Positions 1 through 64,000 of a DNA stretch of 64,000 nucleotides are shown one piece after another. The notes under the pieces were generated by a model. That model searched no databases. It saw only the letters and a list, made by a program, of their open reading frames with translations, and was not told the DNA's origin. The DNA lies in the IMG/VR virus record IMGVR_UViG_3300033144_003384, positions 1 to 64,000 of that record. One strand, given 5' to 3'. Numbering within the stretch: the stretch's first letter is position 1; every line of letters starts with the position of its first letter. This DNA comes from a virus. The position numbers were made by a program, and so were the translations under genes.

Positions 1-1
1 C

Positions 2-571
2 CACGGACAGACGTTGAATGACGGTTGGATTAATGAGAACGATTGCAACTTCTACCAGTTCGACAAGGTTGACGGCTTCCATTGCCACGACCTGAAGGGC
101 CGTTACGGCAACACCGAGGATGTGTTCAGCCATTACATGTCTAAGAATGGTGTCGTGGAGCGCCTGCATTTTGAGGGCGCAGTCTCTACTAGTCAGCCTA
201 CGACTGATGGCCGTCCGTCTACACCGTGGACATCGAATTCCGGTACTGGTATCATTTTGGGTGATGAGGGTGGAGAGAATGTGCGGGTGTCTGATTGTAC
301 GATGGTGAATGCCGGGCAGGTTCTGTTTCAGGGCATGGGCCGGGATCAGGGTTTCGATTCGTGTATCGGGTATGGTGAGGGTGGCACTAGTCAGCCGTGG
401 AACGTCGGTACTTCTACGTGGGGTAGTAATTGTGGCGGCTTGTATGTGACGAACACTCGCATCTGGTATGTGAACAATCATGCCTGGTGGGGTTGTATGG
501 TGCCGGATACTGCTGGCTCTGTGTTTGGTGATTCGTCGCTCGACATTGAGGACTTGAGGGTTGCTTTGTGA
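2..571 (+). CDS. Right-handed beta-helix tail protein, 5' fragment (partial)
   Basis: The frame is open to the left edge, so the true start lies outside the window; the first in-window start would be TTG at 14. The visible part is rich in Asn, Gly, Asp and short beta strands (for example GGLYVTNTRIWYVNN near the end), typical of the right-handed parallel beta-helix of phage tailspikes and depolymerases that bind or cut host surface glycans. The frame stops at 569-571, but the helix pattern carries on one frame away (next entry). A tail role is inferred from fold; no catalytic residues can be assigned. Confidence 0.65.
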   Translation, partial: HGQTLNDGWINENDCNFYQFDKVDGFHCHDLKGRYGNTEDVFSHYMSKNGVVERLHFEGAVSTSQPTTDGRPSTPWTSNSGTGIILGDEGGENVRVSDCTMVNAGQVLFQGMGRDQGFDSCIGYGEGGTSQPWNVGTSTWGSNCGGLYVTNTRIWYVNNHAWWGCMVPDTAGSVFGDSSLDIEDLRVAL

Positions 572-948
572 CGGAGTATGATTATGACCAGATTGCGTGG
601 GGTGCCGGAATCATTATCGCTACTTCACAAGACACAGAGGTTTACGGGAACCTCGTCGAAGACAACTACAACGGTATCACCGTTACGCAACAGGATCGCT
701 ATGAGCCTCCTGGCGGAACATACTTCATGCGGTACGGAGAGTGGCGCGCCTATAACAACGTGATCCACAACAACACGATTATCAACAGTGGCTCTAATGG
801 TGCTGTTGAAGACGATGGTGACGACACGCTTTTCGGCAACAACTCCTGGTATGGCAATACGTATGTTGGTCAAGGCGACTTTGCTTGGAACAACCAATGG
901 GGAGACCTTGCTTACTGGCAGGGATTCCACCCCCTAGATGGTGTATAG
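568..948 (+). CDS. Beta-helix tail protein, 3' fragment after a frame break
   Basis: A 126-residue frame opened by GTG at 568, which overlaps the TGA of the upstream fragment. Its repeats (GAGIIIATSQDTEVYGN, then NNVIHNNTIINSG) are beta-helix rungs continuing the upstream protein. Read upstream from 568, this frame gives EGCFVTEYDYD from 553, which matches the usual rung better than the end of the first frame. One missing base near the GGG at 558-560 would join both halves. It is either a sequencing or assembly indel, a true split, or a coupled pair through the GTGA overlap. No promoter lies between them. Confidence 0.6.
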   Translation: MTEYDYDQIAWGAGIIIATSQDTEVYGNLVEDNYNGITVTQQDRYEPPGGTYFMRYGEWRAYNNVIHNNTIINSGSNGAVEDDGDDTLFGNNSWYGNTYVGQGDFAWNNQWGDLAYWQGFHPLDGV

Positions 949-977
949 CGCTCGCCGAAATCGGTAAAAGTTGTATA

Positions 978-1466
978 TCAGGGCAGCTCCTGGGCCATCG
1001 TTTCGGTCAAAAACGGGTCAATCGTTGACATTTTGACGTCAGAAACGTCACTTACCTCTCTAATTGCCTCTAACTGATCTATTGCCAGAAGCAGCCGCCA
1101 AATATCGGGATGACCGAGCAAGTCCTCATACTCAACCCGATATTGGTTCCTCCGACCAACACGCGTACGCTGCACGATCCCGTGTCTGACGAGCGACGAA
1201 ACGGCACGCTGCACGTTCGACTCAACGGTGCCCAACCGAACGGCAATCTCCCGGATCGTGAGGTCCGGGTTCTCCACGATGACGACCAACGTTCGCCCAG
1301 CTACAGTTAGTAAGGGCAGTATGTCTTTACGCTGATAGGATATGAGCCTCACATCGGACAGAGCCAGCATGACATCGTTGGTTATAGACTCATCCTCTAT
1401 GCCGTGTTCCTTCAGTACGGCCGCAACTGCGTCCGCTACAATATGTGAGCGTTTTCCTTCAGTCAT
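978..1466 (-). CDS. Winged helix-turn-helix transcription regulator
   Basis: A 162-residue protein starting at ATG 1466 behind AAGGA. Residues about 60-120 read as a winged HTH: a helix, LTIREIAVRLGTVESNVQRA as the recognition unit, then a wing (RHGIVQRTRVGRRNQYRV), as in MarR or ArsR-type regulators. It is the only - strand gene in the first 6 kb, so it is a candidate phage repressor or switch protein. The tandem 12-bp repeat just upstream (1499-1522) could be its own operator. No effector-binding domain is recognised. Confidence 0.75.
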   Translation of the reverse strand: MTEGKRSHIVADAVAAVLKEHGIEDESITNDVMLALSDVRLISYQRKDILPLLTVAGRTLVVIVENPDLTIREIAVRLGTVESNVQRAVSSLVRHGIVQRTRVGRRNQYRVEYEDLLGHPDIWRLLLAIDQLEAIREVSDVSDVKMSTIDPFLTETMAQELP

Positions 1467-1498
1467 GTTCGCGAAATCCTTGCTTAGTGGTTTGCATA

Positions 1499-1522
1499 TG
1501 GTTAGCGTTCTGGTTAGCGTTC
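1499..1522. repeat. Tandem 12-bp direct repeat upstream of the HTH regulator
   Basis: TGGTTAGCGTTC occurs twice head to tail at 1499-1510 and 1511-1522, about 35 bp upstream of the HTH start and 50 bp upstream of the + gene at 1571. Its position between divergent genes suggests an operator, but no promoter was recognised here. Confidence 0.6.
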
Positions 1523-1570
1523 AGAGCCTACCGCAAATCGAAGCGGTATCCAAATGAGAGGTAGGGCTTC

Positions 1571-1837
1571 TTGAGTAACGAACTTCAACAGTTACGTGAT
1601 CGACTTGGCGTACTGTCTGGGAATAAAGAAGGTAGGTGTCCGATGGGCAGACTGCTCGACGAACTTGATGAAGAGACACGCGGATTGATACAAGCAGCTT
1701 TGGATAACCAGACAGTTGGCTACACACGCATACAGGCCGAACTTCGGGGTGCAGGAATCCCGATCAGCAAAGACAGCGTGAAGTGGCATCGCATGGGTGT
1801 CTGCTACTGCCCGAACCCTGTGGGGAACGATGCCTGA
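1571..1837 (+). CDS. Small helix-turn-helix DNA-binding protein
   Basis: An 88-residue frame starting at TTG 1571; ATG at 1643 is an alternative start that keeps the whole recognisable part. That part (LDELDEETRGLIQAALDN, then YTRIQAELRGAGIPISKDSV, KWHRMG, CYC) resembles a small HTH family of actinobacteriophages in which an acidic helix is followed by a recognition helix and a CxC tail. The protein probably binds DNA. It ends inside the start of the phosphoesterase gene (ATG 1830), so the two are translationally coupled. Confidence 0.65.
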   Translation: MSNELQQLRDRLGVLSGNKEGRCPMGRLLDELDEETRGLIQAALDNQTVGYTRIQAELRGAGIPISKDSVKWHRMGVCYCPNPVGNDA

Positions 1838-3077
1838 TAAGAACGAAGAACTCAACTCACGCCTGAAGAGACTCAAAGAGGTAACGAGTTACCAGGAAAC
1901 GAAACCGCAAGCCTCTGTCCCTCAGGGGTGGTCACCTGGCGTTGAGTGGAAAGACGGCAAGGGCGTCATCACGTCCAGCACGTTGGACAAACTGCCAGAA
2001 AGCACCAGTGACTGGGAAGAGCTTTTCAAAGAACGCGGACTGAACCTAGACGTCTATGAGGTCGCTAGCGAAACCGTCAAATGGGCGTCCTACGATAGCT
2101 GGAAACGTGACGATCCCGACGAGCCCGCCTATTCAGCACTTGGCTTCACTATCAGGGCAGACATTCGGTTGAAACAACCCTTTGCCGAATCAGCCGACTA
2201 CACCGCCCTATACAAAGAGGCGAAGAAGGCTAAGCCACCGAAACCAGTAGAGGGCGACACCACATTCTTTGTCGGACTGTCAGACTGGCAGATTGGAAAC
2301 AGTGACGGCGGTGGAGTTGAAGCACAGGTGATAGCGCTCGCCAAACTCGCCCCACTACTGAAGCAACGACTTGCCGATTTACGCAAAACTGGTAGGGAAA
2401 TCGACACGATAGCTATTGCTGGTTTGGGTGACCTGTTCGAGAACTGTGAAGGCTTCTACGCCCACCAGCTATTCACTGTCGAGTTGAGCAAAAGAGAACA
2501 GGAAACGATTATCCGGCAAGCCCTGTTCGACCTCATCAAAGAACTCGCCCCACTGGCAGAGAAAGTCATCGTCATGGCTGTCGGAGGAAACCACGGAGAG
2601 AACCGCGGCTCCCGCAACCGATACGTCACCGATAAGGGCGACAATGCTGACGTAGCAGTGTTCGAGCAGGTACGCGACATCTGTGCAGCGAATCCGGAAG
2701 CGTTCGGGCACATCGACTGGCGACTCCCCAAGCATGAGCTTGCCATTTCAGCAGAGCTATCAGGTCAGTACGTTGCGATCACACATGGACACATTGCCAA
2801 CTTCCGCACCACTGCACTAAACACACTGTGGACCTGGTGGGAGAAACAGGCCATGGGTCGCTTTTACCCTGGTGTGGCAGAGTCAGATATTCTCATCGCC
2901 GGACATTTCCATCACTACAACGTGAAGGAGCAGTTGGGAAGGACCGTGTTTATAGCACCGTCACTGACCGATGTGTCCGACTACTTCGGAGATAAGAACG
3001 GCGTCATGACGTCACCGGGAACGTTGACTTTGACGATAGCGAATTCGGGATGGGCTGACGTCCAGATTGTGAGATGA
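1830..3077 (+). CDS. Calcineurin-like metallophosphoesterase
   Basis: A 415-residue protein; ATG 1830 overlaps the previous stop and is preferred to the GTG at 1797. The metal-binding motifs of the family are in order: SDWQIG (Asp152), GLGD (Asp201), GGNHG (Asn254-His255), THGH (His319, His321) and GHFHH (His359, His361). Such proteins bind two metals and cut phosphodiesters; Mre11/SbcD-type nucleases share the fold, and similar proteins occur in actinophage genomes near terminase genes. The first 140 residues are not recognised. The substrate cannot be told from sequence; DNA end-processing is possible. The following WhiB gene starts 6 bp downstream. Confidence 0.85.
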   Translation: MPDKNEELNSRLKRLKEVTSYQETKPQASVPQGWSPGVEWKDGKGVITSSTLDKLPESTSDWEELFKERGLNLDVYEVASETVKWASYDSWKRDDPDEPAYSALGFTIRADIRLKQPFAESADYTALYKEAKKAKPPKPVEGDTTFFVGLSDWQIGNSDGGGVEAQVIALAKLAPLLKQRLADLRKTGREIDTIAIAGLGDLFENCEGFYAHQLFTVELSKREQETIIRQALFDLIKELAPLAEKVIVMAVGGNHGENRGSRNRYVTDKGDNADVAVFEQVRDICAANPEAFGHIDWRLPKHELAISAELSGQYVAITHGHIANFRTTALNTLWTWWEKQAMGRFYPGVAESDILIAGHFHHYNVKEQLGRTVFIAPSLTDVSDYFGDKNGVMTSPGTLTLTIANSGWADVQIVR

Positions 3078-3083
3078 TAACTA

Positions 3084-3548
3084 TTGGCTAAGGGAGTTTC
3101 ACCCAATCCCAACCCCCTAGCCACTATAGTTCAGAATACCAAACAAAAGCAACGCAACAGAACGAACAAACCCGAGCTACATGAATCAAGTCTTCCAAAT
3201 CCGTTACTTCAAACAAACGACTGGCAGGAGTTTGCTAACTGTCGTGGATCGGGCCACCACATGTTCCCGAGAGGGCACAAAGACATCAGCTACATCACGA
3301 AAGCCAGACAGATTTGCAGGGAGTGCGAGGTGCGGGAACCATGTCTCATTGATGCCCTCCAGTGGCCTGCAACAGACATGAACGGCGTATGGGCCGGGTT
3401 CACCCCAAGACAGTTAGCTCAGAAGCAGAAAGAGTTGGGCATCGTCCCGACGCGACCAACGATTGCGCAGATATGGAACGACCTGACAAAGAACAGACCG
3501 GAAGATCAGGGGTCCATTCCGATGCCGCCCCTCGAACCGCTCATTTAG
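3084..3548 (+). CDS. whiB: WhiB-family iron-sulfur regulator
   Basis: 154 residues from TTG 3084. It has the four WhiB cysteines (Cys53, Cys78, Cys81, Cys87; C-x24-C-x2-C-x5-C) that hold a 4Fe-4S cluster, and GVWAG at 101-105 in place of the usual GVWGG turn. A 45-residue basic/Pro-rich N-terminus precedes the domain. WhiB proteins bind region 4 of the primary sigma factor; phage copies (WhiBTM4-like) can block host septation or superinfection. Which of these applies here is not visible. A second WhiB lies at 28774. Confidence 0.9.
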   Translation: MAKGVSPNPNPLATIVQNTKQKQRNRTNKPELHESSLPNPLLQTNDWQEFANCRGSGHHMFPRGHKDISYITKARQICRECEVREPCLIDALQWPATDMNGVWAGFTPRQLAQKQKELGIVPTRPTIAQIWNDLTKNRPEDQGSIPMPPLEPLI

Positions 3549-3556
3549 GCGAGAGC

Positions 3557-3757
3557 GTGTGGGTCATCGGATATCACAACACCATCATCGAGCACGGCTA
3601 CGAAATAGCGGGCATCTTTTCGAATAGATCAATTGCGAAAGTGGCTGGCGATATGGTAAAGGAACACTTCGCAGGTGTTTTCGTTGCTCCCGCCGAGCTG
3701 GACACCTTCATCCCGGCAATAGCCGACGAGTATTGGGGCGGCCTCGAATGGTTATGA
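3557..3757 (+). CDS. Small hypothetical protein
   Basis: 66 residues from GTG 3557 in an 8-bp gap after the WhiB stop, with AGGCGAG upstream. Its TGA overlaps the next ATG (ATGA at 3754-3757). The sequence (VWVIGYHNTIIEHGYEIAGI, then FSNRSIAKVAGDMVKE) looks like a compact alpha/beta protein that resembles no family known to me. Confidence 0.65.
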   Translation: MWVIGYHNTIIEHGYEIAGIFSNRSIAKVAGDMVKEHFAGVFVAPAELDTFIPAIADEYWGGLEWL

Positions 3758-4212
3758 CCTACTACGAGTACCGTGCCAAGAAGCTTGAAGACCCCGAGTT
3801 CGCAAAGGAGTATTGGGCCAACGTCAAACAGTGGGAATACTGCGAAGAGCGGTACAAAACCGACGAGTGTCACCATGCGTATGGGAATCCATCCAAGCCG
3901 TGCAACAGCGAAGCGCATTCCTGGTGCAAACCCGACCATCCTCTCGATTCGTACTGCGCCTACGAAAGATTCCACGGACCATGTTTCTGCGGGTCGTGCT
4001 ACTGGTCTTGTGATCGTTGCGGCGGCACGTTCTACACTGACGGTGGGCTCCGATGGTTCAATGCAGACCAGTTCGTACCGCCGATCATCCCTGCCGAATG
4101 GGACTCTCACTATGTTGGGGACTCCAACGAAATCGGTCCCGATGGTATTTCTCTCTGCCATTGCTGCACCATCACCGCCAAAAAAGAGGAATTGATCAAA
4201 TATGGCCCCTAA
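3754..4212 (+). CDS. Cysteine-rich putative zinc-binding protein
   Basis: 152 residues from ATG 3754 (ATGA overlap with the previous gene). It holds about 17 cysteines, in clusters such as CFCGSCYWSCDRCGG and CHCC, so several zinc sites are likely. An N-terminal helix with YRAKKLEDPEFAKEYWANV precedes them. No known family recognised. It overlaps the start of the terminase-like gene by 11 bp. Confidence 0.7.
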   Translation: MTYYEYRAKKLEDPEFAKEYWANVKQWEYCEERYKTDECHHAYGNPSKPCNSEAHSWCKPDHPLDSYCAYERFHGPCFCGSCYWSCDRCGGTFYTDGGLRWFNADQFVPPIIPAEWDSHYVGDSNEIGPDGISLCHCCTITAKKEELIKYGP

Positions 4213-4903
4213 CAGCCTCTCCCGCGAATTCCTGCACGAGCGAGACACCCGCATCTACCAACTGCGCTCCACGGGAATGACACCCGAACAGATAGCCAAA
4301 CAGTTCGACATCACCCCCAGGACAGTGCACAGCGCCATCCGGCGACGCATCTCCGAAATAGGGAAGTCACAGCTCTCCACATACCCCGAGATTATCCTTA
4401 TGGAACTAGAGCGCTACGACAAACTCCAAGCAGCGATATGGCCATACACCCAGCCGCGACGAGTGACCCTGGATGACGACACGCAGATCACCGTAGACCC
4501 CGATCCCAAGTTCGTGCAACAAGTACTCGTCATCATGAAAGACCGCCAGAAGCTACTCGGATTAGATATTCAGCGTATGGACATCCAGTCGTCCCCAGAC
4601 CCCGCCGATGTGCGGCACGGGCTCCACGGCGACGAGGAAGCATTCACCACGAACTACGAAGACGAATCGAAGCAGATGATTGCCCTAGCAGCGAAAGCAG
4701 GAATCATAGACTCCGATACAGCGAACGCCCTACTCGGCAATCAGGTTACAATTGATGCAGACGTTGTGGAAGCAGAGGTAATTGATGAACCCACACGAAT
4801 ACAAGAAACAGAAGCCAGTGAAGAAGAGGGGCCTGTACAGAAAAGCCCGAAACGACACGGCCTATCCGCAGACATCGAAGATCAAGGGAAAGACGCCTCG
4901 TGA
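4202..4903 (+). CDS. Terminase small subunit-like HTH protein
   Basis: 233 residues from ATG 4202. Residues about 15-50 form an HTH (MTPEQIAKQFDITPRTVHSA). The next segment (LMELERYDKLQAAIWPY, then VLVIMKDRQKLLGLDI) matches the helical pattern of small-terminase-like proteins, where an HTH is followed by a multimerisation helix pair ending in RxxLLGL. The C-terminal 70 residues are acidic and probably disordered. The likely job is recognising the packaging site and recruiting the large terminase, which is not in this window. Confidence 0.65.
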   Translation: MAPNSLSREFLHERDTRIYQLRSTGMTPEQIAKQFDITPRTVHSAIRRRISEIGKSQLSTYPEIILMELERYDKLQAAIWPYTQPRRVTLDDDTQITVDPDPKFVQQVLVIMKDRQKLLGLDIQRMDIQSSPDPADVRHGLHGDEEAFTTNYEDESKQMIALAAKAGIIDSDTANALLGNQVTIDADVVEAEVIDEPTRIQETEASEEEGPVQKSPKRHGLSADIEDQGKDAS

Positions 4904-5127
4904 CATCGAAACCAAATAGCTTCTCCAACGACCGTCTCGACGACCACGAAGACCAGTTGAACGAACTAAGGGAACGGGTGGAAGGGCTCAACCAGATCGT
5001 TGCGGAGCTACATGACACAATGCAGACGGTACGTCATAGGTTGGGACTCATTCGAGAGGAATCCGAACCAGCGACTTGGGGCGGCAACAAGCAGTCAATC
5101 GGATACAACAACAGGATCGGACAATAA
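4900..5127 (+). CDS. Small coiled-coil protein
   Basis: 75 residues from GTG 4900, overlapping the previous stop as GTGA. Residues 10-50 carry a heptad pattern (LDDHEDQLNELRERVEGLNQ and on), so it should form a dimeric or trimeric coiled coil. Function unknown. Confidence 0.7.
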   Translation: MTSKPNSFSNDRLDDHEDQLNELRERVEGLNQIVAELHDTMQTVRHRLGLIREESEPATWGGNKQSIGYNNRIGQ

Positions 5128-5129
5128 CT

Positions 5130-5243
5130 ATGGAAGAATTCAGCATCGCATTAGTGGTGGCTTGCACCGTGTGGGTCGCCACCATCTGGGTAGGGGCCAT
5201 GATCTTCTCAGACCGGGAACTATCCCGATGGGACTACAAGTGA
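5130..5243 (+). CDS. 37-residue membrane peptide
   Basis: ATG 5130 opens a 37-residue frame two bases after the preceding stop. Residues 5-27 (SIALVVACTVWVATIWVGAM) form one membrane segment, followed by a charged tail ending DYK. Its stop overlaps the next GTG (GTGA). A second such peptide follows directly, so they may act as a pair. Confidence 0.55.
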   Translation: MEEFSIALVVACTVWVATIWVGAMIFSDRELSRWDYK

Positions 5244-5332
5244 AACCAGTCAACCAACTTAAAGTCGCGTTACTTGTCTACGCCGCTGCCGGTGCGACAC
5301 TCATCGTCATCATGACACTATGGAGTGTGTAG
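5240..5332 (+). CDS. 30-residue membrane peptide
   Basis: GTG 5240 overlaps the TGA of the previous peptide. Residues 8-28 (KVALLVYAAAGATLIVIMTL) form one membrane segment with a basic N-terminus. No family recognised; the pair could be small holin- or membrane-modulating peptides, but nothing in the sequence proves that. Confidence 0.5.
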   Translation: MKPVNQLKVALLVYAAAGATLIVIMTLWSV

Positions 5333-5405
5333 TGCCGCCGTTAGCACGGCGACAATCAACAAACCAATGATTCCAAGTCCCACGATCCCCCCTACAGACA
5401 GAACC

Positions 5406-5621
5406 ATGAAACCGAACGCCTCAGACCCACAATTCATACCAAACCGACGAGCAGGCAAACCAGACCCCAACTGGCGCATAGGCGGATACTGCCCCAGGGA
5501 AGAATTCGACCCCCTACCACCAGACGACGCCTACAAAGACTGGGACTACATCGGCACCACCAACTACAAAGATCAACTAATTCGCTGGTATGCTAGACCC
5601 AGAACAGAAGAGGAGCAATAG
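5406..5621 (+). CDS. Hypothetical protein
   Basis: 71 residues from ATG 5406; longer starts upstream would add an unlikely Pro/Thr segment. The protein is Pro-, Asp- and Tyr-rich (EEFDPLPPDDAYKDWDYIG). It ends one base before the next ATG. The coding strand here is strongly A/C-rich. Function unknown. Confidence 0.55.
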   Translation: MKPNASDPQFIPNRRAGKPDPNWRIGGYCPREEFDPLPPDDAYKDWDYIGTTNYKDQLIRWYARPRTEEEQ

Positions 5622-5831
5622 ATGCCTTACGGAGACTTCCCCCACCCATCTAACCCCCACTTCGTCTGCAACTGTAAAAGCTGCCAATGGAAAAAAACCA
5701 CAGTTGACCAAATCATTAAACACGCAGCCAAAGCCAAAGCAGCCGACATACACAAAGACCGCAAACAACCACCCCGCCCCAACCCACCCATCCACCCAGG
5801 CCCCCCAACAAACCCAACCCACACAACATGA
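5622..5831 (+). CDS. Small protein with CxCxxC cluster
   Basis: 69 residues from ATG 5622. CNCKSC at about residues 16-21 suggests a metal site; the last 20 residues are Pro/His/Thr-rich. The stop overlaps the next gene (ATGA at 5828). Function unknown. Confidence 0.55.
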   Translation: MPYGDFPHPSNPHFVCNCKSCQWKKTTVDQIIKHAAKAKAADIHKDRKQPPRPNPPIHPGPPTNPTHTT

Positions 5832-6289
5832 ACCCATTCACCCAACCAGCAAACCCACTGATAGCAAAAGGCAAAAACATGACCAAAAAAGGAAAGACCA
5901 CCGAAACACCCGCCGGAGCGCCCGCCAGCAACTCCGCCGAATTGAATGACAAATCGTCACCGTCTGACGAAGGGCTTGTTGACAAGTCTGTTGGGGGCGG
6001 TTCTGAGCTTGATCCTTCGGTGGTTGAGCGTGCGTCTGTGCAGGTGTTGGTGAGGGTGTCTGAGGGGGTTCGTTCTGAGTGGCAGAGGGTTGCTGCGTCT
6101 GTGGGTGAGTCGATGTCTGAGTTTGTTCGTGTGGCTGTTGGTGATCGGGTGCGGGTGTTGACTGAGTGTGAGCATCGTCGGGAGTGGTTGCAGGTGTATC
6201 GTTGGCAGACGACTTGTTTGAGGTGTGGGGTTCGTATTGTGGAGGAGGGGGCTGCTCCGATGTCTTCGACTGGGGATGTGGCCAGGTAG
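5828..6289 (+). CDS. Ribbon-helix-helix protein with zinc ribbon-like tail
   Basis: 153 residues from ATG 5828. After a low-complexity N-terminus, residues 68-108 (VQVLVRVSEGVRSEWQRVAA, then SMSEFVRVAVGDRV) fit the beta-strand plus two helices of an Arc/MobC-type RHH DNA-binding domain. The tail has CEH and CLRCG, a possible zinc site. The first 40 codons use A/C-rich codons like the gene before it, while from about 5945 on they are G/T-rich, as if two DNA segments were joined. It is the last + gene before the - strand block. Confidence 0.7.
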   Translation: MNPFTQPANPLIAKGKNMTKKGKTTETPAGAPASNSAELNDKSSPSDEGLVDKSVGGGSELDPSVVERASVQVLVRVSEGVRSEWQRVAASVGESMSEFVRVAVGDRVRVLTECEHRREWLQVYRWQTTCLRCGVRIVEEGAAPMSSTGDVAR

Positions 6290-6302
6290 CTTTATCGTTT
6301 GT

Positions 6303-6569
6303 TTATTCTGCCTGTGTGATGTTGTCTACCGTGGTGTGAATATTGTCGACCTGGTTTCCAATATCGTTGACCCTTACCCGTAGGGCTTTGACGTCTTCGG
6401 TCAGTTCGTGTCCGGCTTCGCCTAGCGCCGTCACGTTCGTTTTGGTGCTGTTGCGTATATCGTCGATAAGGCGGTTGGTTATGGAGAGGCCGTCTTCGAG
6501 GTTGCGGAGCCTTGCCAGGATATCGTCGATGGTGCCTTGTTTGATTGATCGGTGGATGTCTGTTGCCAT
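6303..6569 (-). CDS. Coiled-coil protein
   Basis: 88 residues from ATG 6569 behind GGAGACAAC. It is helical throughout with heptads (DDILARLRNLEDGLSITNRL) and a second helical part near KALRVRVNDIGNQVDNI. Similar small coiled coils occur in phage membrane or tail-associated proteins. It is the last gene of the - operon that begins at 8102. Confidence 0.65.
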   Translation of the reverse strand: MATDIHRSIKQGTIDDILARLRNLEDGLSITNRLIDDIRNSTKTNVTALGEAGHELTEDVKALRVRVNDIGNQVDNIHTTVDNITQAE

Positions 6570-6588
6570 GTTGTCTCCCTTTATGCGT

Positions 6589-6801
6589 CTATGCGTATAT
6601 TTCGAAGTATGCGGCCACGATTGCTGCAACGGCTACCGTCAACATTATCGCTACGGTAACGCCTATCCAACTCCCACCGTAGGCGAATGCTGCCCAGGTC
6701 GCTGCGACCAATATCGTTATTGACGCTACGGCTGTCATCATGACGATAAAGATGGCTACGACAAGTTTGAAGAAGTTCATGCGGTCTTCCTGGTTGGTCA
6801 T
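6589..6801 (-). CDS. Small membrane protein, two segments
   Basis: 70 residues from ATG 6801, which overlaps the upstream stop (ATGA); ATG 6780 is a second possible start. Two hydrophobic helices are clear: FFKLVVAIFIVMMTAVASIT and VTVAIMLTVAVAAIVAAYF. A holin-like shape, but it sits far from the lysis genes, so membrane modification of the host is as likely. Confidence 0.65.
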   Translation of the reverse strand: MTNQEDRMNFFKLVVAIFIVMMTAVASITILVAATWAAFAYGGSWIGVTVAIMLTVAVAAIVAAYFEIYA

Positions 6802-6992
6802 CGTCGATTCCTTTCGCTAATATCGTTGTCGTAAGGTGTGGGCCCTGGCGGGGCTTCCCTGGTGGCACCGTTTAGTTTGGTGACACTGTTTCGTTTGGTG
6901 GCACTGATCCGCCAGGTGGCACCGTTGAAGGAGGCTCCTGGCAGCCGAGGAGGCCGTTCCCAAATATCGTTGATGATGTTCTTCAGTCCCAT
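6798..6992 (-). CDS. Small protein with hexapeptide repeats
   Basis: 64 residues from ATG 6992, which overlaps the end of the MazF-like gene, and it ends with an ATGA overlap to the next gene, so the frame is fixed from both sides. The middle is built from four degenerate hexads (NGATWR, ISATKR, NSVTKL, NGATRE) encoded by an 18-bp tandem repeat. No family recognised. Confidence 0.55.
   Translation of the reverse strand: MGLKNIINDIWERPPRLPGASFNGATWRISATKRNSVTKLNGATREAPPGPTPYDNDISERNRR
6861..6932. repeat. 18-bp tandem repeat, four copies
   Basis: Units begin at 6861, 6879, 6897 and 6915, each opening with GGTGRCACYG. The unit length equals six codons of the gene at 6798, so copy-number change would keep the frame. 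Confidence 0.8.
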
Positions 6993-7327
6993 TTGATTCT
7001 TTCGTTCGTCACCGCTGTAATATCGCTGCGGTGTACTTCGATGGGGGGCCCGATGTACCGTCGGCTCCTGTTGTAGACAATCTGTTGCTGATGGTTTTGG
7101 GTCGATTTGCTGTATATCGGTTGCACGAGGGCCCGGTTGTGGTCGATCTTCTCGACGAAGACGACAGGTCGCCGCTTCTCACCGTGACCGTTCTCGTCGT
7201 CCCAGGCGACGTTGGCGAACAACACTTGGCCTTCTTCCATCCACTTCAGGGATGGGTTGTTGACGAATTTGCGTGTGACGACTTTGGCTTTGTTGTCGTG
7301 ATGTCGTGGTGCTTGCCGTTTCCCCAT
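6983..7327 (-). CDS. PemK/MazF-like protein
   Basis: 114 residues from ATG 7327 behind AGAAGG. The core (EEGQVLFANVAWDD, then EKRRPVVFVEKI, RALVQPIYSK, and PPIEVHRSDITAV) follows the barrel of the PemK/MazF family, where the RPVV strand and the later serine or threonine strand shape the RNA-cutting site. Family members are endoribonucleases of toxin-antitoxin pairs. No antitoxin-like gene is next to it, and the usual catalytic Thr/Ser is not certain, so it may be an RNA- or DNA-binding relative. Confidence 0.6.
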   Translation of the reverse strand: MGKRQAPRHHDNKAKVVTRKFVNNPSLKWMEEGQVLFANVAWDDENGHGEKRRPVVFVEKIDHNRALVQPIYSKSTQNHQQQIVYNRSRRYIGPPIEVHRSDITAVTNERIKWD

Positions 7328-7333
7328 ACGTTA

Positions 7334-7352
7334 CCTTCTCTTAAAATCGTTT
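7334..7352 (-). repeat. Intergenic element, copy 1
   Basis: On the - strand AAACGATTTTAAGAGAAGG; it carries the stop TAA of the gene at 7341 and the AGAAGG ribosome site of the next gene. It has one mismatch to copies at 7523 and 7801. Confidence 0.75.
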
Positions 7353-7517
7353 GGACTTCTTGCAGTTGGTGCACACCTTGACACGCGGTCGGTCCTTCAC
7401 CTCATAGTGATCGTATAGCCATCCTTCACCGCACGCCGTCTCGTTGTCATATCGACGCACGTCTATGGGAGCCAATTTGTGACCGATTCCTGTCATCTTG
7501 TTGACCAGGTATTGCAT
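7341..7517 (-). CDS. Small protein with C-terminal CxxC
   Basis: 58 residues from ATG 7517 behind AAAAGG; GTG 7523 is less well placed. It ends VCTNCKKSKRF, so a single CxxC pair plus an earlier cysteine. The last codons and the ribosome site of the next gene lie in a 19-bp element repeated three times in this operon. Confidence 0.55.
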   Translation of the reverse strand: MQYLVNKMTGIGHKLAPIDVRRYDNETACGEGWLYDHYEVKDRPRVKVCTNCKKSKRF

Positions 7518-7522
7518 TGTCA

Positions 7523-7541
7523 CCTTTTCTTAAAATCGTTT
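7523..7541 (-). repeat. Intergenic element, copy 2
   Basis: On the - strand AAACGATTTTAAGAAAAGG, identical to the copy at 7801; holds the stop of the gene at 7530 and the ribosome site of the gene at 7341. Confidence 0.75.
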
Positions 7542-7787
7542 CTTCGGGATGCGGAGGAACACGGTGTTGCCTTCTAACCGAACTTCGGCACCGCACGCTA
7601 TCCCCACTTTCCGATATATGCGTCCGTATACGTTGGGACTGGAGCTGGAGTTGTCGGTTTCGATCGACGCCCATTCGCCTCGGTTTTCGATCGCTGCGTC
7701 GACGAGGATATCGTCCTCTACGACCTTGGCTCTATTTCCTTGCTTGGCTAGGGGTCCGGTTCCGATTGTTGCTGTTTTCTTCGTCAT
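7530..7787 (-). CDS. Hypothetical protein
   Basis: 85 residues from ATG 7787 behind AAAGGAGC. Likely small beta-rich fold (VYGRIYRKVGIACGAEVRLE, NTVFLRIPKKRF). Last residues KKRF are encoded in the repeated intergenic element. Not recognised. Confidence 0.6.
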   Translation of the reverse strand: MTKKTATIGTGPLAKQGNRAKVVEDDILVDAAIENRGEWASIETDNSSSSPNVYGRIYRKVGIACGAEVRLEGNTVFLRIPKKRF

Positions 7788-7800
7788 GATAGCTCCTTTG

Positions 7801-7819
7801 CCTTTTCTTAAAATCGTTT
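7801..7819 (-). repeat. Intergenic element, copy 3
   Basis: Identical to copy 2. Here the stop codon of the upstream gene lies just at its edge, so the TAA inside the element is not needed as a stop, which argues for selection on the DNA or RNA itself. Confidence 0.75.
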
Positions 7820-8102
7820 AGGGGACAGGTAGCCCCGTTGGCTCCTCGTCTCCTTGAAGGATCGACGCCTTCAGGAGGTTCCCGATGGGGTAGATGTCTG
7901 CCAGGTATCTTTGAGGCTGTGATCTGCTGACGAGGACGTATCCCGCCGTCAACCATTCCGCCCATTGATCTTGGACATAATCCTTTACCCTACCGTCGGA
8001 TATCCATACACCCTCTCCGAGGGGGATACTGAACTCGATGGTCGCAGTAGAAGATGGGCCCCTTGTGATGGAGCCCTCTAGAAAGTACTTGTGCTTTGGC
8101 AT
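7818..8102 (-). CDS. Hypothetical protein, first gene of the left - operon
   Basis: 94 residues from ATG 8102, only 8 nt after a perfect -10 box (TATACT), so the mRNA is probably leaderless. The protein looks alpha/beta (YFLEGSITRGPSSTATIEFS, then VKDYVQDQWAEWLTAGYVLV). It leads the operon running down to 6303. The palindrome in its promoter suggests repression by the divergent RHH proteins. Function unknown. Confidence 0.65.
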   Translation of the reverse strand: MPKHKYFLEGSITRGPSSTATIEFSIPLGEGVWISDGRVKDYVQDQWAEWLTAGYVLVSRSQPQRYLADIYPIGNLLKASILQGDEEPTGLPVP

Positions 8103-8110
8103 GTCGTATT

Positions 8111-8139
8111 AGTATACTGGAGGACGTCCTCAAAGTCAA
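8111..8139 (-). promoter_or_regulatory. Promoter with palindromic operator for the left - operon
   Basis: On the - strand: TTGACT (8139-8134), 17-bp spacer, TATACT (8116-8111). The spacer holds a perfect 12-bp palindrome GAGGACGTCCTC (8120-8131). The RHH gene at 8152 starts on the other side, which makes it the best candidate for the binding protein. Confidence 0.85.
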
Positions 8140-8151
8140 GGGATTTGTTCC

Positions 8152-8328
8152 ATGGACATGAAACCAAAAGTTGGTCGCCCTCCGAAACGTGCAATCGGAC
8201 CCGACTATACGACATTAACTATTCGCATACCTCCGGAGATCAAAAACCTGATGATTGATCAGGCAGACGCATACGACATGACGATCACGGAGTACCTGAT
8301 CGCTTTGGTAACCAGGGATGCCTCGTAA
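8152..8328 (+). CDS. Ribbon-helix-helix DNA-binding protein
   Basis: 58 residues from ATG 8152 (ATG 8158 possible). A basic arm (KVGRPPKR) precedes an Arc/CopG-type RHH: strand YTTLTIRIPPE, helix IKNLMIDQADAYD, helix ITEYLIALVTRD. Such proteins dimerise and bind palindromes. The palindrome at 8120-8131 in the divergent promoter lies 21 bp upstream, so autoregulation and control of the - operon are likely. Its last 11 bp overlap the next RHH gene. Confidence 0.75.
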   Translation: MDMKPKVGRPPKRAIGPDYTTLTIRIPPEIKNLMIDQADAYDMTITEYLIALVTRDAS

Positions 8329-8668
8329 GCCCCGACGCTATCCGGATGAGCAGGTGACGCATCTTCAGATTCGGATGCCCGGCTGGCTACACAACCAGAT
8401 AGCTGATGAGGCGTCCAGGCGGGGCTTGTCGATGAACAAGTACACAGCTCACGTATTGTTCGCAGCTCTCCTTGAGAAGAAATATCCGGACGCTCCTCCA
8501 GCTGCGGGCCCGAAACCAACTTCAGAAGATGTGGTGAGAGACTACATCATTGGGACTGAAACCCTTGAGCCTTGTGGTCGGGTGGCTCCTTGTGAGAGGG
8601 CAGAAAGCGGGACTTCCCTGGTTGATGGCGGCGAGTGGTGCAACTTTTGTGGGATTCGGGTCGAGTAG
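8318..8668 (+). CDS. Second ribbon-helix-helix protein with Cys-rich tail
   Basis: 116 residues from ATG 8318, inside the end of the first RHH gene. Residues 12-50 (VTHLQIRMPGWLHNQIADEA, then LSMNKYTAHVLFAALLEKK) are an RHH domain. The C-terminus has four cysteines (PCGR, PCERA, WCNFCG) that may bind zinc. The two overlapping genes could form a heteromeric regulator. A hairpin terminator overlaps the end. Confidence 0.7.
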   Translation: MPRKPRRYPDEQVTHLQIRMPGWLHNQIADEASRRGLSMNKYTAHVLFAALLEKKYPDAPPAAGPKPTSEDVVRDYIIGTETLEPCGRVAPCERAESGTSLVDGGEWCNFCGIRVE

Positions 8669-8697
8669 CCCCGTTTGGGTCGTTTTTTGGCGGGGCT
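8667..8697 (+). terminator. Hairpin after the RHH gene pair
   Basis: AGCCCCG (8667-8673) pairs with CGGGGCT (8691-8697) around a 17-nt loop holding TTTTTT. The loop is long for a terminator and no T run follows, so the call is tentative. Confidence 0.4.
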
Positions 8698-9006
8698 CCC
8701 CCAGGGAACGTGCAAGTTGATCGTGGTGTGGAGGGACTCTGACAAGAGTGTGATCTGAAGTAGTTTAAAGATTAGGAAAGAGTTGGTTCAGAACCAAGAA
8801 CTCTAGTTGATTCTGAATTCACTTTGAGCCTTTGGACTTACTCTATAGAGAATGAGTAGTGGACTCTACAGGGCGTAAAGCCCCACAGCTCCGTCGGGTA
8901 TAGCAATGCTTGCCCTTGATGGGGTTGTGAGGCTTGGAAGATGCGCACTTCGTTTGTCCGTTTCGGACTGTAGTACGTGGGTGTTGCTAATGCAAGCAGG
9001 TCGACA
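8698..9006. other. Gene-free region with repeated ACTCT/AGAGT motifs
   Basis: No convincing gene. It is A/T-richer than its surroundings. ACTCT or AGAGT occurs about seven times between 8730 and 8872, including palindromes CTCTATAGAG (8843-8852) and TTGGTTC-A-GAACCAA (8783-8797) set inside outer arms AGAGTT/AACTCT. It may be a replication origin, partition site or multi-operator region; nothing here distinguishes them. Confidence 0.5.
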
Positions 9007-9186
9007 TCATTTGACGTCTGGGTTGCCCATTGCTTGGTTCATCATGGTGTCGAGCCTTTTGAGGAATGCCCGTTCTTCGTCAGTTTTGGATGCGAGCCAT
9101 TCTTCCTTTGTCGGCTCGACTACGATGCGTGTCAGTTTGGTGGTGCCGTCGTCGTATTCGATTTCGATGTAGCGAATCTTGCTCAT
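9007..9186 (-). CDS. Small hypothetical protein
   Basis: 59 residues from ATG 9186, overlapping the previous stop (ATGA). Start YIEIEYDDGTTKLTRIVVE looks like a beta-hairpin, followed by a charged helix. Last gene of the operon starting at 10254. Not recognised. Confidence 0.65.
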   Translation of the reverse strand: MSKIRYIEIEYDDGTTKLTRIVVEPTKEEWLASKTDEERAFLKRLDTMMNQAMGNPDVK

Positions 9187-9461
9187 GTCGTGATCCTGAC
9201 TTCGCCTTCGTGGCTTTGCGAGATGTAGTTGCAATTCAGGCTTGCGTCGGAGATGAACCGGAGCCCGCAACTGGAGTCCCAGCATTCCTTCAGTTCGTTG
9301 ATGGGGAAGAAGTCGTACCCGTAGCCTTCTAATTGGTCGCGGGATTCTTGGTCGGTCACGATGTAGAGCTTGTGGCACCCGTCCCAGGCGAACTCGTCTG
9401 CCCAAATCCTGGTGTCGTTTATCTCTACCGTCTGTCGCTTTTGGTGTTCCCTTACTTTCAT
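9183..9461 (-). CDS. Hypothetical protein
   Basis: 92 residues from ATG 9461, ATGA-coupled to the gene upstream and downstream. Mixed alpha/beta with four cysteines (DGCHKLY, KECWDSSCG, NCNYI). Not recognised. Confidence 0.65.
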   Translation of the reverse strand: MKVREHQKRQTVEINDTRIWADEFAWDGCHKLYIVTDQESRDQLEGYGYDFFPINELKECWDSSCGLRFISDASLNCNYISQSHEGEVRITT

Positions 9462-9916
9462 ATTTGTCCTTCCAGTTCTTTGAGTAGGCGTTCTTGCGCC
9501 CAGGCGTATTGCATGATGGCGTCCACGGAGAAACTCTCCAGGAATGCCTGCTCGTATTCTTCCTCGGTGATGGGGAGAAGAACGGAGATGTGGTTGTCGC
9601 CCAGTTCGCCCTCGGTGACCCACGCTGAGTACCAGTTTGCGAATCGGTAGCCTCGGTCGTAGGACGACTGGTAATGGTTGCGAACATCTTCGAGGTTTAC
9701 GTAGGGGTCGTTGAATTTGGCTTCTGCTGCGACGATCTCGTCGACCGTCATGACTTTGCCGAAAACGAGTAGTCCGCTTGCGGTGTCGAACGACATTGCG
9801 TAGGAGCCGCCGACAACTTTCTTGTTCTCGTCGGTTGCGCGACCGTTTGCAGCTGCTTCTGCTTCACGTAGGTGTGCGTGCATTTCTTCCATTGTGTTGA
9901 ATGCTTGAAATGTCAT
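9458..9916 (-). CDS. Hypothetical protein
   Basis: 152 residues from ATG 9916. Helical N-terminus (MEEMHAHLREAEAAANGRAT), central strands (GGSYAMSFDTASGLLVFGKV) and an acidic C-terminus. The pattern (YRFANWYSAWVTEGELGDNH) resembles small early proteins of actinophages, without known role. Coupled at both ends by ATGA overlaps. Confidence 0.65.
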   Translation of the reverse strand: MTFQAFNTMEEMHAHLREAEAAANGRATDENKKVVGGSYAMSFDTASGLLVFGKVMTVDEIVAAEAKFNDPYVNLEDVRNHYQSSYDRGYRFANWYSAWVTEGELGDNHISVLLPITEEEYEQAFLESFSVDAIMQYAWAQERLLKELEGQI

Positions 9917-10254
9917 GACGTCCTCCGTGACTCTTTCTCCATGATCTTCTTAATGCGTTCGCCTGCGTCGAGCACGGGAAATACCTTGTCCATTACTTCG
10001 GTTGCTGATCGTTCGTAGTTGGAGTTTTCGTCGGCAACAATGCGTGTGCATACGGAGCCGTCATCGACGTATTCGGTTACTTCTCCGGGGTTGCTTTCCA
10101 ATACGTCGATGCGAACCAGTGGTTCATCATCGGGGTTGGTTTCGTCGTATTCGCCTGACCAGCCTTCGCCGATCCACACGAACTCGACACGAACATCCCC
10201 GCCGTTCGTTTTTTCTCTAACGATTTGCGTTAGTACGGTGTCATTGTCCAACAT
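9913..10254 (-). CDS. Hypothetical protein, first gene of operon
   Basis: 113 residues from ATG 10254 behind GGAAGGG. Beta-rich and acidic (VRVEFVWIGEGWSGEYDETN). Promoter at 10278-10306 gives a short leader. Four genes follow one another by ATGA overlaps down to 9007. Function unknown. Confidence 0.65.
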   Translation of the reverse strand: MLDNDTVLTQIVREKTNGGDVRVEFVWIGEGWSGEYDETNPDDEPLVRIDVLESNPGEVTEYVDDGSVCTRIVADENSNYERSATEVMDKVFPVLDAGERIKKIMEKESRRTS

Positions 10255-10277
10255 ATTGTCCCTTCCTTTCTTTATCT

Positions 10278-10306
10278 ATTGTAACACGTAAGAGCCTGAA
10301 AGTCAA
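10278..10306 (-). promoter_or_regulatory. Promoter of the 10254 operon
   Basis: TTGACT (10306-10301), 17-bp spacer, TACAAT (10283-10278) on the - strand. It overlaps the stop codon of the gene at 10303. Confidence 0.85.
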
Positions 10307-10497
10307 GCCCTATTTAGATGGTCTTGGACTGCTTCCAGATATCCCGTTGCCGCTGCGTCTGCGTTGTCCAACACCAAGGTGAGCCCAATTGAGGCCAAGG
10401 CGTCGAGGACGTCGGGGCCACTGATCTGCTCCATCTCCAAAATCTCGAAGTTGAAGTAGCTGGCAAATGCTTCTGCGTATTCCTTTGTCCCTAACAT
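10303..10497 (-). CDS. Small hypothetical protein
   Basis: 64 residues from ATG 10497 behind AAAGGAGAA. Mostly helical (KEYAEAFASYFNFEILEMEQ, then VLDALASIGLTLVLDN). It follows the VWA gene by 43 bp and probably ends the MoxR-VWA operon, so it could be an accessory part of that system. Confidence 0.6.
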   Translation of the reverse strand: MLGTKEYAEAFASYFNFEILEMEQISGPDVLDALASIGLTLVLDNADAAATGYLEAVQDHLNRA

Positions 10498-10540
10498 GTG
10501 TTCTCCTTTCAAGAAAACAAAGTGGGGGGAACCCCGGCTT

Positions 10541-12088
10541 TCACCGGAGTTCCTTTCCCACTCGGTGGCGATAGGCAGTGCGCCACGCTCTCGGGAAATG
10601 CCGCCTATTACGTCGGCCCTTCCCCAAGTCTTTCAAAACCGTTATCGCCTCATCTGCGTTGGATGCCAACAGTACGTTCTCCCGAAGGACCACCTTGATG
10701 CATTCCATCTGCGCCGATTCGTTCACGTAATAGCCACCCTGCTTATCGTGGGTTAGGCCGTCCGTTATCCAAATGACAGGAACCTTGGACGCTTCTTTAA
10801 GGTCGACAGCATATTGGATTGCTAGACGATCGTTGGCATTCGTCATGCCCCTAAACGACGGCAGGTCGGTGACCATGCGGTTGCCCTTGCCAAGGACGAA
10901 CATGTTGTCATCATTGATCTTGTGTCCATTTTCGCCGTGAGCTATCACGGTTGCGCCCGGTGACGCTTCCAAGATTGCCTTGACCTGATCTGCGGTGATG
11001 TGCATGGAACCCGACACGTCGATGAGGACAACGCCACCTGCGTGCTTGATGTTTCGATCAAACACTCGACGGTGCGGGTCGACCAGTAGTCGCTTGATGC
11101 GTCGGGGATTCTTGCCACGGTTCGTTGCTACACGCCTGCGTGCGATCGCACCAGGAACGTGCCTGTTCAGATCGGTGTCTGCGAATCGTAGCTCTTCCCA
11201 TTTGGATGGAGTCTCGTTCGGTCCGTCACCGTAACGTCCTTTGCGACCTTTACTTTCCCGATCCATTTTGATCTTGGCGATCTGTTCGACGTTCATTTTC
11301 GGTGCAGGCTTGTTGTCCTCTGCAACAGTATCGCCATTGCCCACGACAACGTGAACTACGACGACAGGCTCGGGTTCCCATGGCTGATCGGTGTCATCTT
11401 CTGGCGGTGCGGGAGGATTCGCGATACGGTCAAGGAACTCGGCAATATCTTCTGTGTACGTGTACCCAATCGTTCCGATAGGGTTCTTCTTGGGCCACGG
11501 CTTCGTGGACCGGAAGTCGCCGTTGGAGTTCTTGTCCATTTTGGCAACAGACTTTTGGAGCCTCTTTGCCAATGCCCGCAGGGAGTCGGCCCACTCGGGG
11601 TTTATCCTGCGAACACCGACGATGAACTTGTTGAGGCTTCCGGTGTATAGGCAGGCACCTACGTAGTAGACGCATTCTGCCCAATTTTCGGCCGTTGCAA
11701 GCTGTTCACCTACGGAAGTATCGTTTAGGTCAACGACGTTTTTCATGTTGAATCCTGCTTTGGATGCCAAGTAGTTCACTCGGATTTCCTCAGCCGACTG
11801 CATGCCTTCGTCTGTCGCACGTCCACGTAGCACCCATGGCTCGCGGTCTCCCGTCGATACCTTGGCGTGCATCATTTCGTGTGCCCGTATCGCTCGGGAG
11901 GTATCGTCGTCGCCTAATGGCACGTTCATTTCTCGACGGACAATGGCTGTGAACGGGGAACCCCGTTCTGCCGCGCATGCCGTCACGTCCCATTCGCCGT
12001 TTCCTTCACGGTAGAACTCGTGGTCCTTGTGAAGCTCGACGTCGTCTCGCCTGAGTAGTTCGGGTAGCGGTCTCATTTGTGCAACCAT
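10541..12088 (-). CDS. VWA-domain protein with N-terminal HExxH metallopeptidase-like motif
   Basis: 515 residues from ATG 12088, which shares a base with the MoxR stop. Residues 70-74 are HEMMH, a HExxH zinc motif, with Glu100/Glu101 placed as possible third ligand. A Pro/Glu-rich linker (about 225-265) leads to a C-terminal VWA domain with the MIDAS motif DVSGS (Asp357, Ser359, Ser361) and a later TDG (about 440). This order recalls the DUF2201 type, a putative metallopeptidase plus VWA-like domain normally encoded with a MoxR ATPase, and also CobT-like VWA partners. The pair probably remodels or cuts a protein target in an ATP-dependent way. The target is unknown. Confidence 0.8.
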   Translation of the reverse strand: MVAQMRPLPELLRRDDVELHKDHEFYREGNGEWDVTACAAERGSPFTAIVRREMNVPLGDDDTSRAIRAHEMMHAKVSTGDREPWVLRGRATDEGMQSAEEIRVNYLASKAGFNMKNVVDLNDTSVGEQLATAENWAECVYYVGACLYTGSLNKFIVGVRRINPEWADSLRALAKRLQKSVAKMDKNSNGDFRSTKPWPKKNPIGTIGYTYTEDIAEFLDRIANPPAPPEDDTDQPWEPEPVVVVHVVVGNGDTVAEDNKPAPKMNVEQIAKIKMDRESKGRKGRYGDGPNETPSKWEELRFADTDLNRHVPGAIARRRVATNRGKNPRRIKRLLVDPHRRVFDRNIKHAGGVVLIDVSGSMHITADQVKAILEASPGATVIAHGENGHKINDDNMFVLGKGNRMVTDLPSFRGMTNANDRLAIQYAVDLKEASKVPVIWITDGLTHDKQGGYYVNESAQMECIKVVLRENVLLASNADEAITVLKDLGKGRRNRRHFPRAWRTAYRHRVGKELR

Positions 12089-12801
12089 CAGTTGACCTGG
12101 TCGACCGTGATTGCGTCCACGAAACCTTGGGCTTCCTTGCCAAGAAGTAGGCGCGATGCCTCTTCAAGGCCGATCTTGTCCATGAGCTTCGCAATATCGT
12201 AGAACTTGCGCAACGAAATGCGCTTGCTGCCTGCGTCTGCCATTTTGTCTGCGTAGTCACGGAACTCGCGGGGGAGTCGCCGTAGCGCGTCCGGATGTGG
12301 ACGGTCGACGCGAACGGTTGCGGGGAATCGGTCGATCAATGCTTCTGGCAAGTCGGCCGGATTTTCGACGTTTGTTGTCATGATCACGGTGAACCCGTCA
12401 CGTGGACGGTGGATGCGACTTGTCTTGGGGTGCTCCCATTGTGCTGACTCTGCTGAGTCGGTCATGGCTAGAAGTAGCGCAAGTACGTCTCCGGATGCGC
12501 GATCAATTTCGTCAATGACGAGACGTCCGCCTGCTAAGCCGTCGCCTTCCCATGCACGTATTGCTGCACCTTCGTGATATGCCCATTCCGCACCTGCTGG
12601 CATGAAGCCACCGATGATATCGAAGTCGGTCATATCTTCTGTGCAGATGAGGCGATGGGCACCGCGGTTGGTGTCGCCCATGTTGAGACCCGCGTGGGTC
12701 TTTCCTGTTCCTGGGGGGCCGTGTAGGATCATTCGATCAATGCCCGCGTTGAGCATTATGTCGACATCTTTCCAACATTGTGGCGCTGTTTCTGAAAGCA
12801 T
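12088..12801 (-). CDS. MoxR/CobS-like AAA+ ATPase
   Basis: 237 residues from ATG 12801 behind AAAGGA; an upstream GTG-type extension into the promoter is rejected. Walker A GPPGTGKT at 28-35, Walker B LVIDEID with Asp97-Glu98, sensor TTN near 143-144, and arginine finger ALIDRF at 155-159. MoxR ATPases form hexameric rings and work with a VWA-domain partner, as magnesium and cobalt chelatases do; here the partner is the next gene. It is short for the family (usually 300 residues or more) and lacks most of the lid. Confidence 0.88.
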   Translation of the reverse strand: MLSETAPQCWKDVDIMLNAGIDRMILHGPPGTGKTHAGLNMGDTNRGAHRLICTEDMTDFDIIGGFMPAGAEWAYHEGAAIRAWEGDGLAGGRLVIDEIDRASGDVLALLLAMTDSAESAQWEHPKTSRIHRPRDGFTVIMTTNVENPADLPEALIDRFPATVRVDRPHPDALRRLPREFRDYADKMADAGSKRISLRKFYDIAKLMDKIGLEEASRLLLGKEAQGFVDAITVDQVN

Positions 12802-12838
12802 GTTTTTCCTTTCTGCTTCCTCTTTGCCTATCCCTTTA

Positions 12839-12867
12839 ACCTTACCACAGTCAATATCGTATGTCAA
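12839..12867 (-). promoter_or_regulatory. Promoter of the MoxR-VWA operon
   Basis: TTGACA (12867-12862), 17-bp spacer, TAAGGT (12844-12839). The spacer contains TACGATATT, one of the AACGATATT-like motifs of this genome. Confidence 0.8.
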
Positions 12868-12886
12868 GGAATTGTTTCAAAGAGAA

Positions 12887-12908
12887 GGACCCCCCAACCG
12901 GGAGGCCC
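12887..12908 (-). terminator. Hairpin terminator of the 13171 gene
   Basis: On the - strand GGGCCTCCC and GGGGGGTCC pair through two G-T wobbles around GGTT, followed by TTCTCTTT. The wobbles make it stable only in - transcripts. Confidence 0.7.
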
Positions 12909-12931
12909 TTACTCAACTCGCCTTCGTCCTA

Positions 12932-13171
12932 TTATCGTTGGACCACCAAGTCCGACAAACGATCTGCCTTCACCCATCGCTCTCCGTCTCCCTCCATTGG
13001 GGTCACCAATACGTCGAGGTTGCCGTACCTGTTGCGTACGTCATTGCAGAACACCGTCACCGTCAAGCCTTCGATCGGCAAGCTGGCCGTGTGCCCTACG
13101 TAGTCCCTTCTCACGTCGTCGCTTGGGGGCGGCGGTGCGGGGACAAACTTCTCCTTCTCGTTCTCTGGCAT
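12932..13171 (-). CDS. Hypothetical protein
   Basis: 79 residues from ATG 13171 behind AAGGATACAG. A Pro-rich start (KFVPAPPPPSDD) is followed by strands (LPIEGLTVTVFCNDVRNRYG). Single-gene cassette between its own promoter and terminator. Not recognised. Confidence 0.65.
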   Translation of the reverse strand: MPENEKEKFVPAPPPPSDDVRRDYVGHTASLPIEGLTVTVFCNDVRNRYGNLDVLVTPMEGDGERWVKADRLSDLVVQR

Positions 13172-13211
13172 CTGTATCCTTTCTTGTGCTCGGATGCACT
13201 TGACACTATCT

Positions 13212-13240
13212 AAGATAACAGATATCCCTGTCCTTGTCAA
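13212..13240 (-). promoter_or_regulatory. Promoter of the 13171 gene
   Basis: TTGACA (13240-13235), 17-bp spacer, TATCTT (13217-13212). Its -35 bases are also the -35 of the divergent promoter. Confidence 0.82.
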
Positions 13241-13262
13241 GGGTTAAATTGGAGACTATCCT
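13234..13262 (+). promoter_or_regulatory. Promoter of the 13269 gene, sharing its -35 with the - promoter
   Basis: TTGTCA (13234-13239), 17-bp spacer, TATCCT (13257-13262). ATG 13269 is 6 nt downstream, so a leaderless mRNA is expected. The 7-mer TTGTCAA serves both strands, so the two promoters should exclude each other. Confidence 0.7.
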
Positions 13263-13268
13263 GTGAAG

Positions 13269-13565
13269 ATGCTTCAGCTCATCAAAGACGCAACCTTCTG
13301 CCCAGCCTGCGGCGCAATAGCCCCGGTTCTGAGGAAGACACGCATTCCGATCCAGACTGCCAGGTGGGTGTGTGGGTCCCGCTGCTACTCGACCAAGTTT
13401 TTCGATCCGGGGCTCAACGAGGAGTTGGATGTCGAAGAGGTGTTGGATGTTGAGGCTCTGGAACAATCCGCCGGGGCTCTCCCGCCCGAACTCCGAAACC
13501 AACTGGACGCAAAGAAAGAGGGCTCCTCGGGGGAACCCTCTCTCGATCTCGATTCGTTGTTGTAG
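13269..13565 (+). CDS. Zinc-ribbon protein
   Basis: 98 residues from ATG 13269, chosen over GTG 13263 because the predicted RNA starts at about this base. CPAC (about residues 11-14) and CGSRC (about 35-39) form a likely zinc ribbon; the C-terminal half is acidic and repetitive (NEELDVEEVLDVEALEQ). A hairpin with arms GAGGG/CCCTC lies inside the last codons. Unknown role, perhaps in transcription or protein contact. Confidence 0.65.
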   Translation: MLQLIKDATFCPACGAIAPVLRKTRIPIQTARWVCGSRCYSTKFFDPGLNEELDVEEVLDVEALEQSAGALPPELRNQLDAKKEGSSGEPSLDLDSLL

Positions 13566-13566
13566 G

Positions 13567-13980
13567 TCAGGCAGCCTTTGCTTCCGTTCGGGCCAAAGCC
13601 TCCTTCAGCGCTTGTAGCTGGACGTCGAACGCCGTTCCCTCGGTGATCAGATTCTCCAATGTCATCACGGAGATGTTGGTGTACTCGTCGCCCTCGAATA
13701 GGTCGCCCCAGATGTTCGATGCGTCCACAGTCTCCATGTCGCCTGCTTCTGCGTAGTCGCCAACGATCACAACCCGATCGCCGTGCCAGCGTCCGGCAAC
13801 GTCGTTCTGTGCGAAGTCGCCACCGCCTCTCGGCTCCGGGCAGACCATCAGCATGAACATTCCCGCTGGCGTGGTGTACGAGTTTGCGGCCTGTTCCCAA
13901 GCCTTCGCACCCGAACCCATGTCCCACGGGGAAATGAACTCCTTCTTGTCTAAATTGACCACTGCGTGGTATTGTCCCAT
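13567..13980 (-). CDS. Conserved MGQY-type hypothetical protein
   Basis: 137 residues from ATG 13980 behind AAAGGAGG. The start MGQYHAVVNLDKKEFISPWD and the later GDRVVIVGDYAEAG recall a family found in actinobacteria, plasmids and phages with no assigned function. Single-gene cassette with its own promoter; it converges on the zinc-ribbon gene with one base between them. Confidence 0.75.
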   Translation of the reverse strand: MGQYHAVVNLDKKEFISPWDMGSGAKAWEQAANSYTTPAGMFMLMVCPEPRGGGDFAQNDVAGRWHGDRVVIVGDYAEAGDMETVDASNIWGDLFEGDEYTNISVMTLENLITEGTAFDVQLQALKEALARTEAKAA

Positions 13981-14001
13981 TTGTGGCCTCCTTTCTCTTA
14001 C

Positions 14002-14030
14002 AGTATACAGTATCGCCTAGCGTTTGTCAA
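14002..14030 (-). promoter_or_regulatory. Promoter of the 13980 gene
   Basis: TTGACA (14030-14025), 17-bp spacer, TATACT (14007-14002). Confidence 0.88.
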
Positions 14031-14045
14031 GCGATAAAAGAGGAA

Positions 14046-14066
14046 AGCCCCCGAAGGGGGATAGCT
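14046..14066 (-). terminator. Hairpin terminator of the 14757 gene
   Basis: On the - strand AGC-TAT-CCCCC, loop TTC, GGGGG-CT, then TTCCTCTTTT. Confidence 0.7.
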
Positions 14067-14160
14067 TCGTAGGCGTACTGGGAGCATGACGGTCGAAACC
14101 GACAGTGGCTCCCGATACGGGGGGAGACGATCTTTTGATACTTGCGGATCGACCAGAGCA

Positions 14161-14757
14161 TCAGTGAACCCTGAAGCCGCCACGCTCGGTAGCAAGAATC
14201 AGCCACTTGATCCACTGACGCCAATGGTCGTTCCAACCATCGGCGTTCTCTTTGTCCATCGGCTCAGGCTTGTAGCCGTATTCCGAACCCACCTTGAACG
14301 GCAACTTGCCTTCGAAGGCGTCGTAGGCGTCCAAAGCAACGTTTATCTCTTCCGGCGTCACCAACCACCCGCTGTTATCACACAGCTTGTAAAGCTGGAT
14401 ACCGCCACCCTCGTAGCTCGCTAACGCCCTCTCTTGCGCTCTGCGGTACTCGGGCTGGTAGTCCTTGTCCTCGTGGTAGCGGTCGAAGTCCATGCTCTCT
14501 GGAGCCTCCGGGAATGCGGAATGGTCGGCCTCGGTGTTCACCATGCCGAACTCGTCCATAACCTCACGGACGATAGCCATACCCCAAATGTTCAATCTGA
14601 AGTACGTGTTGGCTTCCTCTTGCTTGGTGTTGAAGTCCTCCCACAATGCGTGGATTTCCTCCCTGGAAAGCTCTCCGGCCTGTTCCGCCGTCCACCAGAC
14701 GTCCGACGCCTTCTCAGTATCGGGGTCTCCTATTTCGTGGTTCATGTCGTAACCCAT
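14161..14757 (-). CDS. Conserved MGYDM-type hypothetical protein
   Basis: 198 residues from ATG 14757 behind AAAGGAGG. Acidic and helical, with [20 protein letters not shown] and [18 protein letters not shown]. Proteins opening with MGYDM and of this type occur in actinophages with no known role. A cassette of its own, between promoter 14780-14808 and a terminator. Confidence 0.7.
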
Positions 14758-14779
14758 TTACGACCTCCTTTCATGATTG

Positions 14780-14808
14780 ATCTTATCACATATCTCTAAA
14801 CTTGTCAA
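14780..14808 (-). promoter_or_regulatory. Promoter of the 14757 gene
   Basis: TTGACA (14808-14803), 17-bp spacer, TAAGAT (14785-14780). Confidence 0.85.
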
Positions 14809-14822
14809 GGGTAAAAGGGACA

Positions 14823-14842
14823 GGGCCCCCCGAAGGGGGCCC
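14823..14842 (-). terminator. Strong terminator of the 15441 operon
   Basis: On the - strand GGGCCCCC-TTCG-GGGGGCCC, an 8-bp stem with a UUCG tetraloop, then TGTCCCTTTT. Confidence 0.85.
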
Positions 14843-14863
14843 ATTTATCGGACTGATATAGGA

Positions 14864-15286
14864 TCAGCCAAACTTCACTGTGCCTTCCTGGTTGGCAACC
14901 CTCTCGCCGCCCAGAACCCACCGCCACTGCTCCCCCTCTTCGCCCAACATTTGGACGTAGCCTTGCATGTACGGTGATAGGGCATTCCAAAACTGGTCGT
15001 CGTCGCCAAACTTCTCGCCATTGAAGCAGACTACAGAGTAGCCGCCCCGATCGTTACGTTCAAGCTCATATCGCCAAGCCTCAAACAGTTCCTCGATATC
15101 GTCGGTGTCTACCCAGTTCTCGGCCACCCATGCGAACCAATGCCGCTGTGGCTGATCTTCGCCGTAGTACCCGCCGCCAGATTTGTTCCCGGTCTTGTCA
15201 AGGAGTTTCAGGGCAGCGACAGCGCCCGGAATGTTCTCATCGGCTATGAAAGCCGTGGCCTCCACCATGCTCATGCAATAACCCAT
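14864..15286 (-). CDS. Hypothetical protein
   Basis: 140 residues from ATG 15286, which shares a base with the TGA of the upstream membrane peptide. Trp- and Gly-rich, mostly helical (FIADENIPGAVAALKLLDK, then WFAWVAENWVDTDDIEELFE). Not recognised. Confidence 0.65.
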   Translation of the reverse strand: MGYCMSMVEATAFIADENIPGAVAALKLLDKTGNKSGGGYYGEDQPQRHWFAWVAENWVDTDDIEELFEAWRYELERNDRGGYSVVCFNGEKFGDDDQFWNALSPYMQGYVQMLGEEGEQWRWVLGGERVANQEGTVKFG

Positions 15287-15441
15287 CAGAATACCAATGA
15301 GCTGACGAACACCGTCAGGGCAGCCACTACGCCCACTATGGGGAGTAGGCAGCCCGGTATGCCGCAGCCAACGAATGGCTCGATGCAGCCGCCGTTCTCT
15401 TCTAGCAGTAGTTGTTCTCTGATTCTCTGCTCTCTGTCCAT
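15286..15441 (-). CDS. Small membrane protein
   Basis: 51 residues from ATG 15441 behind AAGGAAGAC. A charged helix (REQRIREQLLLEEN) and three cysteines precede a C-terminal membrane segment (PIVGVVAALTVFVSSLVF). Its stop overlaps the start of the next gene, so the two products are probably made together. Confidence 0.6.
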   Translation of the reverse strand: MDREQRIREQLLLEENGGCIEPFVGCGIPGCLLPIVGVVAALTVFVSSLVF

Positions 15442-15462
15442 GTCTTCCTTTCTGTCCATTAC

Positions 15463-15491
15463 ATCTTATCATGTGTAGGAGCGGGTGTCAA
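15463..15491 (-). promoter_or_regulatory. Promoter of the 15441 operon
   Basis: TTGACA (15491-15486), 17-bp spacer, TAAGAT (15468-15463). It overlaps the stop of the gene at 15488. Confidence 0.85.
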
Positions 15492-15754
15492 GCCTTCTCT
15501 GGATAATTGTTCATGCGCTCGGTAATCATCGTGTCGATGATCTCCCAGCCTCGCTCGGTGAGAATGTCTTGGACGCCTTTGTTCCAGTACCATGAATCGA
15601 GGATGTGTGTCTTGATTTCTTCAGACCATTCCGGCCAGCCCTCGTCTTCTTGGTACTGCTCGTAGAGGGATTCCACATCCCCCGGCGAGAAGACCGTGCC
15701 AGCCCCGTCGATTGCACGGATGATCGTATGGAGTTGGTCGTTCAGTGTGTTCAT
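15488..15754 (-). CDS. Hypothetical protein
   Basis: 88 residues from ATG 15754 (ATGA overlap). Acidic, Trp-rich and helical (VESLYEQYQEDEGWPEWSEE). Last gene of a seven-gene operon starting at 17112. Not recognised. Confidence 0.65.
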   Translation of the reverse strand: MNTLNDQLHTIIRAIDGAGTVFSPGDVESLYEQYQEDEGWPEWSEEIKTHILDSWYWNKGVQDILTERGWEIIDTMITERMNNYPEKA

Positions 15755-15870
15755 TTCGTTTTCACCTTTCCTTGGGCGATTGCCCGTCTAAGTTGGGGGC
15801 ACCTTCCGACGTGCTGTCCTAGTTGCGCTCCCCTGATTCGTTGCCCGCAGTAGCACTGGAACTCAGCCAT
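15751..15870 (-). CDS. 39-residue zinc-finger peptide
   Basis: From ATG 15870; overlaps both neighbours. CYCGQ, then HVGRC give a C-x-C...H-x3-C pattern that could hold one zinc, with a basic tail (GKVKTK). Possibly a nucleic-acid-binding peptide. Confidence 0.6.
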   Translation of the reverse strand: MAEFQCYCGQRIRGAQLGQHVGRCPQLRRAIAQGKVKTK

Positions 15871-16126
15871 CGTATCCGTCCTCCGCTTTGACCTCTTCAC
15901 GCTCGGTGACCATGATGGCCATTGCGTCCTCTGCGTTGATGACCCTGATGGGTTGGCGTGGGTAGTTGTGCCAGTCGGCATCGTTGTCCCAGACCTCCTG
16001 TGTCTCGGCTTCGTAGATGTCACGGAAGTCTTTGCCTTCGTTCTCGGTTGGGAACACGACCACCAGCGGTGCGTCCCCGCTTTGCTCGATGACCACGGCG
16101 TATTTGATGATGGGGATGTATGCCAT
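15863..16126 (-). CDS. Hypothetical protein
   Basis: 87 residues from ATG 16126, which shares a base with the stop of the upstream gene. Beta strands first (IPIIKYAVVIEQ, PLVVVFPTENEG), then an acidic region. Not recognised. Confidence 0.65.
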   Translation of the reverse strand: MAYIPIIKYAVVIEQSGDAPLVVVFPTENEGKDFRDIYEAETQEVWDNDADWHNYPRQPIRVINAEDAMAIMVTEREEVKAEDGYDG

Positions 16127-16395
16127 CAGAATGATCCTTCCGCAATAGCGTTCCTCTTGTCTTTGAGCATTTCCACGAAGTCGTCCCATTCCCAGCCGAT
16201 GCTTTCCATGTGCATATCGTGACCATCGTGGTCAACGAGGTACAGGTCGATGATGACGCCTTCGCCGGTCACGGACATCGTGACGGACTCACCGCTCTCG
16301 ACGTTGTCGTACACATAGGAGATATCGCCGTCGTGATTGACCTCAAGCACCCGTTGCTCTAGGTTCTCTTCTGGTGTCAGTAGCGTTTGCTTCAT
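16126..16395 (-). CDS. Hypothetical protein
   Basis: 89 residues from ATG 16395 (ATGA overlap with the gene upstream). Acidic, beta-rich (GESVTMSVTGEGVIIDLYLV), ending in a short helix. Not recognised. Confidence 0.65.
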   Translation of the reverse strand: MKQTLLTPEENLEQRVLEVNHDGDISYVYDNVESGESVTMSVTGEGVIIDLYLVDHDGHDMHMESIGWEWDDFVEMLKDKRNAIAEGSF

Positions 16396-16565
16396 GGTGT
16401 CCAGTCTCCTGACTTTGCTGCGTCAATCGTGACAATGACATCCTGAGCCTTGCGACGCTCATCGGCGCGGCTCCAATGTGTCTGGGTGTCCACGATCCAT
16501 TGCATCGCTGTCTCGATTGTCTCTAGGTCGTCGGAGTCAAGCCCAACGAATAGGATGTCGCTCAT
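16392..16565 (-). CDS. Small hypothetical protein
   Basis: 57 residues from ATG 16565, overlapping both neighbours by 4 bp. A predicted helix-rich acidic protein (DDLETIETAMQWIVDTQTHW). Not recognised. Confidence 0.6.
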   Translation of the reverse strand: MSDILFVGLDSDDLETIETAMQWIVDTQTHWSRADERRKAQDVIVTIDAAKSGDWTP

Positions 16566-16879
16566 GGTGTCTCCAATACGATTCGGTCGGGGAGGATTAC
16601 TCGCGTGATGATGTTGACGTAGTGCCAACCTAGAAGGACGTCGCCGCCTTCGCCGTTGACGTACTCGCACGTTTCCTCGTCGTGCTGTCCATCGGTGTAC
16701 TCGGGGTCGTCCTCGTCCATGATGCATTCGCAATATCCTTCGTCCATGACGGACACTAGGCGATTGTTCTTACACAGGTCGTTGACTCTTGGGTCGTTGT
16801 GGAAGATTTCGTCGGCGTCGTACGGGTTGAATCCGTGCGTGTCGATAAATGCGTCCACCGTGAGAATATCGTAGGTCAT
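16562..16879 (-). CDS. Cysteine-containing hypothetical protein
   Basis: 105 residues from ATG 16879. Very acidic, with CECIMDEDD, EETCEY and LCKNN as cysteine positions. ATGA overlaps on both sides. Not recognised. Confidence 0.65.
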   Translation of the reverse strand: MTYDILTVDAFIDTHGFNPYDADEIFHNDPRVNDLCKNNRLVSVMDEGYCECIMDEDDPEYTDGQHDEETCEYVNGEGGDVLLGWHYVNIITRVILPDRIVLETP

Positions 16880-17112
16880 TCTTCCACCCTTATGATTTGC
16901 GTGTCGTATCCCCAATGCTTGTCGCCAATGAAGATGGGGGCGTTGTTCTTGAAGTCGATTTCGGTGACGACCTCTGTTACGATCTGGCCACCGAATAGCG
17001 ACCATGTCACCGTGTCCCCAATTTCGTAGGGGCGTTGCGGTGCGGTGTAGTCGTATTCCCAAGTCGTTTCGTTGAGGGTGTGTCGTTCTGGTGCGTATGG
17101 GTCTTCTGCCAT
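16876..17112 (-). CDS. Hypothetical protein, first gene of a seven-gene operon
   Basis: 78 residues from ATG 17112 behind AAGGAGGCC. Beta-rich with an SH3-like look (YEIGDTVTWSLFGGQIVTEV, VTEIDFKNNAPIFIGDKHW). Not recognised with certainty. Confidence 0.65.
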   Translation of the reverse strand: MAEDPYAPERHTLNETTWEYDYTAPQRPYEIGDTVTWSLFGGQIVTEVVTEIDFKNNAPIFIGDKHWGYDTQIIRVEE

Positions 17113-17133
17113 TTCGGCCTCCTTATGCTTATC

Positions 17134-17162
17134 AGTATATAGGATGGGGGAGGGTATGTCAA
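17134..17162 (-). promoter_or_regulatory. Promoter of the 17112 operon
   Basis: TTGACA (17162-17157), 17-bp spacer, TATACT (17139-17134). The -10 and leader share an 18-bp block (17119-17136) with the promoter at 19817. Confidence 0.88.
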
Positions 17163-17171
17163 GGATTATCT

Positions 17172-17444
17172 TTACTGTTTGTGGCCGCTGACGAATATCG
17201 TAGGTATCGCACGGGACACGGGGTCAACGATCACCACAAGCCTCGTATCTTGACCGTGGTACTTCCATTGATGCGGATGCAGCTTGCTGGCGTAGGTCAT
17301 CGAGGGGTTCCGAAGAGCGTCCCTGATTATCCTTACCGCCTCATCGACGGTCTTAGCAAACCCGCGCTCGGGGTTAAGGGCAGCGTTCAAAGCGTGCCTC
17401 GTAATCCGATAGTTCTCGGGATGCCGAGGGGGGAGGTTGTTCAT
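17172..17444 (-). CDS. Hypothetical protein
   Basis: 90 residues from ATG 17444. The pattern YRITRHALNAALNPERGFAK, then VRIIRDALRNPS, then DTRLVVIVDPVSRAIPTIFV resembles small RelE/BrnT-like or DUF4258-type toxin folds, but the match is weak. Ends the operon from 17948. Confidence 0.55.
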   Translation of the reverse strand: MNNLPPRHPENYRITRHALNAALNPERGFAKTVDEAVRIIRDALRNPSMTYASKLHPHQWKYHGQDTRLVVIVDPVSRAIPTIFVSGHKQ

Positions 17445-17448
17445 CCAA

Positions 17449-17592
17449 TTATCCTTTCAGGTATGAAACGATGCGGATAACCACATATGCGATTCCGCAC
17501 CATAGGCCGAGGCCGACAATCACCTGACCGATTAGGTGGTGCCGCGGGATGCCGAGGTGTGATCGTTGTCGGTACTCGTGGCGTCCCGCCAT
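17449..17592 (-). CDS. Small membrane protein
   Basis: 47 residues from ATG 17592, sharing a base with the upstream TGA. A basic N-terminus (GRHEYRQRSHLGIPRHH) precedes one membrane helix (VIVGLGLWCGIAYVVIRIVS). Confidence 0.6.
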   Translation of the reverse strand: MAGRHEYRQRSHLGIPRHHLIGQVIVGLGLWCGIAYVVIRIVSYLKG

Positions 17593-17948
17593 CAGTATCC
17601 GATCCTTTCTCCGAGGTCGAAAACACGTTGCATTAACGCACCCCAACCGCAGTAGTAGTGGGCGGCGGTGAACCGCTTGGTTTTGGGGTAGTAGGTGATG
17701 GTGGCGTACGCTTCGTCGGTACGCATATCGCCCTCACCAGGATTCAGCTCATAGGGCTGGTCGAGGTTGATCCCGCACGAACCGCACGGAATATCGCCCG
17801 CCACGCTCAATGGCATGTGAATCATCAGGGACTTGCGGAACCGCTTGGTTCCCTCCCTGATGGCGTCGAAGCTGTCAGCCTCGTGGTATGCCTTGGCTCC
17901 ATGTTCCCATGGTCGCCGGAAGGCTGGTTTGGAAGTGGTAGTAGTCAC
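17592..17948 (-). CDS. Hypothetical protein with CGSCG
   Basis: 118 residues from ATG 17948 behind GAAAGGAGC. PCGSCG near residue 55 and a later Cys suggest a metal or redox site; the rest is mixed (AYATITYYPKTKRFTAAHYY). Not recognised. Confidence 0.65.
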   Translation of the reverse strand: MTTTTSKPAFRRPWEHGAKAYHEADSFDAIREGTKRFRKSLMIHMPLSVAGDIPCGSCGINLDQPYELNPGEGDMRTDEAYATITYYPKTKRFTAAHYYCGWGALMQRVFDLGERIGY

Positions 17949-17983
17949 TTTGCTCCTTTCAGGCTTGTTGACTTACTCCTTAT

Positions 17984-18012
17984 AGTATGCCATACCCCCG
18001 ACAGCTTGTCAA
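17984..18012 (-). promoter_or_regulatory. Promoter of the 17948 operon
   Basis: TTGACA (18012-18007), 17-bp spacer, CATACT (17989-17984). Confidence 0.85.
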
Positions 18013-18036
18013 GAGATATTTCGGATTGTTTTGTTC

Positions 18037-18065
18037 CGAACATACGTTCGACGAACACCCGTTCG
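18037..18065 (+). promoter_or_regulatory. Two tandem LexA (SOS) boxes
   Basis: CGAACATACGTTCG (18037-18050) fits the Gram-positive/actinobacterial SOS consensus CGAAC-RNRY-GTTCG perfectly; CGAACACCCGTTCG (18052-18065) differs at one inner base. They lie 33 bp upstream of the zinc-ribbon gene, so that gene should be induced by DNA damage through host LexA. Confidence 0.8.
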
Positions 18066-18097
18066 ATTACCGTCAGCCAATCACCCGAGGAGAGAAC

Positions 18098-18247
18098 ATG
18101 GCCTGCACTTACTGCGGCACAGACTTCGAAGAAGCGGGACTGGAGGAGTGTCCCAACTGCGATCCGCCGGAGGAAGCTCTTCCCCTCGTTGAGCCCCGAA
18201 TTTCTTCAGATTTGGCGGGGCTTGCCAGGTGGACTCGTGGTTGTTGA
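18098..18247 (+). CDS. Zinc-ribbon peptide under SOS control
   Basis: 49 residues from ATG 18098 behind GAGGAGAG; longer starts would run through the LexA boxes. CTYCG and CPNC make a rubredoxin-type zinc knuckle, and the C-terminus is unremarkable. With two LexA boxes upstream, a role in sensing or exploiting host DNA damage is plausible. No clear -10/-35 pair was found. Confidence 0.65.
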   Translation: MACTYCGTDFEEAGLEECPNCDPPEEALPLVEPRISSDLAGLARWTRGC

Positions 18248-18313
18248 GCTGGGAACATGGCTCTTCCTCGGGTGGGTGTTTTATAGGGTCAGTAAGTCCC
18301 GGCAGTACAGGTA

Positions 18314-18342
18314 AACCCCCGCATCACTCGGATACGGGGGTT
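18314..18342. terminator. Bidirectional hairpin terminator
   Basis: AACCCCCG (18314-18321) pairs with CGGGGGTT (18335-18342). It separates the convergent genes ending at 18247 and 18354. Confidence 0.75.
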
Positions 18343-18353
18343 GCTCCTTCGGC

Positions 18354-18557
18354 TCACTTGATAACGGTGAATCCGTCGATTCCAACCAACATGATGAGGT
18401 TCGATCCGTCATCCCACTTGACTCCCACTTGCTGCGGGTCGCCATATCGGGATTCGGCTCCGACGTAGTTGACTACGCCTTCATCGCCGGATTTCAGGTG
18501 GGTGTAGGCATCGTCCGTGTAGTCCAGACGAACCCTTTGCTCTTTCCTGTAGGTCAT
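18354..18557 (-). CDS. DUF4314-like small protein
   Basis: 67 residues from ATG 18557 behind AAGGAG. VRLDYTDDAYTHLKSGDEGV, then GVKWDDGSNLIMLVGIDGF match the DUF4314 pattern, a short SH3-like barrel found in phages and mobile elements. Function unknown. Last gene of the operon from 19781. Confidence 0.8.
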   Translation of the reverse strand: MTYRKEQRVRLDYTDDAYTHLKSGDEGVVNYVGAESRYGDPQQVGVKWDDGSNLIMLVGIDGFTVIK

Positions 18558-18739
18558 TTATTCTCTCCTTCGCAATAGACGTATGCCCAATTGAAGTCGT
18601 AAAGCTCGTCAATGTCCTGCTGGTCAAGGAGGTCCGACATGGCTTCCTCAACCACGACTGCTGCCTTGTCCGCCCCTTCGTCGCATTCCATAACGACAGT
18701 TACCTTCACCGTCTTCATTTCGCTCTTTGTGGTCCTCAT
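18554..18739 (-). CDS. Small hypothetical protein
   Basis: 61 residues from ATG 18739; ATG 18718 is an alternative. One strand (MKTVKVTVVMECDEG) then helices. Coupled to DUF4314 gene by ATGA. Not recognised. Confidence 0.6.
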   Translation of the reverse strand: MRTTKSEMKTVKVTVVMECDEGADKAAVVVEEAMSDLLDQQDIDELYDFNWAYVYCEGENK

Positions 18740-18740
18740 T

Positions 18741-19100
18741 TCACTCCTTGTAGTTGTCGTCGTCGGTGACACCGGAAGCTCCTATGAGGTTCAGGCTGTC
18801 GTATGCGTCGCTCGGGTCGTCGCCCCAAGTCATGCCGCCGGTCAGATAGTACCATCTGCCGTCGAAACGCATCTGCACAACGTCACGCCGATCGCCGGAA
18901 ACGATGTCCCAAGCTTCGACCAAGTATGCCCGTATCTCCGCAATGGCTCCTATGTCCGTGTCTTTGTCCTCCATCACCCACGGTGCGTAATCGTCCACTA
19001 GGTCCAAAAGCTTGTCTGAATCCAACGTGTCGATCCTGTCCGGTACCGTGGATGGGTCTTGGGGGACCGCTGCGGCAACGAGGATTAGGTCAGCGCCCAT
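18741..19100 (-). CDS. MGADL-type hypothetical protein
   Basis: 119 residues from ATG 19100. MGADLILVAAAVPQ opening and GGMTWGDDPSDAYDSLNLIG near the end recall small proteins of actinophages and host genomes of unknown role. It overlaps the upstream gene by 11 bp. Confidence 0.7.
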   Translation of the reverse strand: MGADLILVAAAVPQDPSTVPDRIDTLDSDKLLDLVDDYAPWVMEDKDTDIGAIAEIRAYLVEAWDIVSGDRRDVVQMRFDGRWYYLTGGMTWGDDPSDAYDSLNLIGASGVTDDDNYKE

Positions 19101-19395
19101 ACTGAATCTCCGCAATGATGTCGCCGTACAGTCGGTTGCTGTCGGCCCACGCCATTTCACCCTTGAAGGTCTTGGCGCGCCGGTATGACTGTCCGGTTGG
19201 GTTGTCGGTGGCGGTGACCTTGTAGGCACCGTTCGTCCATGCCCACGGCTTTCCGTCAGCATCGTTTAGTCCTATCTCTACTAGGTCGGCAACCTGCTCG
19301 GTGATTGTTACGTCACGTTGATCGGCTGCCCACCTATCAGAAACAACGCGCTGCTGTCGTGCAACGCGCCATTCCTGGATTTCGTATTTCGGCAT
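19090..19395 (-). CDS. Hypothetical protein
   Basis: 101 residues from ATG 19395, sharing a base with the upstream stop. Beta-rich (YEIQEWRVARQQRVVSD, KVTATDNPTGQSYRRAKTF). Not recognised. Confidence 0.65.
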   Translation of the reverse strand: MPKYEIQEWRVARQQRVVSDRWAADQRDVTITEQVADLVEIGLNDADGKPWAWTNGAYKVTATDNPTGQSYRRAKTFKGEMAWADSNRLYGDIIAEIQYGR

Positions 19396-19781
19396 CACTC
19401 TCCTTTGGTAATCCGTATCGCCGTGTATGGCGTGCGGGTGATCGCGGCTTCGACTTCGACTGCATCCTCGTGGATGAGTCCAACCTCTACGGCTGCGTCG
19501 AATGCTTTGTGGTTGACGGCGACCTTTGTCACTCTGTCAAAAACGTCTGCGGTGAGGAACACTCGTAGCCTGTCGGCGTTGATTGTCCGTCGGTCTGCGT
19601 CGATCCTTGTCACCAAGGTTCCGTCGGGAAGCTCTACGGATACGTCTAGCGCCTTGAAGGCGTCCTCGGCGTCCTTGAGCATTTCCTTGACGTTGGCCAA
19701 GGCGGTGCGTGCATCTAGTACACGCTGGGCAGCGACCAAGCCCTCTTGGGCTTCTCGGTCGATGTTTAGGGGTAGTGCCAT
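19395..19781 (-). CDS. Hypothetical helical protein, first gene of operon
   Basis: 128 residues from ATG 19781 behind AAAAGGAGAA. A long helix (AQRVLDARTALANVKEMLKD) is followed by alpha/beta sequence (VSVELPDGTLVTRIDADRR). Similar helix-plus-domain proteins occur in phages near recombination genes. Not assigned. Confidence 0.65.
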   Translation of the reverse strand: MALPLNIDREAQEGLVAAQRVLDARTALANVKEMLKDAEDAFKALDVSVELPDGTLVTRIDADRRTINADRLRVFLTADVFDRVTKVAVNHKAFDAAVEVGLIHEDAVEVEAAITRTPYTAIRITKGE

Positions 19782-19816
19782 TGGGTTCTCCTTTTGTTGC
19801 ACTCCTTATGCTTATC

Positions 19817-19845
19817 AGTGTATAAGGTCGGCGCTCTCTTGTCAA
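19817..19845 (-). promoter_or_regulatory. Promoter of the 19781 operon
   Basis: TTGACA (19845-19840), 17-bp spacer, TACACT (19822-19817). The adjoining leader repeats 18 bp of the 17134 promoter. Confidence 0.85.
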
Positions 19846-19868
19846 GTCATTTATCTGAAAAGAATCAC

Positions 19869-19897
19869 TTGACATACTGTCCCCAATAGTGTATAAT
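19869..19897 (+). promoter_or_regulatory. Promoter of the 19904 gene
   Basis: TTGACA (19869-19874), 17-bp spacer, TATAAT (19892-19897), a full consensus. ATG 19904 is 6 nt downstream, so the mRNA should be leaderless. Confidence 0.92.
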
Positions 19898-19903
19898 AGA
19901 GGT

Positions 19904-20254
19904 ATGAGAACAAGAACAGAAACGCCCCAAATTGGAGCGACCATCAAAGACAAACGGTGGCACTTCATCCCCGAAGGTAAGTGGCTCTGGTCTTACTGCG
20001 GCCTGCGCCTAACCGACGAACCGCACCTAAACAAGCTACTCGACCACCTAGCCCCAAGCTGGGACACCACGATGAACGCTTGTGATGAGTGCCTTCAGGC
20101 TCACAAAGACTGGCTGGAAAGCCCGACCGAATACGAACAAGAGAGAAAGTGGGCGAACAACCATATGGCATCCATCATGGGAACCCCAGCGCCAAGCTTC
20201 GATGACTTCGGGGATTGGCTTCAGTACGACGACGAGGACGAGGAAGCTGCGTGA
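19904..20254 (+). CDS. Hypothetical protein, leaderless
   Basis: 116 residues from ATG 19904. Two cysteines (SYCGL, NACDECLQAHKDW) and a very acidic C-terminus (YDDEDEEAA). KRWHFIPEGKWLWSYCGLRL suggests a small beta domain. Single gene between consensus promoter and terminator. Not recognised. Confidence 0.65.
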   Translation: MRTRTETPQIGATIKDKRWHFIPEGKWLWSYCGLRLTDEPHLNKLLDHLAPSWDTTMNACDECLQAHKDWLESPTEYEQERKWANNHMASIMGTPAPSFDDFGDWLQYDDEDEEAA

Positions 20255-20267
20255 CAAAAGGAGATTT

Positions 20268-20295
20268 GGCCCCCTGCTCCGGCGGGGGGCTTTTC
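20268..20295 (+). terminator. Terminator of the 19904 gene
   Basis: GGCCCCC and GGGGGGC pair around TGCTCCGGC, then TTTTCC. Confidence 0.75.
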
Positions 20296-20330
20296 CTGTG
20301 CCGCCGGGACTGTTGGAGTACACTGAAGGC

Positions 20331-20555
20331 ATGAAGTACAAGAAGTGCGACGACTGCACGAGATATGTCCCCGCCTCCCAGGTAGCCCCGATCGGGGCAC
20401 TCCTTCGGTGCGATGAATGCACTGATTTCGAGACGATGACAAGGCTTCTCCCCCGCCAACCGGAGGAAACGTGGGTCGAGATGTGGGACCACGAAAACCC
20501 TTTCAGCCCATACGATGATGGCCGTGGGTATTACGCTCCAGTATATGTGGCGTAG
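20331..20555 (+). CDS. Zinc-ribbon protein, probably leaderless
   Basis: 74 residues from ATG 20331, 6 nt after TACACT (20319-20324); the -35 is poor. CDDC (about 7-10) and CDEC (about 27-30) form a zinc ribbon; the second half is acidic and aromatic. Resembles other small CxxC proteins of this window. Confidence 0.65.
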   Translation: MKYKKCDDCTRYVPASQVAPIGALLRCDECTDFETMTRLLPRQPEETWVEMWDHENPFSPYDDGRGYYAPVYVA

Positions 20556-20578
20556 CCGGGGCTAATTGGGCACAAAAG

Positions 20579-20604
20579 AAAGGCCGCCCGCTAAGGCGAC
20601 CCTT
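20579..20604 (-). terminator. Terminator of the RNA operon
   Basis: On the - strand AAGGGTCGCC and GGGCGGCCTT pair around TTAGC, followed by TCTTTTGT. It lies 48 bp past the tmRNA-like 3' end. Confidence 0.65.
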
Positions 20605-20651
20605 CTCGTTTTGCTCTGACCCGTTTTGCTCCAGTTGGAGTGGGTACTGGC

Positions 20652-20731
20652 TGGTGGAGCTGGCGGGAATCGAACCCGCTTCCAGACATTTGCACTTCGG
20701 CATTTCAGTCTGTCGAAACCATTACAGCCCC
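20652..20731 (-). ncRNA. tmRNA-like RNA lacking the mRNA-like domain
   Basis: Read on the - strand, the 5' end GGGGCTG pairs with CAGCTCC before an encoded ACCA; the third pair is G-U, the alanine identity element shared by tRNA-Ala and tmRNA. TGGTTTCGACAG follows the acceptor strand exactly as in tmRNA, in place of a D-arm. CAGAC and GTCTG form the helix-2 equivalent, and GCGGG-TTCGATT-CCCGC is a perfect T-arm. In tmRNA about 270 nt with the tag frame and pseudoknots sit between the two helix-2 strands; here only 20 nt do (about 20681-20711). The RNA could be aminoacylated but cannot encode a tag. Confidence 0.75.
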
Positions 20732-20732
20732 T

Positions 20733-20812
20733 TGGTGCCAACCTGCGGAATTGAACCGCAGCCCCTTTCCCGATATCACTCGGGGGTTACCTTGGGTGTT
20801 TATCCCGTTGGC
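20733..20812 (-). tRNA. tRNA-like element, anticodon unclear
   Basis: GCCAAC (5') pairs with GTTGGC (3'), followed by encoded ACCA; TGCGG-TTCAATT-CCGCA is a perfect T-arm. The D-arm cannot be drawn, position 8 is G, and the anticodon-like arm CCCGA/TCGGG has a 6-nt loop GTGATA. It is therefore a degenerate tRNA or a tRNA-like structure. It lies just upstream of the tmRNA-like RNA in the same transcript. Confidence 0.5.
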
Positions 20813-21016
20813 ATGGTAGTTGCTCGATCCCCCTCCGGAGAGTGGGGGCAGTAGGGAGGCTATCCGCGTCTTACCTTTTCAGCAGGGCTCGTATTAGGTT
20901 TCCCCGCGCAGTCCCCGTTGGGGGCGATGCGGGTTTCGCTGCCGGAGGTTCACTCCCGTCCCCACACTCAGGGTGGGGATCGAACTGTCACTATTCAGTT
21001 GTCAAGGTGCTTTACT
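20813..21016 (-). ncRNA. Structured non-coding leader of the RNA operon
   Basis: No gene fits here. The transcript can form CCCCAC/GTGGGG (near 20962-20985), a nested helix CCCGC...GCGGG enclosing GCCCCC/GGGGAC (20899-20930), and CCCCC/GGGGG (20829-20848). Identity unknown; it could be a further RNA product or processing signals. Confidence 0.45.
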
Positions 21017-21022
21017 ACCTAT

Positions 21023-21051
21023 AGTGTCTCACATAACCACCCTCTTGTCAA
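21023..21051 (-). promoter_or_regulatory. Promoter of the RNA operon
   Basis: TTGACA (21051-21046), 17-bp spacer, GACACT (21028-21023). Confidence 0.75.
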
Positions 21052-21084
21052 GGGTTATCTCGGATTGTTTTATCTAATAAGCAC

Positions 21085-21113
21085 TTGACACACTATGCTC
21101 AGTAGTATACAAT
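21085..21113 (+). promoter_or_regulatory. Promoter of the 21120 gene
   Basis: TTGACA (21085-21090), 17-bp spacer, TACAAT (21108-21113). ATG 21120 is 6 nt away. Confidence 0.88.
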
Positions 21114-21119
21114 GGATGT

Positions 21120-21347
21120 ATGCTACTAACTACTATGACACTCCGAGAGACATACGCCGCGCTCCCGTCTGCACAGACGGAACGGGTAACACGCTTCTGG
21201 TTCAAGTCGCCGTGCTACTTCGTAAGAGCAATCGACGTCGCCATTCACATCACGCTACCAGAGTTGATCGACGGCTTCATGCCGATATCGGCTGCGTGGC
21301 TCCGAAAGGAATCGCCACGCTGGGGTCGAAGCTGGAGAAGTTGGTGA
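21120..21347 (+). CDS. Hypothetical protein, paralogue of the 30328 gene
   Basis: 75 residues from ATG 21120, leaderless. It aligns over its whole length with the 75-residue protein at 30101-30328: shared core SPCYFVRAIDVAIHITLPEL versus SPCRFVRSIDIAVHIALPEL, and nearly identical ends (SPRWGRSWRSW / SPRWGRSWRNW). The Trp/Arg-rich tail may bind nucleic acid or membrane. No known family recognised. Confidence 0.7.
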   Translation: MLLTTMTLRETYAALPSAQTERVTRFWFKSPCYFVRAIDVAIHITLPELIDGFMPISAAWLRKESPRWGRSWRSW

Positions 21348-21362
21348 AAGTACCCAAAGTCG

Positions 21363-21386
21363 AGGGCCCCTCCGGGGGCCCTTTTC
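21363..21386 (+). terminator. Terminator of the 21120 gene
   Basis: GGGCCCC-TCC-GGGGGCCC then TTTTCTC. Confidence 0.8.
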
Positions 21387-21471
21387 TCGTGGCCCGGTAA
21401 GCCCCGGCTTCGCCTCATCTTGGCGTGCAAGGGAGGTGCGATCCAGGTGATCCGGCGGGGCTCGACGAGGA

Positions 21472-21491
21472 GGGGAGGGCCATCCCTCCCC
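21472..21491 (-). terminator. Terminator of the 21705 gene
   Basis: GGGGAGGG and CCCTCCCC form a perfect 8-bp stem around four bases; on the - strand TCCTCG follows. Confidence 0.6.
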
Positions 21492-21504
21492 AGCCACTCG
21501 TTCT

Positions 21505-21705
21505 TCAGCTCCTCGCCAGCTCCCGCATGAAGTTGGCATACTGGTTGAGATAACGGTCGATCTCGGGGTTGCCCCCGACAAAGATGACCCTTTCCTCGGT
21601 GCCTTTCGAGTCCTGACCGCACGGGCAGTCATCCATCGCTGGCGGGCGATATGACGGTTGCTCCTGCCCGCAGGTAACGCAGAAGTCCTTTGTGATAGTG
21701 CTCAT
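21505..21705 (-). CDS. Zinc-ribbon protein
   Basis: 66 residues from ATG 21705 behind GGAAGGGT. CVTCG (about 9-13) and CPCG (about 27-30) make a zinc ribbon; a helix follows (EIDRYLNQYANFMRELARS). A TATGAT box is present 33 bp upstream but without a good -35. Confidence 0.65.
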   Translation of the reverse strand: MSTITKDFCVTCGQEQPSYRPPAMDDCPCGQDSKGTEERVIFVGGNPEIDRYLNQYANFMRELARS

Positions 21706-21867
21706 ACCCTTCCTTTCCTATTCGGGCTTACTCCCCCATCATATCAGGGGGGTGCGACAGCTTCTCATCCTGAGCGCCTACTTCACGTTTCAAACAATTC
21801 GATATTGCCCCTAGTAATTGTCACACCCCCGTGATACACTAGTACTAACAAGAGCAAAGGAGGCAAA

Positions 21868-22092
21868 ATGATCAACATGTATCACGACCCAGAGGTACCG
21901 GCAGGGTATCAAGATGCGGACCTCGAAATGAGGGACTTGCGGGAAGCCGCAAACGAATCGTACGAACAAGCATTCAGGGGACGGTGCATTGACTGTCACG
22001 GCAGGGGCGGATATCAGGATTACAACAATCACGGTAGCCGCAGAAGCTACCAAATCTGTTCGACCTGCGGTGGTGCTGGCGAACTGTTCTGA
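21868..22092 (+). CDS. DnaJ-type zinc-finger protein
   Basis: 74 residues from ATG 21868 behind AAAGGAGG. CIDCHGRG (about 40-47) and CSTCGGAG (about 64-71) are CxxCxGxG motifs like those of the DnaJ cysteine-rich domain, two instead of four, so one zinc. A helix of 35 residues comes first. It could bind unfolded protein or nucleic acid. Weak promoter signals (TTGTCA near 21817, TACACT at 21835). Confidence 0.7.
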   Translation: MINMYHDPEVPAGYQDADLEMRDLREAANESYEQAFRGRCIDCHGRGGYQDYNNHGSRRSYQICSTCGGAGELF

Positions 22093-22107
22093 TCCACCAA
22101 ACTCGAA

Positions 22108-22130
22108 GCCCCCGCTCCGGCGGGGGTTTT
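22108..22130 (+). terminator. Terminator of the 21868 gene
   Basis: CCCCCGC-TCCG-GCGGGGG then TTTTC. Confidence 0.88.
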
Positions 22131-22302
22131 CTTGTGGGCCCAGCACGCCCCGCCGATCCGCAGTTCGTCGAACGACACGAAGGTAATAGACATGGTTGTT
22201 TGAGTATGCTTACCTGGCGAAGGCGGGGCTCGCCCGGTGCAAAGGAGCCGAGTGCCCAGTTCGGATCGTTTTACCCGGTAAGCCCCGTTGACGCAAAGAA
22301 AA
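22131..22302. other. Non-coding stretch between convergent cassettes
   Basis: No supported gene. It holds GGCGGGGCTC (near 22220) and CCCGGTAAGCCCCG (near 22272), short blocks that recur at several other cassette borders. Confidence 0.4.
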
Positions 22303-22320
22303 AGCCCCCCGACGGGGGCT
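22303..22320 (-). terminator. Terminator of the 22989 operon
   Basis: On the - strand AGCCCCC-GTCG-GGGGGCT then TTTTCTTTG. Confidence 0.88.
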
Positions 22321-22337
22321 CCTCCTTGTTCTTCAGC

Positions 22338-22529
22338 TCAGTTTGTTGTGTCGTAGTCCTTCTTGTCGAGTATTGCGTCGCAACTGATGCACTCGATCTC
22401 AAGCACTATCCGGTCAAGCGGCACAGCGTTTGCCTCGTCCATGTCGAGCCGTCCGTCCTTCGTGCTTGCTGGGACGTTATTCACATCCTCCACGAGAACG
22501 TAGACAAACTCGTGCTTGCATTCGCTCAT
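22338..22529 (-). CDS. Small Cys-containing protein
   Basis: 63 residues from ATG 22529. CKHEFVYV at the start and CISC near the end give C-x-H...CxxC, a likely zinc site. ATGA overlap with the gene upstream. Not recognised. Confidence 0.65.
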   Translation of the reverse strand: MSECKHEFVYVLVEDVNNVPASTKDGRLDMDEANAVPLDRIVLEIECISCDAILDKKDYDTTN

Positions 22530-22771
22530 GCTGCTACTTTCTGGCCGAGTACCAATCCGAGTACGACTGCGTCTAGGTAGTCGATGAAGTCTTGATATGT
22601 TCTCCGCCTGTCTCCGAACTTCGACGTTGATACACCTCCGTGGTCGGAGCCTTCCTCCAACCGCCAACCTCCGTAGGTGGAGTTGTAGTCGATGGTGAGT
22701 TCGAGTCCTGTCATGTTGGCGATGTTGCCAACCTTCAGGTTGATCGTCTCACGCTTGGCTTGCTTGCTCAT
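22526..22771 (-). CDS. Hypothetical protein
   Basis: 81 residues from ATG 22771 (ATGA overlap). Beta strands (INLKVGNIANMTGLELTIDY) then a helix (YQDFIDYLDAVVLGLVLG). Not recognised. Confidence 0.65.
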   Translation of the reverse strand: MSKQAKRETINLKVGNIANMTGLELTIDYNSTYGGWRLEEGSDHGGVSTSKFGDRRRTYQDFIDYLDAVVLGLVLGQKVAA

Positions 22772-22989
22772 ATGCCTCTCCTGTCCATGCCACCAAGCTT
22801 TGGCTCGGTTGGCTTTCCTTGCAGGTGGCGGAGTGCCGTGAAGGTGTCCACGACGAACATGCAGTCTCGGGCAGCGTTAGCGTCGCCCTCTTCCTCGAAC
22901 ATGATGGCCATAGCCCGGAAACGCTCGATGCGTTCCAGCGATGGTGTGCGCTTCTCTATGAAGCGTCCGATCTGGTCGTGGTTTGTCAT
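22768..22989 (-). CDS. Hypothetical helical protein, first gene of operon
   Basis: 73 residues from ATG 22989 behind AAAGGAGAC. All-helical (LERIERFRAMAIMFEEEGDA, CMFVVDTFTALRHLQGK). Not recognised. Confidence 0.65.
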   Translation of the reverse strand: MTNHDQIGRFIEKRTPSLERIERFRAMAIMFEEEGDANAARDCMFVVDTFTALRHLQGKPTEPKLGGMDRRGI

Positions 22990-23012
22990 GTTGTCTCCTT
23001 TCCTTTGTTCTA

Positions 23013-23041
23013 AGTATACCAGTATTCAGGTTGGATGTCAA
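23013..23041 (-). promoter_or_regulatory. Promoter of the 22989 operon
   Basis: TTGACA (23041-23036), 17-bp spacer, TATACT (23018-23013). Confidence 0.9.
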
Positions 23042-23059
23042 GTGAATAAACAAAAGGAC

Positions 23060-23088
23060 TTGACAAAAGGGGTCCAATGCTGTATACT
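23060..23088 (+). promoter_or_regulatory. Promoter of the 23112 gene
   Basis: TTGACA (23060-23065), 17-bp spacer, TATACT (23083-23088); -35 box 18 bp from that of the divergent promoter. Confidence 0.9.
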
Positions 23089-23111
23089 GTAAGTAGGAAG
23101 GAGGCCACACT

Positions 23112-23345
23112 ATGACAAAGTTTGACACACCGCTAGCAGAAAAGCTGTACGGAGAGATGCCAGACGACGAAAGCGGGTCCGTACAGGAACTCGGCTGGTA
23201 CGGACGCTACGACAGCGAGCTGGTCATCCTCAACGAAGACTCCGATGGGTTCGTCAACACATTCGAAGCAATCGACAAGGCAGACCTCGACCGATTCTGG
23301 AGCCTAGTAACCAAGGAATACGAGCTGTACTACAGCATCTCCTGA
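23112..23345 (+). CDS. Hypothetical acidic protein
   Basis: 77 residues from ATG 23112 behind GGAAGGAGG. Acidic with one beta segment (GWYGRYDSELVILNEDSDG) and a C-terminal helix. Single-gene cassette. Not recognised. Confidence 0.65.
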   Translation: MTKFDTPLAEKLYGEMPDDESGSVQELGWYGRYDSELVILNEDSDGFVNTFEAIDKADLDRFWSLVTKEYELYYSIS

Positions 23346-23365
23346 CCATCAACCAAAAGGAGGAG

Positions 23366-23388
23366 CCTCCCTCACGGGAGGCTTTCCT
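23366..23388 (+). terminator. Terminator of the 23112 gene
   Basis: GCCTCCC-TCAC-GGGAGGC then TTTCCTT. Confidence 0.82.
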
Positions 23389-23414
23389 TGTGTCCTCGGC
23401 AAGTCCCGCCCAGG

Positions 23415-23633
23415 TCAGAACAAGGGCTTCTCGGACCAGGCCACTTCGCCACGCTTCTTCGTGATGTCGATGCAGTTCCCGTGCGCCCACCCGGTTGGAC
23501 TCGAAGCCAAAGTGATCGAGTTTCCCCCGCCCTGCCTCCGGTTCTGCACCCACCCGACAACACGACGATAGTTCCCATTCGCCTTCGTGTCCACAGGCTC
23601 CTTACAGAACTCGCAATTGATGTTCGGTGTCAT
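23415..23633 (-). CDS. Zinc-binding protein
   Basis: 72 residues from ATG 23633, 6 nt after a -10 box. CEFC (about 7-10) with a later HGNC suggests one zinc site; it contains a Gly/Asn linker (NRRQGGGNSI). The pattern is like small HNH-less zinc proteins; not assigned. Confidence 0.65.
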   Translation of the reverse strand: MTPNINCEFCKEPVDTKANGNYRRVVGWVQNRRQGGGNSITLASSPTGWAHGNCIDITKKRGEVAWSEKPLF

Positions 23634-23639
23634 GTCGGT

Positions 23640-23668
23640 ACCTTACTCTCATCAGATTTGTCCTACAA
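23640..23668 (-). promoter_or_regulatory. Promoter of the 23633 gene
   Basis: TTGTAG (23668-23663), 17-bp spacer, TAAGGT (23645-23640); leaderless start expected. Confidence 0.6.
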
Positions 23669-23729
23669 CAACGACGCGGTTGCGCCATCGTTCTTGCAGA
23701 ATCCGATATCGCCGGGGCTCCAAGAGGAG

Positions 23730-23749
23730 GGGGCCCTTTCGGACCCCCA
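23730..23749 (-). terminator. Terminator of the DUF932 gene
   Basis: On the - strand GGGGGTCC-GAAA-GGGCCCCC with one G-U pair, then TCCTCTT. Confidence 0.75.
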
Positions 23750-23756
23750 GCTCTCA

Positions 23757-24758
23757 TCAGACCAGATTCAGAATCGCCTGCTCGGCGACCATCTTCTTCT
23801 GCGACACCAGTGACGTTGAGTCCATGGATGCCATTGCACGGGCGATGCCCGAACCGCTGCGTCCGTGGTCTAGATACTCGGTGACAGCGTTGTACAGCCC
23901 CCATCCGTTGAACCCGACCAGACCAGCGTTGCGGTTGTTGTTGAAACGTACCCTGACGTCCGTCAAGATTTCGTCACGGTTTCGCTCTTTGCGATCCGTG
24001 TCGGCATCTGCGGCTGGCCATAAGGCGTTCAACACGACATCCACATTCTGCGATGCCTGCGGCACCGGGATGCGTAACAGCTCTTCGGCACGAGCCTTGA
24101 AGGCTTCCGCCCACTCGGTCGATATCTGCAACACCGCCTGTGCCTCTTGCAACGTGTCTTCGTAGTTCGGCGTGTGCCTTGCCTTGAAGGTCGATCGGGC
24201 CATCTGGTGGCCAAACCTGCACGTGTTGGCGCATACTGGGCGTATGTCCGTGTTTGAGTAAACGATCGGCATGGTTCCGTCGTGTGACGTTTGTACCAGC
24301 AAGAATCGGTCGATCTTGTCGTTGACACCGACGGGGTCGATGATCAGCGAGCCAAGGTCGATGGATGCGAAAAACTGGCGTCCGTCTTTCAGGACACCTA
24401 ACGTTTCGATCACAGCATCTCCGTTGGACGCGCCAACGACCGCTAGCGCCTTTTCAAGCACCACGGCGTTCTGTACTACCCGATAGCGCTTCTTCATAAC
24501 CTCGAAAGGCACCAGCGTTCCATCATGGTTGACCCGTGTCGTTGCGAAACGATCCGTGATCTCGATGAACTCACCAGCGTCATTCTGAACGAAGACAGGA
24601 CGTAGGTCGACGTGATAGTTGGCGTGTGCGATCTCAAGCATTTGCTCGGCTGATTGCAACCCAACGACTGGCGTCCCTAGTCCGTGCCATGGTGTACCAG
24701 ACTCGATGTTGTAGGCGAAGTTTGCCTTACCGTTTACGATCTCTAGTTCGTGTGACAT
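23757..24758 (-). CDS. DUF932 (phage/plasmid-like TIGR03299) protein
   Basis: 333 residues from ATG 24758 behind GGAGGGGAG. The opening with FAYNIESGTPWHGLGTPV, then FATTRVNHDGTLVPFEVMKK, YRVVQNAVVLE, and the core ILLVQTSHDGTM-like segment with CANTC match the DUF932 family, widespread in phages and plasmids, close to DNA replication or recombination genes, of unknown activity. Length is normal for the family. It is divergent from the SNF2 gene, with promoters back to back. Confidence 0.88.
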   Translation of the reverse strand: MSHELEIVNGKANFAYNIESGTPWHGLGTPVVGLQSAEQMLEIAHANYHVDLRPVFVQNDAGEFIEITDRFATTRVNHDGTLVPFEVMKKRYRVVQNAVVLEKALAVVGASNGDAVIETLGVLKDGRQFFASIDLGSLIIDPVGVNDKIDRFLLVQTSHDGTMPIVYSNTDIRPVCANTCRFGHQMARSTFKARHTPNYEDTLQEAQAVLQISTEWAEAFKARAEELLRIPVPQASQNVDVVLNALWPAADADTDRKERNRDEILTDVRVRFNNNRNAGLVGFNGWGLYNAVTEYLDHGRSGSGIARAMASMDSTSLVSQKKMVAEQAILNLV

Positions 24759-24796
24759 GTGGTTTCTCCCCTCCTTTCCTTTTGTGTCTTGTTTAG

Positions 24797-24825
24797 ATAA
24801 TATCACATTGAACAAACGATGTCAA
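24797..24825 (-). promoter_or_regulatory. Promoter of the DUF932 gene
   Basis: TTGACA (24825-24820), 17-bp spacer, TATTAT (24802-24797). Confidence 0.88.
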
Positions 24826-24832
24826 GTACTTG

Positions 24833-24861
24833 TTGCACTCGAACACCTGTTCGGTTAGAGT
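24833..24861 (+). promoter_or_regulatory. SNF2 promoter with embedded LexA box
   Basis: TTGCAC (24833-24838), 17-bp spacer, TAGAGT (24856-24861). The spacer contains CGAACACCTGTTCG (24840-24853), an SOS-type GAAC-N4-GTTC site, placed to block polymerase. ATG follows 6 nt after the -10. Confidence 0.75.
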
Positions 24862-24867
24862 TTCAGT

Positions 24868-26925
24868 ATGAAACCAGCCCAAGAGTCACAGGTTCTCCTC
24901 GCCCAAGACCACCTTGCACTCCTCTTCCCATATGTACCTGACCAGATCAAAGAACTGAAGGAGATACCCGGAGCCAAGTGGGACAAGCTCTCCCGAACTT
25001 GGCGAGTCCCGCTACGCCAGCTCGCTGATGTCAAGCGATTCGCCGAAAAACATGAGTTTTGGGTTGACCCAGATGTCCTTGCCATCCGAATGCCCGAAGA
25101 ACCCTTCGGCACAGCTCAGTTCTACCACGAGAACACCTCCTTCTACGTCGAGTTCTCCTATGACCCGGTCATGGTCCAGTCCATCAAAGAGATCACCGGA
25201 GTGAAATGGAACGGAAAAGAGATGCGCTGGTCCGCCCCCGCCTCGGCCCTCATCGAAGTCGTCAGTTGGGCCGATCGTTTCAAAGTTCCAGTCCCAGAAG
25301 ACATCCGACAACTCATCGAAGGAGAAGCCGGACTTCGAGAACAGCTCGTCGACCTGTCCCGATCAACGGGACTCGACGCCCCCATCGAGATCGCCGGGCT
25401 CGAAGGAGAGCTGATGGGGTTCCAACATGTCGGAGTGAAGTATGCCCTCGAAACCAAGAGATGCTTCATTGCGGACGAAATGGGCCTCGGAAAGACGCTG
25501 CAAGCCATCGCTGCCCTCCAAGTCGGCAAAGCGTGGCCTGCTGTCGTCGTTTGCCCACCCACACTGACCCTGAACTGGGTGTACGAGATACGAAAGTGGC
25601 TACCCGAACTCACCATCAGCCACATCCAAGGCATGGCGAAGGCTGCATACTGCTCCAGTGTCCTGGATGCCTGGGACAGTCCCGTGTCTCCGCCAGGTAA
25701 AGAAGGCTGGTTCGAGGTGTCGTCGAAGAAAGACGCCAAGGAAACTGCGGGGCTCCTCTCCTCCTCGGATGTCGTCGTCCTCGGATACTCAACCCTCGGA
25801 AGCTGGCTGCCCGTTCTCGCCCGATTCGCTACGTCAGTTGTGTTCGACGAGTCGCAATACATCAAAACGCCCACCGCCAAGCGCACCAAAGCCTCCATCA
25901 AGCTCGCCAAGGGGTGCCAGAGCGATTCTTCGATGGTGTTGTGCCTCACAGGTACCCCAATCACCAATCGGCCCGCTGAGTACGTCCCACAGCTTCAAGC
26001 CCTCGGACGCATAGACGACTTCGGTGGCGCATGGCCGTTCTACAAGAAGTTCTGCAACGCCTTCAAGGACAGGTGGGGGCAGTGGCATCTCGAAGGAGCG
26101 AACAACCTCGAAGAACTCAACTACCGCCTCCGGGCCACATGCTATGTGCGTAGGAAGAAGAACGAAGTCCTCAACGACCTCGACGAGATCAGGTACTCCG
26201 TCATTCACGTCGAAGGAGACCCGGCGGTCATGTCGGAGTACCACAAAGCGGAGCGGGACATAGCGACCTTCATGGCGAACCGGGCGGCGGAGATTGCGAG
26301 GGAACTCGGAACGAACCCTCGGTCTGCGGCTGTCCGTGCGAGAATTCGGGCGGAGTCTGCCGAACATCTCGTAAGGATTGCTGCCCTCCGTCGGCTAGCG
26401 GCAAAGGCGAAGATGAAGCCCATCATGGAGCTGGTCGATTCCCACATTGAGGACGGATCGAAGGTTGTGTTGGCAGCTCACCATCGTGATGTCGTGGATG
26501 AGTTGGCCAACAAGTACGGCGGGTACAAGATTCAGGGCGGGCAAGCCCCGGAGGAGGTTGAGCTGTTTAAGGATCGGTTCCAGAAGATGCCCGTGGATGA
26601 GGTTCCCGTGATGGTTCTTTCGATTCAGGCTGCTAAAGCGGGCCATACTTTGACGGCTGCCCAAGACATCGTGTTGGTCGAACTGCCTTGGACACCTGCG
26701 GACGTTGACCAAGTGATCGCTCGGCTTCACCGCATTGGACAGGAGGGGTCGGTGATGGCGACGTTCATGTTGACTGAAGGGACGATTGACGAGAAGCTGT
26801 ATGCCCTGTTGCGTGAGAAACGCCGCATCGTGGATGCTGCCACGGAGGGTGGCGAGCTTGTCACGGGCGACGTCCTCGGTGATTTGGTTATGTCGTTTGC
26901 TGAGATGGGCCTAGCTGATCTGTAG
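24868..26925 (+). CDS. SNF2-family (SMARCAL1-like) helicase
   Basis: 685 residues from ATG 24868, leaderless. Walker A DEMGLGKT near 203-210, motif II DESQ near 327, motif III LTGTP near 365, and a C-terminal RecA lobe with QVIARLHRIGQ near 615-625. The N-terminal 150 residues (two similar blocks around VKWNGKEMRWSAP and AKWDKLSRTWRVP) resemble HARP-type domains of annealing helicases that rewind or remodel forks. An SOS box in its promoter fits a repair or recombination role. Codon use changes from C-ending to G/T-ending near 26440, within the second lobe, as if the gene were a fusion of two DNA sources. Confidence 0.92.
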   Translation: MKPAQESQVLLAQDHLALLFPYVPDQIKELKEIPGAKWDKLSRTWRVPLRQLADVKRFAEKHEFWVDPDVLAIRMPEEPFGTAQFYHENTSFYVEFSYDPVMVQSIKEITGVKWNGKEMRWSAPASALIEVVSWADRFKVPVPEDIRQLIEGEAGLREQLVDLSRSTGLDAPIEIAGLEGELMGFQHVGVKYALETKRCFIADEMGLGKTLQAIAALQVGKAWPAVVVCPPTLTLNWVYEIRKWLPELTISHIQGMAKAAYCSSVLDAWDSPVSPPGKEGWFEVSSKKDAKETAGLLSSSDVVVLGYSTLGSWLPVLARFATSVVFDESQYIKTPTAKRTKASIKLAKGCQSDSSMVLCLTGTPITNRPAEYVPQLQALGRIDDFGGAWPFYKKFCNAFKDRWGQWHLEGANNLEELNYRLRATCYVRRKKNEVLNDLDEIRYSVIHVEGDPAVMSEYHKAERDIATFMANRAAEIARELGTNPRSAAVRARIRAESAEHLVRIAALRRLAAKAKMKPIMELVDSHIEDGSKVVLAAHHRDVVDELANKYGGYKIQGGQAPEEVELFKDRFQKMPVDEVPVMVLSIQAAKAGHTLTAAQDIVLVELPWTPADVDQVIARLHRIGQEGSVMATFMLTEGTIDEKLYALLREKRRIVDAATEGGELVTGDVLGDLVMSFAEMGLADL

Positions 26926-27183
26926 CTCCTTGGCGTCTAGCCCGTCACCGCAGATGAGGCAGTACACCGCTTGGTCGATGCCTCCCTCTACGAACGTGCC
27001 TTTGTCCCAGTCCACGGTCACGGAGCTTCCGTACCTCTGGGCGTTGTATGCCATGCGCTCGGACTGCAAGACCTCCACGTACTTGTGCGGGCAGTCGGGG
27101 TCAACGGTAGGTGCGTCCTTGAACTGGTCTTCCCCGTAGTTGCCTGTGATGTACCTGTCCAGTGCGGGTCCGTCGATGGTCAT
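26911..27183 (-). CDS. Small Cys/His-containing protein
   Basis: 90 residues from ATG 27183. CPHKY (about 31) and CLICGDG (about 75) form C-x-H...CxxC, a probable zinc site. It converges on the SNF2 gene, overlapping its last 15 bp. Last gene of the operon from 27847. Confidence 0.65.
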   Translation of the reverse strand: MTIDGPALDRYITGNYGEDQFKDAPTVDPDCPHKYVEVLQSERMAYNAQRYGSSVTVDWDKGTFVEGGIDQAVYCLICGDGLDAKELQIS

Positions 27184-27347
27184 GTTCGTGTCCTTGGGTT
27201 GACCATTGGGATCGGCGGGTCGATCTGTTCGTGGTCCATGATTTCGATGGCGTAACCCCCGTGCAAGTCCCGTTGGAATTGCTCGATGGCTTCGTCGATG
27301 TCGTCTGCTTCGATTGTGATTTCGACGACTAGTGCGTATGTTGCCAT
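27180..27347 (-). CDS. 55-residue hypothetical protein
   Basis: From ATG 27347; stop overlaps the next ATG (ATGA). The strand-helix pattern (MATYALVVEITIEADDIDEA, IEQFQRDL) resembles small ferredoxin-like halves. Not recognised. Confidence 0.6.
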   Translation of the reverse strand: MATYALVVEITIEADDIDEAIEQFQRDLHGGYAIEIMDHEQIDPPIPMVNPRTRT

Positions 27348-27348
27348 T

Positions 27349-27471
27349 TCAGCCCCTTATTTCCATCGTTCGATTGTCGGTGAAGTTGTCGAAGGCTCGG
27401 AACCCGCAGGGTTCGTATCCTCCCGACCATACGACTAGGTGTATCTGGTGGTGTTTCGGGTTGTATGTCAT
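27349..27471 (-). CDS. 40-residue hypothetical protein
   Basis: From ATG 27471, overlapping the upstream stop by ATGA. Begins MTYNPKHHQIHLVVWSGGYE. Too short to assign; coding supported by coupling on both sides. Confidence 0.55.
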   Translation of the reverse strand: MTYNPKHHQIHLVVWSGGYEPCGFRAFDNFTDNRTMEIRG

Positions 27472-27656
27472 CCTGCGTCCTTTCCGCAGATGAGGTTGCC
27501 CATGGTTTCGCAGTTCCACCGCGGGTCGTCCTCTTGGATCGTTTGGCAGTTTGTTTCTTCGTAGCCCGTGATGCAGTTGTCTCCTTGCTCTGAGACGAGC
27601 CACAGTGCGGCCAGAAAGACCACAATAGCTAGTGCGGTTAGTGCCTTTGCCTTCAC
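27468..27656 (-). CDS. Small exported or membrane-anchored protein
   Basis: 62 residues from GTG 27656 behind AAGGAG; a longer start is possible. KAKALTALAIVVFLAALWLV is an N-terminal membrane segment or signal, followed by an outside part with five cysteines (NCITGYEETNCQ, NCETMGNLICG) that could form disulphides. It may act at the cell surface. Confidence 0.65.
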   Translation of the reverse strand: MKAKALTALAIVVFLAALWLVSEQGDNCITGYEETNCQTIQEDDPRWNCETMGNLICGKDAG

Positions 27657-27847
27657 GACTTGCTCCTTGCGTCCATAGCGGCTAGGCAGAACCCTGCTAC
27701 TAGCTTGTCCCACTCATCAGCTATGTGGTTGGTGAATAGGAATTCGTTTGGCCCTTGTGTCTTTGCTGCTTCTCGGAGCCAGTCGCTTACTGTGTCTACT
27801 GGTACGGCTAGGTCGCCGTTGCGGTTGAAGTAGGGTGCTTGTGCCAT
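27653..27847 (-). CDS. Hypothetical protein, first gene of operon
   Basis: 64 residues from ATG 27847 behind AAAGGA. DTVSDWLREAAKTQG and DEWDKLVAGFCLAAMD are helical. Not recognised. Confidence 0.65.
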   Translation of the reverse strand: MAQAPYFNRNGDLAVPVDTVSDWLREAAKTQGPNEFLFTNHIADEWDKLVAGFCLAAMDARSKS

Positions 27848-27870
27848 GTGTCCTTTCCTTTACTCTCTAT

Positions 27871-27899
27871 AGGATATCAGGTTTCGCCCCTTTTGTCAA
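27871..27899 (-). promoter_or_regulatory. Promoter of the 27847 operon
   Basis: TTGACA (27899-27894), 17-bp spacer, TATCCT (27876-27871). Confidence 0.85.
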
Positions 27900-27922
27900 G
27901 GATTATTGGTTAGAACAATCAC

Positions 27923-27951
27923 TTGACATCCCTCTCGCCATACTGTATACT
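27923..27951 (+). promoter_or_regulatory. Promoter of the 27979 gene
   Basis: TTGACA (27923-27928), 17-bp spacer, TATACT (27946-27951). Confidence 0.9.
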
Positions 27952-27978
27952 ATGAAGTACAGAAAGAAGGGAGACAGA

Positions 27979-28077
27979 ATGACCTACAAGATCGCAAGCA
28001 TCCTCATCATCGGAATGCGAATCGCATCCGTCACCGCACTCACGGTCGGCATGTACTTCGCAGGACAGGCAGGCTGA
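27979..28077 (+). CDS. 32-residue membrane peptide
   Basis: From ATG 27979 behind GAAGGGAG. Nearly all hydrophobic (ASILIIGMRIASVTALTVGM), one membrane helix. A consensus promoter and a strong terminator serve this one peptide, so it is probably made in quantity. Role unknown. Confidence 0.65.
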   Translation: MTYKIASILIIGMRIASVTALTVGMYFAGQAG

Positions 28078-28124
28078 AACGAAGACTTCTCGTACAAGAG
28101 ATGGGTTGAACAAACAAAGCTGAA

Positions 28125-28150
28125 GGGGCCTTCGGGCCCCTCTTCTTTTT
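28125..28150 (+). terminator. Terminator of the 27979 gene
   Basis: GGGGCC-TTCG-GGCCCC then TCTTCTTTTT. Confidence 0.9.
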
Positions 28151-28170
28151 GGCCGCCGGGGCTCCAGGGG

Positions 28171-28199
28171 TTGACAACCAGCTTGTCCAGTGATATGTT
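28171..28199 (+). promoter_or_regulatory. Promoter of the 28206 gene
   Basis: TTGACA (28171-28176), 17-bp spacer, TATGTT (28194-28199); ATG 6 nt downstream. Confidence 0.85.
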
Positions 28200-28205
28200 G
28201 ACGAC

Positions 28206-28490
28206 ATGGAGAACAAACTCGAACGCACCCCCGACGGGTACTTCCTCATCTGGGACGGAAGAAAAGACGGCCACGATCGGGCCAACCAAAACGCTGCCCT
28301 CGTCCTCAACTGCAATCGGGACAACGGAGTCATCCCCTCGGACTACGAACTCCGCCAATATGACTCTCGCCTCGAAATCCGCACCCAATCTGAAGCCACA
28401 ATGGCCGCCATCATCCGGCTACTACTCAAGAAGCCCCGTGATCGGGGTGTTGCGTCAGCCACTGGCCAAGAACCGCAGCAGACCGCATGA
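28206..28490 (+). CDS. Hypothetical protein, leaderless
   Basis: 94 residues from ATG 28206. Alpha/beta (GYFLIWDGRKDGHDRANQNA, SEATMAAIIRLLLKKP). Its last 65 bp overlap the end of the - gene at 28426, so the two mRNAs are antisense there. Not recognised. Confidence 0.65.
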   Translation: MENKLERTPDGYFLIWDGRKDGHDRANQNAALVLNCNRDNGVIPSDYELRQYDSRLEIRTQSEATMAAIIRLLLKKPRDRGVASATGQEPQQTA

Positions 28491-28743
28491 ACACTTCCTC
28501 CACCGCAGCAGCCCACGCTGCACGCACTGGCCGATTCATCTCAATGCTCGGCATCTCTGCGTAAGGGATCGCCACGATGACACGGCTTGGGTCTGCGGTC
28601 GTGATGATCTCGAACTCGGCTATGCCCGGAGAGGGAACAAGTATCCCGTAAACGTCGATTTGGTTTGCGAGTCCGGCGGGAGCTTGCACTACTCCGAGCA
28701 CATCTTCCCCGTCAATGTGTTCCATTGGTTCTACCATCGGCAT
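28426..28743 (-). CDS. Hypothetical protein
   Basis: 105 residues from ATG 28743; later ATGs at 28725 or so are possible. Mostly strands (VYGILVPSPGIAEFEIITTA), then a long C-terminal helix (VRAAWAAAVEEVFMRSAAVL). It follows the WhiB gene and probably shares its transcript. Confidence 0.6.
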   Translation of the reverse strand: MPMVEPMEHIDGEDVLGVVQAPAGLANQIDVYGILVPSPGIAEFEIITTADPSRVIVAIPYAEMPSIEMNRPVRAAWAAAVEEVFMRSAAVLGQWLTQHPDHGAS

Positions 28744-28773
28744 GATCTTAGTACCGGGGCTCCTGGGGGCGGA

Positions 28774-29043
28774 TCACTCCTCGGCAGCTCGGCGTTCCCG
28801 TCGGAGCCGATCCGCTACTACACGCCGATATTTCCTGCGAGGGTCCGGCAACATCCCGCCCCACACACCTGCTTCTTGGTTGGTGTGCACCGCATACTCC
28901 AAGCATTCGTGCCGCACGCTGCACTCGGCGCAGTGCGCCATCAGCCGCTCCTGTCGTGCGGGTGAGCCAAGGTCGAAGAAGTCCAGTCCTGACTCGGCGC
29001 ATTCGCCTAAGTCTCTCCACGTGATATCGAGTTGGATAGCCAT
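28774..29043 (-). CDS. whiB: WhiB-family iron-sulfur regulator, second copy
   Basis: 89 residues from ATG 29043, leaderless. Cysteines 15, 38, 41 and 47 (C-x22-C-x2-C-x5-C) and the canonical GVWGG at 59-63 are all present; a basic C-terminal helix (RRKYRRVVADRLRRERR) follows as in DNA-contacting WhiBs. It is shorter and more typical than the copy at 3084, and lies in the early accessory region, so the two probably act at different times. Confidence 0.93.
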   Translation of the reverse strand: MAIQLDITWRDLGECAESGLDFFDLGSPARQERLMAHCAECSVRHECLEYAVHTNQEAGVWGGMLPDPRRKYRRVVADRLRRERRAAEE

Positions 29044-29050
29044 GTCAAGC

Positions 29051-29079
29051 ATTGTCGCAGCTCAACGAGGGGTTGTCAA
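29051..29079 (-). promoter_or_regulatory. Promoter of the second whiB
   Basis: TTGACA (29079-29074), 17-bp spacer, GACAAT (29056-29051); ATG 7 nt downstream. Confidence 0.82.
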
Positions 29080-29095
29080 GTCCCGTCGGCAAAGA

Positions 29096-29119
29096 GAAAG
29101 CCCCCGCCGGAGCGGGGGC
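29096..29119 (-). terminator. Terminator of the 29446 operon
   Basis: On the - strand GCCCCCGC-TCCG-GCGGGGGC then TTTCTC. Confidence 0.88.
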
Positions 29120-29125
29120 CGTTGC

Positions 29126-29197
29126 TTACTTTCGGGGCCACTTTCTGCACTCGGTTGTCGGGTGCGGCTTCCCATTAGCGGGAACGTGGATTCCCAT
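29126..29197 (-). CDS. 23-residue peptide
   Basis: ATG 29197 behind AAAGGAATGA opens a frame ending TTECRKWPRK. It fills the gap between the gene at 29201 and the terminator. Coding is uncertain at this length. Confidence 0.4.
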   Translation of the reverse strand: MGIHVPANGKPHPTTECRKWPRK

Positions 29198-29200
29198 TGA

Positions 29201-29446
29201 TCATTCCTTTCTCTTGGCCAATCCTGCTTCGCAGTGCCTTCCCTGTCCTGTCTCTAGGCAAGTCCACTCGGCCTGCCTGTCGTCATTGCACCACCACGAC
29301 ACTGTTTCGTGTGTCTGGTTGCTTTCGTGTGATGTGACGGTGAACCTGCGTTCGGAGAGGCGGTTGGGGTTCGCGTGCTCAAGCTCGACGCCTTCGCCAC
29401 GGTGTCCGCATCCGCATCCCATGAAGTTTTTGGGTGGTGCGCCCAT
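29201..29446 (-). CDS. Cys/His-rich protein
   Basis: 81 residues from ATG 29446 behind AAAGGAGG. CGCGH (about 11-15), WWC, WTC and HC give at least two possible zinc sites. Not recognised. Confidence 0.65.
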   Translation of the reverse strand: MGAPPKNFMGCGCGHRGEGVELEHANPNRLSERRFTVTSHESNQTHETVSWWCNDDRQAEWTCLETGQGRHCEAGLAKRKE

Positions 29447-29472
29447 TGCGCCTCCTTTCTTTGTATGTTCTC

Positions 29473-29501
29473 ATTGTACACTACGCCCTGTAGTGTGTCA
29501 A
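29473..29501 (-). promoter_or_regulatory. Promoter of the 29446 gene, palindromic spacer
   Basis: TTGACA (29501-29496), 17-bp spacer, TACAAT (29478-29473). The spacer is an inverted repeat CACTAC-AGGGC-GTAGTG, a likely operator. Confidence 0.88.
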
Positions 29502-29505
29502 GCTT

Positions 29506-29697
29506 TTATTCTGAAAACCCGCCAGCGTTGTGCTCGTCGCAGCCTTCGCCATCGAAGCAGCGCTCTCCGCAATACTCGCACGGTGCCCTGTCGCACTTGG
29601 CGCATATCTCGCCGAACCTGTAGCCCAGTGTCTTGGGCAGCATCGGGAACTCGGTGCGTGTCGTCGCTCCGCATTCTTTGCATAGCGGTCCGCTCAT
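29506..29697 (-). CDS. Multi-zinc small protein
   Basis: 63 residues from ATG 29697. CKEC, CAKC, CEYC and C-x5-C-x2-H are four cysteine pairs, so two zinc sites (treble-clef or B-box-like). Could bind nucleic acid. Overlaps the upstream gene by one base. Confidence 0.7.
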   Translation of the reverse strand: MSGPLCKECGATTRTEFPMLPKTLGYRFGEICAKCDRAPCEYCGERCFDGEGCDEHNAGGFSE

Positions 29698-29876
29698 CAG
29701 AAGTCCGCCCGATGTACCACTGGCACGCCATCGACCTCTGCCAGCATGACATGCACTAGATGACGCTTGGCCTTACTCGGCCTGAAGTGCTCCATAGCCT
29801 TCAGATGTGCGTGATAGGATGTGTCGCTCCATATCTCGACTTGCTTGCCGTCAAACATTGCGATATAGCCGTTCAT
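29697..29876 (-). CDS. Small hypothetical protein
   Basis: 59 residues from ATG 29876. Beta strands (YIAMFDGKQVEIWSDTSYHA), a basic helix, and a last strand (HLVHVMLAEVDGVPVVHRAD). ATGA overlap with the gene upstream. Not recognised. Confidence 0.65.
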   Translation of the reverse strand: MNGYIAMFDGKQVEIWSDTSYHAHLKAMEHFRPSKAKRHLVHVMLAEVDGVPVVHRADF

Positions 29877-30082
29877 ACGTTGGCTCTTCCGAAGTCCCAC
29901 GTTCCGGCCTCGATCAGCTTGTCGCACACGCCGTCAAGCCTGCCGACGAAACGGCGCAGTAGCTCGGTGTGTCCGTTGTGCTTCTCAATGGAAGCGATGA
30001 GCTTGCGCGTGCGCTGTTGGTCGCTTGTGATGGCCTGTAGCACGGTCTGTGCCTCGGCGTCTGTCAGTGTTACTCGTACCAT
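29873..30082 (-). CDS. Helical hypothetical protein
   Basis: 69 residues from ATG 30082 behind AAGGAGAC. VTLTDAEAQTVLQAITSDQQ and following helices look like a small four-helix or dimeric protein. Not recognised. Confidence 0.65.
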   Translation of the reverse strand: MVRVTLTDAEAQTVLQAITSDQQRTRKLIASIEKHNGHTELLRRFVGRLDGVCDKLIEAGTWDFGRANV

Positions 30083-30100
30083 GTGTCTCCTTGTGTCTCC

Positions 30101-30328
30101 TTACCAGTTTCTCCAGCTTCGGCCCCATCGTGGTGATGTTGACCGTAGGTAGCGTGTGAGCTTCGGTGCTAGTGCCTCTGTTAGTTCGGGCAGTGCGATG
30201 TGTACTGCGATGTCGATTGACCTTACGAAGCGGCACGGTGAGCCGAATGCGAATCGGCTCTTGGGTGCTTGCTCAAAGTAGGGCAGTAGCTCAAGTGTTT
30301 CGGTGAGTGTGAATGTGCTTGTAAGCAT
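30101..30328 (-). CDS. Hypothetical protein, paralogue of the 21120 gene
   Basis: 75 residues from ATG 30328, leaderless. Same length, core (SPCRFVRSIDIAVHIALPEL) and Trp/Arg-rich end (SPRWGRSWRNW) as the + gene at 21120. It heads an operon of four genes. Two copies on opposite strands, each leaderless, suggest duplication together with the promoter. Confidence 0.72.
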   Translation of the reverse strand: MLTSTFTLTETLELLPYFEQAPKSRFAFGSPCRFVRSIDIAVHIALPELTEALAPKLTRYLRSTSPRWGRSWRNW

Positions 30329-30334
30329 GAGTAC

Positions 30335-30364
30335 ATTATAACCTGTAAAGGCTAGGGTTGTCAA
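30335..30364 (-). promoter_or_regulatory. Promoter of the 30328 operon
   Basis: TTGACA (30364-30359), 18-bp spacer, TATAAT (30340-30335); ATG 6 nt away. Confidence 0.85.
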
Positions 30365-30398
30365 GCGATTGTTTGGAATAAATAATCTGAGAAAACAC

Positions 30399-30427
30399 TT
30401 GACAAACGCTCCCCCATAGTGCATACT
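30399..30427 (+). promoter_or_regulatory. Promoter of the 30460 gene
   Basis: TTGACA (30399-30404), 17-bp spacer, CATACT (30422-30427). Confidence 0.85.
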
Positions 30428-30459
30428 GTCACTATAAGGCATAAGGGAAAGGAACCCAA

Positions 30460-30675
30460 ATGACCACCACCCTCAACGCAATGACCACCACCGAAAACAT
30501 CAACGGTGTCGAAGTCAACATCGAAGGTGAATACGGATACGGATACGTCGTAACACTCTACAAGAACAACGGCGAACACCCCAACGGCCCATACTTCGAA
30601 GAAAAGGAATACGAAGTCGGAACCTTCTCCACAATCGACGAAGCCCGTGACGAAGCCCGAATGACAATCGGCTGA
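30460..30675 (+). CDS. Hypothetical protein
   Basis: 71 residues from ATG 30460 behind GGGAAAGGAAC. Beta-rich (GVEVNIEGEYGYGYVVTLYK) then a helix (TIDEARDEARMTIG). Single-gene cassette with promoter and terminator. Not recognised. Confidence 0.65.
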   Translation: MTTTLNAMTTTENINGVEVNIEGEYGYGYVVTLYKNNGEHPNGPYFEEKEYEVGTFSTIDEARDEARMTIG

Positions 30676-30691
30676 AACACTCAAGCGAAAG

Positions 30692-30718
30692 CCCCCCGTG
30701 AAAGCGGGGGGTTTCTTC
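30692..30718 (+). terminator. Terminator of the 30460 gene
   Basis: CCCCCC-GTGAAAGC-GGGGGG then TTTCTTC. Confidence 0.85.
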
Positions 30719-30903
30719 GTGCGTCAGCTCACTCCAACAACCAGATGGCGGGACTTATCAGGGAACAGTCGCCCGGCGGAGTCGAACAGCTCGAACACTC
30801 GGTTACCCCCCTGGAAGAGCCCGGAGAGCCCCGACGAAGCGCAAAAAGTCTCGATCGTGCGCGCGCGGGGGCCCGTTTAGAAAAAATGGGATTCTCAGTT
30901 TTG
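30719..30903. other. Non-coding stretch
   Basis: No supported gene. It holds a GAGCCCCGAC block like other cassette borders and GTGCGCGCGCGGGGGCCCG near 30860. A TTGACA (30907-30902, - strand) has no gene after it. Confidence 0.4.
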
Positions 30904-31131
30904 TCAAGTGTTATTTGGCCAGGTGTAGTTGATTGGGGGTGTGGCGTCTGGGTTGAGTTGTAGGATTGTGTTTCGTGGGATGTGGGGGTTGAGTTCGGTT
31001 TCTATGCCCATGATTACGTCTAGGGGTGATGTTCGTGAGGGGTGGCTTGCGGCTTTGAGGTCTTCCCATGTTTGTGGGTGCATGTGTAGTGGTAGTGGTT
31101 TGTTGTTGTGGTCGCGGAGTAGGTTATTCAT
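30904..31131 (-). CDS. Hypothetical protein
   Basis: 75 residues from ATG 31131. Pro/His/Asn-rich (NKPLPLHMHPQTWEDLKAAS, NPHIPRNTILQLNPD). Last gene of the long - operon that starts at 33662. The coding strand of this operon is strongly A/C-rich. Not recognised. Confidence 0.65.
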   Translation of the reverse strand: MNNLLRDHNNKPLPLHMHPQTWEDLKAASHPSRTSPLDVIMGIETELNPHIPRNTILQLNPDATPPINYTWPNNT

Positions 31132-31411
31132 TGTCGTTTGTTGTGTCGTTTGATATGTAGGACAGGATTTCGTCGTAGATTAGGCTTTCGATTCTGTAGG
31201 TTGTTTCTGATGTCAGGTCGTTTGATGTGATGATCATTAGTGTGCCGTCGAAGTTGTTTTGCCACTCAGCCTCGGTCTTTAATCGTTCGCTTCCGTATTC
31301 ATGGGTGATGTGCTGAACAATTCTCCAATTTTCCAAAGACAGGATAAATCTATCGTTCTCAAATAGGGCATGAACATTCAGTGCATCTTTTCTTGTCGGT
31401 AGGTCACTCAT
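31124..31411 (-). CDS. Hypothetical protein
   Basis: 95 residues from ATG 31411. Alpha/beta (DRFILSLENWRIVQHITHEY, TLMIITSNDLTSETTYRIES). Overlaps both neighbours by 8 bp. Not recognised. Confidence 0.65.
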   Translation of the reverse strand: MSDLPTRKDALNVHALFENDRFILSLENWRIVQHITHEYGSERLKTEAEWQNNFDGTLMIITSNDLTSETTYRIESLIYDEILSYISNDTTNDNE

Positions 31412-31754
31412 CGTTGTTGTCCTCGGTGAGAGCATCCGGCGGTCTGAACGGCTTGTCGGCATCCATAACCCACGACGGCTCACGTTCCTCCTCGGTGATG
31501 AAGTCGTGCAGACGGTCCAACGCTGCAGTCCCTTCCACAAACTCACGATGCTCTTTCATGGACATCGGCGTGATCTCCAACCCTTCTGTCCACACAATCC
31601 ATTTCTCGTCACCTAATTGTCCGAAGCAAAACACACAAATGTCTGAGTTGCGCCACGTATGCCCCGCAACAGCATCGAAGATATGGTCTGGCGACCAGAA
31701 CCCCCAACCACGGCGATTACAGCGGGCGCATACTTGTCGCGTAGGATCAGTCAT
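31404..31754 (-). CDS. Zinc-binding hypothetical protein
   Basis: 116 residues from ATG 31754. CARCNRRGW (about 9-17) with CVFC (about 40-43) and an intervening His fit an HNH-like or treble-clef zinc knuckle, but the H-N-H catalytic order is not complete. The C-terminus is acidic. Confidence 0.65.
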   Translation of the reverse strand: MTDPTRQVCARCNRRGWGFWSPDHIFDAVAGHTWRNSDICVFCFGQLGDEKWIVWTEGLEITPMSMKEHREFVEGTAALDRLHDFITEEEREPSWVMDADKPFRPPDALTEDNNDE

Positions 31755-32112
31755 CGTCTGTCCCCTCCAACCATGCGCTCACTGCCTTGTCCAAGGCTGT
31801 TCTTGTCCAAGGCTGTGTTTCTTGTGTGATGCGGACCAGCTCAGCGTTGGCGGTGTAACGTCGTTCGTTCTCGTAGATGTCTCCACCAGCGAGACGGTCG
31901 AGAACCGATTTGAATCTGTTATTCATTCGTCTGTCCTGGTTGTCTCCCCATCGTTCTGTTGCTCCGCAGATTTTGCATTCGAATATGGTGGCGATGACTT
32001 CGTTGTTGTCGTTTTTTTCGAACCAGACGTCGTGTTTGGTGCTTGGGCAGTTTTTGCGTGGGCATTCGGTGGTGCCGTTGATGTTTGTGTATCGGATGAT
32101 TGGGTGGCTCAT
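31747..32112 (-). CDS. Zinc-ribbon hypothetical protein
   Basis: 121 residues from ATG 32112, ATGA-coupled to the peptide upstream. CPRKNC (about 17-22) and CKIC (about 46-49) form a zinc ribbon like transcription-factor ribbons; the rest is helical. Not assigned. Confidence 0.65.
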   Translation of the reverse strand: MSHPIIRYTNINGTTECPRKNCPSTKHDVWFEKNDNNEVIATIFECKICGATERWGDNQDRRMNNRFKSVLDRLAGGDIYENERRYTANAELVRITQETQPWTRTALDKAVSAWLEGTDDD

Positions 32113-32225
32113 GGTTGGTATGTGATGATGTGGCAGGGTTGTTTGATCCAGTTGTTGCCGTTGCACATGATGGTGCCTTGTGCTTGTTGGTGGTGGGTGT
32201 GGCACCAGGATATTGTAGGAGGCAT
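32109..32225 (-). CDS. 38-residue Cys/His peptide
   Basis: From ATG 32225; the TGA overlaps the next ATG. WCHTHHQQ, MCNGN and PCHII give C-x-H...C...C-x-H. Coupling and cysteine pattern support it as a real gene. Confidence 0.55.
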   Translation of the reverse strand: MPPTISWCHTHHQQAQGTIMCNGNNWIKQPCHIITYQP

Positions 32226-32241
32226 ATGGGGTTCCGTTTGT

Positions 32242-32772
32242 TTAATCGCTAGTTGTTGATGGGCTTACAGGGTATGTCGCCACATCTGCTGCCAAAAGCT
32301 CATAATTGTCGTCGGCATCCTCCAGGTCACAGTCCCCACGATGACGATGATCGCCACAGAACGCACGCACAGGGATGCCATAGTCGCGCACCATTTTGTG
32401 GCCCCGCTCGGAATGGGTTGTCCACTCCTGCTTGATGCGGTAAAGGACGGTGGGTTCGTTCATGCATCGCGGCTGAAAGCACAGGGTGATATCTCCAAAC
32501 TTTTCAACTAAACCGAAATATGGGCGATGGTTCTCAGCAATGAATTTGCCCAAAATCGAGACAATGTCGAGGTCACGGTATTCTCTGACTGTTCGGTTGT
32601 TGGTGTTGTGGTTCAGAAATGTCTTGTTTGGGTTTCTTCGCACAACGGTGAGGATACGTGTGTATCGCCATTCGTCGCCAGATAGCTCCGATTCTTTCCA
32701 ACGTGGAAGCATTTCGTATTCCATGGATAGGATGCCGTCGTCTTCAGGTAGCGGCTTCAGGTAGTAGTTCAT
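32242..32772 (-). CDS. Hypothetical protein
   Basis: 176 residues from ATG 32772. Alpha/beta with CFQPRC and FCGDHRHRGDC near the end; VREYRDLDIVSILGKFIAEN is a helical centre. Coupled to the gene upstream by ATGA. Not recognised. Confidence 0.65.
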   Translation of the reverse strand: MNYYLKPLPEDDGILSMEYEMLPRWKESELSGDEWRYTRILTVVRRNPNKTFLNHNTNNRTVREYRDLDIVSILGKFIAENHRPYFGLVEKFGDITLCFQPRCMNEPTVLYRIKQEWTTHSERGHKMVRDYGIPVRAFCGDHRHRGDCDLEDADDNYELLAADVATYPVSPSTTSD

Positions 32773-32966
32773 GTGGTTTCCTCCCAATCTACAGTTCCTG
32801 GTGCAGACGTGATGGTGGCTATGTAGTGTGTTGAGCAGAAATGTCCTTTGGGGTCTTTTATGGGTGTGAATGCTCCTTCTTGGTCGCATTTGTCGCATTT
32901 GGGGGTTGGTGTTGCGTTGCTGGTGCCTGTTATGCGTTGGTAGGGGAAGGGTATTATGTCTGGCAT
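32769..32966 (-). CDS. Small zinc-ribbon protein
   Basis: 65 residues from ATG 32966. CDKCDQ (about 24-29) and FCSTHY (about 43-48) are typical of C2CH-type small phage zinc proteins. Not assigned. Confidence 0.65.
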   Translation of the reverse strand: MPDIIPFPYQRITGTSNATPTPKCDKCDQEGAFTPIKDPKGHFCSTHYIATITSAPGTVDWEETT

Positions 32967-32971
32967 TGGCG

Positions 32972-33292
32972 TTATTGGCTTCGGGCCTCTTGCGCATCCT
33001 CTACGATGTGGTGATAGGCACCGTATTCGTAACCGAAGCAGTGGTTACAGAAATGAAACCAGGAGTAGTCGTCTTTCTTCTCTTCGGGGGCGTCGTTGAT
33101 TGTGTCTAGCCATTCTTGGGCGTTTCGTGCGTCGTGGACGCTTTGCCATTCCGGGGACGTTCCGTTGCATCGTGTCTTGTATCCGTCTTCTGTTGGCTTA
33201 ATGCGGTGCAGCGTTTGTAAGCCCAGGAAATATCCGTGATAGGTCATGCCCCATATGGGGGTTTCTGTGCCGTGAATGGTTAGTTCCATCAT
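32972..33292 (-). CDS. Hypothetical protein
   Basis: 106 residues from ATG 33292 (ATG 33289 also possible). WFHFCNHCFGYEYGAYHH near the end is a likely metal site; before it are strands (ELTIHGTETPIWGMTYHGYF). Start overlaps the upstream stop. Confidence 0.65.
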   Translation of the reverse strand: MMELTIHGTETPIWGMTYHGYFLGLQTLHRIKPTEDGYKTRCNGTSPEWQSVHDARNAQEWLDTINDAPEEKKDDYSWFHFCNHCFGYEYGAYHHIVEDAQEARSQ

Positions 33293-33468
33293 GGGTCAAT
33301 TTTCCATTCTCTGTCAGGGAGGATCATTCCTGTCTGTCGATACATCTGGAGGTCCATTCGTTGGATTGTGTTCCAGGGTGAAGTGGTGGAATACCATGTG
33401 GCTTGGACAGTAGCGGTTGAGCCCCGCCATGTTTGAGTGAGCGTTATTCGGGAAGGGTGACTCGGCAC
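33289..33468 (-). CDS. 59-residue hypothetical protein
   Basis: Best start GTG 33468, inside the end of the upstream gene; ATG 33354 would leave 21 residues. The frame (RITLTQTWRGSTATVQATWY, MILPDREWKIDP) looks like a beta-rich protein, and its stop overlaps the next start. Start is uncertain. Confidence 0.5.
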   Translation of the reverse strand: MPSHPSRITLTQTWRGSTATVQATWYSTTSPWNTIQRMDLQMYRQTGMILPDREWKIDP

Positions 33469-33662
33469 GTGACGGCGTTCCCTTTGATTGTCGTGATTTC
33501 GAAACTGAGTCCTTCGAGAATGATGTCAGTCACGTTCGCTAACCCTTCGCGGTCGTCCTCATAATCCGGGCTTTCTTTATCAATTTCTGCAAGGTCGACA
33601 AGGACGTCGGTGATGTAGTCGTGGATTCGGAGACGGATAATGTCATTTGATACTGTTGCCAT
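33444..33662 (-). CDS. Hypothetical protein, first gene of a ten-gene operon
   Basis: 72 residues from ATG 33662 (ATG 33674 is just after the -10 box and less likely). Helices first (IIRLRIHDYITDVLVDLAEI), then beta (LSFEITTIKGNAVTCRVTLP). Not recognised. Confidence 0.6.
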   Translation of the reverse strand: MATVSNDIIRLRIHDYITDVLVDLAEIDKESPDYEDDREGLANVTDIILEGLSFEITTIKGNAVTCRVTLPE

Positions 33663-33667
33663 AATGC

Positions 33668-33701
33668 TTGACATTGTAGCAGAAGTCGGGTACGGTGTCT
33701 A
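33668..33701. promoter_or_regulatory. Interlocked divergent promoters
   Basis: + strand: TTGACA (33668-33673), 17 bp, TACGGT (33691-33696), leaderless to ATG 33705. - strand: TAGACA (33701-33696), 17 bp, TACAAT (33678-33673) for the operon at 33662. They share the same 34 bp, so only one can fire at a time. Confidence 0.75.
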
Positions 33702-33704
33702 CAT

Positions 33705-34226
33705 ATGGATTACGTACAGATAACCGGATGGCAAAACGAAGTTACCGGCAAAATTCACGGAACCAAAGGTCCCCCCCATTCTACAATGGGATTATGCGGC
33801 AACGGCGGGTGGCTACTCGACGGTTTACGCAACAAAGACGTCGGGGACTTCTACGACACACCCCAGACGCAACGGTGCGAAAAGTGCAACGAAGCAGCAA
33901 AGAAACTCAACCCGTTCAGGATTACCAGGAAATTGGTCGAAGCGTTCAAAGAAGATGTCGCAAAGGAAGGGGCCACGGTGAGGGTGAATGTCGCCTTCAG
34001 GGACGTAAAGAATCTCCAAAAGTTTTACAGGACAGAGAAGTCGGTTGTGGTGTATAGAAAGCTGCCCGACAATCAGACAATGTCGTCCGACCATGGGCAC
34101 AGCTATCCGGCGACCATCTATCAGTGGGTGAGGGAAGACTGGAAAGGGAAGGTCAACACCTTGCATTCGTGGTCTGGGAGTCCCGAGAATGTGTGGGTTG
34201 ATCGTCGTGGGGATATTGATGATTGA
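33705..34226 (+). CDS. Hypothetical protein
   Basis: 173 residues from ATG 33705, leaderless. GLCGNGGWLLDGL, CEKC (about 58-61) and a helix-strand C-terminus ending SWSGSPENVWVDRRGDIDD. The start of the + run of coupled small genes to 35365. Not recognised. Confidence 0.65.
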   Translation: MDYVQITGWQNEVTGKIHGTKGPPHSTMGLCGNGGWLLDGLRNKDVGDFYDTPQTQRCEKCNEAAKKLNPFRITRKLVEAFKEDVAKEGATVRVNVAFRDVKNLQKFYRTEKSVVVYRKLPDNQTMSSDHGHSYPATIYQWVREDWKGKVNTLHSWSGSPENVWVDRRGDIDD

Positions 34227-34431
34227 CTACGAAGCCATGAAAGAAGTGCTTGCCATTCCTGATGAATCTGGAGCATTCTTCAAGTGGCACAGTACCGAAC
34301 AACTAGAAGATGCGCTGTATGTTGGGCTGCCCGACGGGCCGTTGTACCGACGCAAGTGTGGGTTCGGACATGACGAGGATTGTCACCCGTTCTATGTGCA
34401 GGTGTGGCCGGAGGTAGGCAACGATGATTGA
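34219..34431 (+). CDS. Hypothetical protein, tandem copy A
   Basis: 70 residues from ATG 34219, overlapping the previous stop. Begins MIDYEAMKEVLAIPD and ends in FYVQVWPEVG. The next gene has the same opening and the same YVQVWPE near its end: a tandem duplicate that diverged in the middle. CGFGHDEDCH is a possible metal site. Confidence 0.65.
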   Translation: MIDYEAMKEVLAIPDESGAFFKWHSTEQLEDALYVGLPDGPLYRRKCGFGHDEDCHPFYVQVWPEVGNDD

Positions 34432-34696
34432 CTACGAAGCGGCGGCACTGATGATACATCAGCTTCGCAATTTGGGATCACCACCGAAGCGACTACCGGA
34501 CATTGATGCAGCGAAGCGCATAGTAGGTGCTGCGTTGGGTGACACCGTGCTGTACTGCTTAGAACAACACAAGACATATTGTGACGATTACGAGGGGGCA
34601 ACCGAGTTTGGTTGTCGCGGGGGTCATGTTGAGCGCCGTTACGTTCAGGTGTGGCCGGAAGGGGATGGCGAATGGGTGAACCAAAAGTATGGGTAG
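34424..34696 (+). CDS. Hypothetical protein, tandem copy B
   Basis: 90 residues from ATG 34424. Opening MIDYEAAALMIHQLR and later RYVQVWPEGDG match copy A. GATGATTGACTACGAAGC is identical at both starts (34217 and 34422). Function unknown. Confidence 0.65.
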   Translation: MIDYEAAALMIHQLRNLGSPPKRLPDIDAAKRIVGAALGDTVLYCLEQHKTYCDDYEGATEFGCRGGHVERRYVQVWPEGDGEWVNQKYG

Positions 34697-34709
34697 GGGG
34701 CGCAGTTTG

Positions 34710-34907
34710 ATGAAAACGGAGTACCGCCTTTGTGTCACCAGGGGAACTAGCAAGCGTCCAATGCGCTACGGGAAACGCGACAGGAACCACGCTGAAACCG
34801 ATGCAGCGAAATACGCTACACCTTTGGAGCGTGGGCTAGCGGAGCGGGTTTGGATCGAATCGAGGCAGGTAAGTGAATGGAAAGAAGGGAACAACGATGA
34901 CGGTTGA
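34710..34907 (+). CDS. Small basic protein
   Basis: 65 residues from ATG 34710; ATG 34689 overlaps the previous stop and is possible too. TEYRLCVTRGTSKRPMRYGK is basic, perhaps nucleic-acid-binding; PLERGLAERVWIESRQVSEW is helical. Confidence 0.6.
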   Translation: MKTEYRLCVTRGTSKRPMRYGKRDRNHAETDAAKYATPLERGLAERVWIESRQVSEWKEGNNDDG

Positions 34908-35106
34908 AGAACCGTGGGAGTGTGCTTGCGGAGAGACAGACATCACGAAGCACGATCTTGGCATGGTGATTTCACACACGTTCGACATGTCGATGCAGGA
35001 AGGTCGGGATATGCTGGTTCGTATTCGTAATCGTGCTGGTGTCGAAACTGCCGATGAGGACAGGATATTTCCGGATGCTCTCACGAAGGAGAACACAGAT
35101 GGGTGA
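34897..35106 (+). CDS. Hypothetical protein
   Basis: 69 residues from ATG 34897. ECACGETD (about 8-15) then an acidic helix (FDMSMQEGRDMLVRIRNRAG). Overlaps both neighbours. Not recognised. Confidence 0.65.
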   Translation: MTVEEPWECACGETDITKHDLGMVISHTFDMSMQEGRDMLVRIRNRAGVETADEDRIFPDALTKENTDG

Positions 35107-35365
35107 CCTGTATGAATTGCGATGGCATGACGGTCTCCTGCCTCGTCCCATTCAGCAGCAAATTGATGACGGCATTTGGGTACTTGTTGAGCTATGTGAA
35201 CACGATCGGTCGAAAGGCCATTGGGTTACAATGATATGTCGTTGTAGTAATTGGCTCGGTAAAGCGTTTGGGCGGTGGGTTGATTCTGGGGAAGAATATG
35301 TGCCTGGCGAATGGGTGGAGTGTGATCATGTTTGGTGTGAGGGTGCAGAGTTGAGGAACGGGTAG
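35099..35365 (+). CDS. Hypothetical protein
   Basis: 88 residues from ATG 35099. CEHDRSKGHWVTMICRC and CDHVWCEG provide C-x-H and C-x-C sites; GEEYVPGEWVECDHVWCEG looks like a small beta-zinc fold. End of the coupled run. Confidence 0.65.
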   Translation: MGDLYELRWHDGLLPRPIQQQIDDGIWVLVELCEHDRSKGHWVTMICRCSNWLGKAFGRWVDSGEEYVPGEWVECDHVWCEGAELRNG

Positions 35366-35382
35366 ACCCCATAGAATAATGC

Positions 35383-35410
35383 TTGACATTCGGTAGGTTT
35401 CCTGTACGAT
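35383..35410 (+). promoter_or_regulatory. Promoter of the 35417 operon
   Basis: TTGACA (35383-35388), 16-bp spacer, TACGAT (35405-35410); ATG 6 nt downstream. Confidence 0.8.
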
Positions 35411-35416
35411 GTCAAT

Positions 35417-35911
35417 ATGACGTTAGATACTAAAATCATCATCTCCGGAGTAGACCTCGACCCCGAGTCTGTGTTCCTATACGCGGCAAGCCTTCTTGGG
35501 GCAGACGACAACTACCAATACGATATTGACCCCGAAACGTGGATGACGAGTGGCTACTACGCGTCCGTCATCTCCGCAAAGCCAGGACAGGGACTCCCCG
35601 CATGGCTCATCGTATCCGTCGAACCTGCCGGACTCATCCGAATCTCATACGACACCGCATACGGTTACAAGATGGACAACGGGGCTGGGTGTGGCGACTT
35701 GCACGCATGGCTCATCGCCCAACTCGCCCTGAAATACGCACCCAATGCCACCATGCTGTGGCAAAACGAATTCAACGGCAACTGGCAAGAAATCATTTAC
35801 GACTATTTACAAAACGAACAAGACTGGGAATGGTTCCTCGACAGTTTTGAAGGCTTCGGCAATCCTCGCAAAGGGGCCCTGGAATTTGGGAAACGACTGG
35901 AAGTAGCATGA
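35417..35911 (+). CDS. Hypothetical protein, leaderless
   Basis: 164 residues from ATG 35417. Alpha/beta with LPAWLIVSVEPAGLIRISYD and DWEWFLDSFEGFGN near the end. ATGA overlap with the next gene. Not recognised. Confidence 0.65.
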   Translation: MTLDTKIIISGVDLDPESVFLYAASLLGADDNYQYDIDPETWMTSGYYASVISAKPGQGLPAWLIVSVEPAGLIRISYDTAYGYKMDNGAGCGDLHAWLIAQLALKYAPNATMLWQNEFNGNWQEIIYDYLQNEQDWEWFLDSFEGFGNPRKGALEFGKRLEVA

Positions 35912-36501
35912 CTTTTTACGAACTATGCAGAAACGCAACAGACCTAGACCTGGAACTGATCAAACAAGTCTGTTCAACTGGCGGACTAACCCCAATTACC
36001 TTGGAAGATATTGTTCTTGGCCCAATAGCAGGTTTGGTTGGTAGCGGGCTAACCGCCGACGACCTCGAAATAACCTACGACGAAGGGTACGACGCCGGAA
36101 TTCTTGATGCCGCCTACGTAGGAAATGACATAGAAGTCGCCCTAGCTCCTTTGTTTAAACGGGTAAAGGACGGAAACTACATAGGGATAGGGACCGGACC
36201 CGGCTGGTGGCCACTGCTACTCAAGCTCGACTCGCGCCTAGCCATTACAGACCCCGACTACACCATCGGGCAAGTCAAAGAGAAGTTCGGCACCCTACGG
36301 TTTTACACCGGGCCACTGACCGAAGCAGGTCGGGCCCTAGTTCAGGCAGCCGAAGCCGCAACAGCGACCACCTGTGAAGAATGCGGCAAACCAGGCACGC
36401 TAGACGCTAGCGATTACTGGATGAAAACGCTGTGCGAAGCACATCAGCAATTGCGGGCGGAGAAGCGGAATGCGCAGCGGGCGGAAGAAGCTAATGACTG
36501 A
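35908..36501 (+). CDS. Conserved phage protein with VKEKFGTLRFY motif
   Basis: 197 residues from ATG 35908. The C-terminal 110 residues (GPGWWPLLLKLDSRLA, IGQVKEKFGTLRFYTG, CEECGKPG, TLCEAH) match a conserved domain common in phage and prophage genomes, with a zinc knuckle at the end. No activity is known. The N-terminal 80 residues are unique. Confidence 0.75.
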   Translation: MTFYELCRNATDLDLELIKQVCSTGGLTPITLEDIVLGPIAGLVGSGLTADDLEITYDEGYDAGILDAAYVGNDIEVALAPLFKRVKDGNYIGIGTGPGWWPLLLKLDSRLAITDPDYTIGQVKEKFGTLRFYTGPLTEAGRALVQAAEAATATTCEECGKPGTLDASDYWMKTLCEAHQQLRAEKRNAQRAEEAND

Positions 36502-36712
36502 CAGGCTCACAAAAAGGCAAGCACAAATCGTTGGTGCCTTCACCGGAATTGTTGCCGGTCCCTTCCCGGAACTCCACGAATACATTCAAGAGATTCTGGG
36601 TCGACCAGTATTTACAATTGAGCTAGGAAACGAAGAGATGGCAGACAGAATCAGTGCCGCAGCGAAGGAAGATTTCCTCAATCTCGTAAGAACCGTAGAC
36701 GACGATGGGTAG
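36494..36712 (+). CDS. Conserved phage protein, DUF7736-like
   Basis: 72 residues from ATG 36494. LTKRQAQIVGAFTGIVAGPF, then LHEYIQEILGRPVFTIEL match a short phage family (DUF7736-like) of unknown role. Overlaps both neighbours by 8 bp. Confidence 0.75.
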   Translation: MTDRLTKRQAQIVGAFTGIVAGPFPELHEYIQEILGRPVFTIELGNEEMADRISAAAKEDFLNLVRTVDDDG

Positions 36713-37277
36713 GGAAATCAGGCGAGTGCCGATCGGGTGGGAACACCCCAAAGAGAACAATTACAACCCGTACACCGACACCGTCACGTCTGATTACGTC
36801 GCCCTGTACGACGGGTCATTCGAGGCCGAAGCTCAAGAATGGCTTGACGGGTGTGTTGAGTGGGTGGCCGGGAAGCACAAAGATTTCGCTGAAGATTCTT
36901 GGGCTCGCGGATATCATGCGAAGAAGTTCGAAGAGACGGGCGACGAATATCATCTGCCGGAGAATTTTCTTGCCAAAACATACGTACGGTTTTGTGAGTT
37001 TCGTGGCAATTTCCCCAATCCCGACGATTACCGACCGGACTGGCCCGAAAGGGACATGGTGGCATACCAAATTTACGAGACGGTGTCTGAGGGGACTCCA
37101 GTGTCTCCCGTATTCCTAACGCACGCCGAAATGAAACGGTGGCTGTTCAGTCAGGGGCATTCGGAAGTTGCTGTATCGAAATTCATCGAATATGGGTCAG
37201 CGCCGTCGATGATCATGTTCGGCGGCCCAGGTGGCGTATCGTTGAAGTCAAACATCGACGCATTGGAAGACTTGTGA
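36705..37277 (+). CDS. Conserved phage protein
   Basis: 190 residues from ATG 36705. MGREIRRVPIGWEHPKENN opening and the later YRPDWPERDMVAYQIYETVS and FLTHAEMKRWLFSQGHSEVA belong to a family common in tailed phages of many hosts, of unknown function. TGA overlaps the next GTG. Confidence 0.8.
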   Translation: MGREIRRVPIGWEHPKENNYNPYTDTVTSDYVALYDGSFEAEAQEWLDGCVEWVAGKHKDFAEDSWARGYHAKKFEETGDEYHLPENFLAKTYVRFCEFRGNFPNPDDYRPDWPERDMVAYQIYETVSEGTPVSPVFLTHAEMKRWLFSQGHSEVAVSKFIEYGSAPSMIMFGGPGGVSLKSNIDALEDL

Positions 37278-37498
37278 CGAAGAGATGTCATGTCAAGATT
37301 CCTGACGGCGGGCGTGGTAGATACAAGACGTTCATAGGTAAGTCGTGTCGGAACAGGGCGTGGCGTAACGGTTATTGCAAAACTTGTTACGAACATCACG
37401 TATCTCAAGTGCTTGCTGACTATGAAGAGATGTATGACGCATTTAAATATGCTTTGGAGAACGATATTGAGCCATTTAAATTGAAGTGGGAAACATGA
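37274..37498 (+). CDS. Basic Cys-containing protein
   Basis: 74 residues from GTG 37274 (GTGA overlap). CRNRAWRNGYCKTCYEHH (about 26-43) is a likely zinc site with basic residues, as in small recombination or HNH-like proteins. Not assigned. Confidence 0.65.
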   Translation: MTKRCHVKIPDGGRGRYKTFIGKSCRNRAWRNGYCKTCYEHHVSQVLADYEEMYDAFKYALENDIEPFKLKWET

Positions 37499-37635
37499 AG
37501 AAGCCGAAACCAGAGCACACGATCCAGCACACCATCACCACGCCAAGGGGCGAGTTCAACATTCCGTTGGAGTTTCAGCTTTGGAAGGACGGCACGGTGA
37601 CCTGGAAACGCAAGCCGGTCAAATTGACTAGCTGA
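37495..37635 (+). CDS. 46-residue basic peptide
   Basis: ATG 37495 overlaps the previous TGA. Basic with two strands (HTIQHTITTPRGEFNIPLEF, GTVTWKRKPVKL). Last gene of the operon from 35417. Confidence 0.6.
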   Translation: MKKPKPEHTIQHTITTPRGEFNIPLEFQLWKDGTVTWKRKPVKLTS

Positions 37636-37655
37636 CGTTTCTGTATTCCTAACAC

Positions 37656-37684
37656 TTGACAAACCTATGTGAATATGGAATACT
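37656..37684 (+). promoter_or_regulatory. Promoter of the 37691 operon
   Basis: TTGACA (37656-37661), 17-bp spacer, AATACT (37679-37684); ATG 6 nt downstream. Confidence 0.82.
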
Positions 37685-37690
37685 GAAACC

Positions 37691-38095
37691 ATGCCCGTGA
37701 ACCGATACAAGAAACTCCAAGTCGTCGTGAGCGCCATCGAATGGCTAGGCGACGATAAAGTCAACCACGAAGAGACCATGAAGTTTTGTGAAGGCAACGC
37801 ACGCCTCAAGGGAGACTTCCTCATCATCGACACACTGGAAGGCGGAATGCAAGCCTCCTGGGGCGACTTTATCGTCAAAGGAATTGAGGGAGAGTTCTAT
37901 CCCGTCAAGCCGAGCATCTTCTGGAAAACATACCGAGAGCTTGGCGATGCCTGCGAAGAGGGCGTCGTCTATCTCGACGCAGAATCCTATGACGCCCTAA
38001 TGGCTGACCTTGATGTGCCACCCCAAGAGTTACCCGGACTCAAAAGACTGTTCGAAGCCGACGTGTTCTCGGACGAAACAACACAGGGAAGCTAA
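37691..38095 (+). CDS. PGDYG-like phage protein
   Basis: 134 residues from ATG 37691, leaderless. GDFLIIDTLEGGMQASWGDF, IVKGIEGEFYPVKPSIFWKT match the PGDYG-type phage domain; a helical tail (YDALMADLDVPPQELPGLKR) is fused to it. Function unknown. First of ten coupled genes to 39917. Confidence 0.72.
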   Translation: MPVNRYKKLQVVVSAIEWLGDDKVNHEETMKFCEGNARLKGDFLIIDTLEGGMQASWGDFIVKGIEGEFYPVKPSIFWKTYRELGDACEEGVVYLDAESYDALMADLDVPPQELPGLKRLFEADVFSDETTQGS

Positions 38096-38409
38096 TGGGA
38101 CATGATAGGCCATCTAAGCGGTACAACTATCAAGGCACATTCATCACTGGCGGAACACGGCGTTACAACTATGTGTGCTTCGACTGTCGCTACACGTCAC
38201 GGGAAGGATCAAATTGCCCAACTTGCGGCAACAGACTTTGGTTTGCCAGAGACAGATGGCGAGTACCGCCCAAAAAGGACAATAAGGCTTGGACCGAATA
38301 CAAAAGACAAACCATCGCCATCAGAGACAACTGGAACGATAGGTACACACCGGAGGGGCACGCCCTGTGGCGAGGCCGTCGACTATTAGCGAAATGGAAA
38401 CGGAAATGA
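38095..38409 (+). CDS. Zinc-ribbon protein
   Basis: 104 residues from ATG 38095. CFDC (about 28-31) and CPTC (about 41-44) form a zinc ribbon; the remainder is basic (RDRWRVPPKKDNKAW). Probably nucleic-acid-binding. Confidence 0.65.
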   Translation: MGHDRPSKRYNYQGTFITGGTRRYNYVCFDCRYTSREGSNCPTCGNRLWFARDRWRVPPKKDNKAWTEYKRQTIAIRDNWNDRYTPEGHALWRGRRLLAKWKRK

Positions 38410-38573
38410 CTATTACGGAAGCACCAGTTACATGGAAAGAACTTGCTGCACTCGGAGGCGACTTCACCCAATTCGTCCAGTGGATAGTTCAAACCCACGG
38501 GCCGCTCCCTGACGGCAACATCCAGCAAGCCGACTACGAACGATACAAACAACTCTACGAGGCAAAAACATGA
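38406..38573 (+). CDS. 55-residue hypothetical protein
   Basis: From ATG 38406, ATGA at both ends. Helical (VTWKELAALGGDFTQFVQWI, ADYERYKQLYEAK). Not recognised. Confidence 0.6.
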   Translation: MTITEAPVTWKELAALGGDFTQFVQWIVQTHGPLPDGNIQQADYERYKQLYEAKT

Positions 38574-38839
38574 CTTGGCCATCAGAAAAATTTGTTGCCA
38601 ACTTCGAAATTGGCGACCACGTTGGAGACCTTCCCACCATGAGAGCTGTCGTTGCCGCAATGGAATCTGCCGAAACTATGCAGAAAAACATGATGGAAGC
38701 TGCCGGAGACACTCACGCCGAAAATCTGTGGCTGGGAGCAATCCCCATCCTTTACGACGTAGAGGTTATGGGGTACATTGTGTTTGAGGACTTCGGGTCC
38801 ACGTATTATAAGGCCAAAGAGAAGGAGGGAAAATCGTGA
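38570..38839 (+). CDS. Hypothetical protein
   Basis: 89 residues from ATG 38570. Helix (MRAVVAAMESAETMQKNMME) then strands (ILYDVEVMGYIVFEDFGSTY). Coupled on both sides. Not recognised. Confidence 0.65.
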   Translation: MTWPSEKFVANFEIGDHVGDLPTMRAVVAAMESAETMQKNMMEAAGDTHAENLWLGAIPILYDVEVMGYIVFEDFGSTYYKAKEKEGKS

Positions 38840-39258
38840 ACATAAAGGACACGACATGGGGTGGCAACATCATTCAAGACAACTGGATACAAGGAGACCA
38901 AGTGGGACTTAACAACCTGTCATTTGCCGTAGGGACGGTCAAAAGGGTCGTCGTAGAGAACAAAGAGAAACACGCCGCCGAATTCCATGCCGCGTATGTG
39001 GGTTGGGTAGAGACGTGTAGACAATCAGCCACGACCATGATGGAACGTTTCGATGCTAGTGCTGAACCAGACGAGATGTTCCGTTTCCCTACCGCACCCG
39101 TTTCCCATGAAGACGACTACAGCCGCGTAGTCGACATGCTCGAATACACGACGGACAGCACCGTAGCGTTGACAGAGTCCGAGTTCGAACAATACATGCG
39201 CGACCAATGGTCGTGGTCCGCAGGACATCAGGCTTCGTTCATGGCTTACACGCAGTAA
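38836..39258 (+). CDS. Hypothetical protein
   Basis: 140 residues from GTG 38836 behind AGGAGGG. Mostly helical after residue 40 (HAAEFHAAYVGWVETCRQSA, SEFEQYMRDQWSWSAGHQAS). Stop overlaps the next ATG. Not recognised. Confidence 0.65.
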   Translation: MNIKDTTWGGNIIQDNWIQGDQVGLNNLSFAVGTVKRVVVENKEKHAAEFHAAYVGWVETCRQSATTMMERFDASAEPDEMFRFPTAPVSHEDDYSRVVDMLEYTTDSTVALTESEFEQYMRDQWSWSAGHQASFMAYTQ

Positions 39259-39347
39259 TGAAAGAGTTCAACTGGGTAGCAGCTTGCGGGTTTGCTTTCT
39301 GGACATTGCTGGTGTTTCTCCTGGGCTACATGGTTGGCATGTCGTGA
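39258..39347 (+). CDS. 29-residue membrane peptide
   Basis: ATG 39258 overlaps the previous TAA (TAATG). VAACGFAFWTLLVFLLGYMV is a membrane helix. GTGA overlap with the next gene supports translation. Confidence 0.55.
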   Translation: MKEFNWVAACGFAFWTLLVFLLGYMVGMS

Positions 39348-39496
39348 GCCACAAGCACCACTTCAAGTGGAGTGTTAATCTGGACGGCTGGCTTTGTCTG
39401 TGCGGCAGTTTGTATCAGCGGAGCGAGCGGTTCAGTGGCGTGTGGATCGAGACGATGCAGTTCGACGAGAACTTTGTTGGGTCAGACGATGAGTAG
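39344..39496 (+). CDS. 50-residue hypothetical protein
   Basis: GTG 39344 overlaps the previous TGA. HKHHFKWSVNLDGWLCLCGS suggests a C-x-C/His metal site. Not recognised. Confidence 0.55.
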   Translation: MSHKHHFKWSVNLDGWLCLCGSLYQRSERFSGVWIETMQFDENFVGSDDE

Positions 39497-39653
39497 GACT
39501 CGACGCAGGAAAATGTGGTACAAGGGGCCGGGCTTTGAGTTTTGGTCCAGGCGTCCGTACTTCGGGGAAGGCAAAGAGGGGAAGCGGGGGACTCATCGTC
39601 AGGAGCGTCACGTTGAGGCAAAGAAGGAAATTAAGGATCAATTGAATGAGTGA
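39489..39653 (+). CDS. 54-residue basic protein
   Basis: From ATG 39489, overlapping the previous gene. Strongly basic (SRTRRRKMW, GKEGKRGTHRQERHVEAKKE). Could bind nucleic acid. Not recognised. Confidence 0.55.
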   Translation: MSRTRRRKMWYKGPGFEFWSRRPYFGEGKEGKRGTHRQERHVEAKKEIKDQLNE

Positions 39654-39831
39654 CTGCAACATGTTTCCGATACCGCCGCCGCCAACAGATTCGGGGAAAT
39701 TCTGGTTGGTGATTGGGGTGTCTGTTACGTTGTTCATCATAAGCATATACGCCATTATCTCATATTTCGGTGGCTCTACTTCGGTAGTCCTTGACTGCGT
39801 CATCGTTGATAGCATCCAATATTGCCGATGA
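39646..39831 (+). CDS. Small membrane protein
   Basis: 61 residues from ATG 39646. One membrane helix (FWLVIGVSVTLFIISIYAII) after a Pro-rich N-terminus; the outer part has two cysteines. ATGA overlap with the next gene. Confidence 0.6.
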   Translation: MSDCNMFPIPPPPTDSGKFWLVIGVSVTLFIISIYAIISYFGGSTSVVLDCVIVDSIQYCR

Positions 39832-39917
39832 ACAACCGAGTATTCTGGCTCATCTGCTTCGCCGTTGTCTTGGGCCTTGTCCTTCTCTACTTCGTGCAAG
39901 TCTTATCACCCTACTGA
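39828..39917 (+). CDS. 29-residue membrane peptide
   Basis: ATG 39828 overlaps the previous TGA. RVFWLICFAVVLGLVLLYFV is a membrane helix. Third such tiny membrane peptide in this operon. Confidence 0.55.
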   Translation: MNNRVFWLICFAVVLGLVLLYFVQVLSPY

Positions 39918-39918
39918 T

Positions 39919-39947
39919 TTGACACCGCCATCTTCTTGGCGTACACT
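39919..39947 (+). promoter_or_regulatory. Promoter of the replication operon
   Basis: TTGACA (39919-39924), 17-bp spacer, TACACT (39942-39947). Confidence 0.88.
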
Positions 39948-39981
39948 CCCTACGTCGGCTAGCGCCACGAAAGGAGCGCCC

Positions 39982-40311
39982 ATGCCAGATGTCTTACATC
40001 TCTTCCCCGTCCCCGAAGAAGAAGCCTCCCCGGTGGACACCATCTTCGACCATTGGGTTGAAATCACGTGGCCCAAACGTGGCCCGCGTCCCCGCCTCAC
40101 CGACCAACGCCGTCGCGCCATCAAGCGTGCCTTGAAGGACTACAAGCCTCAAGACTGTCTCGACGCAATCGACGGCATCATGCTGTCCGACTTCCACACG
40201 GGCCACAACAGCAGCGGAAAGAGGTACCTTGACATCGGGCTGATTTTGAGAGACGCAGAACACATCGAACGATTTGCCATGATGAAACACGAAGAAGGGG
40301 ACCTTTGGTGA
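39982..40311 (+). CDS. Phage replication initiator-like protein
   Basis: 109 residues from ATG 39982 behind AAAGGAGC. IFDHWVEITWPKRGPRPRLT, RRRAIKRALKDYKPQDCLDA, IDGIMLSDFHTGHN, YLDIGLILRDAEHIERF follow the N-terminal module of phage replication proteins, where it precedes a helicase-loading part; here that part is the next gene. GTGA overlap with the loader supports joint function. Confidence 0.75.
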   Translation: MPDVLHLFPVPEEEASPVDTIFDHWVEITWPKRGPRPRLTDQRRRAIKRALKDYKPQDCLDAIDGIMLSDFHTGHNSSGKRYLDIGLILRDAEHIERFAMMKHEEGDLW

Positions 40312-40736
40312 CGAAGGAAGAGCTACAAGCGATCGTCGACCGCGTATCAATCAACTGGAATGTCTACGAGATGCCAACACGACGCAAAGGTGCTTACAAG
40401 GTTTGGTGGCATTTTCTTAGCGACCTCGACTTTGACCTTGTGTCAAAGTATGTTGACGAACGCGCCCTGGCGGGCGACTACCCACCACGACCCGGAGACG
40501 TACGCGGCGAATTGATTTATCGCAAGACAGGTATCGCGCCGCCAACGAAACAAGCGTGGGTTGAGTTTCAAAAAGCTCGCAGCGACCTTGAGTCCGGGGT
40601 TGATCCCGGCAACCTCGACCCTATCGTAGCCAAAACGATGAAGGAGATGGGGCGGAACAATCAGAGGGACGTGTTTTTTCGCCTGTACGACGACAACCGC
40701 GGGGAATATTTTGCCAATGAATTGGACAGCCGATGA
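40308..40736 (+). CDS. Helicase loader, G39P-like
   Basis: 142 residues from GTG 40308. WNVYEMPTRRKGAYKVWWHF, LSDLDFDLVSKYVDERALAG, DYPPRPGDVRGEL fit the PF11417-type G39P N-terminus, which loads the replicative helicase. The C-terminal half is predicted disordered then helical. It lies between initiator-like and primase-helicase genes. Confidence 0.7.
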   Translation: MTKEELQAIVDRVSINWNVYEMPTRRKGAYKVWWHFLSDLDFDLVSKYVDERALAGDYPPRPGDVRGELIYRKTGIAPPTKQAWVEFQKARSDLESGVDPGNLDPIVAKTMKEMGRNNQRDVFFRLYDDNRGEYFANELDSR

Positions 40737-42415
40737 AAGGCATTCCTCCGTGGGCTGACGGAGTTTTCGATCGCTTCAAGGGTGTTAAGACTTCCGGCAA
40801 CGGCTGGTCGGTCATATGTCCTGCTCACCCAGATTCACACCCGTCTATGTCGATCTCTATTGGTACCGATGGTGACAAGCTGATTTTCAATTGTCATCGT
40901 GGCTGCGCTGTTGACGATATTGTGAAGTCTGCCGGACTTGAAATGAAGGACTTGTGGAAGCCGGGCTCGTCTCGCGACCGGAAGAAAAAAGAGTGGATAG
41001 CCAATTACGACTATACCGACGCTGAGGGCAATTTGATCTTTCAGGTAACCCGCTGGATCGAGGGCGACGGTCGTAAAACGTTCACGCAACGCAAGCCGAC
41101 GAAGGCTGGTGGCTGGGAATATTCGACTACGGGTTTGAAGAAGCCGATTTACAGGTATCCGCAGATCAAGTCCGCTATTGAGCAAGGTCTCCCGATCTAT
41201 GTTGCCGAGGGTGAGAAGGACGTTGCAACGTTGGTGACTGCTGGGGTACAGGCAACTTGCAACCCAGGCGGTGCCGGGTCGTGGCAAGCAAATCACACGA
41301 AAGCTTTAGCTAAGGCGTCTCAGGTGTTTATTGTGCCTGACCGTGATGCTGTAGGCATGTCTCACGCAGCTCACATCAAGGGCGAATTAGAAGACCTAGA
41401 TGTTGAGGTTCACGTTGTTGGTCCCCCTGAGGGTAACAAGGATGTGACGTGGTTCTTTGAGAACGCTGGCGGTTCGCTGGCTGGTCTTGTGAGCATTGAG
41501 CTGTCGGCAGAGAATCAGGACCCGTTTGTTGACATCTTGACAGAGCTTCGCAGCTTGTCTAAACAGAACATGGCGTTTGAGAAGAAGCTGCACCGTGCCC
41601 GCTCAATGCTTGATATTGCAGAGTTCGACCCTACGGATTATGGGCGGCTGGTGAAGTGGGAAGATTTCCTAAAAGAGGGAGTCGATGATTACGATTGGGT
41701 AATTCCGGGGTTGTTGGAACGGCAGGAACGCGTTATTGTGGTTGCTGCGGAGGGTGTCGGCAAGACGATGCTTGCGCGGCAAGTTGCACTAATGTCGTCT
41801 GCTGGCATTTCCCCGTTTCGTAAGGATTCGATGCCGAAGGTTGCGACGCTGTTTGTTGATTTGGAAAACCCTGAGCGGATCATTAAGCGTACGTCTGCGA
41901 AGATTTTGGAGCGCATTCGTTGGGTCAAGCCTGACGTTGGTCCGCTGGATGCTCACCTTCTGGTGAAGCCAGATGGCTTGGATTTGCTAAAGTCTGAGGA
42001 TCGTGTCCTGTTGGAGCGCATTGTTGCCCAAACTGAGCCCGACATTATCTTCCTCGGTCCGCTGTATAAGGCAATGGTTGATCCGGGTGGCCGTACTGCT
42101 GAGGCTGTGACGACTGAGGTTGCAAAGTTCTTCGACTATATCAGGGATCAGTACAACTGTGCTTGGTGGTTAGAGCATCACGCTCCTTTGGGTTCGTCGG
42201 ATTCTGGTCGTCCGCTTCGTCCGTTTGGTTCGTCGGTGTGGTCTCGTTGGTCGGAGTTTGGTATCGCGCTGGCTCCCGATCCGATGATTCACCATAGGTT
42301 TGAAGTGAAGCACTATCGTGGCCAACGTGATGAGCGAGAGTGGCCTGCTGCGTTGGTGCGTGGCGATATTTGGCCGTTTGAGGCTGAATGGGTTGACAGT
42401 CACGGCACGATTTAG
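40733..42415 (+). CDS. Primase-helicase: CHC2 zinc finger, TOPRIM and RecA/RepA-like ATPase
   Basis: 560 residues from ATG 40733 (ATGA overlap). Zinc module CPAH...CHRGC near residues 29-58; TOPRIM with EGEKD near 158-162 and DRD near 203; after a linker, a RecA-type ATPase with Walker A AAEGVGKT near 336-343 and Walker B LFVDLE near 372. Such fusions prime and unwind DNA at the phage fork, like T7 gp4, but the ATPase half is of the RepA/AAA_25 type, which is not a hexameric DnaB fold. Together with initiator, loader and SSB it makes the replication module. Confidence 0.9.
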   Translation: MKGIPPWADGVFDRFKGVKTSGNGWSVICPAHPDSHPSMSISIGTDGDKLIFNCHRGCAVDDIVKSAGLEMKDLWKPGSSRDRKKKEWIANYDYTDAEGNLIFQVTRWIEGDGRKTFTQRKPTKAGGWEYSTTGLKKPIYRYPQIKSAIEQGLPIYVAEGEKDVATLVTAGVQATCNPGGAGSWQANHTKALAKASQVFIVPDRDAVGMSHAAHIKGELEDLDVEVHVVGPPEGNKDVTWFFENAGGSLAGLVSIELSAENQDPFVDILTELRSLSKQNMAFEKKLHRARSMLDIAEFDPTDYGRLVKWEDFLKEGVDDYDWVIPGLLERQERVIVVAAEGVGKTMLARQVALMSSAGISPFRKDSMPKVATLFVDLENPERIIKRTSAKILERIRWVKPDVGPLDAHLLVKPDGLDLLKSEDRVLLERIVAQTEPDIIFLGPLYKAMVDPGGRTAEAVTTEVAKFFDYIRDQYNCAWWLEHHAPLGSSDSGRPLRPFGSSVWSRWSEFGIALAPDPMIHHRFEVKHYRGQRDEREWPAALVRGDIWPFEAEWVDSHGTI

Positions 42416-42426
42416 TATCCTTGCAG

Positions 42427-42490
42427 CAGGAGAGGCTCCTGACAAAGCCCAAGGCCCCGGATGCGTGTCCCCCCCGCAGGCATTCTGCGG
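42427..42490 (+). terminator. Hairpins after the primase gene
   Basis: CAGGAG-AGG-CTCCTG (42427-42441) and CCGCAG-GCATT-CTGCGG (about 42474-42490, then CCGCCCCTTCT). One or both may end the replication transcript; neither has a T run. Confidence 0.45.
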
Positions 42491-42528
42491 CCGCCCCTTC
42501 TATCCTGTCAGGGGTCTCTTCTTCTGTC

Positions 42529-42556
42529 TTGACTTGTCTTGCCGAGTTGCTATAAT
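42529..42556 (+). promoter_or_regulatory. Promoter of ssb
   Basis: TTGACT (42529-42534), 16-bp spacer, TATAAT (42551-42556). Confidence 0.85.
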
Positions 42557-42594
42557 GAACTCCTGTAAGGCTCTAGACGATTAGGAGTTAGCCG

Positions 42595-43005
42595 ATGAAT
42601 TTGAGCCCAATTACGCTCGTAGGTAATGCAACTGCCGACCCCGAGGTCACTACGACCCCAGCCGGACACAAGAAGGTCACCTTCTCCGTCGCTGTTGAGC
42701 ACCGTTACAAGCAAGGGGAAGAGTGGGTATCGAAGCCTTCCTTCTTCAATGTTGTGACGTGGCGTCAGACTGCCGACCGTGTCGAAATGCTGCTTGAGAA
42801 AGGTATGGGCGTCATCGTGACGGGCCGCCTTGATCAAAGATCGTGGGAGAATGACGAGGGCCAGAAGAGGTCATTCGTTGAGGTTGTTGCAGACAACGTT
42901 GCGATCAACGTGTGGACGGTTGATTCCGTTACGCGTCGTCAGCGTCAGTCTGCTCCTGCTGGTGCTTCCGCTCCCAGTGGTGCGCCCGCGGATTCGCCCT
43001 GGTAA
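42595..43005 (+). CDS. ssb: Single-stranded DNA-binding protein
   Basis: 136 residues from ATG 42595 behind TTAGGAG. OB-fold motifs: LVGNATADPEVTTTPAGHKK, VTFSVAVEH, FFNVVTWRQTADRV, KGMGVIVTGRLDQRSW. The linker is Ala/Ser/Gly-rich. The tip is ADSPW instead of the acidic DDxPF that recruits partners in bacterial SSB, so contacts may differ. It has its own promoter and terminator, allowing high output. Confidence 0.93.
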   Translation: MNLSPITLVGNATADPEVTTTPAGHKKVTFSVAVEHRYKQGEEWVSKPSFFNVVTWRQTADRVEMLLEKGMGVIVTGRLDQRSWENDEGQKRSFVEVVADNVAINVWTVDSVTRRQRQSAPAGASAPSGAPADSPW

Positions 43006-43029
43006 CGAGTCAGCTCGAATAGGGAATAA

Positions 43030-43055
43030 GGGGCCCCGTGAGGGCCCCTTCTCTT
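43030..43055 (+). terminator. Terminator of ssb
   Basis: GGGGCCC-CGTGA-GGGCCCC then TTCTCTTT. Confidence 0.88.
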
Positions 43056-43071
43056 TGCCCTCAGGGCACAC

Positions 43072-43100
43072 TTGACTTTTCTGTAAATTTGGGCTACAAT
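43072..43100 (+). promoter_or_regulatory. Promoter of the LPxTG-like gene
   Basis: TTGACT (43072-43077), 17-bp spacer, TACAAT (43095-43100). Confidence 0.85.
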
Positions 43101-43137
43101 ACGTAGCAAGGACGCCACAGAAAGTAGGGAGAGACAC

Positions 43138-43857
43138 ATGAGAAGGTATTTGCTATTAGGGGCAGCGATCTTGGCGATAGTCGTATCGACTTTGCCCGTG
43201 TTGGCTGCGACCACGGAAGAATGCCGGGGATACAGCAACCACAGTGGGGAAATTCCCGGTCGTTATGACGTTGCTTACTTCTTTGAAAATGGTCACAACA
43301 ACAATGAGTGGATCGGCCCTATCGTCGTTCCGGATGGTGGGCTGAGCTATCCGCCACCTACCGGACGTAGGTCGTGGGACACAGTCAAAAAGTGCTACGT
43401 CACGGTGACAACCACGACCACCACCGAACCGCCAACTACGACGACGACGGTGTCGGACACGACCACCACCGAACCGCCAACCACTACGACGACAGAACCA
43501 CCGACAACCACAACAACAGTGCCGAACACAACAACTACAACGGTGCCGGACACAACAACAACAACAACAACAGTGCCGAACACAACTACGACGACGGAAT
43601 CGCCAACGACCACAACAGTTCCCGATACGACCACAACGACAGACCCGCCAGCGACTACCACAACGATTCTTCCCGAGAAATGTGATGACGGTCTTGTTGT
43701 GAACGCCAACGGGGAGTGCGAACTCCCGGCAACAGGTTCGCCAGACATGAGCCTTTGGGCAGGGGTCGGCATGGTTGCCCTTTTGGTTGGAATATTGCTT
43801 CTAGCCTTGGGACGCAACAGGAGACTCAGCGAACAAGAACGGGTTGACATTACGTAA
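43138..43857 (+). CDS. Secreted Thr-rich protein with LPATG sorting signal
   Basis: 239 residues from ATG 43138 behind GGGAGAG. A signal peptide (about 1-24, basic MRRY then hydrophobic), a 60-residue domain with two cysteines, a Thr/Pro stalk (about 89-176) of TTTT units broken by EPP, VPN or VPD, then LPATG at 196-200, a membrane helix (206-224) and RNRR. This is a full sortase A-type signal. Host sortase would link it to peptidoglycan, so the phage would decorate the host surface, perhaps to block other phages or change adhesion. Alternatively it is a virion protein that keeps a host-derived anchor. TTTT-rich stalks like this occur in Acidimicrobiia surface proteins. Confidence 0.85.
   Translation: MRRYLLLGAAILAIVVSTLPVLAATTEECRGYSNHSGEIPGRYDVAYFFENGHNNNEWIGPIVVPDGGLSYPPPTGRRSWDTVKKCYVTVTTTTTTEPPTTTTTVSDTTTTEPPTTTTTEPPTTTTTVPNTTTTTVPDTTTTTTTVPNTTTTTESPTTTTVPDTTTTTDPPATTTTILPEKCDDGLVVNANGECELPATGSPDMSLWAGVGMVALLVGILLLALGRNRRLSEQERVDIT
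43417..43666 (+). repeat. Low-complexity Thr-codon repeat
   Basis: ACN-rich DNA coding the Thr/Pro stalk of the LPxTG protein; units of about 15-30 bp such as CCGAACACAACAAC recur with changes. Prone to slippage in frame. Confidence 0.75.
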
Positions 43858-43872
43858 CTTGCTTGCTATGCT
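43844..43872 (+). promoter_or_regulatory. Promoter inside the end of the LPxTG-like gene
   Basis: TTGACA (43844-43849), 17-bp spacer, TATGCT (43867-43872), the -35 lying in the last codons of that gene. Confidence 0.75.
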
Positions 43873-43878
43873 AGAGAC

Positions 43879-43958
43879 AAGCACCTAACGGTGTGGGTGA
43901 GTCCCAGTGACTGATCCTCCTTTCTCGGAAGCGGAGGGGCCTTAGCGGGCCCCTTCTT
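43879..43958 (+). ncRNA. Candidate small structured RNA
   Basis: The promoter at 43844 and a terminator (GGGGCC-TTAGCG-GGCCCC at 43936-43953, then TTCTTCC) enclose about 80 nt with no gene. It can form CACC-TAA-CGGTG (near 43882), TGGG-TGAGT-CCCA and TCCTCC-N12-GGAGG. Likely a free-standing sRNA, or a leader riboswitch for the gene at 43994 if read-through occurs. Confidence 0.55.
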
Positions 43959-43993
43959 CCGTTCCGGGGTATTTACGGCTAGACTGCACGATT

Positions 43994-44953
43994 ATGCAAT
44001 CCTGGCTAACACACGCAGAATCATGGCCTGCCGTAAACGCTCGCGGCGGTGCTATCAATGGAACTCCATTTCAAGAAGGCCCTACTCGCGTTGCCGTAGA
44101 CACTTCGAACGCCGTCTCCGTACGGATAGCCGCACTGTCTTATGGCGAGAGCGGACGAGTACCGCACTTCACACTTGACGCAACCACGGAAACCGTGGCA
44201 CAACATCTCGACATTCAGCTTGCTCCCGTGAGTGTTACTGATTTTCCGGTTGAGCCCCACAGGTTCGGTCACAACATTTGGGTTACTGTCCTTACTCCCG
44301 CAGGGGAAACGCCTACAGCGAAAGAGTCAATGTGGCTGGGTGGCGAAGTCGCGAAAATCGCAGCCGCCGCAGGCTCGCTCACCGAGCTGTATAGTGGCGA
44401 TCCGATGGGTGTCGGCGAATGGTTGCGATTCGAAGGAGTTGCGTTTACTTCCGAAGTTCCACTCACGCATGCAAGCGATACGCGTGTCGACAAGGACATG
44501 TTCCTCCTCGGTCTTTATGGCAGTCCCGTTGCCTCGGGATTTGAGATTTCAGACGAAGACATTTCGCCTACTGTCGCCCAAACTTTGGAAGAAATCGAAA
44601 ACGGTGACGTTACTACTGTTACGTCGATCGAAGAGTTCAGGGCTGCGCTCGATGATGTTGATACGATCGAGACGGAGACGATCATGGTCACCCCGGTAGT
44701 CAACGAACCAACTGCTGTTGCGACAAACGAAGAGACTGTTCTCGGCAAATTCCCTGGTCGCAAAGTCCAAGTTGGGTCCGGCGGCAAAGCGGTTGCCACC
44801 ATGAAAGAAGCATTCGGCTTAGGCAAAGGCAAGTTCGATGAAGAGCTTGAAGATCACGTAAAGATGATTCAGGAACTGGCTGATCTTCACGTGGACGGCG
44901 TGGTAGATTCTGACACCTGGGCAGCAATTGACACACACCTCCTGGAGGAGTAA
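43994..44953 (+). CDS. Protein with C-terminal peptidoglycan-binding domain
   Basis: 319 residues from ATG 43994. The last 65 residues (GRKVQVGSGGKAVATMKEAF, then ELADLHVDGVVDSDTWAAI) match the PG_binding_1 helix bundle. The first 180 residues (including TLDATTETVAQHLDIQLAPV, VTVLTPAGETPTAKESMWLG) are not recognised and lack a signal peptide. Position just before the amidase suggests a virion-associated or second lytic protein. A TAGACT box lies 8 nt upstream of the start, without a clear -35. Confidence 0.7.
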   Translation: MQSWLTHAESWPAVNARGGAINGTPFQEGPTRVAVDTSNAVSVRIAALSYGESGRVPHFTLDATTETVAQHLDIQLAPVSVTDFPVEPHRFGHNIWVTVLTPAGETPTAKESMWLGGEVAKIAAAAGSLTELYSGDPMGVGEWLRFEGVAFTSEVPLTHASDTRVDKDMFLLGLYGSPVASGFEISDEDISPTVAQTLEEIENGDVTTVTSIEEFRAALDDVDTIETETIMVTPVVNEPTAVATNEETVLGKFPGRKVQVGSGGKAVATMKEAFGLGKGKFDEELEDHVKMIQELADLHVDGVVDSDTWAAIDTHLLEE

Positions 44954-44955
44954 TC

Positions 44956-45108
44956 GTGGAAAAGGAATACGACTATTTGAACCCTCCCCCCGAGGGCATT
45001 CCTGCTGATCCTCTGCCTGCCTGGAAGCAGGAGGGAGAAGCAGATGACACGGAGAAATGGGACTGGTCGGACACGCCGCCTAACCCAACAGAAGGGAGGG
45101 CCGAGTAA
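44956..45108 (+). CDS. 50-residue acidic Pro-rich protein
   Basis: From GTG 44956, 2 bp after the previous gene; stop shares a base with the amidase ATG. Pro/Glu/Trp-rich (NPPPEGIPADPLPAWKQEG), probably unstructured. Role unknown. Confidence 0.55.
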   Translation: MEKEYDYLNPPPEGIPADPLPAWKQEGEADDTEKWDWSDTPPNPTEGRAE

Positions 45109-46112
45109 TGGGTTACGAACACTCTTCACTTCTTTGGCTTCCCGACGCAATGCGTGCCGAGGGTCTGAACGTAATTGAACTCGATGGCTGGAAAGAGAAC
45201 GAGCAGGGCTACTACTGGTCACGCCTTCGCGAGAGTGACGGCAGGCAGGTTCACGACGGCTACATCGGCGATCCTCGTGGCTGGGTTTGGCACCACACGG
45301 CCACAAACGGATACACCCCATTTGTGAAAAACGGCCTGGGCCAGACGAAGGCAAATATTTTCATGGGCATGTGGCAGGGTGGATCGAACTACAGGCTGTA
45401 CAACAGTGATGCCGGGCAGCCGACCGCTGTCATTGTCTCGGCTGGCCCCTCTGATTACAGCAACGGATCGGGATATAAGCCAGTGCTTATAGATCACGTT
45501 GAAGCCGACATAAGGTTCTACGGTCCCCAGAAGAATTCAGACTCGTATCCGAAGTTCTACGGAAACCGCTTTATGGGTGGCACCGAAATCGTTCACCCCG
45601 GTAACGGAAGTCCCGTAAACCAAGGCGTGTTCCGTATGGCCTACATTACGGCGTCGCTTCTTTCAGAACATTACGAGTGGTCGATTTATCGAAACATCGG
45701 CCACCTGGACTGGAGTCGCAGAAAAATTGATCCAAGATTTGAACAGGGTTCGCCCTACACGATGGGCCTATTCCAAGACGCGGCAGAAGGCTTCACAGCC
45801 GGAACAGTTACACCGCCACCAACAGAACCAATTCCACCCCCGACAGGAGACTACGAGATGCATACAGTCGTGAGAGGCGACGGGTACAACAGCAAGGGCA
45901 CGGCAGAGAAGCGCCCTACGGTGAAGGCAGCACAGCTGATGCTTGCCCACTGGGGCTTCGCTGACAAGAGGTCCGAAGACGGTACTTGCGCAGCAGATGG
46001 CATTTTCGGTTCTGGTACGGAGTCCGCAGCCAAGAACTTCCAGGTCGCCAAGGGCCTCGTTGTTGACGGCAAGGTCGGTCCGGTTACCTGGGCACAACTA
46101 GAAAGCTGGTAA
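45108..46112 (+). CDS. Endolysin: N-acetylmuramoyl-L-alanine amidase with PG-binding domain
   Basis: 334 residues from ATG 45108 behind GGAGGG. WVWHHTATN (about 59-67) holds the first zinc histidine of the Amidase_2 fold and GHLDWSRRKIDP (about 216-227) the second with the catalytic region. A Pro/Thr linker (about 245-260) joins a PG_binding_1 domain (AAQLMLAHWGF to VDGKVGPVTWAQLESW). It cuts the amide between MurNAc and the stem peptide. No signal peptide, so the nearby holin is needed for release. Confidence 0.92.
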   Translation: MGYEHSSLLWLPDAMRAEGLNVIELDGWKENEQGYYWSRLRESDGRQVHDGYIGDPRGWVWHHTATNGYTPFVKNGLGQTKANIFMGMWQGGSNYRLYNSDAGQPTAVIVSAGPSDYSNGSGYKPVLIDHVEADIRFYGPQKNSDSYPKFYGNRFMGGTEIVHPGNGSPVNQGVFRMAYITASLLSEHYEWSIYRNIGHLDWSRRKIDPRFEQGSPYTMGLFQDAAEGFTAGTVTPPPTEPIPPPTGDYEMHTVVRGDGYNSKGTAEKRPTVKAAQLMLAHWGFADKRSEDGTCAADGIFGSGTESAAKNFQVAKGLVVDGKVGPVTWAQLESW

Positions 46113-46119
46113 TCCCGAC

Positions 46120-46452
46120 ATGTGGGGAACTGGGCTCAGGCTGGTAGTTGCCTTTGCGTGGCTGACGGCTGGCTTTGTTTATTGGCGCGCCTATCGGTTC
46201 GAAACCACCACGGTATTCCGTCCCATGCGAATATATGCAGTTGGGGTGTCCTTTGCGTGGGGAATCTGGGAAGGGTACATCGGGATATATGGCGGGCTCT
46301 TGGGGCACGACCTTCCCGAAGCGGTGAAAAATGGGTCGATTACTCTCGGCTTACTGGTCTCTACGGTGGCATACTTCTTGTTGGCTGGGTACATTACCCA
46401 CAGGGTCGTACAGGCTTACTTCCCTCCCGACATGGAGGACGATGATAGCTAG
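46120..46452 (+). CDS. Membrane protein, possible lysis accessory
   Basis: 110 residues from ATG 46120. Three hydrophobic segments (LVVAFAWLTAGFVYWRAY, AVGVSFAWGIWEGYIGIYG, ITLGLLVSTVAYFLLAGYI) and an acidic tail. It follows the amidase by 7 bp. It may be a second holin or a tail-chaperone-like membrane protein. Confidence 0.7.
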   Translation: MWGTGLRLVVAFAWLTAGFVYWRAYRFETTTVFRPMRIYAVGVSFAWGIWEGYIGIYGGLLGHDLPEAVKNGSITLGLLVSTVAYFLLAGYITHRVVQAYFPPDMEDDDS

Positions 46453-46892
46453 TGTTGGAACAATTTGGCGATCAGCTAATAGCCGTAGTTGTCGCACTCG
46501 TCGGTCTTGGCGGTGCGGCTTTTGTCGGACGTTCTACCAATCGCAAACTCGATCGTGAGGGTGCCGACGCAATCTCGCGTGCCGCGGTGCAGCTTGTCGA
46601 TCCACTAGAGCAACGCCTCGACAGGTCGGACAGCGAGAACGAGGGGCTTCGCATGAGGATTACCGCCCTTGAGGCAGAGGCCAGAGACCTCGAAACATTC
46701 CGATTTGAGAATCAGCACTTGCGTGAACGCGTGAAGTATTTGGAGATGCAAGTTGATCTCTTGAGGGAGCGCGCCGACTATCGTGAGGAGTTGGAAAGGG
46801 CAATGGCTTCCGCCAAGGAAGAGATTGTTCTGCTCAGGGATCAGATTAGGTCTTTGGGCCATGACCCGGTAACCGAACAAGGGACTGATTGA
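46452..46892 (+). CDS. Membrane-anchored coiled-coil protein, spanin-like in shape
   Basis: 146 residues from GTG 46452. One N-terminal membrane helix (LIAVVVALVGLGGAAFVG), then about 110 residues of heptad-rich helix (ENEGLRMRITALEAEARDLE and on). Actinobacterial hosts with an outer mycolate or S-layer sometimes need such proteins in lysis; the fit to spanins is by shape only. Confidence 0.65.
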   Translation: MLEQFGDQLIAVVVALVGLGGAAFVGRSTNRKLDREGADAISRAAVQLVDPLEQRLDRSDSENEGLRMRITALEAEARDLETFRFENQHLRERVKYLEMQVDLLRERADYREELERAMASAKEEIVLLRDQIRSLGHDPVTEQGTD

Positions 46893-47143
46893 TGTCAGAC
46901 TTCGTAATTGCTCAGATTCGGACATATGTTCCGATGGGCGTTGGGATGCTTTTGTCTTGGTTGGTCGCCCAAGGAATGCTCGATGAGGCAACTTCTATGG
47001 AAGCTGTCGCAGCGATTTCCGCTGGCTTGACTGCCGTTCTCGGTGGTCTCTACTACTTTGTTGTCAGGATGGCAGCGAAGAGGTGGCCAGGCGTGGGTGT
47101 CCTTCTTGGATATAACAAAGCTCCTGCATACACAGAAGAGTAA
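46892..47143 (+). CDS. Holin-like protein
   Basis: 83 residues from ATG 46892. Two membrane helices (VPMGVGMLLSWLVAQGML, AISAGLTAVLGGLYYFVVR) separated by a short loop and a charged C-terminus: the usual plan of small actinophage holins. It closes the lysis cassette, which begins with the amidase, and precedes a terminator. Confidence 0.78.
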   Translation: MSDFVIAQIRTYVPMGVGMLLSWLVAQGMLDEATSMEAVAAISAGLTAVLGGLYYFVVRMAAKRWPGVGVLLGYNKAPAYTEE

Positions 47144-47166
47144 CGCTAGGAGGTGGCGGATTTGTT

Positions 47167-47188
47167 GGGGCTTCGGCCTCAGCTTTTC
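47167..47188 (+). terminator. Terminator of the lysis operon
   Basis: GGGGC-TTCG-GCCTC with one G-U pair, then AGCTTTTCC. Confidence 0.7.
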
Positions 47189-47376
47189 CGTCTCCTTTTC
47201 CGTTTCGGGATAGCTGGCTTGAGGTCTTCGTGACGGTAGAACCTGCTGCGTCCGTCGTTGTCTAGTAATTGGTATCCAGTTAGCGCACCGTCTTTTTCGA
47301 TGAAGCGCATGATGGTCATGATGCGATTGCTTCCGTCTTTTGCTTTGACCTTGTCCCCCGGTACGAACGTGTTCAT
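47179..47376 (-). CDS. Small KOW/DUF2158-like protein
   Basis: 65 residues from ATG 47376, leaderless. FVPGDKVKAKDGSNRIMTIM, YQLLDNDGRSRFYRHEDLKP resemble DUF2158 or KOW-type small barrels; the tail is very basic (KRKRRRKS). The start codon lies in a palindrome. Confidence 0.7.
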   Translation of the reverse strand: MNTFVPGDKVKAKDGSNRIMTIMRFIEKDGALTGYQLLDNDGRSRFYRHEDLKPAIPKRKRRRKS

Positions 47377-47382
47377 GAACAC
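47369..47382. promoter_or_regulatory. Palindrome over a leaderless start codon
   Basis: GTGTTCATGAACAC is a perfect 14-bp palindrome covering ATG 47376. A dimeric repressor could bind here and stop initiation. Confidence 0.5.
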
Positions 47383-47383
47383 C

Positions 47384-47412
47384 ACCCTACCATAGTGTCA
47401 AGGAATTGTCAA
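47384..47412 (-). promoter_or_regulatory. Promoter of the 47376 gene
   Basis: TTGACA (47412-47407), 17-bp spacer, TAGGGT (47389-47384). Confidence 0.75.
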
Positions 47413-47727
47413 GCCGTTCGGTTCTTCGGGAACATCAGCGGGTTCGTAATTGAGGACGAATCCGGCACGCTCCATCGTCTCCATAGCTTCGGCCAGTTCT
47501 TCCTCTGTTGGGGGGCTCCCGAGTTCCAGAAGCTCGTCCATGGTTTTCAGTACGTCATCGACCTTGTCGCTGACTTCTTCAAGTAAGCCTTTCACATCTG
47601 CTGGCGTTGTGGTGATCCTCAGCCAGTTCAAGATTGGGCTCCTTGCGAACTTCAGGATTATGGCGAGGGCAGCAAGCAGGGCGGCTACGGTGACGAGCCC
47701 GCTTGATAGCGAGTTTAGGAGTTCCAT
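47398..47727 (-). CDS. Membrane protein with acidic helical tail
   Basis: 109 residues from ATG 47727. An N-terminal membrane helix (LVTVAALLAALAIILKFARS) then amphipathic helices (DVKGLLEEVSDKVDDVLKTM). Single membrane protein beside the lysis genes but on the opposite strand. Not assigned. Confidence 0.65.
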   Translation of the reverse strand: MELLNSLSSGLVTVAALLAALAIILKFARSPILNWLRITTTPADVKGLLEEVSDKVDDVLKTMDELLELGSPPTEEELAEAMETMERAGFVLNYEPADVPEEPNGLTIP

Positions 47728-47752
47728 TTGCGCAAGCCTTTCCAGTGGGTTA

Positions 47753-48058
47753 TCAAGCTTCTTGGCCGAATTCGGTGAGGGCTCCGCCGAGCCCATGGGC
47801 TGAATCAAGGTGCAGGATGTACAGGTCTGCGACAATCTCCCACATAGCCGCTACGTCTTCCCTGACTTCGTGTTTCGATACGATTTCTCCGCATCCGATG
47901 TATTCCTCGATGGAGCCGTTTGTTCTTTCGATTGCTATGCGTTCGCCTGCTTCGCATCGCAAGGTAACCGTGCTGCCTGCCGTGACCGGAAAGGAACTTT
48001 CGTACTCCTTGGCCATTGTGTCGCGGATGTAATTGATCTCTTCTCTGGTCAAACTCAT
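47753..48058 (-). CDS. Hypothetical protein
   Basis: 101 residues from ATG 48058. Helix first (LTREEINYIRDTMAKEYESS), strands, then a helix (VREDVAAMWEIVADLYILHL). Not recognised. Confidence 0.65.
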   Translation of the reverse strand: MSLTREEINYIRDTMAKEYESSFPVTAGSTVTLRCEAGERIAIERTNGSIEEYIGCGEIVSKHEVREDVAAMWEIVADLYILHLDSAHGLGGALTEFGQEA

Positions 48059-48096
48059 CGTATTAACAGGCTAGCCGCAGGGATTGCAACCGAGGC

Positions 48097-48459
48097 TTAC
48101 TTGCCTGCGAGTTTCCTAACTTGAGTTCCGCCAAGCACAACCATCGCTGATTGAACTTTCGGTCGCCCCCCAACCATGCGCGCTTCGATGGTTACACTTT
48201 CTTGAGTAATCTCAAGGGCGGATGCGAGACGAGCCCTTACATCGGACGTATAGGACATGAGAGTAGCCTCTTCGTTGATTTCCACGGTGTTGTCCCTGTC
48301 ATAGGAACATAGGCCACAGCCAATCTTCTTGCCTGGAGCTTTTCTCTTACGCAATTCCAGATGACCGCACTCCATCCAGTGCTCCCACCAGACATCGGGA
48401 TAGCCGCCAGTTCTGACGATATCGACGACTCTACGCTTTGGCGCGTGTCTTCGTGTCAA
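48097..48459 (-). CDS. Zinc-binding hypothetical protein
   Basis: 120 residues from ATG 48459. MECGHLE and CGLCSYDR (about 30-53) form a zinc knuckle; the C-terminal 60 residues are alpha/beta (VRARLASALEITQESVTIEA, VQSAMVVLGGTQV). It overlaps the upstream gene by 29 bp. Not assigned. Confidence 0.65.
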   Translation of the reverse strand: MTRRHAPKRRVVDIVRTGGYPDVWWEHWMECGHLELRKRKAPGKKIGCGLCSYDRDNTVEINEEATLMSYTSDVRARLASALEITQESVTIEARMVGGRPKVQSAMVVLGGTQVRKLAGK

Positions 48460-48811
48460 GATATTCCTCCGCGCTTTCGATGGCGTCGTAGAGGTTTTGT
48501 GACCATGGCGACATCAAGGTTTCCGACCAAGGCGTTCCGATCCAATCCGGGTATTCGACCGGGTTGCCAGAAAGGATTTGCTTTGTCGTAGGGGGAGGCG
48601 CTGCGACAACCATCTCTTGGTAGAGGGCGAGAGCTTTTTTCTGAAGTTCGTGCTGTTCGTCGACCCATTCGAAATCTCGGTCATGCGGTTCGCCTTCGAC
48701 CTTCAACATGGCACGCAACCCTGGCGAACCTTGTGGGGGAAGCCAACTTGGGTCGTCTTGATATGCCAGGAGAGCAATCATTAGTTCATCTGGCAGATGT
48801 CGGTCGGTCAT
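48431..48811 (-). CDS. Hypothetical protein
   Basis: 126 residues from ATG 48811. LPDELMIALLAYQDDPSWLP, then a helix (DEQHELQKKALALYQEMVVA). Not recognised. Confidence 0.65.
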   Translation of the reverse strand: MTDRHLPDELMIALLAYQDDPSWLPPQGSPGLRAMLKVEGEPHDRDFEWVDEQHELQKKALALYQEMVVAAPPPTTKQILSGNPVEYPDWIGTPWSETLMSPWSQNLYDAIESAEEYLDTKTRAKA

Positions 48812-48961
48812 AGTTTCTTTCCGGCTGAGTTCATGCTATTACCATAGCTCGGGTGAGGCCGCTTCGGAAGGGTTTCCCTTCCTCTTCCCTGTCCAGCCGG
48901 GGTGGCCAGAGCGAAGGGTCTGGGGTGTAGCGTTTCCTCCTTTCCGCTGCATCCCAGGCTC
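48812..48961. other. Non-coding stretch with hairpins
   Basis: No supported gene. GGAAGGG-TTT-CCCTTCC (near 48866-48883) and CCAGA...TCTGG (near 48912-48930) can fold. It separates two parts of the - strand block and may hold a terminator for the 49824 genes. Confidence 0.45.
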
Positions 48962-49483
48962 TTACTTATCGGGAGTCTTGGGGCGCTCAATCTGGATGCG
49001 CTCAACCTCCCCCTTCGTTTCCACAGGAACCCATGCTTGACTATATTTGTGTTCTTTCATCTTTTTGCGCTTCAGCAAGTCGCCTTCAGCTAGCACCTGG
49101 AATTCGTCCACAGTCATATTGAGGATCATGCGCAGTTCGTCTGTGCTGTACTTTTTGCTGCGCACTACACGCTTGATGAGTCGGGATAGGTCTTTCGCCA
49201 CTATCTGTCCTCGTCCGCGGTTGAGCTGTACGTGCTTCAACATGGCATTGATCTCTGGGCCACACAGCCACACAACAGGTATAGGAAGGATCGACGGTTC
49301 GTCTTGCGCTATAAGCCACCGCGCATATCCGTCAATGATGTAGCCGTCCTCATGGGCCACGATTGGCGCAAGCCATCCGGCTTTTAGCGAGGCCGTCAAT
49401 ACCTTCAAGTCTGGTCGAAGAATATGGGTAGTTCTCCAGGGGGCTGGTTTTAGGTTCTCTGGCTGCACATATTCAATGTTCAT
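48962..49483 (-). CDS. ParB/Srx-like N-terminal domain protein
   Basis: 173 residues from ATG 49483, overlapping the upstream TGA. LKVLTASLKAGWLAPIVAHE, IIDGYARWLIAQDE, and KHVQLNRGRGQIVAKDLSRL match the ParB-like (sulfiredoxin-fold) domain, which binds nucleotides such as CTP in chromosome ParB. No HTH DNA-binding part is evident. With the second ParB-like gene at 51928 it flanks a PAPS-reductase-like gene. Confidence 0.8.
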   Translation of the reverse strand: MNIEYVQPENLKPAPWRTTHILRPDLKVLTASLKAGWLAPIVAHEDGYIIDGYARWLIAQDEPSILPIPVVWLCGPEINAMLKHVQLNRGRGQIVAKDLSRLIKRVVRSKKYSTDELRMILNMTVDEFQVLAEGDLLKRKKMKEHKYSQAWVPVETKGEVERIQIERPKTPDK

Positions 49484-49824
49484 TCCGATTCCTTCAACCA
49501 TCCGCAGTTCTTGCAATACTCGCCACCTGAGACGAGTTCGTTCGACATGTCAATCCATTCGTGTTCTGAGCAATCATCGAGGACGAGGTGACGTTTAGTG
49601 GAGTCGATTGCTGCCCACAGTTCGTATGACTTTTTGCACACAAGGTGAGTACACAGCTCATACACGTCACAGACCATTCCAACGGAATACTGGCCTAGCT
49701 CGATCACGTTCAGTAAGGCTGTGATGGACTCGTTATTGGGGTCGATTCCTTCTTTGTCCCATAGCGGATCGTCGTAGGTTGCCGAAAAGCGAACGGGTTT
49801 CTTTTTACTTCTCTTGAAGCCCAT
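49480..49824 (-). CDS. Zinc-containing hypothetical protein
   Basis: 114 residues from ATG 49824 behind AAGGAAC. EHEWIDM and YCKNCGWLKE near the end and CTHLVC in the middle suggest metal binding; LLNVIELGQYSVGMVCDVYE is helical. Overlaps the SLOG gene by 20 bp. Confidence 0.65.
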   Translation of the reverse strand: MGFKRSKKKPVRFSATYDDPLWDKEGIDPNNESITALLNVIELGQYSVGMVCDVYELCTHLVCKKSYELWAAIDSTKRHLVLDDCSEHEWIDMSNELVSGGEYCKNCGWLKESE

Positions 49825-50200
49825 AGGTTCCTTCATAATCTACATAAACGAGATGCGGGATGCGTTTCGTTGCGAGCAGCTTGATCATGCCTTTTGTGCC
49901 GTGGCTTTCTCCGTCCCACAGGACGAACGCGAAGTCGGGCGGGACGTTCACCATTTCGTTGTTGCGAATATGTCCTGCCTTTTTGCCGTACTTATTCCAG
50001 TCGGCTGGCATGTACAAAATCTCATGCTTGTGGGAAAGGGCCCAGTGCTCGCCCGAAGTGTCTACGCCCCCGGCTGTGCCGGAGATGATTACGTGTTGCG
50101 TGTAGAGACGCTGTTCGGAGTCTAACGACCCGAGGGCGTGGTCGATTAGGCGCACTGGTGCGTATCGGTTTCGGCTGCCTGCGATAAGGAATCTTGCCAT
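49805..50200 (-). CDS. SLOG-family protein (DUF2493/YspA-like)
   Basis: 131 residues from ATG 50200, leaderless. FLIAGSRN, SGTAGGVDTSGEHWALSH, YMPADWNKYGKKAGHIRNNE, FVLWDGESHGTKGMI give the Rossmann-like nucleotide-binding pattern of SLOG/DprA relatives, which bind nucleotide or NAD-derived ligands and sometimes sense signals in defence systems. Length fits a stand-alone domain. Confidence 0.82.
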   Translation of the reverse strand: MARFLIAGSRNRYAPVRLIDHALGSLDSEQRLYTQHVIISGTAGGVDTSGEHWALSHKHEILYMPADWNKYGKKAGHIRNNEMVNVPPDFAFVLWDGESHGTKGMIKLLATKRIPHLVYVDYEGTYGLQEK

Positions 50201-50206
50201 AGCCAA

Positions 50207-50235
50207 ACCCTACCCGATCGTCAAGGAAATGTCAA
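50207..50235 (-). promoter_or_regulatory. Promoter of the SLOG gene
   Basis: TTGACA (50235-50230), 17-bp spacer, TAGGGT (50212-50207); ATG 6 nt downstream. Confidence 0.78.
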
Positions 50236-50251
50236 CACGTACGGTAGTGTT

Positions 50252-51415
50252 CTATACGGTATCGTCGAGGAGGTCCATGTTGTTGGCATCCATGACCTCC
50301 TGGTGAGCGACACGCATTGTGTTCGCCCTTGTCTTGGGGCCGACCGGGGTAGGGGATGACACGAAAAACTCATTCAGCAACAGTGTTCGAATCAAATGAT
50401 CCAGTGGGTACGAATACGGGTCTGTGACGTGTTTCTTGCGGTACTTCGACACGAATACCTTCGCCCCTTTCTGTAGGCCAGGGGTCAACATATTCTCTTC
50501 AATGCACATCTTCACGCCATCCCATCCGAATGATCCGTACGTTTCGATGAGGGCCTGGACGTCAAACTCCCCCCACAGTCTGCGCTGTGCGTCGATCTGG
50601 GGGAACGCCGTAACGAGCCTGTCGTAGAACTCCGGTTCCGTAACAACAACGTCGTTGAGCCTGCGCGCAGCGATTGAGTGCAACGGAATTCCGACCCTTG
50701 GATTTGCTGTCGTCATATCGGCGTAGTCGTAGAAGGCACAGTAGTCGGCACCGTGTTCGTCAATGATGAATTTCATGACGTCATCCGACGTCCAGTCGTA
50801 GATGATTTTGGCAAACCTGAGCGGTACGGCTTTCGACATCCGATATGGGCGATTGATGTAGTTCTCGTGGAGCTTCTGTGTCACGGACCTGTATCGGATC
50901 ATCGACTCGTTGGCGCGTACCCCCGTGATGAAGGCGGTCATGCCCTCTTTGCCCTGCATCGTGTAGTAGTCCACGGATTTCGGAACAGGCTTGTTGCGAT
51001 CAAGCCCAAAGTCGGATGCCATGATGGCCCCCTCTGGGATTGGCCGGACAAGGCGGCCTTCGGCTTCTCTCTGCGCTGACCACAGCAGAACGTACTCTCG
51101 CCTGCCAAGCACCCAAACTTCTTGCCCCATTGGGAGGCAATACCATTCGAGGTCGATCCAGCTATAATCACGTACACGTTCAATGAAGTCGATTACGGAA
51201 GGCGAAACCATTTCTTCGTCTCGGAAGATGACCTTGACTGGCCCCAGCCCGCGTTCTTCGTGTATCTCTTTGGCAAGATAGATAACAGCAGTGGAGTCTT
51301 TGCCGCCAGAGAATTGGACAGCAACGGTGTCGAATGTGTCGTAGACGTGCCGGATGCGTTCCCGAGCAGCCTTTAGGACGTTTGTGTGGTCCAGGAATAG
51401 CCGTTTCCGAGCCAT
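50252..51415 (-). CDS. PAPS reductase-like PP-loop protein (IbrA/DndC-like)
   Basis: 387 residues from ATG 51415. SGGKDST at 36-42 is the PP-loop of the ATP pyrophosphatase family. The layout (VKVIFRDEEMVSPSVIDFIE, YDWTSDDVMKFIIDEHGADY, C-terminal DUF3440-like part) resembles phosphoadenosine-phosphosulfate reductase relatives such as phage and prophage IbrA and the DndC of DNA phosphorothioation. No CxxC iron-sulfur pair of classic reductases is evident. IbrA is normally paired with a ParB-like IbrB; two ParB-like proteins lie in this operon. Nucleic-acid sulfur chemistry or another adenylation is possible. Confidence 0.8.
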   Translation of the reverse strand: MARKRLFLDHTNVLKAARERIRHVYDTFDTVAVQFSGGKDSTAVIYLAKEIHEERGLGPVKVIFRDEEMVSPSVIDFIERVRDYSWIDLEWYCLPMGQEVWVLGRREYVLLWSAQREAEGRLVRPIPEGAIMASDFGLDRNKPVPKSVDYYTMQGKEGMTAFITGVRANESMIRYRSVTQKLHENYINRPYRMSKAVPLRFAKIIYDWTSDDVMKFIIDEHGADYCAFYDYADMTTANPRVGIPLHSIAARRLNDVVVTEPEFYDRLVTAFPQIDAQRRLWGEFDVQALIETYGSFGWDGVKMCIEENMLTPGLQKGAKVFVSKYRKKHVTDPYSYPLDHLIRTLLLNEFFVSSPTPVGPKTRANTMRVAHQEVMDANNMDLLDDTV

Positions 51416-51681
51416 TCTTTACCGTCCTTGACATATACCACGGGTTGTTCGTGGTCCTTTAGGTCTATGGCAATATCCCTCAAGATGGTTTCCCAGAACT
51501 TTTCGTGATCCCCAAAGTCGGGGTCGTCGGGGATATAACTGATCCCGATGCTGCACGGTTCTTTAGTCCAACCCAAAATCTTATCATCGTCGTCGACGTA
51601 GATTTCGTGAAGGTTGTCGTCGTGCCAGGTGCTGCTTTCGGTTTCCGTGATGTTGCGAACGATTCCGTAACGCCAACGCAT
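51373..51681 (-). CDS. Hypothetical protein
   Basis: 102 residues from ATG 51681, overlapping the PP-loop gene by 43 bp in another frame. Beta-rich and acidic (IYVDDDDKILGWTKEPCSIG, LKDHEQPVVYVKDGKEWLG). Tight overlap suggests a linked role. Not recognised. Confidence 0.6.
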   Translation of the reverse strand: MRWRYGIVRNITETESSTWHDDNLHEIYVDDDDKILGWTKEPCSIGISYIPDDPDFGDHEKFWETILRDIAIDLKDHEQPVVYVKDGKEWLGNGYSWTTQTS

Positions 51682-51950
51682 CAGAGTCCTTCCGGTACGT
51701 GCATGATGGACGGGGTGCCCTCTCCTGCCCATAAGCATTCGATGTTATGTCCGTAATAGTCCAAGGCTTCCTCGTAGGACTGGCCTTCGTTGATCAAGAT
51801 AGTAATGATCTTCTCGTAAGAGTATACCACACGAGTTGGCTGCGTATGGGTGTGCGCAATTCCAAGAATAGCGTCGTCGAGCCCGTCGAAAACGATTAGC
51901 TCTTCTTCGGATATGTTTGCGTATTCGTCAATCTGTTCGCGAATTCCCAC
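51681..51950 (-). CDS. Hypothetical protein
   Basis: 89 residues from GTG 51950 behind GGAGAT. Helical with one strand pair (ELIVFDGLDDAILGIAHTHT, THTQPTRVVYSYEKIITILI); THTHTQ is unusual. Overlaps the ParB-like gene by 23 bp. Not recognised. Confidence 0.6.
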   Translation of the reverse strand: MGIREQIDEYANISEEELIVFDGLDDAILGIAHTHTQPTRVVYSYEKIITILINEGQSYEEALDYYGHNIECLWAGEGTPSIMHVPEGL

Positions 51951-52680
51951 CGAATATCTCCTTTTCCAGATACGCAACAAGTTGCGCTCCTGTTGTGTTG
52001 CCCGGATAGTCGTCGCTTCTTGCCTTTAGCCACCGAATAAAGTCGTACCAGCGTGCCTGGTGGTTTTGGGATTCAAAGACGAGCGTGTATTGTACGAGGT
52101 GTCTCTTCGATCCGGACAGTCCAGCGGCAGTAGAGCCAGACGTGACTAGGTCTTTCTCCATGTCTTTGTCTCCGGTAAAGTGGAGCTGTTCGTCATCTTC
52201 GCTGATGAGTTCGGGCGGTTGCCATCCGACGTTCGCTGGCGAAGGCTCCGGGTTGAGGACTGGCTCCATGGCCGCCATCTCATATTCGTCCCAAGCTAAT
52301 GCCTCGAATACGTCTCCGTATTCTTCAAAATGCTGTTCTAGCATCTCGTACACAATGTTGGTGTCGATGGTTCCGAGTTCTGATGTACGGTTGTCGGCTA
52401 AGGCATATGCGGCGGCTTTGCTGTCGTCGAAAGGAACCCTGGTGGCTGCTATGTGCGTCCAGCCTAGTTTGATTGCACCCTTCAAAGAGGTATTTCCGGC
52501 AATGACGGTGAGGCCCCCGTCGGTGTCCTCGACCACCACGACGGGTTTGGTCTGTCCGAATCTGTCATAGGATGCGGCAACCGCGTCAACGTCACCATGC
52601 CTGGGGTTGATCGGCAACAGCTTGATTGTGTTGATTGGCGTGATTAGCGATAGCAGGTCTTCGTGGATTTTGTGCTTCAT
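51928..52680 (-). CDS. ParB-like nuclease/partition-domain protein (IbrB-like)
   Basis: 250 residues from ATG 52680, chosen because it overlaps the upstream stop (ATGA). LPINPRHGDVDAVAASYDRF, KPVVVVEDTDGGLTVIAGNT, LGWTHIAATRVPFDDSKAAA, YALADNRTSELGTID match the ParB-like domain common in phages; the last 100 residues contain IRWLKARSDDYPGNTTGAQL, which resembles a small C-terminal domain of phage ParB-like proteins. It is IbrB-like next to an IbrA-like protein. Confidence 0.82.
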   Translation of the reverse strand: MKHKIHEDLLSLITPINTIKLLPINPRHGDVDAVAASYDRFGQTKPVVVVEDTDGGLTVIAGNTSLKGAIKLGWTHIAATRVPFDDSKAAAYALADNRTSELGTIDTNIVYEMLEQHFEEYGDVFEALAWDEYEMAAMEPVLNPEPSPANVGWQPPELISEDDEQLHFTGDKDMEKDLVTSGSTAAGLSGSKRHLVQYTLVFESQNHQARWYDFIRWLKARSDDYPGNTTGAQLVAYLEKEIFGGNSRTD

Positions 52681-52805
52681 AGCTTTTTCGTTATGCATGT
52701 GCAGCAGCGCCATTCGATAAGCTTTCTACCCGCTGGAGCGTAGTCAAAGACAACTTCAACCCATTCGCCACAGCTAAAGCACTGAAACTCGCCGTTCTCG
52801 TTCAT
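52677..52805 (-). CDS. 42-residue zinc-ribbon peptide
   Basis: From ATG 52805. CFSC (about 9-12) and CCTC (about 34-37) make a compact zinc ribbon. ATGA overlap on both sides. Confidence 0.65.
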   Translation of the reverse strand: MNENGEFQCFSCGEWVEVVFDYAPAGRKLIEWRCCTCITKKL

Positions 52806-53047
52806 ACTGTGCTCGACCAGCCTTCGTCTTCGATGAGGCCCGGACACCAACTACCAACATAGTCTTCCTGAAAGTGGCCCAAAGCTTCTGTGTCAGAATG
52901 TTCGCAAAGCCAGTACATTTTCTCTGGTTCGCCGAGTGCTATGAGGACAGCTTCTTTGAAGTCTTCGCCAGCAATTGTCTCACCGTTTTTCCACCGTTCG
53001 AAGTCTTTTCCAAACAGATGCCTAGCACCTCTGTTGTAATTGATCAC
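52802..53047 (-). CDS. Hypothetical protein
   Basis: 81 residues from ATG 53047. LFGKDFERWKNGETIAGEDF and MYWLCEHSDTEALGHFQED; helical. ATGA-coupled to its neighbours. Not recognised. Confidence 0.65.
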   Translation of the reverse strand: MINYNRGARHLFGKDFERWKNGETIAGEDFKEAVLIALGEPEKMYWLCEHSDTEALGHFQEDYVGSWCPGLIEDEGWSSTV

Positions 53048-53388
53048 GTTTGTGCCCTTACGTTTGCCGAAAGCGTCCGGAGGGCATCAATGGAAGTCCG
53101 GAGACCGTGCATCTTTTCGCGCTTTGCTCGCATAAGAGCATCGGCGACCTTCATGTCAAACATCTCGTCGGCGTTCTCATAATCGGCCCACGCCTCTTTC
53201 TCCTTGACTGACCCTTCCTTCTTTGCCAAAAACGTCATGGCCCACTGTTTCTTGAAGCGTGCCTGTTTCTTTGCTTCATCTTCTGCCGCAATAGCAAAGT
53301 CGTCGGTTTCTTGTTCAAGTAAGGCTACGAGCCTTACAAGTTCTTCTTCGATCTCAATTTGGCTAATCGGCCTATGGTTGGTCGTCAT
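53044..53388 (-). CDS. Coiled-coil protein in the recombination operon
   Basis: 114 residues from ATG 53388, overlapping the RuvC end by 17 bp. Helical throughout (EELVRLVALLEQETDDFAIA, ALRTLSANVRAQ at the end). Proteins of this type sit beside phage recombinases and may assist them. Confidence 0.65.
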   Translation of the reverse strand: MTTNHRPISQIEIEEELVRLVALLEQETDDFAIAAEDEAKKQARFKKQWAMTFLAKKEGSVKEKEAWADYENADEMFDMKVADALMRAKREKMHGLRTSIDALRTLSANVRAQT

Positions 53389-53923
53389 CTTGTCCAGTAT
53401 TGTCGATTTCGATGCCCCAGTCAACTGCCTCCAACGCAGAGAGGTTCACTTTCGGCCACGTTCTGTCTGATTGCCCATATGCAACCATTCCCATTTCTTG
53501 CAAAATCCATGCGTCACACTGATCGTCGGCACCCTTGCCGCTGAACGTCATGCCCGTACGTGCAGAGATGGCAGACACAACTTCGGACTTGTTGGCATTG
53601 CCCTTTCCGGTTGCGAATTTGGCGCGGTTCGTTGGCGGCACGATAATAACTTGCCAATCGTTTTCGTACCAAGACAACTTCATCACCCCGCCAAGTTCTC
53701 CGATGGAATGTGCTTGGCTGTGCCTGGCTGCGAAAGAATATCCCTCGACAACGATGACGGGGTTTTCATATCTTGCGATAAAGTCGTTCACCTCGCGTCG
53801 GATAGCGAATAGGCGGACAGCACCTTTCTGCTTGGGTTGTATGACTTCGAGCTTTCCGTCAGGTAACGCAAGGCCCGTAGAGGTAAGGGATAGGTCTACC
53901 CCGATGATTGTTGGGGGGGTCAT
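53372..53923 (-). CDS. RuvC-like Holliday-junction resolvase
   Basis: 183 residues from ATG 53923. Catalytic acids in order: Asp10 (GVDLSLTSTG), Glu60 (VVEGYSF), Asp134 and Asp137 (ADDQCDAW). The middle KGNANKSEVVSAI matches the basic region of phage RuvC relatives. It would cut junctions during recombination and packaging. Confidence 0.9.
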   Translation of the reverse strand: MTPPTIIGVDLSLTSTGLALPDGKLEVIQPKQKGAVRLFAIRREVNDFIARYENPVIVVEGYSFAARHSQAHSIGELGGVMKLSWYENDWQVIIVPPTNRAKFATGKGNANKSEVVSAISARTGMTFSGKGADDQCDAWILQEMGMVAYGQSDRTWPKVNLSALEAVDWGIEIDNTGQDDDQP

Positions 53924-54309
53924 GTTTCGCCTTTCAGCCACTCGGGAGTAGCTGGCTCGCCGCTTGTCCATGACAGACGAACGTGGTATGCCTCATCATA
54001 CATCCAGTCGTGTGCCCAACCGGGGAGGGCGAGCCCGAGGGATTCCGATAGTGCCGGGTTGTTGCCGATGTTCGTATGGCACTGTCGGCAGATTGACAAA
54101 AGGTTGCGCTCTTCGAGAATGGAGCCACCTTGCGACCGTCGCTTTAGTTCGTGGATATCGGATGATGGCCGCCGGTTGTACACCACGGCACCATCGTAGG
54201 CGGCAAACACGGGGCAGGCTTCACATGCCGGTCGCTCTCGTAGGAGTCGCTCAACGAGGGGTCGCCTTTGCCTGTAGATGGTTTCCTGCTTTTTGGATCG
54301 GTACCTCAT
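53920..54309 (-). CDS. HNH endonuclease
   Basis: 129 residues from ATG 54309 (ATGA overlap). CEAC, then DIHELKRRSQGGSILEERNL, LLSICRQCHTNI form the HNH motif with two CxxC pairs. Small phage HNH proteins often assist terminase or junction processing; here the neighbours are RuvC and a glycosyltransferase. Confidence 0.88.
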   Translation of the reverse strand: MRYRSKKQETIYRQRRPLVERLLRERPACEACPVFAAYDGAVVYNRRPSSDIHELKRRSQGGSILEERNLLSICRQCHTNIGNNPALSESLGLALPGWAHDWMYDEAYHVRLSWTSGEPATPEWLKGET

Positions 54310-55385
54310 GCGAGCGAAGCTATCAGTCCGTCCCATTTCGCTGCGCCCCATTTGGCGTCGAGCGGCTCTAGGGCGACACGTTGGCGGTCTGCCTCTTCTT
54401 GTCTGACTGCTGGATCACGAAGTTCTTTGAAGTGCTTAACCCACTGGGCGTTGTTTTTGGCTGTGCGGCCAATCTTGTATTCTTTCTTCAGTCGCTTGTA
54501 TTCGCCAGAGTCGGAGGCTACGAACGGGATTCCTGCAGCTGCGTACTCGATACCTTTGATCCAGCTTTTCGATTCATTGAATGGTGATTTGCGAATCGGG
54601 ACGACCCCGATGTCGAACCGCATGAGGTCGTCGAGTCGTTCGGGTGGTACGGGGAGGAGGATGGTGACGTCGTCTTTCCCGAGCCCGACGACGTCGTAAA
54701 AGTGTGGGTGATATCCGACGTGGCCTGAATGGTGGTATCTCCACCCTTCGGTGCCGATCGTTCGGTATAGGCTTTTCAATATGTCGAGGTCTCCGGATGT
54801 GCGGTGTGCTGTTGATCCGATCCATCCGACAGTTGGCCGGTCTTCTTCTTCGTGTACATGTGGCGTGAATTTGTCGAGTTCTACATGGTTCTCCATGATG
54901 TGAATTTTGTCGGATGCAACGAATTGACTTAGTCTTTTCGCTAAGTAGGGGGTGGATGTGATGACGGCGTCCGACACGGCGAGCGTCTTGCGATAGTGGT
55001 CGGTGTTTTCGTTTGGGTGGGCTCTTGGGTGTGAGGCGTAGTAGGCGAGATTGCCCGGTCCGAGGCCCCAATACCAGTCGTCGATGTCGTTAACGATTAC
55101 GACACCTTTCTTCCTAACTGTTTTGATCTGTTCGGGAATCGAGGCATGCATCCATCGCTGCATTACGATCATGTCAAGCCCGTAAGTGAGGTCTTCCGAA
55201 TCGAATTTACGGATGGCGAATTCTTGAACAGCCGGGTCCCAGGCGAGTTCGCCGAGCACGTAGTTGTGGTTCGTGTATCGGAGGTACTGACCGAGACGGA
55301 TATGTCCGGCTCCGCCAAGGATTTGCGATCCGTCTAGGCGAACTGCTTCTGTTACGAAGTCGCCGGTCGCAATCCCGACTTTCAT
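54306..55385 (-). CDS. Glycosyltransferase, GT4-like
   Basis: 359 residues from ATG 55385. VVIVNDIDDWYWGLGPGNLA, SDAVITSTPYLAKRLSQF, TVGWIGSTAHRTSGDLDIL, VVPIRKSPFNESKSWIKGIE, YAAAGIPFVASDS give a GT-B fold with a C-terminal nucleotide-sugar site (E-x7-E-like). Coupled by ATGA at both ends inside the recombination operon, which is odd. It may glycosylate DNA, phage protein or cell wall. Confidence 0.82.
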   Translation of the reverse strand: MKVGIATGDFVTEAVRLDGSQILGGAGHIRLGQYLRYTNHNYVLGELAWDPAVQEFAIRKFDSEDLTYGLDMIVMQRWMHASIPEQIKTVRKKGVVIVNDIDDWYWGLGPGNLAYYASHPRAHPNENTDHYRKTLAVSDAVITSTPYLAKRLSQFVASDKIHIMENHVELDKFTPHVHEEEDRPTVGWIGSTAHRTSGDLDILKSLYRTIGTEGWRYHHSGHVGYHPHFYDVVGLGKDDVTILLPVPPERLDDLMRFDIGVVPIRKSPFNESKSWIKGIEYAAAGIPFVASDSGEYKRLKKEYKIGRTAKNNAQWVKHFKELRDPAVRQEEADRQRVALEPLDAKWGAAKWDGLIASLA

Positions 55386-55885
55386 TCCAAGTCGGCTTCT
55401 GTGATTTCGTCGAACACCCACGTACCACCAAGTGATGCCCATAGCGCTTCATCTATGACGTTGTAGTCAACGTCGTATTGCTCAATGAGTGCCTTGTGCT
55501 TTTCGATGGACTTTTGAAGGAACGCAGTCATGGACATGTCCTGTTCGGATGTTTCTCCGAGGGCAATGAGGCGGTCTGCTTCGGTGAGGCGTTGCTCTAC
55601 GTAAAAGCGAAACCGTTCAATTTTCTTCTTGCGTTCACTGAAGTTGTGACGCGCTTCGAAGAGAAGAGTTTTCCCGGCTTCGCCCATAGCGTTGTATCGC
55701 TCTCCGGCGACTTTCTCTTCCTTCTCGATTTCATACACTTGCGAGTCGAGGCTGTTGAGAAGCCGCTTGGCTTCTTTCCTCCAGCGTCCTCGCACGTCGG
55801 GAGAACGGAGGTAATCTTTCTGTTCGTCAGTAGCTCTGTTCTTTACGTCTTCAGCTACGAGACGAGCAAATGCGTCGTCGTTTAG
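55382..55885 (-). CDS. Helical protein of the recombination operon
   Basis: 167 residues from GTG 55885 behind AAGGAAC; GTG 55945 would overlap the nuclease gene. Long charged helices (RWRKEAKRLLNSLDSQVYEI, NFSERKKKIERFRFYVEQRL) resemble a coiled-coil partner found next to phage Cas4-like nucleases. Not assigned. Confidence 0.68.
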   Translation of the reverse strand, partial: LNDDAFARLVAEDVKNRATDEQKDYLRSPDVRGRWRKEAKRLLNSLDSQVYEIEKEEKVAGERYNAMGEAGKTLLFEARHNFSERKKKIERFRFYVEQRLTEADRLIALGETSEQDMSMTAFLQKSIEKHKALIEQYDVDYNVIDEALWASLGGTWVFDEITEADLE

Positions 55886-55901
55886 CACTGTTAGTTCCTT
55901 G

Positions 55902-56681
55902 TTAGTTCCAAGCTGGGCAACGGCTCTTGTAGGCGCACCAGTCACATAGCTTTGATGTTATTGCTGGGAAGTCGCCAGTCTGGCATGACTCCGTCAGATT
56001 TGCTTGCGTGTCCCGCACGAGTCCGTACATGTATTCGCGCGCATCCTTGGTCGGTTCATATGTGACGATTTTCTCACCCGAAATGTACCACAGTTCCATC
56101 CGGTCCACTTCTTGTCCGGTGTCGGTTTCGGTGAGGTCGGCGTACACCATCAGCGGGAATTCTTTGTCCCGATCCCATGGTGACCCTCGGTCGTACGCCT
56201 TGCCAGTCTTGTAGTCCTGGATGACAAGCTTGCCGTCCTCTTCAACGATACGGTCGATGATGCCACGGACTCGGATGCCGGAGATGACCGTTCCGTCTAC
56301 CCACGTTTCCAGGGCAACTGGTTCGGTCTCGTTCGGGTCTTCCATTTTGAGGTAACTCTCTATGAGCCACCATGCTTGCCATCGGAAGTCTCGCTGAGCG
56401 TTTTCTCCCTGTACGATGCCGGTGAGTCTGCCCTTCCATTTCTTTTCCCACAAGTCGCGTGAGATAGTTTTTAGGACGTCTTCGTTCCGGTCGCCTTTAT
56501 CTATTGTCTTGAACAGAACTTCCAGGATTTCGTGGACGAAGGAGCCTTTCAGGGATTCCTGCGTTCCGGGGTCTTTGATCTTGTCGATTTTTGCAAATTT
56601 CACTTTCAGCGGGCATTGGTTGTAGGACAAGATCGTGGATGGGGAAAGGATGGGTGTTGGTACGGGGGTCCAGTCAGTCAT
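55902..56681 (-). CDS. Cas4/RecB-like exonuclease with iron-sulfur cluster
   Basis: 259 residues from ATG 56681. PD-(D/E)XK core: His50, Asp143, Asp156 and Lys158 in VIQDYKTGK. Cys23 (SYNQCPLK) with Cys246, Cys249 and Cys255 complete the four-cysteine cluster of Cas4 and AddB nucleases. It would resect DNA ends to feed the annealing protein at 57340. Confidence 0.92.
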   Translation of the reverse strand: MTDWTPVPTPILSPSTILSYNQCPLKVKFAKIDKIKDPGTQESLKGSFVHEILEVLFKTIDKGDRNEDVLKTISRDLWEKKWKGRLTGIVQGENAQRDFRWQAWWLIESYLKMEDPNETEPVALETWVDGTVISGIRVRGIIDRIVEEDGKLVIQDYKTGKAYDRGSPWDRDKEFPLMVYADLTETDTGQEVDRMELWYISGEKIVTYEPTKDAREYMYGLVRDTQANLTESCQTGDFPAITSKLCDWCAYKSRCPAWN

Positions 56682-56814
56682 CTGTTTCTCTTCTCGGTGC
56701 CGTAAACGCATCTACTTTGCCAGCAGCTTTCTTGCGATGCTCTTCGTTGTCGCAGTAGTAGCTGTATGTCGTCTTGTTTGTGGTCCGGTTGAACGGACAT
56801 GTGCATTTAGGCAA
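56674..56814 (-). CDS. 46-residue zinc peptide
   Basis: From TTG 56814, overlapping the previous stop. CTCPFNRTTNKTTYSYYC then a basic helix (EEHRKKAAGKVDAF). The frame is closed by its overlap with the next start. Start uncertain. Confidence 0.5.
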   Translation of the reverse strand: MPKCTCPFNRTTNKTTYSYYCDNEEHRKKAAGKVDAFTAPRRETDD

Positions 56815-57340
56815 GGTGGTCAATTGGGCAATCCCCTCCGTTGTAGCAAACGTGCCTGATCTTGTTTCCGTACCCGTCGCCCTCCGTCCATTCCACCGCT
56901 GCGCCCGGCTTGTGTTCGCGTGAGGTTCCGCACGACCCTGTATCTGTGGCGCACCACGTGTTTCCGAGGTCCGGCATCGGGTCGCCCGTGTTGGGTTGCG
57001 CGTATGGCGTATATGGTGGTTGTGGAACTGACGGATAAGGATGAGGAGTCCACGGATATGGATTCGGGTCAATAGGTGCGGGCGTGTACGGTGGCGTGTA
57101 TGGACGCGGGAATGGGCCCGTCGCTTCCTCGACCTCAGCCTCATCTTCGTCACGGCCTACGGTTCGATTGTGGCCGACCTTGATGTCGAATATCCCCGAC
57201 ATGGTCAGTTCTGACCACGTATTGAAATCAACAGTAGCGAGGTGGTAGTAGACGCCGCACTCGTCATTCCAGTAGTCGATGTGGTATTCGTCCAGCTCTT
57301 CCCCGTTGTGGTCTTGCCTGGCAATTAGAATAGTCGGCAC
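56807..57340 (-). CDS. Pro/Tyr-rich hypothetical protein
   Basis: 177 residues from GTG 57340, sharing a base with the upstream stop. A folded start (LIARQDHNGEELDEYHIDYW) precedes a Pro/Tyr stretch (about 80-120, PYTPPYTPAPIDPNPY) and a Cys-containing C-terminus with WCATDTGSCG and VCYNGGDC. Not recognised. Confidence 0.6.
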   Translation of the reverse strand: MPTILIARQDHNGEELDEYHIDYWNDECGVYYHLATVDFNTWSELTMSGIFDIKVGHNRTVGRDEDEAEVEEATGPFPRPYTPPYTPAPIDPNPYPWTPHPYPSVPQPPYTPYAQPNTGDPMPDLGNTWCATDTGSCGTSREHKPGAAVEWTEGDGYGNKIRHVCYNGGDCPIDHLA

Positions 57341-58014
57341 TAGAACGGCTCCCCGTTGACAACCTCTGCCCCGAGAGCGGTGGCTACAGTCTCGGCGCTC
57401 GTGTCGAGTTTGGTTTGGTCACCGTTCTCCGTTAGCGACTTCACGTAAGTTCCGAACGCTTTGAACAAATCCAACGTCATGGATGCGTACTCCGGCTTCG
57501 GGGCATTCCCGTTCTCAGCCCACCAATCCTGCGCAACCTGAACCTTCTCCGGAGGAAGTCCCTTCAACACGTCAAGCATCTTCTGCCAGCTATCCCCACC
57601 AATGGCCGGGTTCGGATCGACAGGCTCAACCTCTTCGTGAATAGCGAGATGAAGGCCGACACCAAGACGCTGACACGCTTTCTTCAACGCATCCGAATAG
57701 GCGGATTTGTAGTCCTTCCCCAAGTCAAGAATCTCGTTGGAATCTCTGCGAGTCGTGATTTGCGACCCGCCGACAGCTTCGGCAATGCACACATTTCCAT
57801 CAATGTTTGCTGTGATCGAAATGTGGGCGACAACGTAACCATTCGATTCGAACACGTTCGAGATGCGTGACGACCAGTTCCCCGTGCCGAGCACAGAATT
57901 CATACGGTTCACGACCTCGCCGACAGGCACATAGTCCATGCCCTGAATTTGTCTGATCAGGTCATCCGTATATGCCTCTTCAAGTTGCTGTTGTTGTTTT
58001 CTCTCGTCAGTCAT
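57340..58014 (-). CDS. Rad52-like single-strand annealing protein
   Basis: 224 residues from ATG 58014 behind AAAGGGGACCC. YTDDLIRQIQGMDYVPVGEV, VNRMNSVLGTGNWSSRIS, VAHISITANIDG, GKDYKSAYSDALKKACQRLG, VGLHLAIHEE match the Rad52 (Rad52/22) annealing core of phages. The last 90 residues are a linker and helix. It pairs with the Cas4-like nuclease. Confidence 0.92.
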   Translation of the reverse strand: MTDERKQQQQLEEAYTDDLIRQIQGMDYVPVGEVVNRMNSVLGTGNWSSRISNVFESNGYVVAHISITANIDGNVCIAEAVGGSQITTRRDSNEILDLGKDYKSAYSDALKKACQRLGVGLHLAIHEEVEPVDPNPAIGGDSWQKMLDVLKGLPPEKVQVAQDWWAENGNAPKPEYASMTLDLFKAFGTYVKSLTENGDQTKLDTSAETVATALGAEVVNGEPF

Positions 58015-58024
58015 GGGTCCCCTT

Positions 58025-58543
58025 TCAGACCTTGGGTTTCCTGATTGAAACCGATACGGTGCCTTCACCTAATTCGCAGTAGTTGTTTGCATCAACCCCA
58101 AGCTTTTTCAACTGTGTCACACGCCAATAAGACGGTGCAGCGTACTGAAGCATCGAAGTCATCATTTCCTCGGCAGACATCAAAATCTCGCCAGTGTCCA
58201 TGTCTATGGACCTGTCGTGGATTCTGTGCGCCACCTCTCTACCCAATTTCTTGTGGTTCCACTTTTTCCTCGGCCTGCCCTCTTTGCGTTCCACGATGAA
58301 GCCGCCAGGCATCTCGACGAACGGTTTGCGTTCCATGTCGTGAGCGACCACTGTCTCGTACTGTTTGTAGGCGGTGGTGAAGGTTGCCTTTGCAAGATTG
58401 AGGTCGATTAGGCGATTGATAGATCGTTCCGGATCGGATTCGTCTTCGGCAGAAAGCAACGTCAGTCGCTCTAGGTGGTTGACTAGCCGACCTATTTCGG
58501 AAACGGTTTCGTCAAGAGTTAGGTTTAGTGGATCAGTAGGCAT
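58025..58543 (-). CDS. Conserved protein of phage recombination operons
   Basis: 172 residues from ATG 58543, 7 nt after the -10 box so probably leaderless. Helical start (VSEIGRLVNHLERLTLLSAE), then KRKEGRPRKKWNHKKLGREV-like basic region and MLQYAAPSYWRVTQLKKLGV, NNYCELGEG. Similar proteins precede Rad52-like genes in actinophages; role unknown. Confidence 0.72.
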   Translation of the reverse strand: MPTDPLNLTLDETVSEIGRLVNHLERLTLLSAEDESDPERSINRLIDLNLAKATFTTAYKQYETVVAHDMERKPFVEMPGGFIVERKEGRPRKKWNHKKLGREVAHRIHDRSIDMDTGEILMSAEEMMTSMLQYAAPSYWRVTQLKKLGVDANNYCELGEGTVSVSIRKPKV

Positions 58544-58550
58544 AGCCTAC

Positions 58551-58579
58551 ATGATAGTCGAACCCTGTGACAGAATCAA
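58551..58579 (-). promoter_or_regulatory. Promoter of the recombination operon
   Basis: TTGATT (58579-58574), 17-bp spacer, TATCAT (58556-58551). Confidence 0.78.
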
Positions 58580-58646
58580 GGGTTGTATCTCTTTCATCGA
58601 GTTGCCCGCTTCGTACATCTTGTCGACCATCTGAACTTCTTGCGTT

Positions 58647-59711
58647 CTATCCGTCCAGCCATTCTAAGTTGTTCATCGTCCACTCGACTATTTGTTTCAA
58701 AGATTCGTGGATGTCCATAGGCGGAGCCCAGCCTGCGTTCCTCAAACGAGAACCATCGAGGCTATATCGAAGGTCATGTCCAGGACGCGACGAGTGGAAG
58801 TCAACCATCTCATACTTGAGAGGCTTCCCAATGTAGCCAGCGATTTCCTGAGCGATTTCAAGATTGCTCAGCTCCTCGTCACCAGCGATGTTCCACCAGT
58901 TGGGATGGTCGGAGTAGTCGCCGTCCATATACATGGAAGGCTCATCGTTTTGGAGAATCCACATCAGAGCATCAGCGTGATTCCGAGCATGTAGCCAAAC
59001 CCGAGAGCCAATCTCCCAATGCGTGATGTCTGTGTACCCCTCATCTTCCAGGCTCTTCATCTCTGCTGGATGGGGCTTACCGTGAACCTCAACCGTTTCT
59101 CCGTTGAGGACCTTCTTCATGACCATGGGCACATATTTCTCCGTGTCCTGCCTCTCGCCCACGTTATTCATCGTCCGTGTCAAAATCACGGGAACATCGT
59201 AGGTTCTCCAGTATGCGAAGGCAATTTGTTCTTGCGCTGCCTTCGATGCGGAGTATGGGTTAGAAGGACGAAGGGGGTCGTCTTCTTTGTGCGACACTCC
59301 GGCTGGTGCTGGTCCAAATATCTCATCGGTCCCGATCTGAATGAACTTTTCGGGTTCGGCGAACCTTGCGTAATCGAGCATGGTCGTCGCCAAGTTGACG
59401 TTGTTGCGGATGAATGGCCCAGGGTTCACGATTGACCTATCGACGTGAGAGTCTGCGGCCATGTTCACGATGTAGTCAAAGTCGCCCATGCGGCTTAAGG
59501 TCAGGGGAGTGAATTGCACGTTCAGGTCGTGCCAATGAACAGTCACCCTATCGGGGTCGTATTCTTCGATGTCTGTGAGGCGTTCGATTCTTCCGGCGTG
59601 CCGCAAGGAATCTATTACCACGATTTCCCAGTCAGTGTTTTTGAGCCAATGCTCAACCGCGTGACTCGCTATGAACCCGAGCCCGCCCGTAAGCAGTACG
59701 CGTGTACTCAA
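58647..59711 (-). CDS. rmlB: dTDP-glucose 4,6-dehydratase
   Basis: 354 residues from TTG 59711, overlapping the upstream TGA (TTGA). NAD motif GGLGFIASH at 9-17, catalytic TDE at 128-130 and YSASK at 153-157 are all present. It makes dTDP-4-keto-6-deoxyglucose, the entry to dTDP-rhamnose and other deoxysugars. No rmlA, rmlC or rmlD follow, so the product may feed the glycosyltransferases here or be finished by host enzymes. The HWEIGSRVWLHARNHADALM part fits the sugar-binding side. Confidence 0.92.
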   Translation of the reverse strand: MSTRVLLTGGLGFIASHAVEHWLKNTDWEIVVIDSLRHAGRIERLTDIEEYDPDRVTVHWHDLNVQFTPLTLSRMGDFDYIVNMAADSHVDRSIVNPGPFIRNNVNLATTMLDYARFAEPEKFIQIGTDEIFGPAPAGVSHKEDDPLRPSNPYSASKAAQEQIAFAYWRTYDVPVILTRTMNNVGERQDTEKYVPMVMKKVLNGETVEVHGKPHPAEMKSLEDEGYTDITHWEIGSRVWLHARNHADALMWILQNDEPSMYMDGDYSDHPNWWNIAGDEELSNLEIAQEIAGYIGKPLKYEMVDFHSSRPGHDLRYSLDGSRLRNAGWAPPMDIHESLKQIVEWTMNNLEWLDG

Positions 59712-60040
59712 TCTGTAATCCTCTCAACGGTTGTTCCCTCAGGTGCATTGATAGCCAACATCGTGGAGTAGTCCTTGGAGTAGTGCGGGCGTTTAATTCT
59801 AATGTCCCACTCAGGGATAGGGAACCCGTCCTCCAGTGGCTCAACTCTTACTCCCCACAGGCCATCCTTGCTGTACGCGACCTCGACACGCAAACCATCA
59901 ACCGCCCCAGCAGGGTCTTGGTACTTGACGTCGAACAGTTCCGGCTCGTCGTAGTTGGTGTTGATCTCGTCCAAGTTGTCGACGCCACCGACTTCAACGA
60001 GGTCGTCACTGGTTCCATAGAATGTTATTTCAGTAGTCAT
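59708..60040 (-). CDS. Hypothetical protein, leaderless
   Basis: 110 residues from ATG 60040. Beta-rich (ITFYGTSDDLVEVGGVDNLD, GLRVEVAYSKDGLWGVRVEP). It heads the transcript of the dehydratase. Not recognised. Confidence 0.65.
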   Translation of the reverse strand: MTTEITFYGTSDDLVEVGGVDNLDEINTNYDEPELFDVKYQDPAGAVDGLRVEVAYSKDGLWGVRVEPLEDGFPIPEWDIRIKRPHYSKDYSTMLAINAPEGTTVERITD

Positions 60041-60046
60041 GGCCAC

Positions 60047-60075
60047 ATTCTATGTGATTTGCATTGTCTCGTCAA
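60047..60075 (-). promoter_or_regulatory. Promoter of the 60040-dehydratase operon
   Basis: TTGACG (60075-60070), 17-bp spacer, TAGAAT (60052-60047); ATG 6 nt downstream. Confidence 0.8.
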
Positions 60076-60422
60076 GTCGTGTATGGTCGCGCGATGTTTG
60101 CAAAGATTTCATAACGCTGACGAGCTTCAGTTAGATGTTGCGGCGGTGGGTTCACTCGCTAAATCTGGCAGTAGAAGAAGCTCCGGTACGGCTAGAAGGC
60201 AGTCTTAATGACCGACCTCCCGAGACCACATGGAGCGCCAGCGCAGTTCCCAGCGATATGGGGGAGAGTGACAGGACCGAACTCATACAGTCCTGTTGGG
60301 CCAAGATACATTTAACATCCGGATCAACCACATAGCTACCGGAAGCATTTTACCCCATTGCCAGCAAATGGGTGGGTAGTGTATGGCTTACGCTACGAAG
60401 TGGAAGGTTCCTTGGAGTAGGT
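60076..60422. other. Gene-poor intergenic region
   Basis: No convincing gene. ACAGGAC and GTCCTGT (60271-60296) form a 7-bp hairpin, and ACCCCATT/AATGGGT (60351-60375) another. A 20-residue frame from ATG 60383 overlaps the next start and could be a leader peptide, not supported otherwise. Confidence 0.4.
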
Positions 60423-60716
60423 ATGGCGACAGAAGAAATCCTTGAAGAAGTTCCCTGCGACGAGTGCGGCAAGAGCCTCCGCATCATGTTCGCTGGAAAT
60501 GGGCTCGGCCCGCCAGATACGGCCTACAAGCAAGTCGACGGCGGCCTGTGCCTTAACATGGTCGGGCATTACGGCGGCTACACAGACGCACGGTTTTATG
60601 TAGACGATCCGTGGATGGTTCTATGTGACGACTGCTGTGACTGTCTGGTTGAGATGTTCCCGAAGGCGATGGGGCCGTTTGTGTGTTTCACCCGGTTCGG
60701 TGTTGACATCGTTTGA
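60423..60716 (+). CDS. Cysteine-rich protein
   Basis: 97 residues from ATG 60423. CDEC (about 10-13) and CDDCCDC (about 68-74) suggest one or two zinc sites; the middle is Gly-rich. Tail-to-tail with the next gene. Not recognised. Confidence 0.65.
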   Translation: MATEEILEEVPCDECGKSLRIMFAGNGLGPPDTAYKQVDGGLCLNMVGHYGGYTDARFYVDDPWMVLCDDCCDCLVEMFPKAMGPFVCFTRFGVDIV

Positions 60717-60728
60717 CTTTTGGGGTAC

Positions 60729-61442
60729 CTACTCCGTAAGCCGCCGATCGTAGAGAGCCCGTTCTTCCCACAGGATGAGCGGACGGCCAAAATCGGACTT
60801 GGAATGAACCGCCTGCCCCCGGCGGTTCTTCCATTTGGTGGCATAAGGCTCAGGCCATTCGGCATAGTAGTCGCAAGTCTTCTCCCACTCTTCAACAGAG
60901 ATCGCCTTGCCGTAGTGCTTCACATATCCGTCACGCAAGACGTTCTGGCTGCCGCGCACCGTCATCTCTCGTTGGTCGTAGTGCTGATACCGCATCTGCG
61001 GTTGTAGACGGTACATCATTAGGATTTCCCGATACTCCGGCCCTATCCACTTGCGCTCATGCCACGGCTTGTCGACGTCCTCTTCCGTGATGTAGAAATC
61101 GAAGAACCTCATCTTGACGCCGTCGTATTTCCACCAGTTGTCCGGTAGTCCGTCGATGCGTTCATCGGCATCGAAGCAGATCACCCAAGTGGGGTTGTCA
61201 ACACGGGCAGCAGTCAGGGCGACCTGCCTGTTGCGTGCCTCCGCACGTGGACGGTTCGGGTCTAGGTTTGTGCCACGAATAACCGTCTTCACGGCAGGAT
61301 GTGCTTCACAGATATCTGGCGTGTCGTCTGTTGAGAAATCGTCGTACACGTAGATGCCGTCACACCACTGTGCATAATGGTTCAGTGTGTCTTTGATAAT
61401 GTGCGATTCGTTCCGGACTTTGGTGATGCCTGCAACAAACAT
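60729..61442 (-). CDS. Glycosyltransferase, GT2-like
   Basis: 237 residues from ATG 61442. VAGITKVRNESHIIKDTLNH, WCDGIYVYDDFSTDDTPDIC and CFDADERID contain the metal-binding DxD-type acid pair of GT-A enzymes (family 2). A soluble protein; it could add a sugar to DNA, tail protein or wall polymer. Divergent from the methyltransferase gene, starts 15 bp apart. Confidence 0.85.
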   Translation of the reverse strand: MFVAGITKVRNESHIIKDTLNHYAQWCDGIYVYDDFSTDDTPDICEAHPAVKTVIRGTNLDPNRPRAEARNRQVALTAARVDNPTWVICFDADERIDGLPDNWWKYDGVKMRFFDFYITEEDVDKPWHERKWIGPEYREILMMYRLQPQMRYQHYDQREMTVRGSQNVLRDGYVKHYGKAISVEEWEKTCDYYAEWPEPYATKWKNRRGQAVHSKSDFGRPLILWEERALYDRRLTE

Positions 61443-61457
61443 ATGTATGCTTTCGTG

Positions 61458-62150
61458 ATGGCCTATTCGAACAAAGATTATCAGTCAGATTTATCCAACC
61501 CGGACATGTTACACCTCAAAACCAGAAAGAGATTTCAGGCATTCTACGATCAATGTGCCTTAGGGTTAGCGAAGCACATTAAGTATGAGGCTGAACGCAT
61601 GAACTGGATATCGTTTCGGCCCAATTCTAGGCTCATCGAGCTGGGGTGCTGCTCTGGTCAAAATGTCGTTGAATGGTTATCCCGTTACCCGACGCTGAGA
61701 TACACGGCAGTTGACGTTTCTCAAGGTTTTGTTGACGAAACGAAACGCAGAGTTGAAGAGGCGGGTTTCGGAGATCGGGTCGTATATCACGTGGGTTTCA
61801 TAGAAGACCTTCCTGGCGGTAACGTTTCTGGGACCTATACGGATGTTGTTCTTACGGAAACACTTGAACACGTTCAAAACCCACTGCCTGTTCTAAAGGT
61901 AGCTTGGTCTCTCGTATCGGATGGTGGAAATCTTTGGATTACGGTGCCGTCACGCAGGGTTGGGACTTATTCTCATGTGCGCGGAATAGCCCCTAAGGAG
62001 CTAAGGGTGCTGTTAACGAAGGCAGGTATAGGTGAAGTTCTATTGTTGGATAAAGTTTCCGACAGAAGCACCGGATTGGCAACCAGGTGTCACGTCACAA
62101 AGACAGGCACTGCCCTACGCCCTTCCCAACGAGTCAGGTCTTCGGGGTAG
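61458..62150 (+). CDS. SAM-dependent methyltransferase, copy A
   Basis: 230 residues from ATG 61458; ATG 61443 is possible but 61458 aligns with copy B. LIELGCCSGQNVVEWL is the SAM-binding motif I; AVDVSQGFVDETKRR and VVLTETLEHVQNPLPVL follow. The N-terminal 60 residues align with the gene at 63623. Likely acts on a small molecule or sugar. Its end overlaps the nucleotidyltransferase gene by 61 bp (antisense). Confidence 0.85.
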   Translation: MAYSNKDYQSDLSNPDMLHLKTRKRFQAFYDQCALGLAKHIKYEAERMNWISFRPNSRLIELGCCSGQNVVEWLSRYPTLRYTAVDVSQGFVDETKRRVEEAGFGDRVVYHVGFIEDLPGGNVSGTYTDVVLTETLEHVQNPLPVLKVAWSLVSDGGNLWITVPSRRVGTYSHVRGIAPKELRVLLTKAGIGEVLLLDKVSDRSTGLATRCHVTKTGTALRPSQRVRSSG

Positions 62151-62806
62151 TCGAAGTCGTCCGTCCAGTCATCTATGTTGACAAACCTGCGAACCTCATC
62201 GAAGCATTCGAGCGTGTGGGGTTCCTTTGGCTCACCGTGGTTTACGCATTCCCCGAGGGCGTGTTGTTTGAGGGGGATACCGTTCATCTGCCGGTAGTGT
62301 TCCCATCCGCCGCAGCGCGACAGCTTCTTTTCGCTGCGGTACTTTGCTATTTGGAGCAGAGCGGTTAGGTGTTCTTGGATGTGTTCAGACCAGAAAGATT
62401 GGGCGAAACATTCGCTGCCGCCGCCCGTGACTGCTGAGAGGCCGAATCTGGCGAACAACACCCAGTCTTTCGATTCGTAGTTGGCGATAGTGTTGATGGC
62501 GTCGTCGGAGAACCACACGTCTCCGTAGGCCACGACGGTTCTGCCATCTCGGCTCCAAAGAGTTTGTGTGTCTAGAAACTTAGAGGCTTCCCTCCATGCC
62601 GAATTTCGCCGTGGGCGAAGGAATCGAGCGCCGTCGACTTTGTATCGTTCGTCGTGTCCAGCAACGATGACCTCGCCGTGTTTGAGGAATTGTCGGACGG
62701 TACGGTCAAGGAGTCGTTCGCCTTCTACTTCGACTAGGTGCTTGGGGGTGTTTCGGAAGTTTTCCCAGCGGGTGCCACCCCCAGCGGCGATGATAATTGT
62801 TCTCAT
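62090..62806 (-). CDS. Nucleotidyltransferase-like protein
   Basis: 238 residues from ATG 62806. IIIAAGGGTRW, PKHLVEVEGERLLDRTV and VVAYGDVWFSDDAI match the N-terminal signature of sugar-1-phosphate nucleotidyltransferases and MobA-like enzymes. It probably makes a nucleotide-sugar for the neighbouring transferases. TGA/ATG overlap with the upstream glycosyltransferase. Confidence 0.82.
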   Translation of the reverse strand: MRTIIIAAGGGTRWENFRNTPKHLVEVEGERLLDRTVRQFLKHGEVIVAGHDERYKVDGARFLRPRRNSAWREASKFLDTQTLWSRDGRTVVAYGDVWFSDDAINTIANYESKDWVLFARFGLSAVTGGGSECFAQSFWSEHIQEHLTALLQIAKYRSEKKLSRCGGWEHYRQMNGIPLKQHALGECVNHGEPKEPHTLECFDEVRRFVNIDDWTDDFDYPEDLTRWEGRRAVPVFVT

Positions 62807-63612
62807 AGTGCGAGGTACCTTTGGGCGACGTCAACGACGTTGTTGTTCTCAATAATGTACTCACGAAGCTTCGGACCCAGTGTTGGATCGTACTCCATGA
62901 TCGCCCGTTGCAAATCTTGCTCACTCCAGTTAAGGCCATATCGCCGACCGGAGCAGTTGTTCTTTCGAAACTCCAACATTGACTCCGGTGTAATGATTCC
63001 GTCTGCCCCGTTGTAATCCATTACGATAACGTTTCGCTCCATCGACATGGCCTCATAGCATCCACGCCCCAACGAAATCACGTGACTAGCTCCGTCCAGC
63101 TCTTGAATCAAATGAGGTTGTGAGGTTTGTGAGGCACCGCCGTAGCGTTGATAAGGAAGTTTCAGTCCCTTGATAGCGCGGGCGATTCTGTGCGTTACCC
63201 TTGGCGGATTGTTTGAGAGAACCAACACCTTGGCGGGAGCTGTGGGTATGGGTCGGGTTCTAACGAACAGATTTGTGTCAATTGGGTTTCGTATCACAAC
63301 AGACCCATAACCCTTCGCTGCGAGACTTGCCTGCACTTCTTCAGAAACAGACACGTAAACGATTCCGTGAGACGTGCAGATAAGCCGACCTATGTTTGCC
63401 TTACGAAATTTGATGAGGTTCACTGCGTGATTAATGATTCCAAGGTCGTAGTGCTCTCCGTCATAGTGCGGCATTTCGGGCCACACCTTATTTGGTTTGA
63501 TCGAAAAGACGTGGACTTCATGAGTTTTCGACAGCTCATCAAACATTGTTTTCGTCCAAGTTTCTGATCCGCCCAACCTTTCGAGCGCAATATTTGCTAG
63601 TAGGATTCGCAC
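62803..63612 (-). CDS. Glycosyltransferase, GT4-like
   Basis: Start at GTG 63612 is preferred: ATG 63624 would overlap the + start of the next gene. About 269 residues. RILLANIALERLGGSETWTK is the N-terminal GT-B opening, RLICTSHGIVYVSVSEEVQA, NPIDTNLFV and KVLVLSNNPPRV fill the two lobes; LGRGCYEAMSMERNVIVMDY (near the end) is the sugar-nucleotide site. Similar to glycan-chain enzymes of bacteria. Coupled to the nucleotidyltransferase by ATGA. Confidence 0.82.
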   Translation of the reverse strand: MRILLANIALERLGGSETWTKTMFDELSKTHEVHVFSIKPNKVWPEMPHYDGEHYDLGIINHAVNLIKFRKANIGRLICTSHGIVYVSVSEEVQASLAAKGYGSVVIRNPIDTNLFVRTRPIPTAPAKVLVLSNNPPRVTHRIARAIKGLKLPYQRYGGASQTSQPHLIQELDGASHVISLGRGCYEAMSMERNVIVMDYNGADGIITPESMLEFRKNNCSGRRYGLNWSEQDLQRAIMEYDPTLGPKLREYIIENNNVVDVAQRYLAL

Positions 63613-63622
63613 AGGCACCACC

Positions 63623-64000
63623 ATGAGCTACGTTTACACAGATGAAGAATACCAGAACGATCTTCAAAATCCAGAAATGCCACACCTGGATAGCGCCGAT
63701 CGGTTCAAAGCGTTCTACGAGAAGTTAGCCGAAGGCTCGGCGAAAGACATCCAATATCCGGCAAGTCGCATGAATTGGGTCAAGATCGAACCGGAAGCTT
63801 CCATCATCGAACTCGGATGTCAGTCCGGCTATAACGTCGTTCGCTGGCTACAACAACATCCTTCTTGCACAGTTGTGGCAGTTGACGTATCGGGCAGAAT
63901 GTTGACGAACACGATGGCGCGAGTTAAGGCTGAACTACCGAGCTACATACAAGACAACGTGTCCTACGTTGAGTCGTTTATCGAAGAACTGCCGAAACTT
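63623..64000 (+). CDS. SAM-dependent methyltransferase, copy B (partial)
   Basis: Open from ATG 63623 to the window edge, 126 codons. It aligns with copy A from the first residues: EEYQNDLQNPEMPHLDSADR, RMNWVKIEPEASIIELGCQS, GYNVVRWLQQHPSC. The SAM-binding ELGC motif is present. The rest lies outside the window. Confidence 0.8.
   Translation, partial: MSYVYTDEEYQNDLQNPEMPHLDSADRFKAFYEKLAEGSAKDIQYPASRMNWVKIEPEASIIELGCQSGYNVVRWLQQHPSCTVVAVDVSGRMLTNTMARVKAELPSYIQDNVSYVESFIEELPKL

What the first reader, a model, noticed from the sequence alone, without database searches (positions are those of the whole stretch)
10541..12801. MoxR ATPase with a VWA protein that also carries HExxH
The VWA partner has HEMMH with a nearby Glu at 70-101 besides the MIDAS DxSxS, so it may be a metal-dependent peptidase turned on by the ATPase ring. 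MoxR-VWA pairs act in metal-cofactor insertion and stress; in a phage accessory region the pair might remodel a host complex. The next small gene (10303) may be a cofactor.
Basis: partly seen in the sequence, partly recalled or inferred. Interest (0 to 1): 0.6.

Follow-up and report, generated by a model that had tools for sequence, protein, structure and literature searches.

The report
Phage AAA ATPase with VWA-metallopeptidase partner
A virus of bacteria carries a two-gene machine, an ATP-driven ring protein and a partner that joins a probable zinc-dependent protein-cutting domain to a VWA docking domain; related phage genes are usually labelled vitamin-B12 genes, and this evidence argues that the label is wrong.

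Summary
On the minus strand, 12088-12801 encodes a 237-aa MoxR-type AAA+ ATPase. It overlaps by one base a 515-aa protein (10541-12088) with HEMMH (70-74), E100/E101 and a VWA domain with MIDAS DVSGS (357-361). The pair is fixed in a large viral family. In a search seeded with the ATPase only, 77 of 78 loci have the partner downstream, all with HExxH; the one exception is cut by its contig end. AlphaFold models residues 1-230 confidently (pLDDT 92.8) with a zincin layout. Its best PDB matches are minigluzincin peptidases, but with non-significant E-values. Profile comparisons link it stepwise to the cyanophage "peptidase" beside cobS, to phage "CobT", and to genuine CobT. Six genuine CobTs lack HExxH and have lost the acidic residue equivalent to E101 but keep E100. 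This points to E101 as third metal ligand and argues against the B12-chelatase reading of phage CobST. Acidimicrobiaceae carry the pair chromosomally in the lexA/nrdR/dinB (SOS) locus. The idea was published for jumbo phages (Iyer 2021), so this is a new, divergent member of a known kind. Proteolysis, substrate and role remain unshown. The "cofactor" gene at 10303 is not conserved.

The parts
12088..12801 (-). MoxR-type AAA+ ATPase, 237 aa (P0002)
   Evidence: Pfam AAA_5 8.4e-13; phrog_16448 7e-32 and phrog_249 (CobS-like) 3e-16; profile matches midasin, then NorQ and CbbQ in the PDB; 37-member alignment with invariant ATPase residues
12697..12720 (-). Walker A GPPGTGKT, residues 28-35 of the ATPase
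   Evidence: sequence; G28, G31, G33 and K34 invariant in 37 members
12502..12525 (-). Walker B RLVIDEID, residues 93-100 of the ATPase
   Evidence: sequence; R93, D97, E98 and D100 invariant
10541..12088 (-). Metallopeptidase-VWA protein, 515 aa (P0001)
   Evidence: translation; phrog_33218 1e-37 for residues 272-491; no Pfam hit; AlphaFold2 pLDDT 84.6, pTM 0.79
11414..11998 (-). Predicted gluzincin-like domain, about residues 31-225
   Evidence: AlphaFold2 of residues 1-230: pLDDT 92.8, pTM 0.90; best PDB matches are minigluzincins, E 1.1 and above
11867..11881 (-). HEMMH, residues 70-74, predicted zinc-binding and catalytic motif
   Evidence: H70, E71 and H74 invariant in 57 aligned members and HExxH in 77/77 loci of the ATPase-seeded search
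11774..11791 (-). EEIRVN, residues 100-105; E101 predicted third metal ligand
   Evidence: E100, E101, R103 and N105 invariant; aligns with EDxRIE of cyanophage peptidases; E101 position lost in six genuine CobTs
10604..11056 (-). VWA domain, about residues 345-495
   Evidence: Foldseek matches to integrin I and VWA domains, best E 0.015 with probability 0.98
11006..11020 (-). MIDAS DVSGS, residues 357-361
   Evidence: sequence; D357, S359 and S361 invariant

Best explanation
The two genes encode one ATP-driven machine. The MoxR-type ATPase forms a ring (inferred from its family). The VWA domain of the partner docks on it through its MIDAS (inferred from RavA-ViaA and NorQ-NorD type pairs). 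The partner's N-terminal domain is a gluzincin-like metallopeptidase that binds zinc with H70, H74 and E101 and uses E71 as general base (conservation and fold layout shown; zinc and catalysis inferred). ATP hydrolysis would unfold or expose a substrate, which the peptidase cuts. It is encoded in an early/accessory region, most likely to process or remove specific proteins during phage DNA metabolism rather than to insert cobalt into B12 (context evidence, inferred).
For: HExxH and EExRVN are fixed across the family, HExxH also in an unbiased search. The N-terminal model is confident with a zincin layout, and 11 of the top 17 of 350,542 PDB chains are minigluzincins (selecase, abylysin, jannalysin). 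Homology runs stepwise: window family to cyanophage peptidase, E 1.1e-5, with HExxH on HExxH and EExRVN on EDxRIE; cyanophage to phage CobT, 4.3e-9; phage CobT to genuine CobT, 5.8e-5; cyanophage to DUF2201_N putative metallopeptidases, 1.1e-4 (all for one comparison). Six genuine CobTs lack HExxH and have T, Q, A or R at the E101 position while keeping E100, so the zinc residues were lost together where the protein serves a chelatase. The pair is almost never seen apart: 75/76 and 77/78 loci, the exceptions cut by a contig end. Related phage pairs lie beside replication or repair genes: gp46/47 and gp45/44/62, DNA polymerase III alpha, primase. Chromosomal copies lie in the lexA/nrdR/dinB locus.
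Against: No enzyme assay or zinc evidence. Foldseek E-values for the peptidase domain are not significant (1.1 and above). Direct profile matches of the window family to phage CobT, genuine CobT and DUF2201_N are not significant. Two related phage CobTs (Pseudomonas phage nickie, Acinetobacter phage-plasmid) have lost both histidines, so peptidase activity is not required in every branch.
Confidence: 0.6

Rival explanations
1. Virion-assembly chaperone with proteolytic maturation: the pair folds and trims structural proteins, as Iyer et al. 2021 proposed for group 2.2 jumbo phages and as a MoxR-VWA pair acts in tail growth of Acidianus two-tailed virus.
For: Same architecture described and this role proposed (PMC7824862).
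Against: In six annotated phages or phage-plasmids the pair lies by replication genes, not head or tail genes. The window pair sits among small accessory genes with no structural gene recognised nearby. Chromosomal copies without phage structural genes beside them exist.
Confidence: 0.18
2. Cobaltochelatase or cofactor insertion: a viral CobST pair that teams with host CobN to raise B12 production.
For: Relatives are annotated CobS/CobT, and this role is argued in PMC8651126 and noted as uncertain in PMC11288001. The ATPase resembles CobS-like phrog_249.
Against: No CobN or ribonucleotide reductase large chain in the 83.8 kb record. No CobT (PF06213) match in the window record or in 8 genomes (mostly Acidimicrobiaceae) with the pair. 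Genuine CobTs have lost the zinc-site residues that this family keeps.
Confidence: 0.08
3. Non-proteolytic remodelling factor: the HExxH domain binds a metal or a partner only, and the machine works as a pure chaperone.
For: MoxR-VWA pairs without peptidase motifs act as chaperones (established knowledge, e.g. RavA-ViaA). Two relatives lost the histidines but keep the pair.
Against: The catalytic Glu71 and all putative ligands are invariant in the window family, which a purely structural role would not require.
Confidence: 0.13
4. Chance HExxH in an unrelated domain.
For: The pattern is short.
Against: Invariance over a family about 30-42% identical to the window protein, the downstream acidic motif, the fold layout and cross-family alignment.
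Confidence: 0.01

Closest known systems
MoxR AAA+ with vWA fused to an N-terminal metallopeptidase, group 2.2 jumbo phages (Iyer et al. 2021, PMC7824862)
   Same: Same two-gene architecture and domain order as described there.
   Different: The window family lies in an 83.8 kb record. P0001 finds no tblastn match among 50,697 phage records. Direct comparison with ASV44729/ASV44728 was not made.
Cyanophage cobS plus 'peptidase' pair (phrog_249 / phrog_459, e.g. PHM1_136 / PHM1_135)
   Same: HEV[GS]H and EDxR[IV]E in 79 of 80 family members (the other unread), VWA with MIDAS, adjacent ATPase; N-terminal profiles match at E 1.1e-5.
   Different: Gene order reversed (peptidase before cobS); larger proteins (741 and 354 aa against 515 and 237); ATPase only 27.5% identical.
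Phage and phage-plasmid CobS/CobT (SSU5 type; phrog_1576; PF06213 + PF11775)
   Same: HEV[GA]H in most, VWA, adjacent CobS-like ATPase.
   Different: The one scanned matches the CobT Pfam models, the window protein does not; some members lost HExxH.
Aerobic cobaltochelatase CobT
   Same: VWA at the C-terminus, ATPase partner, E-x-x-R-x-E remnant in the N-terminal part.
   Different: No HExxH and no E101 equivalent in six sequences; direct N-terminal match to the window family not significant (E 0.12).
DUF2201_N putative metallopeptidase-VWA proteins (PF13203)
   Same: HExxH domain followed by a VWA-like DTSGS motif.
   Different: Motif NxAxDxxIN, no direct profile match (E 0.16); linked only through the cyanophage family (E 1.1e-4).

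Membership tests
MoxR-type AAA+ ATPase with VWA partner | Walker A, Walker B, sensor 1 and arginine residues of an active AAA+ core | tested here: met
   sequence and 37-member alignment; Pfam AAA_5 above cut-off, AAA_3 26.6 bits against a 27-bit cut-off
MoxR-type AAA+ ATPase with VWA partner | adjacent VWA gene with MIDAS | tested here: met
   75/76 and 77/78 loci, exceptions cut by contig ends; MIDAS residues invariant
MoxR-type AAA+ ATPase with VWA partner | hexameric ring that binds the VWA protein | not testable with these tools
   needs biochemistry
Gluzincin-like metallopeptidase | HExxH | tested here: met
   77/77 in the unbiased set
Gluzincin-like metallopeptidase | third acidic ligand on a downstream helix | tested here: met
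   E101 invariant, in helix 93-110; sequence position only, distances not measured
Gluzincin-like metallopeptidase | zincin fold matching a solved member | tested here: inconclusive
   top Foldseek hits are minigluzincins but E 1.1 and above
Gluzincin-like metallopeptidase | bound zinc and proteolysis | not testable with these tools
   needs assay
Cobaltochelatase CobST | CobT Pfam domains PF06213 / PF11775 | tested here: not met
   no Pfam hit for P0001 and no CobT model among the families matched by 37 relatives; PF06213 not found in the record
Cobaltochelatase CobST | CobN partner available in the same genome | tested here: inconclusive
   PF02514 absent from the record, but the record may be incomplete and the host could supply it
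DUF2201_N-VWA proteins | profile match to the DUF2201_N domain | tested here: not met
   hhalign E 0.16; no Pfam hit
Iyer 2021 phage MoxR / metallopeptidase-vWA pair | MoxR AAA+ next to vWA fused to an N-terminal metallopeptidase | tested here: met
   architecture only
Iyer 2021 phage MoxR / metallopeptidase-vWA pair | sequence homology to the named examples ASV44729 / ASV44728 | not tested
   their sequences were not fetched

The most novel reading that the evidence does not exclude
An AAA+-driven metalloprotease shared by actinobacteria and their phages and tied to the DNA-damage response, which strips or cuts proteins on DNA: a prokaryotic working analogue of Cdc48/p97 with Wss1/SPRTN, of which the cobaltochelatase subunit CobT is a catalytically dead offshoot. 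Basis: the peptidase motif, chromosomal copies in the lexA/nrdR/dinB locus flanked by SOS boxes, replication-module location in other phages, and LexA-type boxes in the window.
Probability: 0.12. Interest if true: 0.8.

Novelty: new member of a known kind. Interest (0 to 1): 0.5.

Why it matters
CobS/CobT-like genes are very common in phages (404 phage records match this ATPase), and their function is stated to be uncertain (PMC11288001). One published view makes them B12 auxiliary genes and calls the peptidase label a mistake (PMC8651126); another makes them chaperone-peptidases (PMC7824862). The residue comparison here favours the peptidase side: the viral families mostly keep a full HExxH-plus-acid site that six genuine CobTs have lost. 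That makes the question testable with single point mutants.

Tried and rejected
The small gene 10303-10512 as third component: not in any cluster shared by the related loci. Sequence search of solved structures for the VWA protein: only chance or low-complexity matches. Pfam and NCBIfam scans of 37 relatives: no credible family. Direct hhalign of the window family with DUF2201_N, phage CobT and genuine CobT: not significant. B12 context: no CobN and no ribonucleotide reductase large chain in the record. PF06213 search in 397 Actinomycetota genomes gave two weak hits without HExxH that look NorD-like on reading, not CobT. I first set E100 and E101 level as third ligand; the loss pattern in genuine CobT (E100 kept, E101 replaced) favours E101. 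From memory I first aligned HDTALH of genuine CobT with HExxH; hhalign places HExxH elsewhere, so that idea was dropped. Conserved upstream genes in part of the family (clusters 134 and 110) have no informative match.

Full report
Observation. The window is part of a virus record of 83,756 bases. On the minus strand, ATG 12801 opens a 237-aa ATPase ending at 12088; the next gene starts at 12088 with a one-base TGATG overlap and runs 515 aa to 10541. The ATPase has GPPGTGKT, RLVIDEID, TTN and IDRF.

More than chance. The first viral search used AHEMMHAK as a probe, so the invariance of HEMMH there is partly built in. I therefore searched with the ATPase alone. Of 78 newly fetched loci, 77 have the VWA partner directly downstream and all 77 have HExxH, with varying x residues; the exception is cut by its contig end. 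In a 57-member alignment H70, E71, H74, E100, E101, R103, N105 and the MIDAS residues are invariant. The partner is adjacent in 75 of 76 loci of the first set, the other cut at its edge. The two sets overlap in contigs; about 77 loci are non-redundant at 90% identity of the VWA protein.

Fold. The whole protein models at pLDDT 84.6; residues 1-230 alone at 92.8, pTM 0.90. HExxH lies in helix 62-77 after three short strands, and E100/E101 in helix 93-110, the layout of zincins. Foldseek against the PDB gives no significant E-value, but 11 of the first 17 chains out of 350,542 are the minigluzincins selecase, abylysin and jannalysin. The C-terminal half matches integrin I and VWA domains. Among viral models the matches are phage VWA and CobT-like proteins. 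Coordinates could not be read, so metal geometry is inferred.

Relatives. The ATPase matches 404 phage records, nearly all cyanophage cobS, below 60% identity (27-29% in the rows listed). The gene beside cobS in P-HM1, annotated 'peptidase', has HEVGH, EDIRIE and a MIDAS. Of 80 members of that family 79 keep HEV[GS]H with EDxR[IV]E, in a search whose probes did not include the motif. Phage-plasmid CobT of the SSU5 type has HEV[GA]H, and the one scanned matches Pfam CobT and CobT_C. Profile comparison links window family to cyanophage peptidase (1.1e-5), cyanophage to phage CobT (4.3e-9), phage CobT to genuine CobT (5.8e-5) and cyanophage to DUF2201_N (1.1e-4). Direct comparison of the window family with phage CobT, genuine CobT and DUF2201_N is not significant, so membership there rests on intermediates. 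These E-values are for single comparisons.

Why E101, and why not a chelatase. Six CobTs, five of them annotated as cobaltochelatase subunits and the sixth identified by similarity, lack HExxH; they keep the E100 equivalent but have T, Q, A or R at E101. ICP2 CobT has HECYH with VD at these two positions, again keeping the second acid. E101-x-x-x-N105 also resembles the gluzincin ExxxD pattern (established knowledge). So residues of the metal site appear to have been lost together where the protein serves cobalt insertion and kept in most viral branches. Loss also happened in Pseudomonas phage nickie and an Acinetobacter phage-plasmid, which have DSEISK and DQEVAK. The window record has no CobN or ribonucleotide reductase large chain.

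Setting. In six annotated phages or phage-plasmids the pair lies among replication or repair genes. About 24 Actinomycetota metagenome-assembled genomes, mostly Acidimicrobiaceae, carry the pair on what look like chromosomal contigs. There it is followed by a LysM protein, NrdR, a PIG-L-like protein, DinB and an L,D-transpeptidase-like gene, with lexA divergent upstream where seen, adjacent in some and a few kb away in others (names read from sequence, not from a profile search). Exact SOS-type boxes CGAACNNNNGTTCG occur 58 times in these loci against 0.3 in shuffles. They form one clade (100/100) beside a small group of four viral sequences and two further actinobacterial contigs; the window protein is a long branch inside the main viral clade. 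The pair is restricted: 4 of 148 genomes sampled from the order. The window itself has three exact boxes, 0.17 expected.

Mechanism. Shown: conserved ATPase core, conserved HExxH plus acid, MIDAS, constant pairing, zincin-like layout. Inferred: ring assembly, MIDAS docking, zinc, proteolysis, ATP-fed substrate, role in DNA metabolism. Iyer et al. 2021 (PMC7824862) described this architecture in jumbo phages and proposed virion assembly with peptide processing; Liu et al. 2021 (PMC8651126) held that CobT is mislabelled as peptidase. The comparison with Cdc48/p97 and Wss1 rests on the minigluzincin relation of Wss1 (PMC5557861) and is analogy only. The data here favour the peptidase; they do not decide the role.

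Verdict. A new, divergent member of a known kind, unlabelled in Pfam and NCBIfam, with a fresh argument on the phage CobT question and an unexpected SOS-locus association.

Noticed in passing
window 18037-18065 and 24840-24853: Three exact actinobacterial SOS/LexA-type boxes CGAACNNNNGTTCG: twin boxes in the gap between the leftward ORF run that holds the pair (first ORF starts at 17948) and a rightward gene near 18096, and one about 15 bases before a helicase gene (24868). Expected 0.17; none of 100 shuffles has three. Suggests host LexA control of early promoters.
   Followed up: partly
L001-L155: 73 exact SOS-type boxes in 1.61 Mb of related viral loci (partly redundant) against 0.6 in shuffles; many lie 0.8-1.0 kb downstream of the VWA stop.
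   Followed up: partly
L160-L186: Chromosomal copies of the pair in Acidimicrobiaceae between lexA and a LysM-nrdR-dinB run, with SOS boxes at the lexA side and twin boxes after the VWA gene.
   Followed up: partly
L323 2974-5058 and L327 2989-4911: CobT-like proteins of phage nickie and an Acinetobacter phage-plasmid have lost both histidines of HExxH while keeping the pair: natural active-site losses.
   Followed up: partly
window 50252-51415, 54306-55442, 58647-59711: Phage genes resembling phosphoadenosine phosphosulfate reductase, a glycosyltransferase and a nucleotide-sugar epimerase, possibly sulfur or DNA/surface modification.
   Followed up: no
PMC11288001 and record OV696614.1 (hit H200): Phage CobT (chelatase-like VWA protein) is described or annotated with the function of the unrelated dimethylbenzimidazole phosphoribosyltransferase, also called CobT.
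   Followed up: no
L171: Record titled Candidatus Saccharibacteria carries a copy that groups inside the Acidimicrobiaceae clade with the same gene order; probably a mislabelled or contaminated bin.
   Followed up: no
window 10541-12088: The window protein is a long branch (1.34 against a median of 0.32) and differs at many otherwise near-invariant VWA positions (for example TNAND for GNGVD) while keeping N417 and D420.
   Followed up: no
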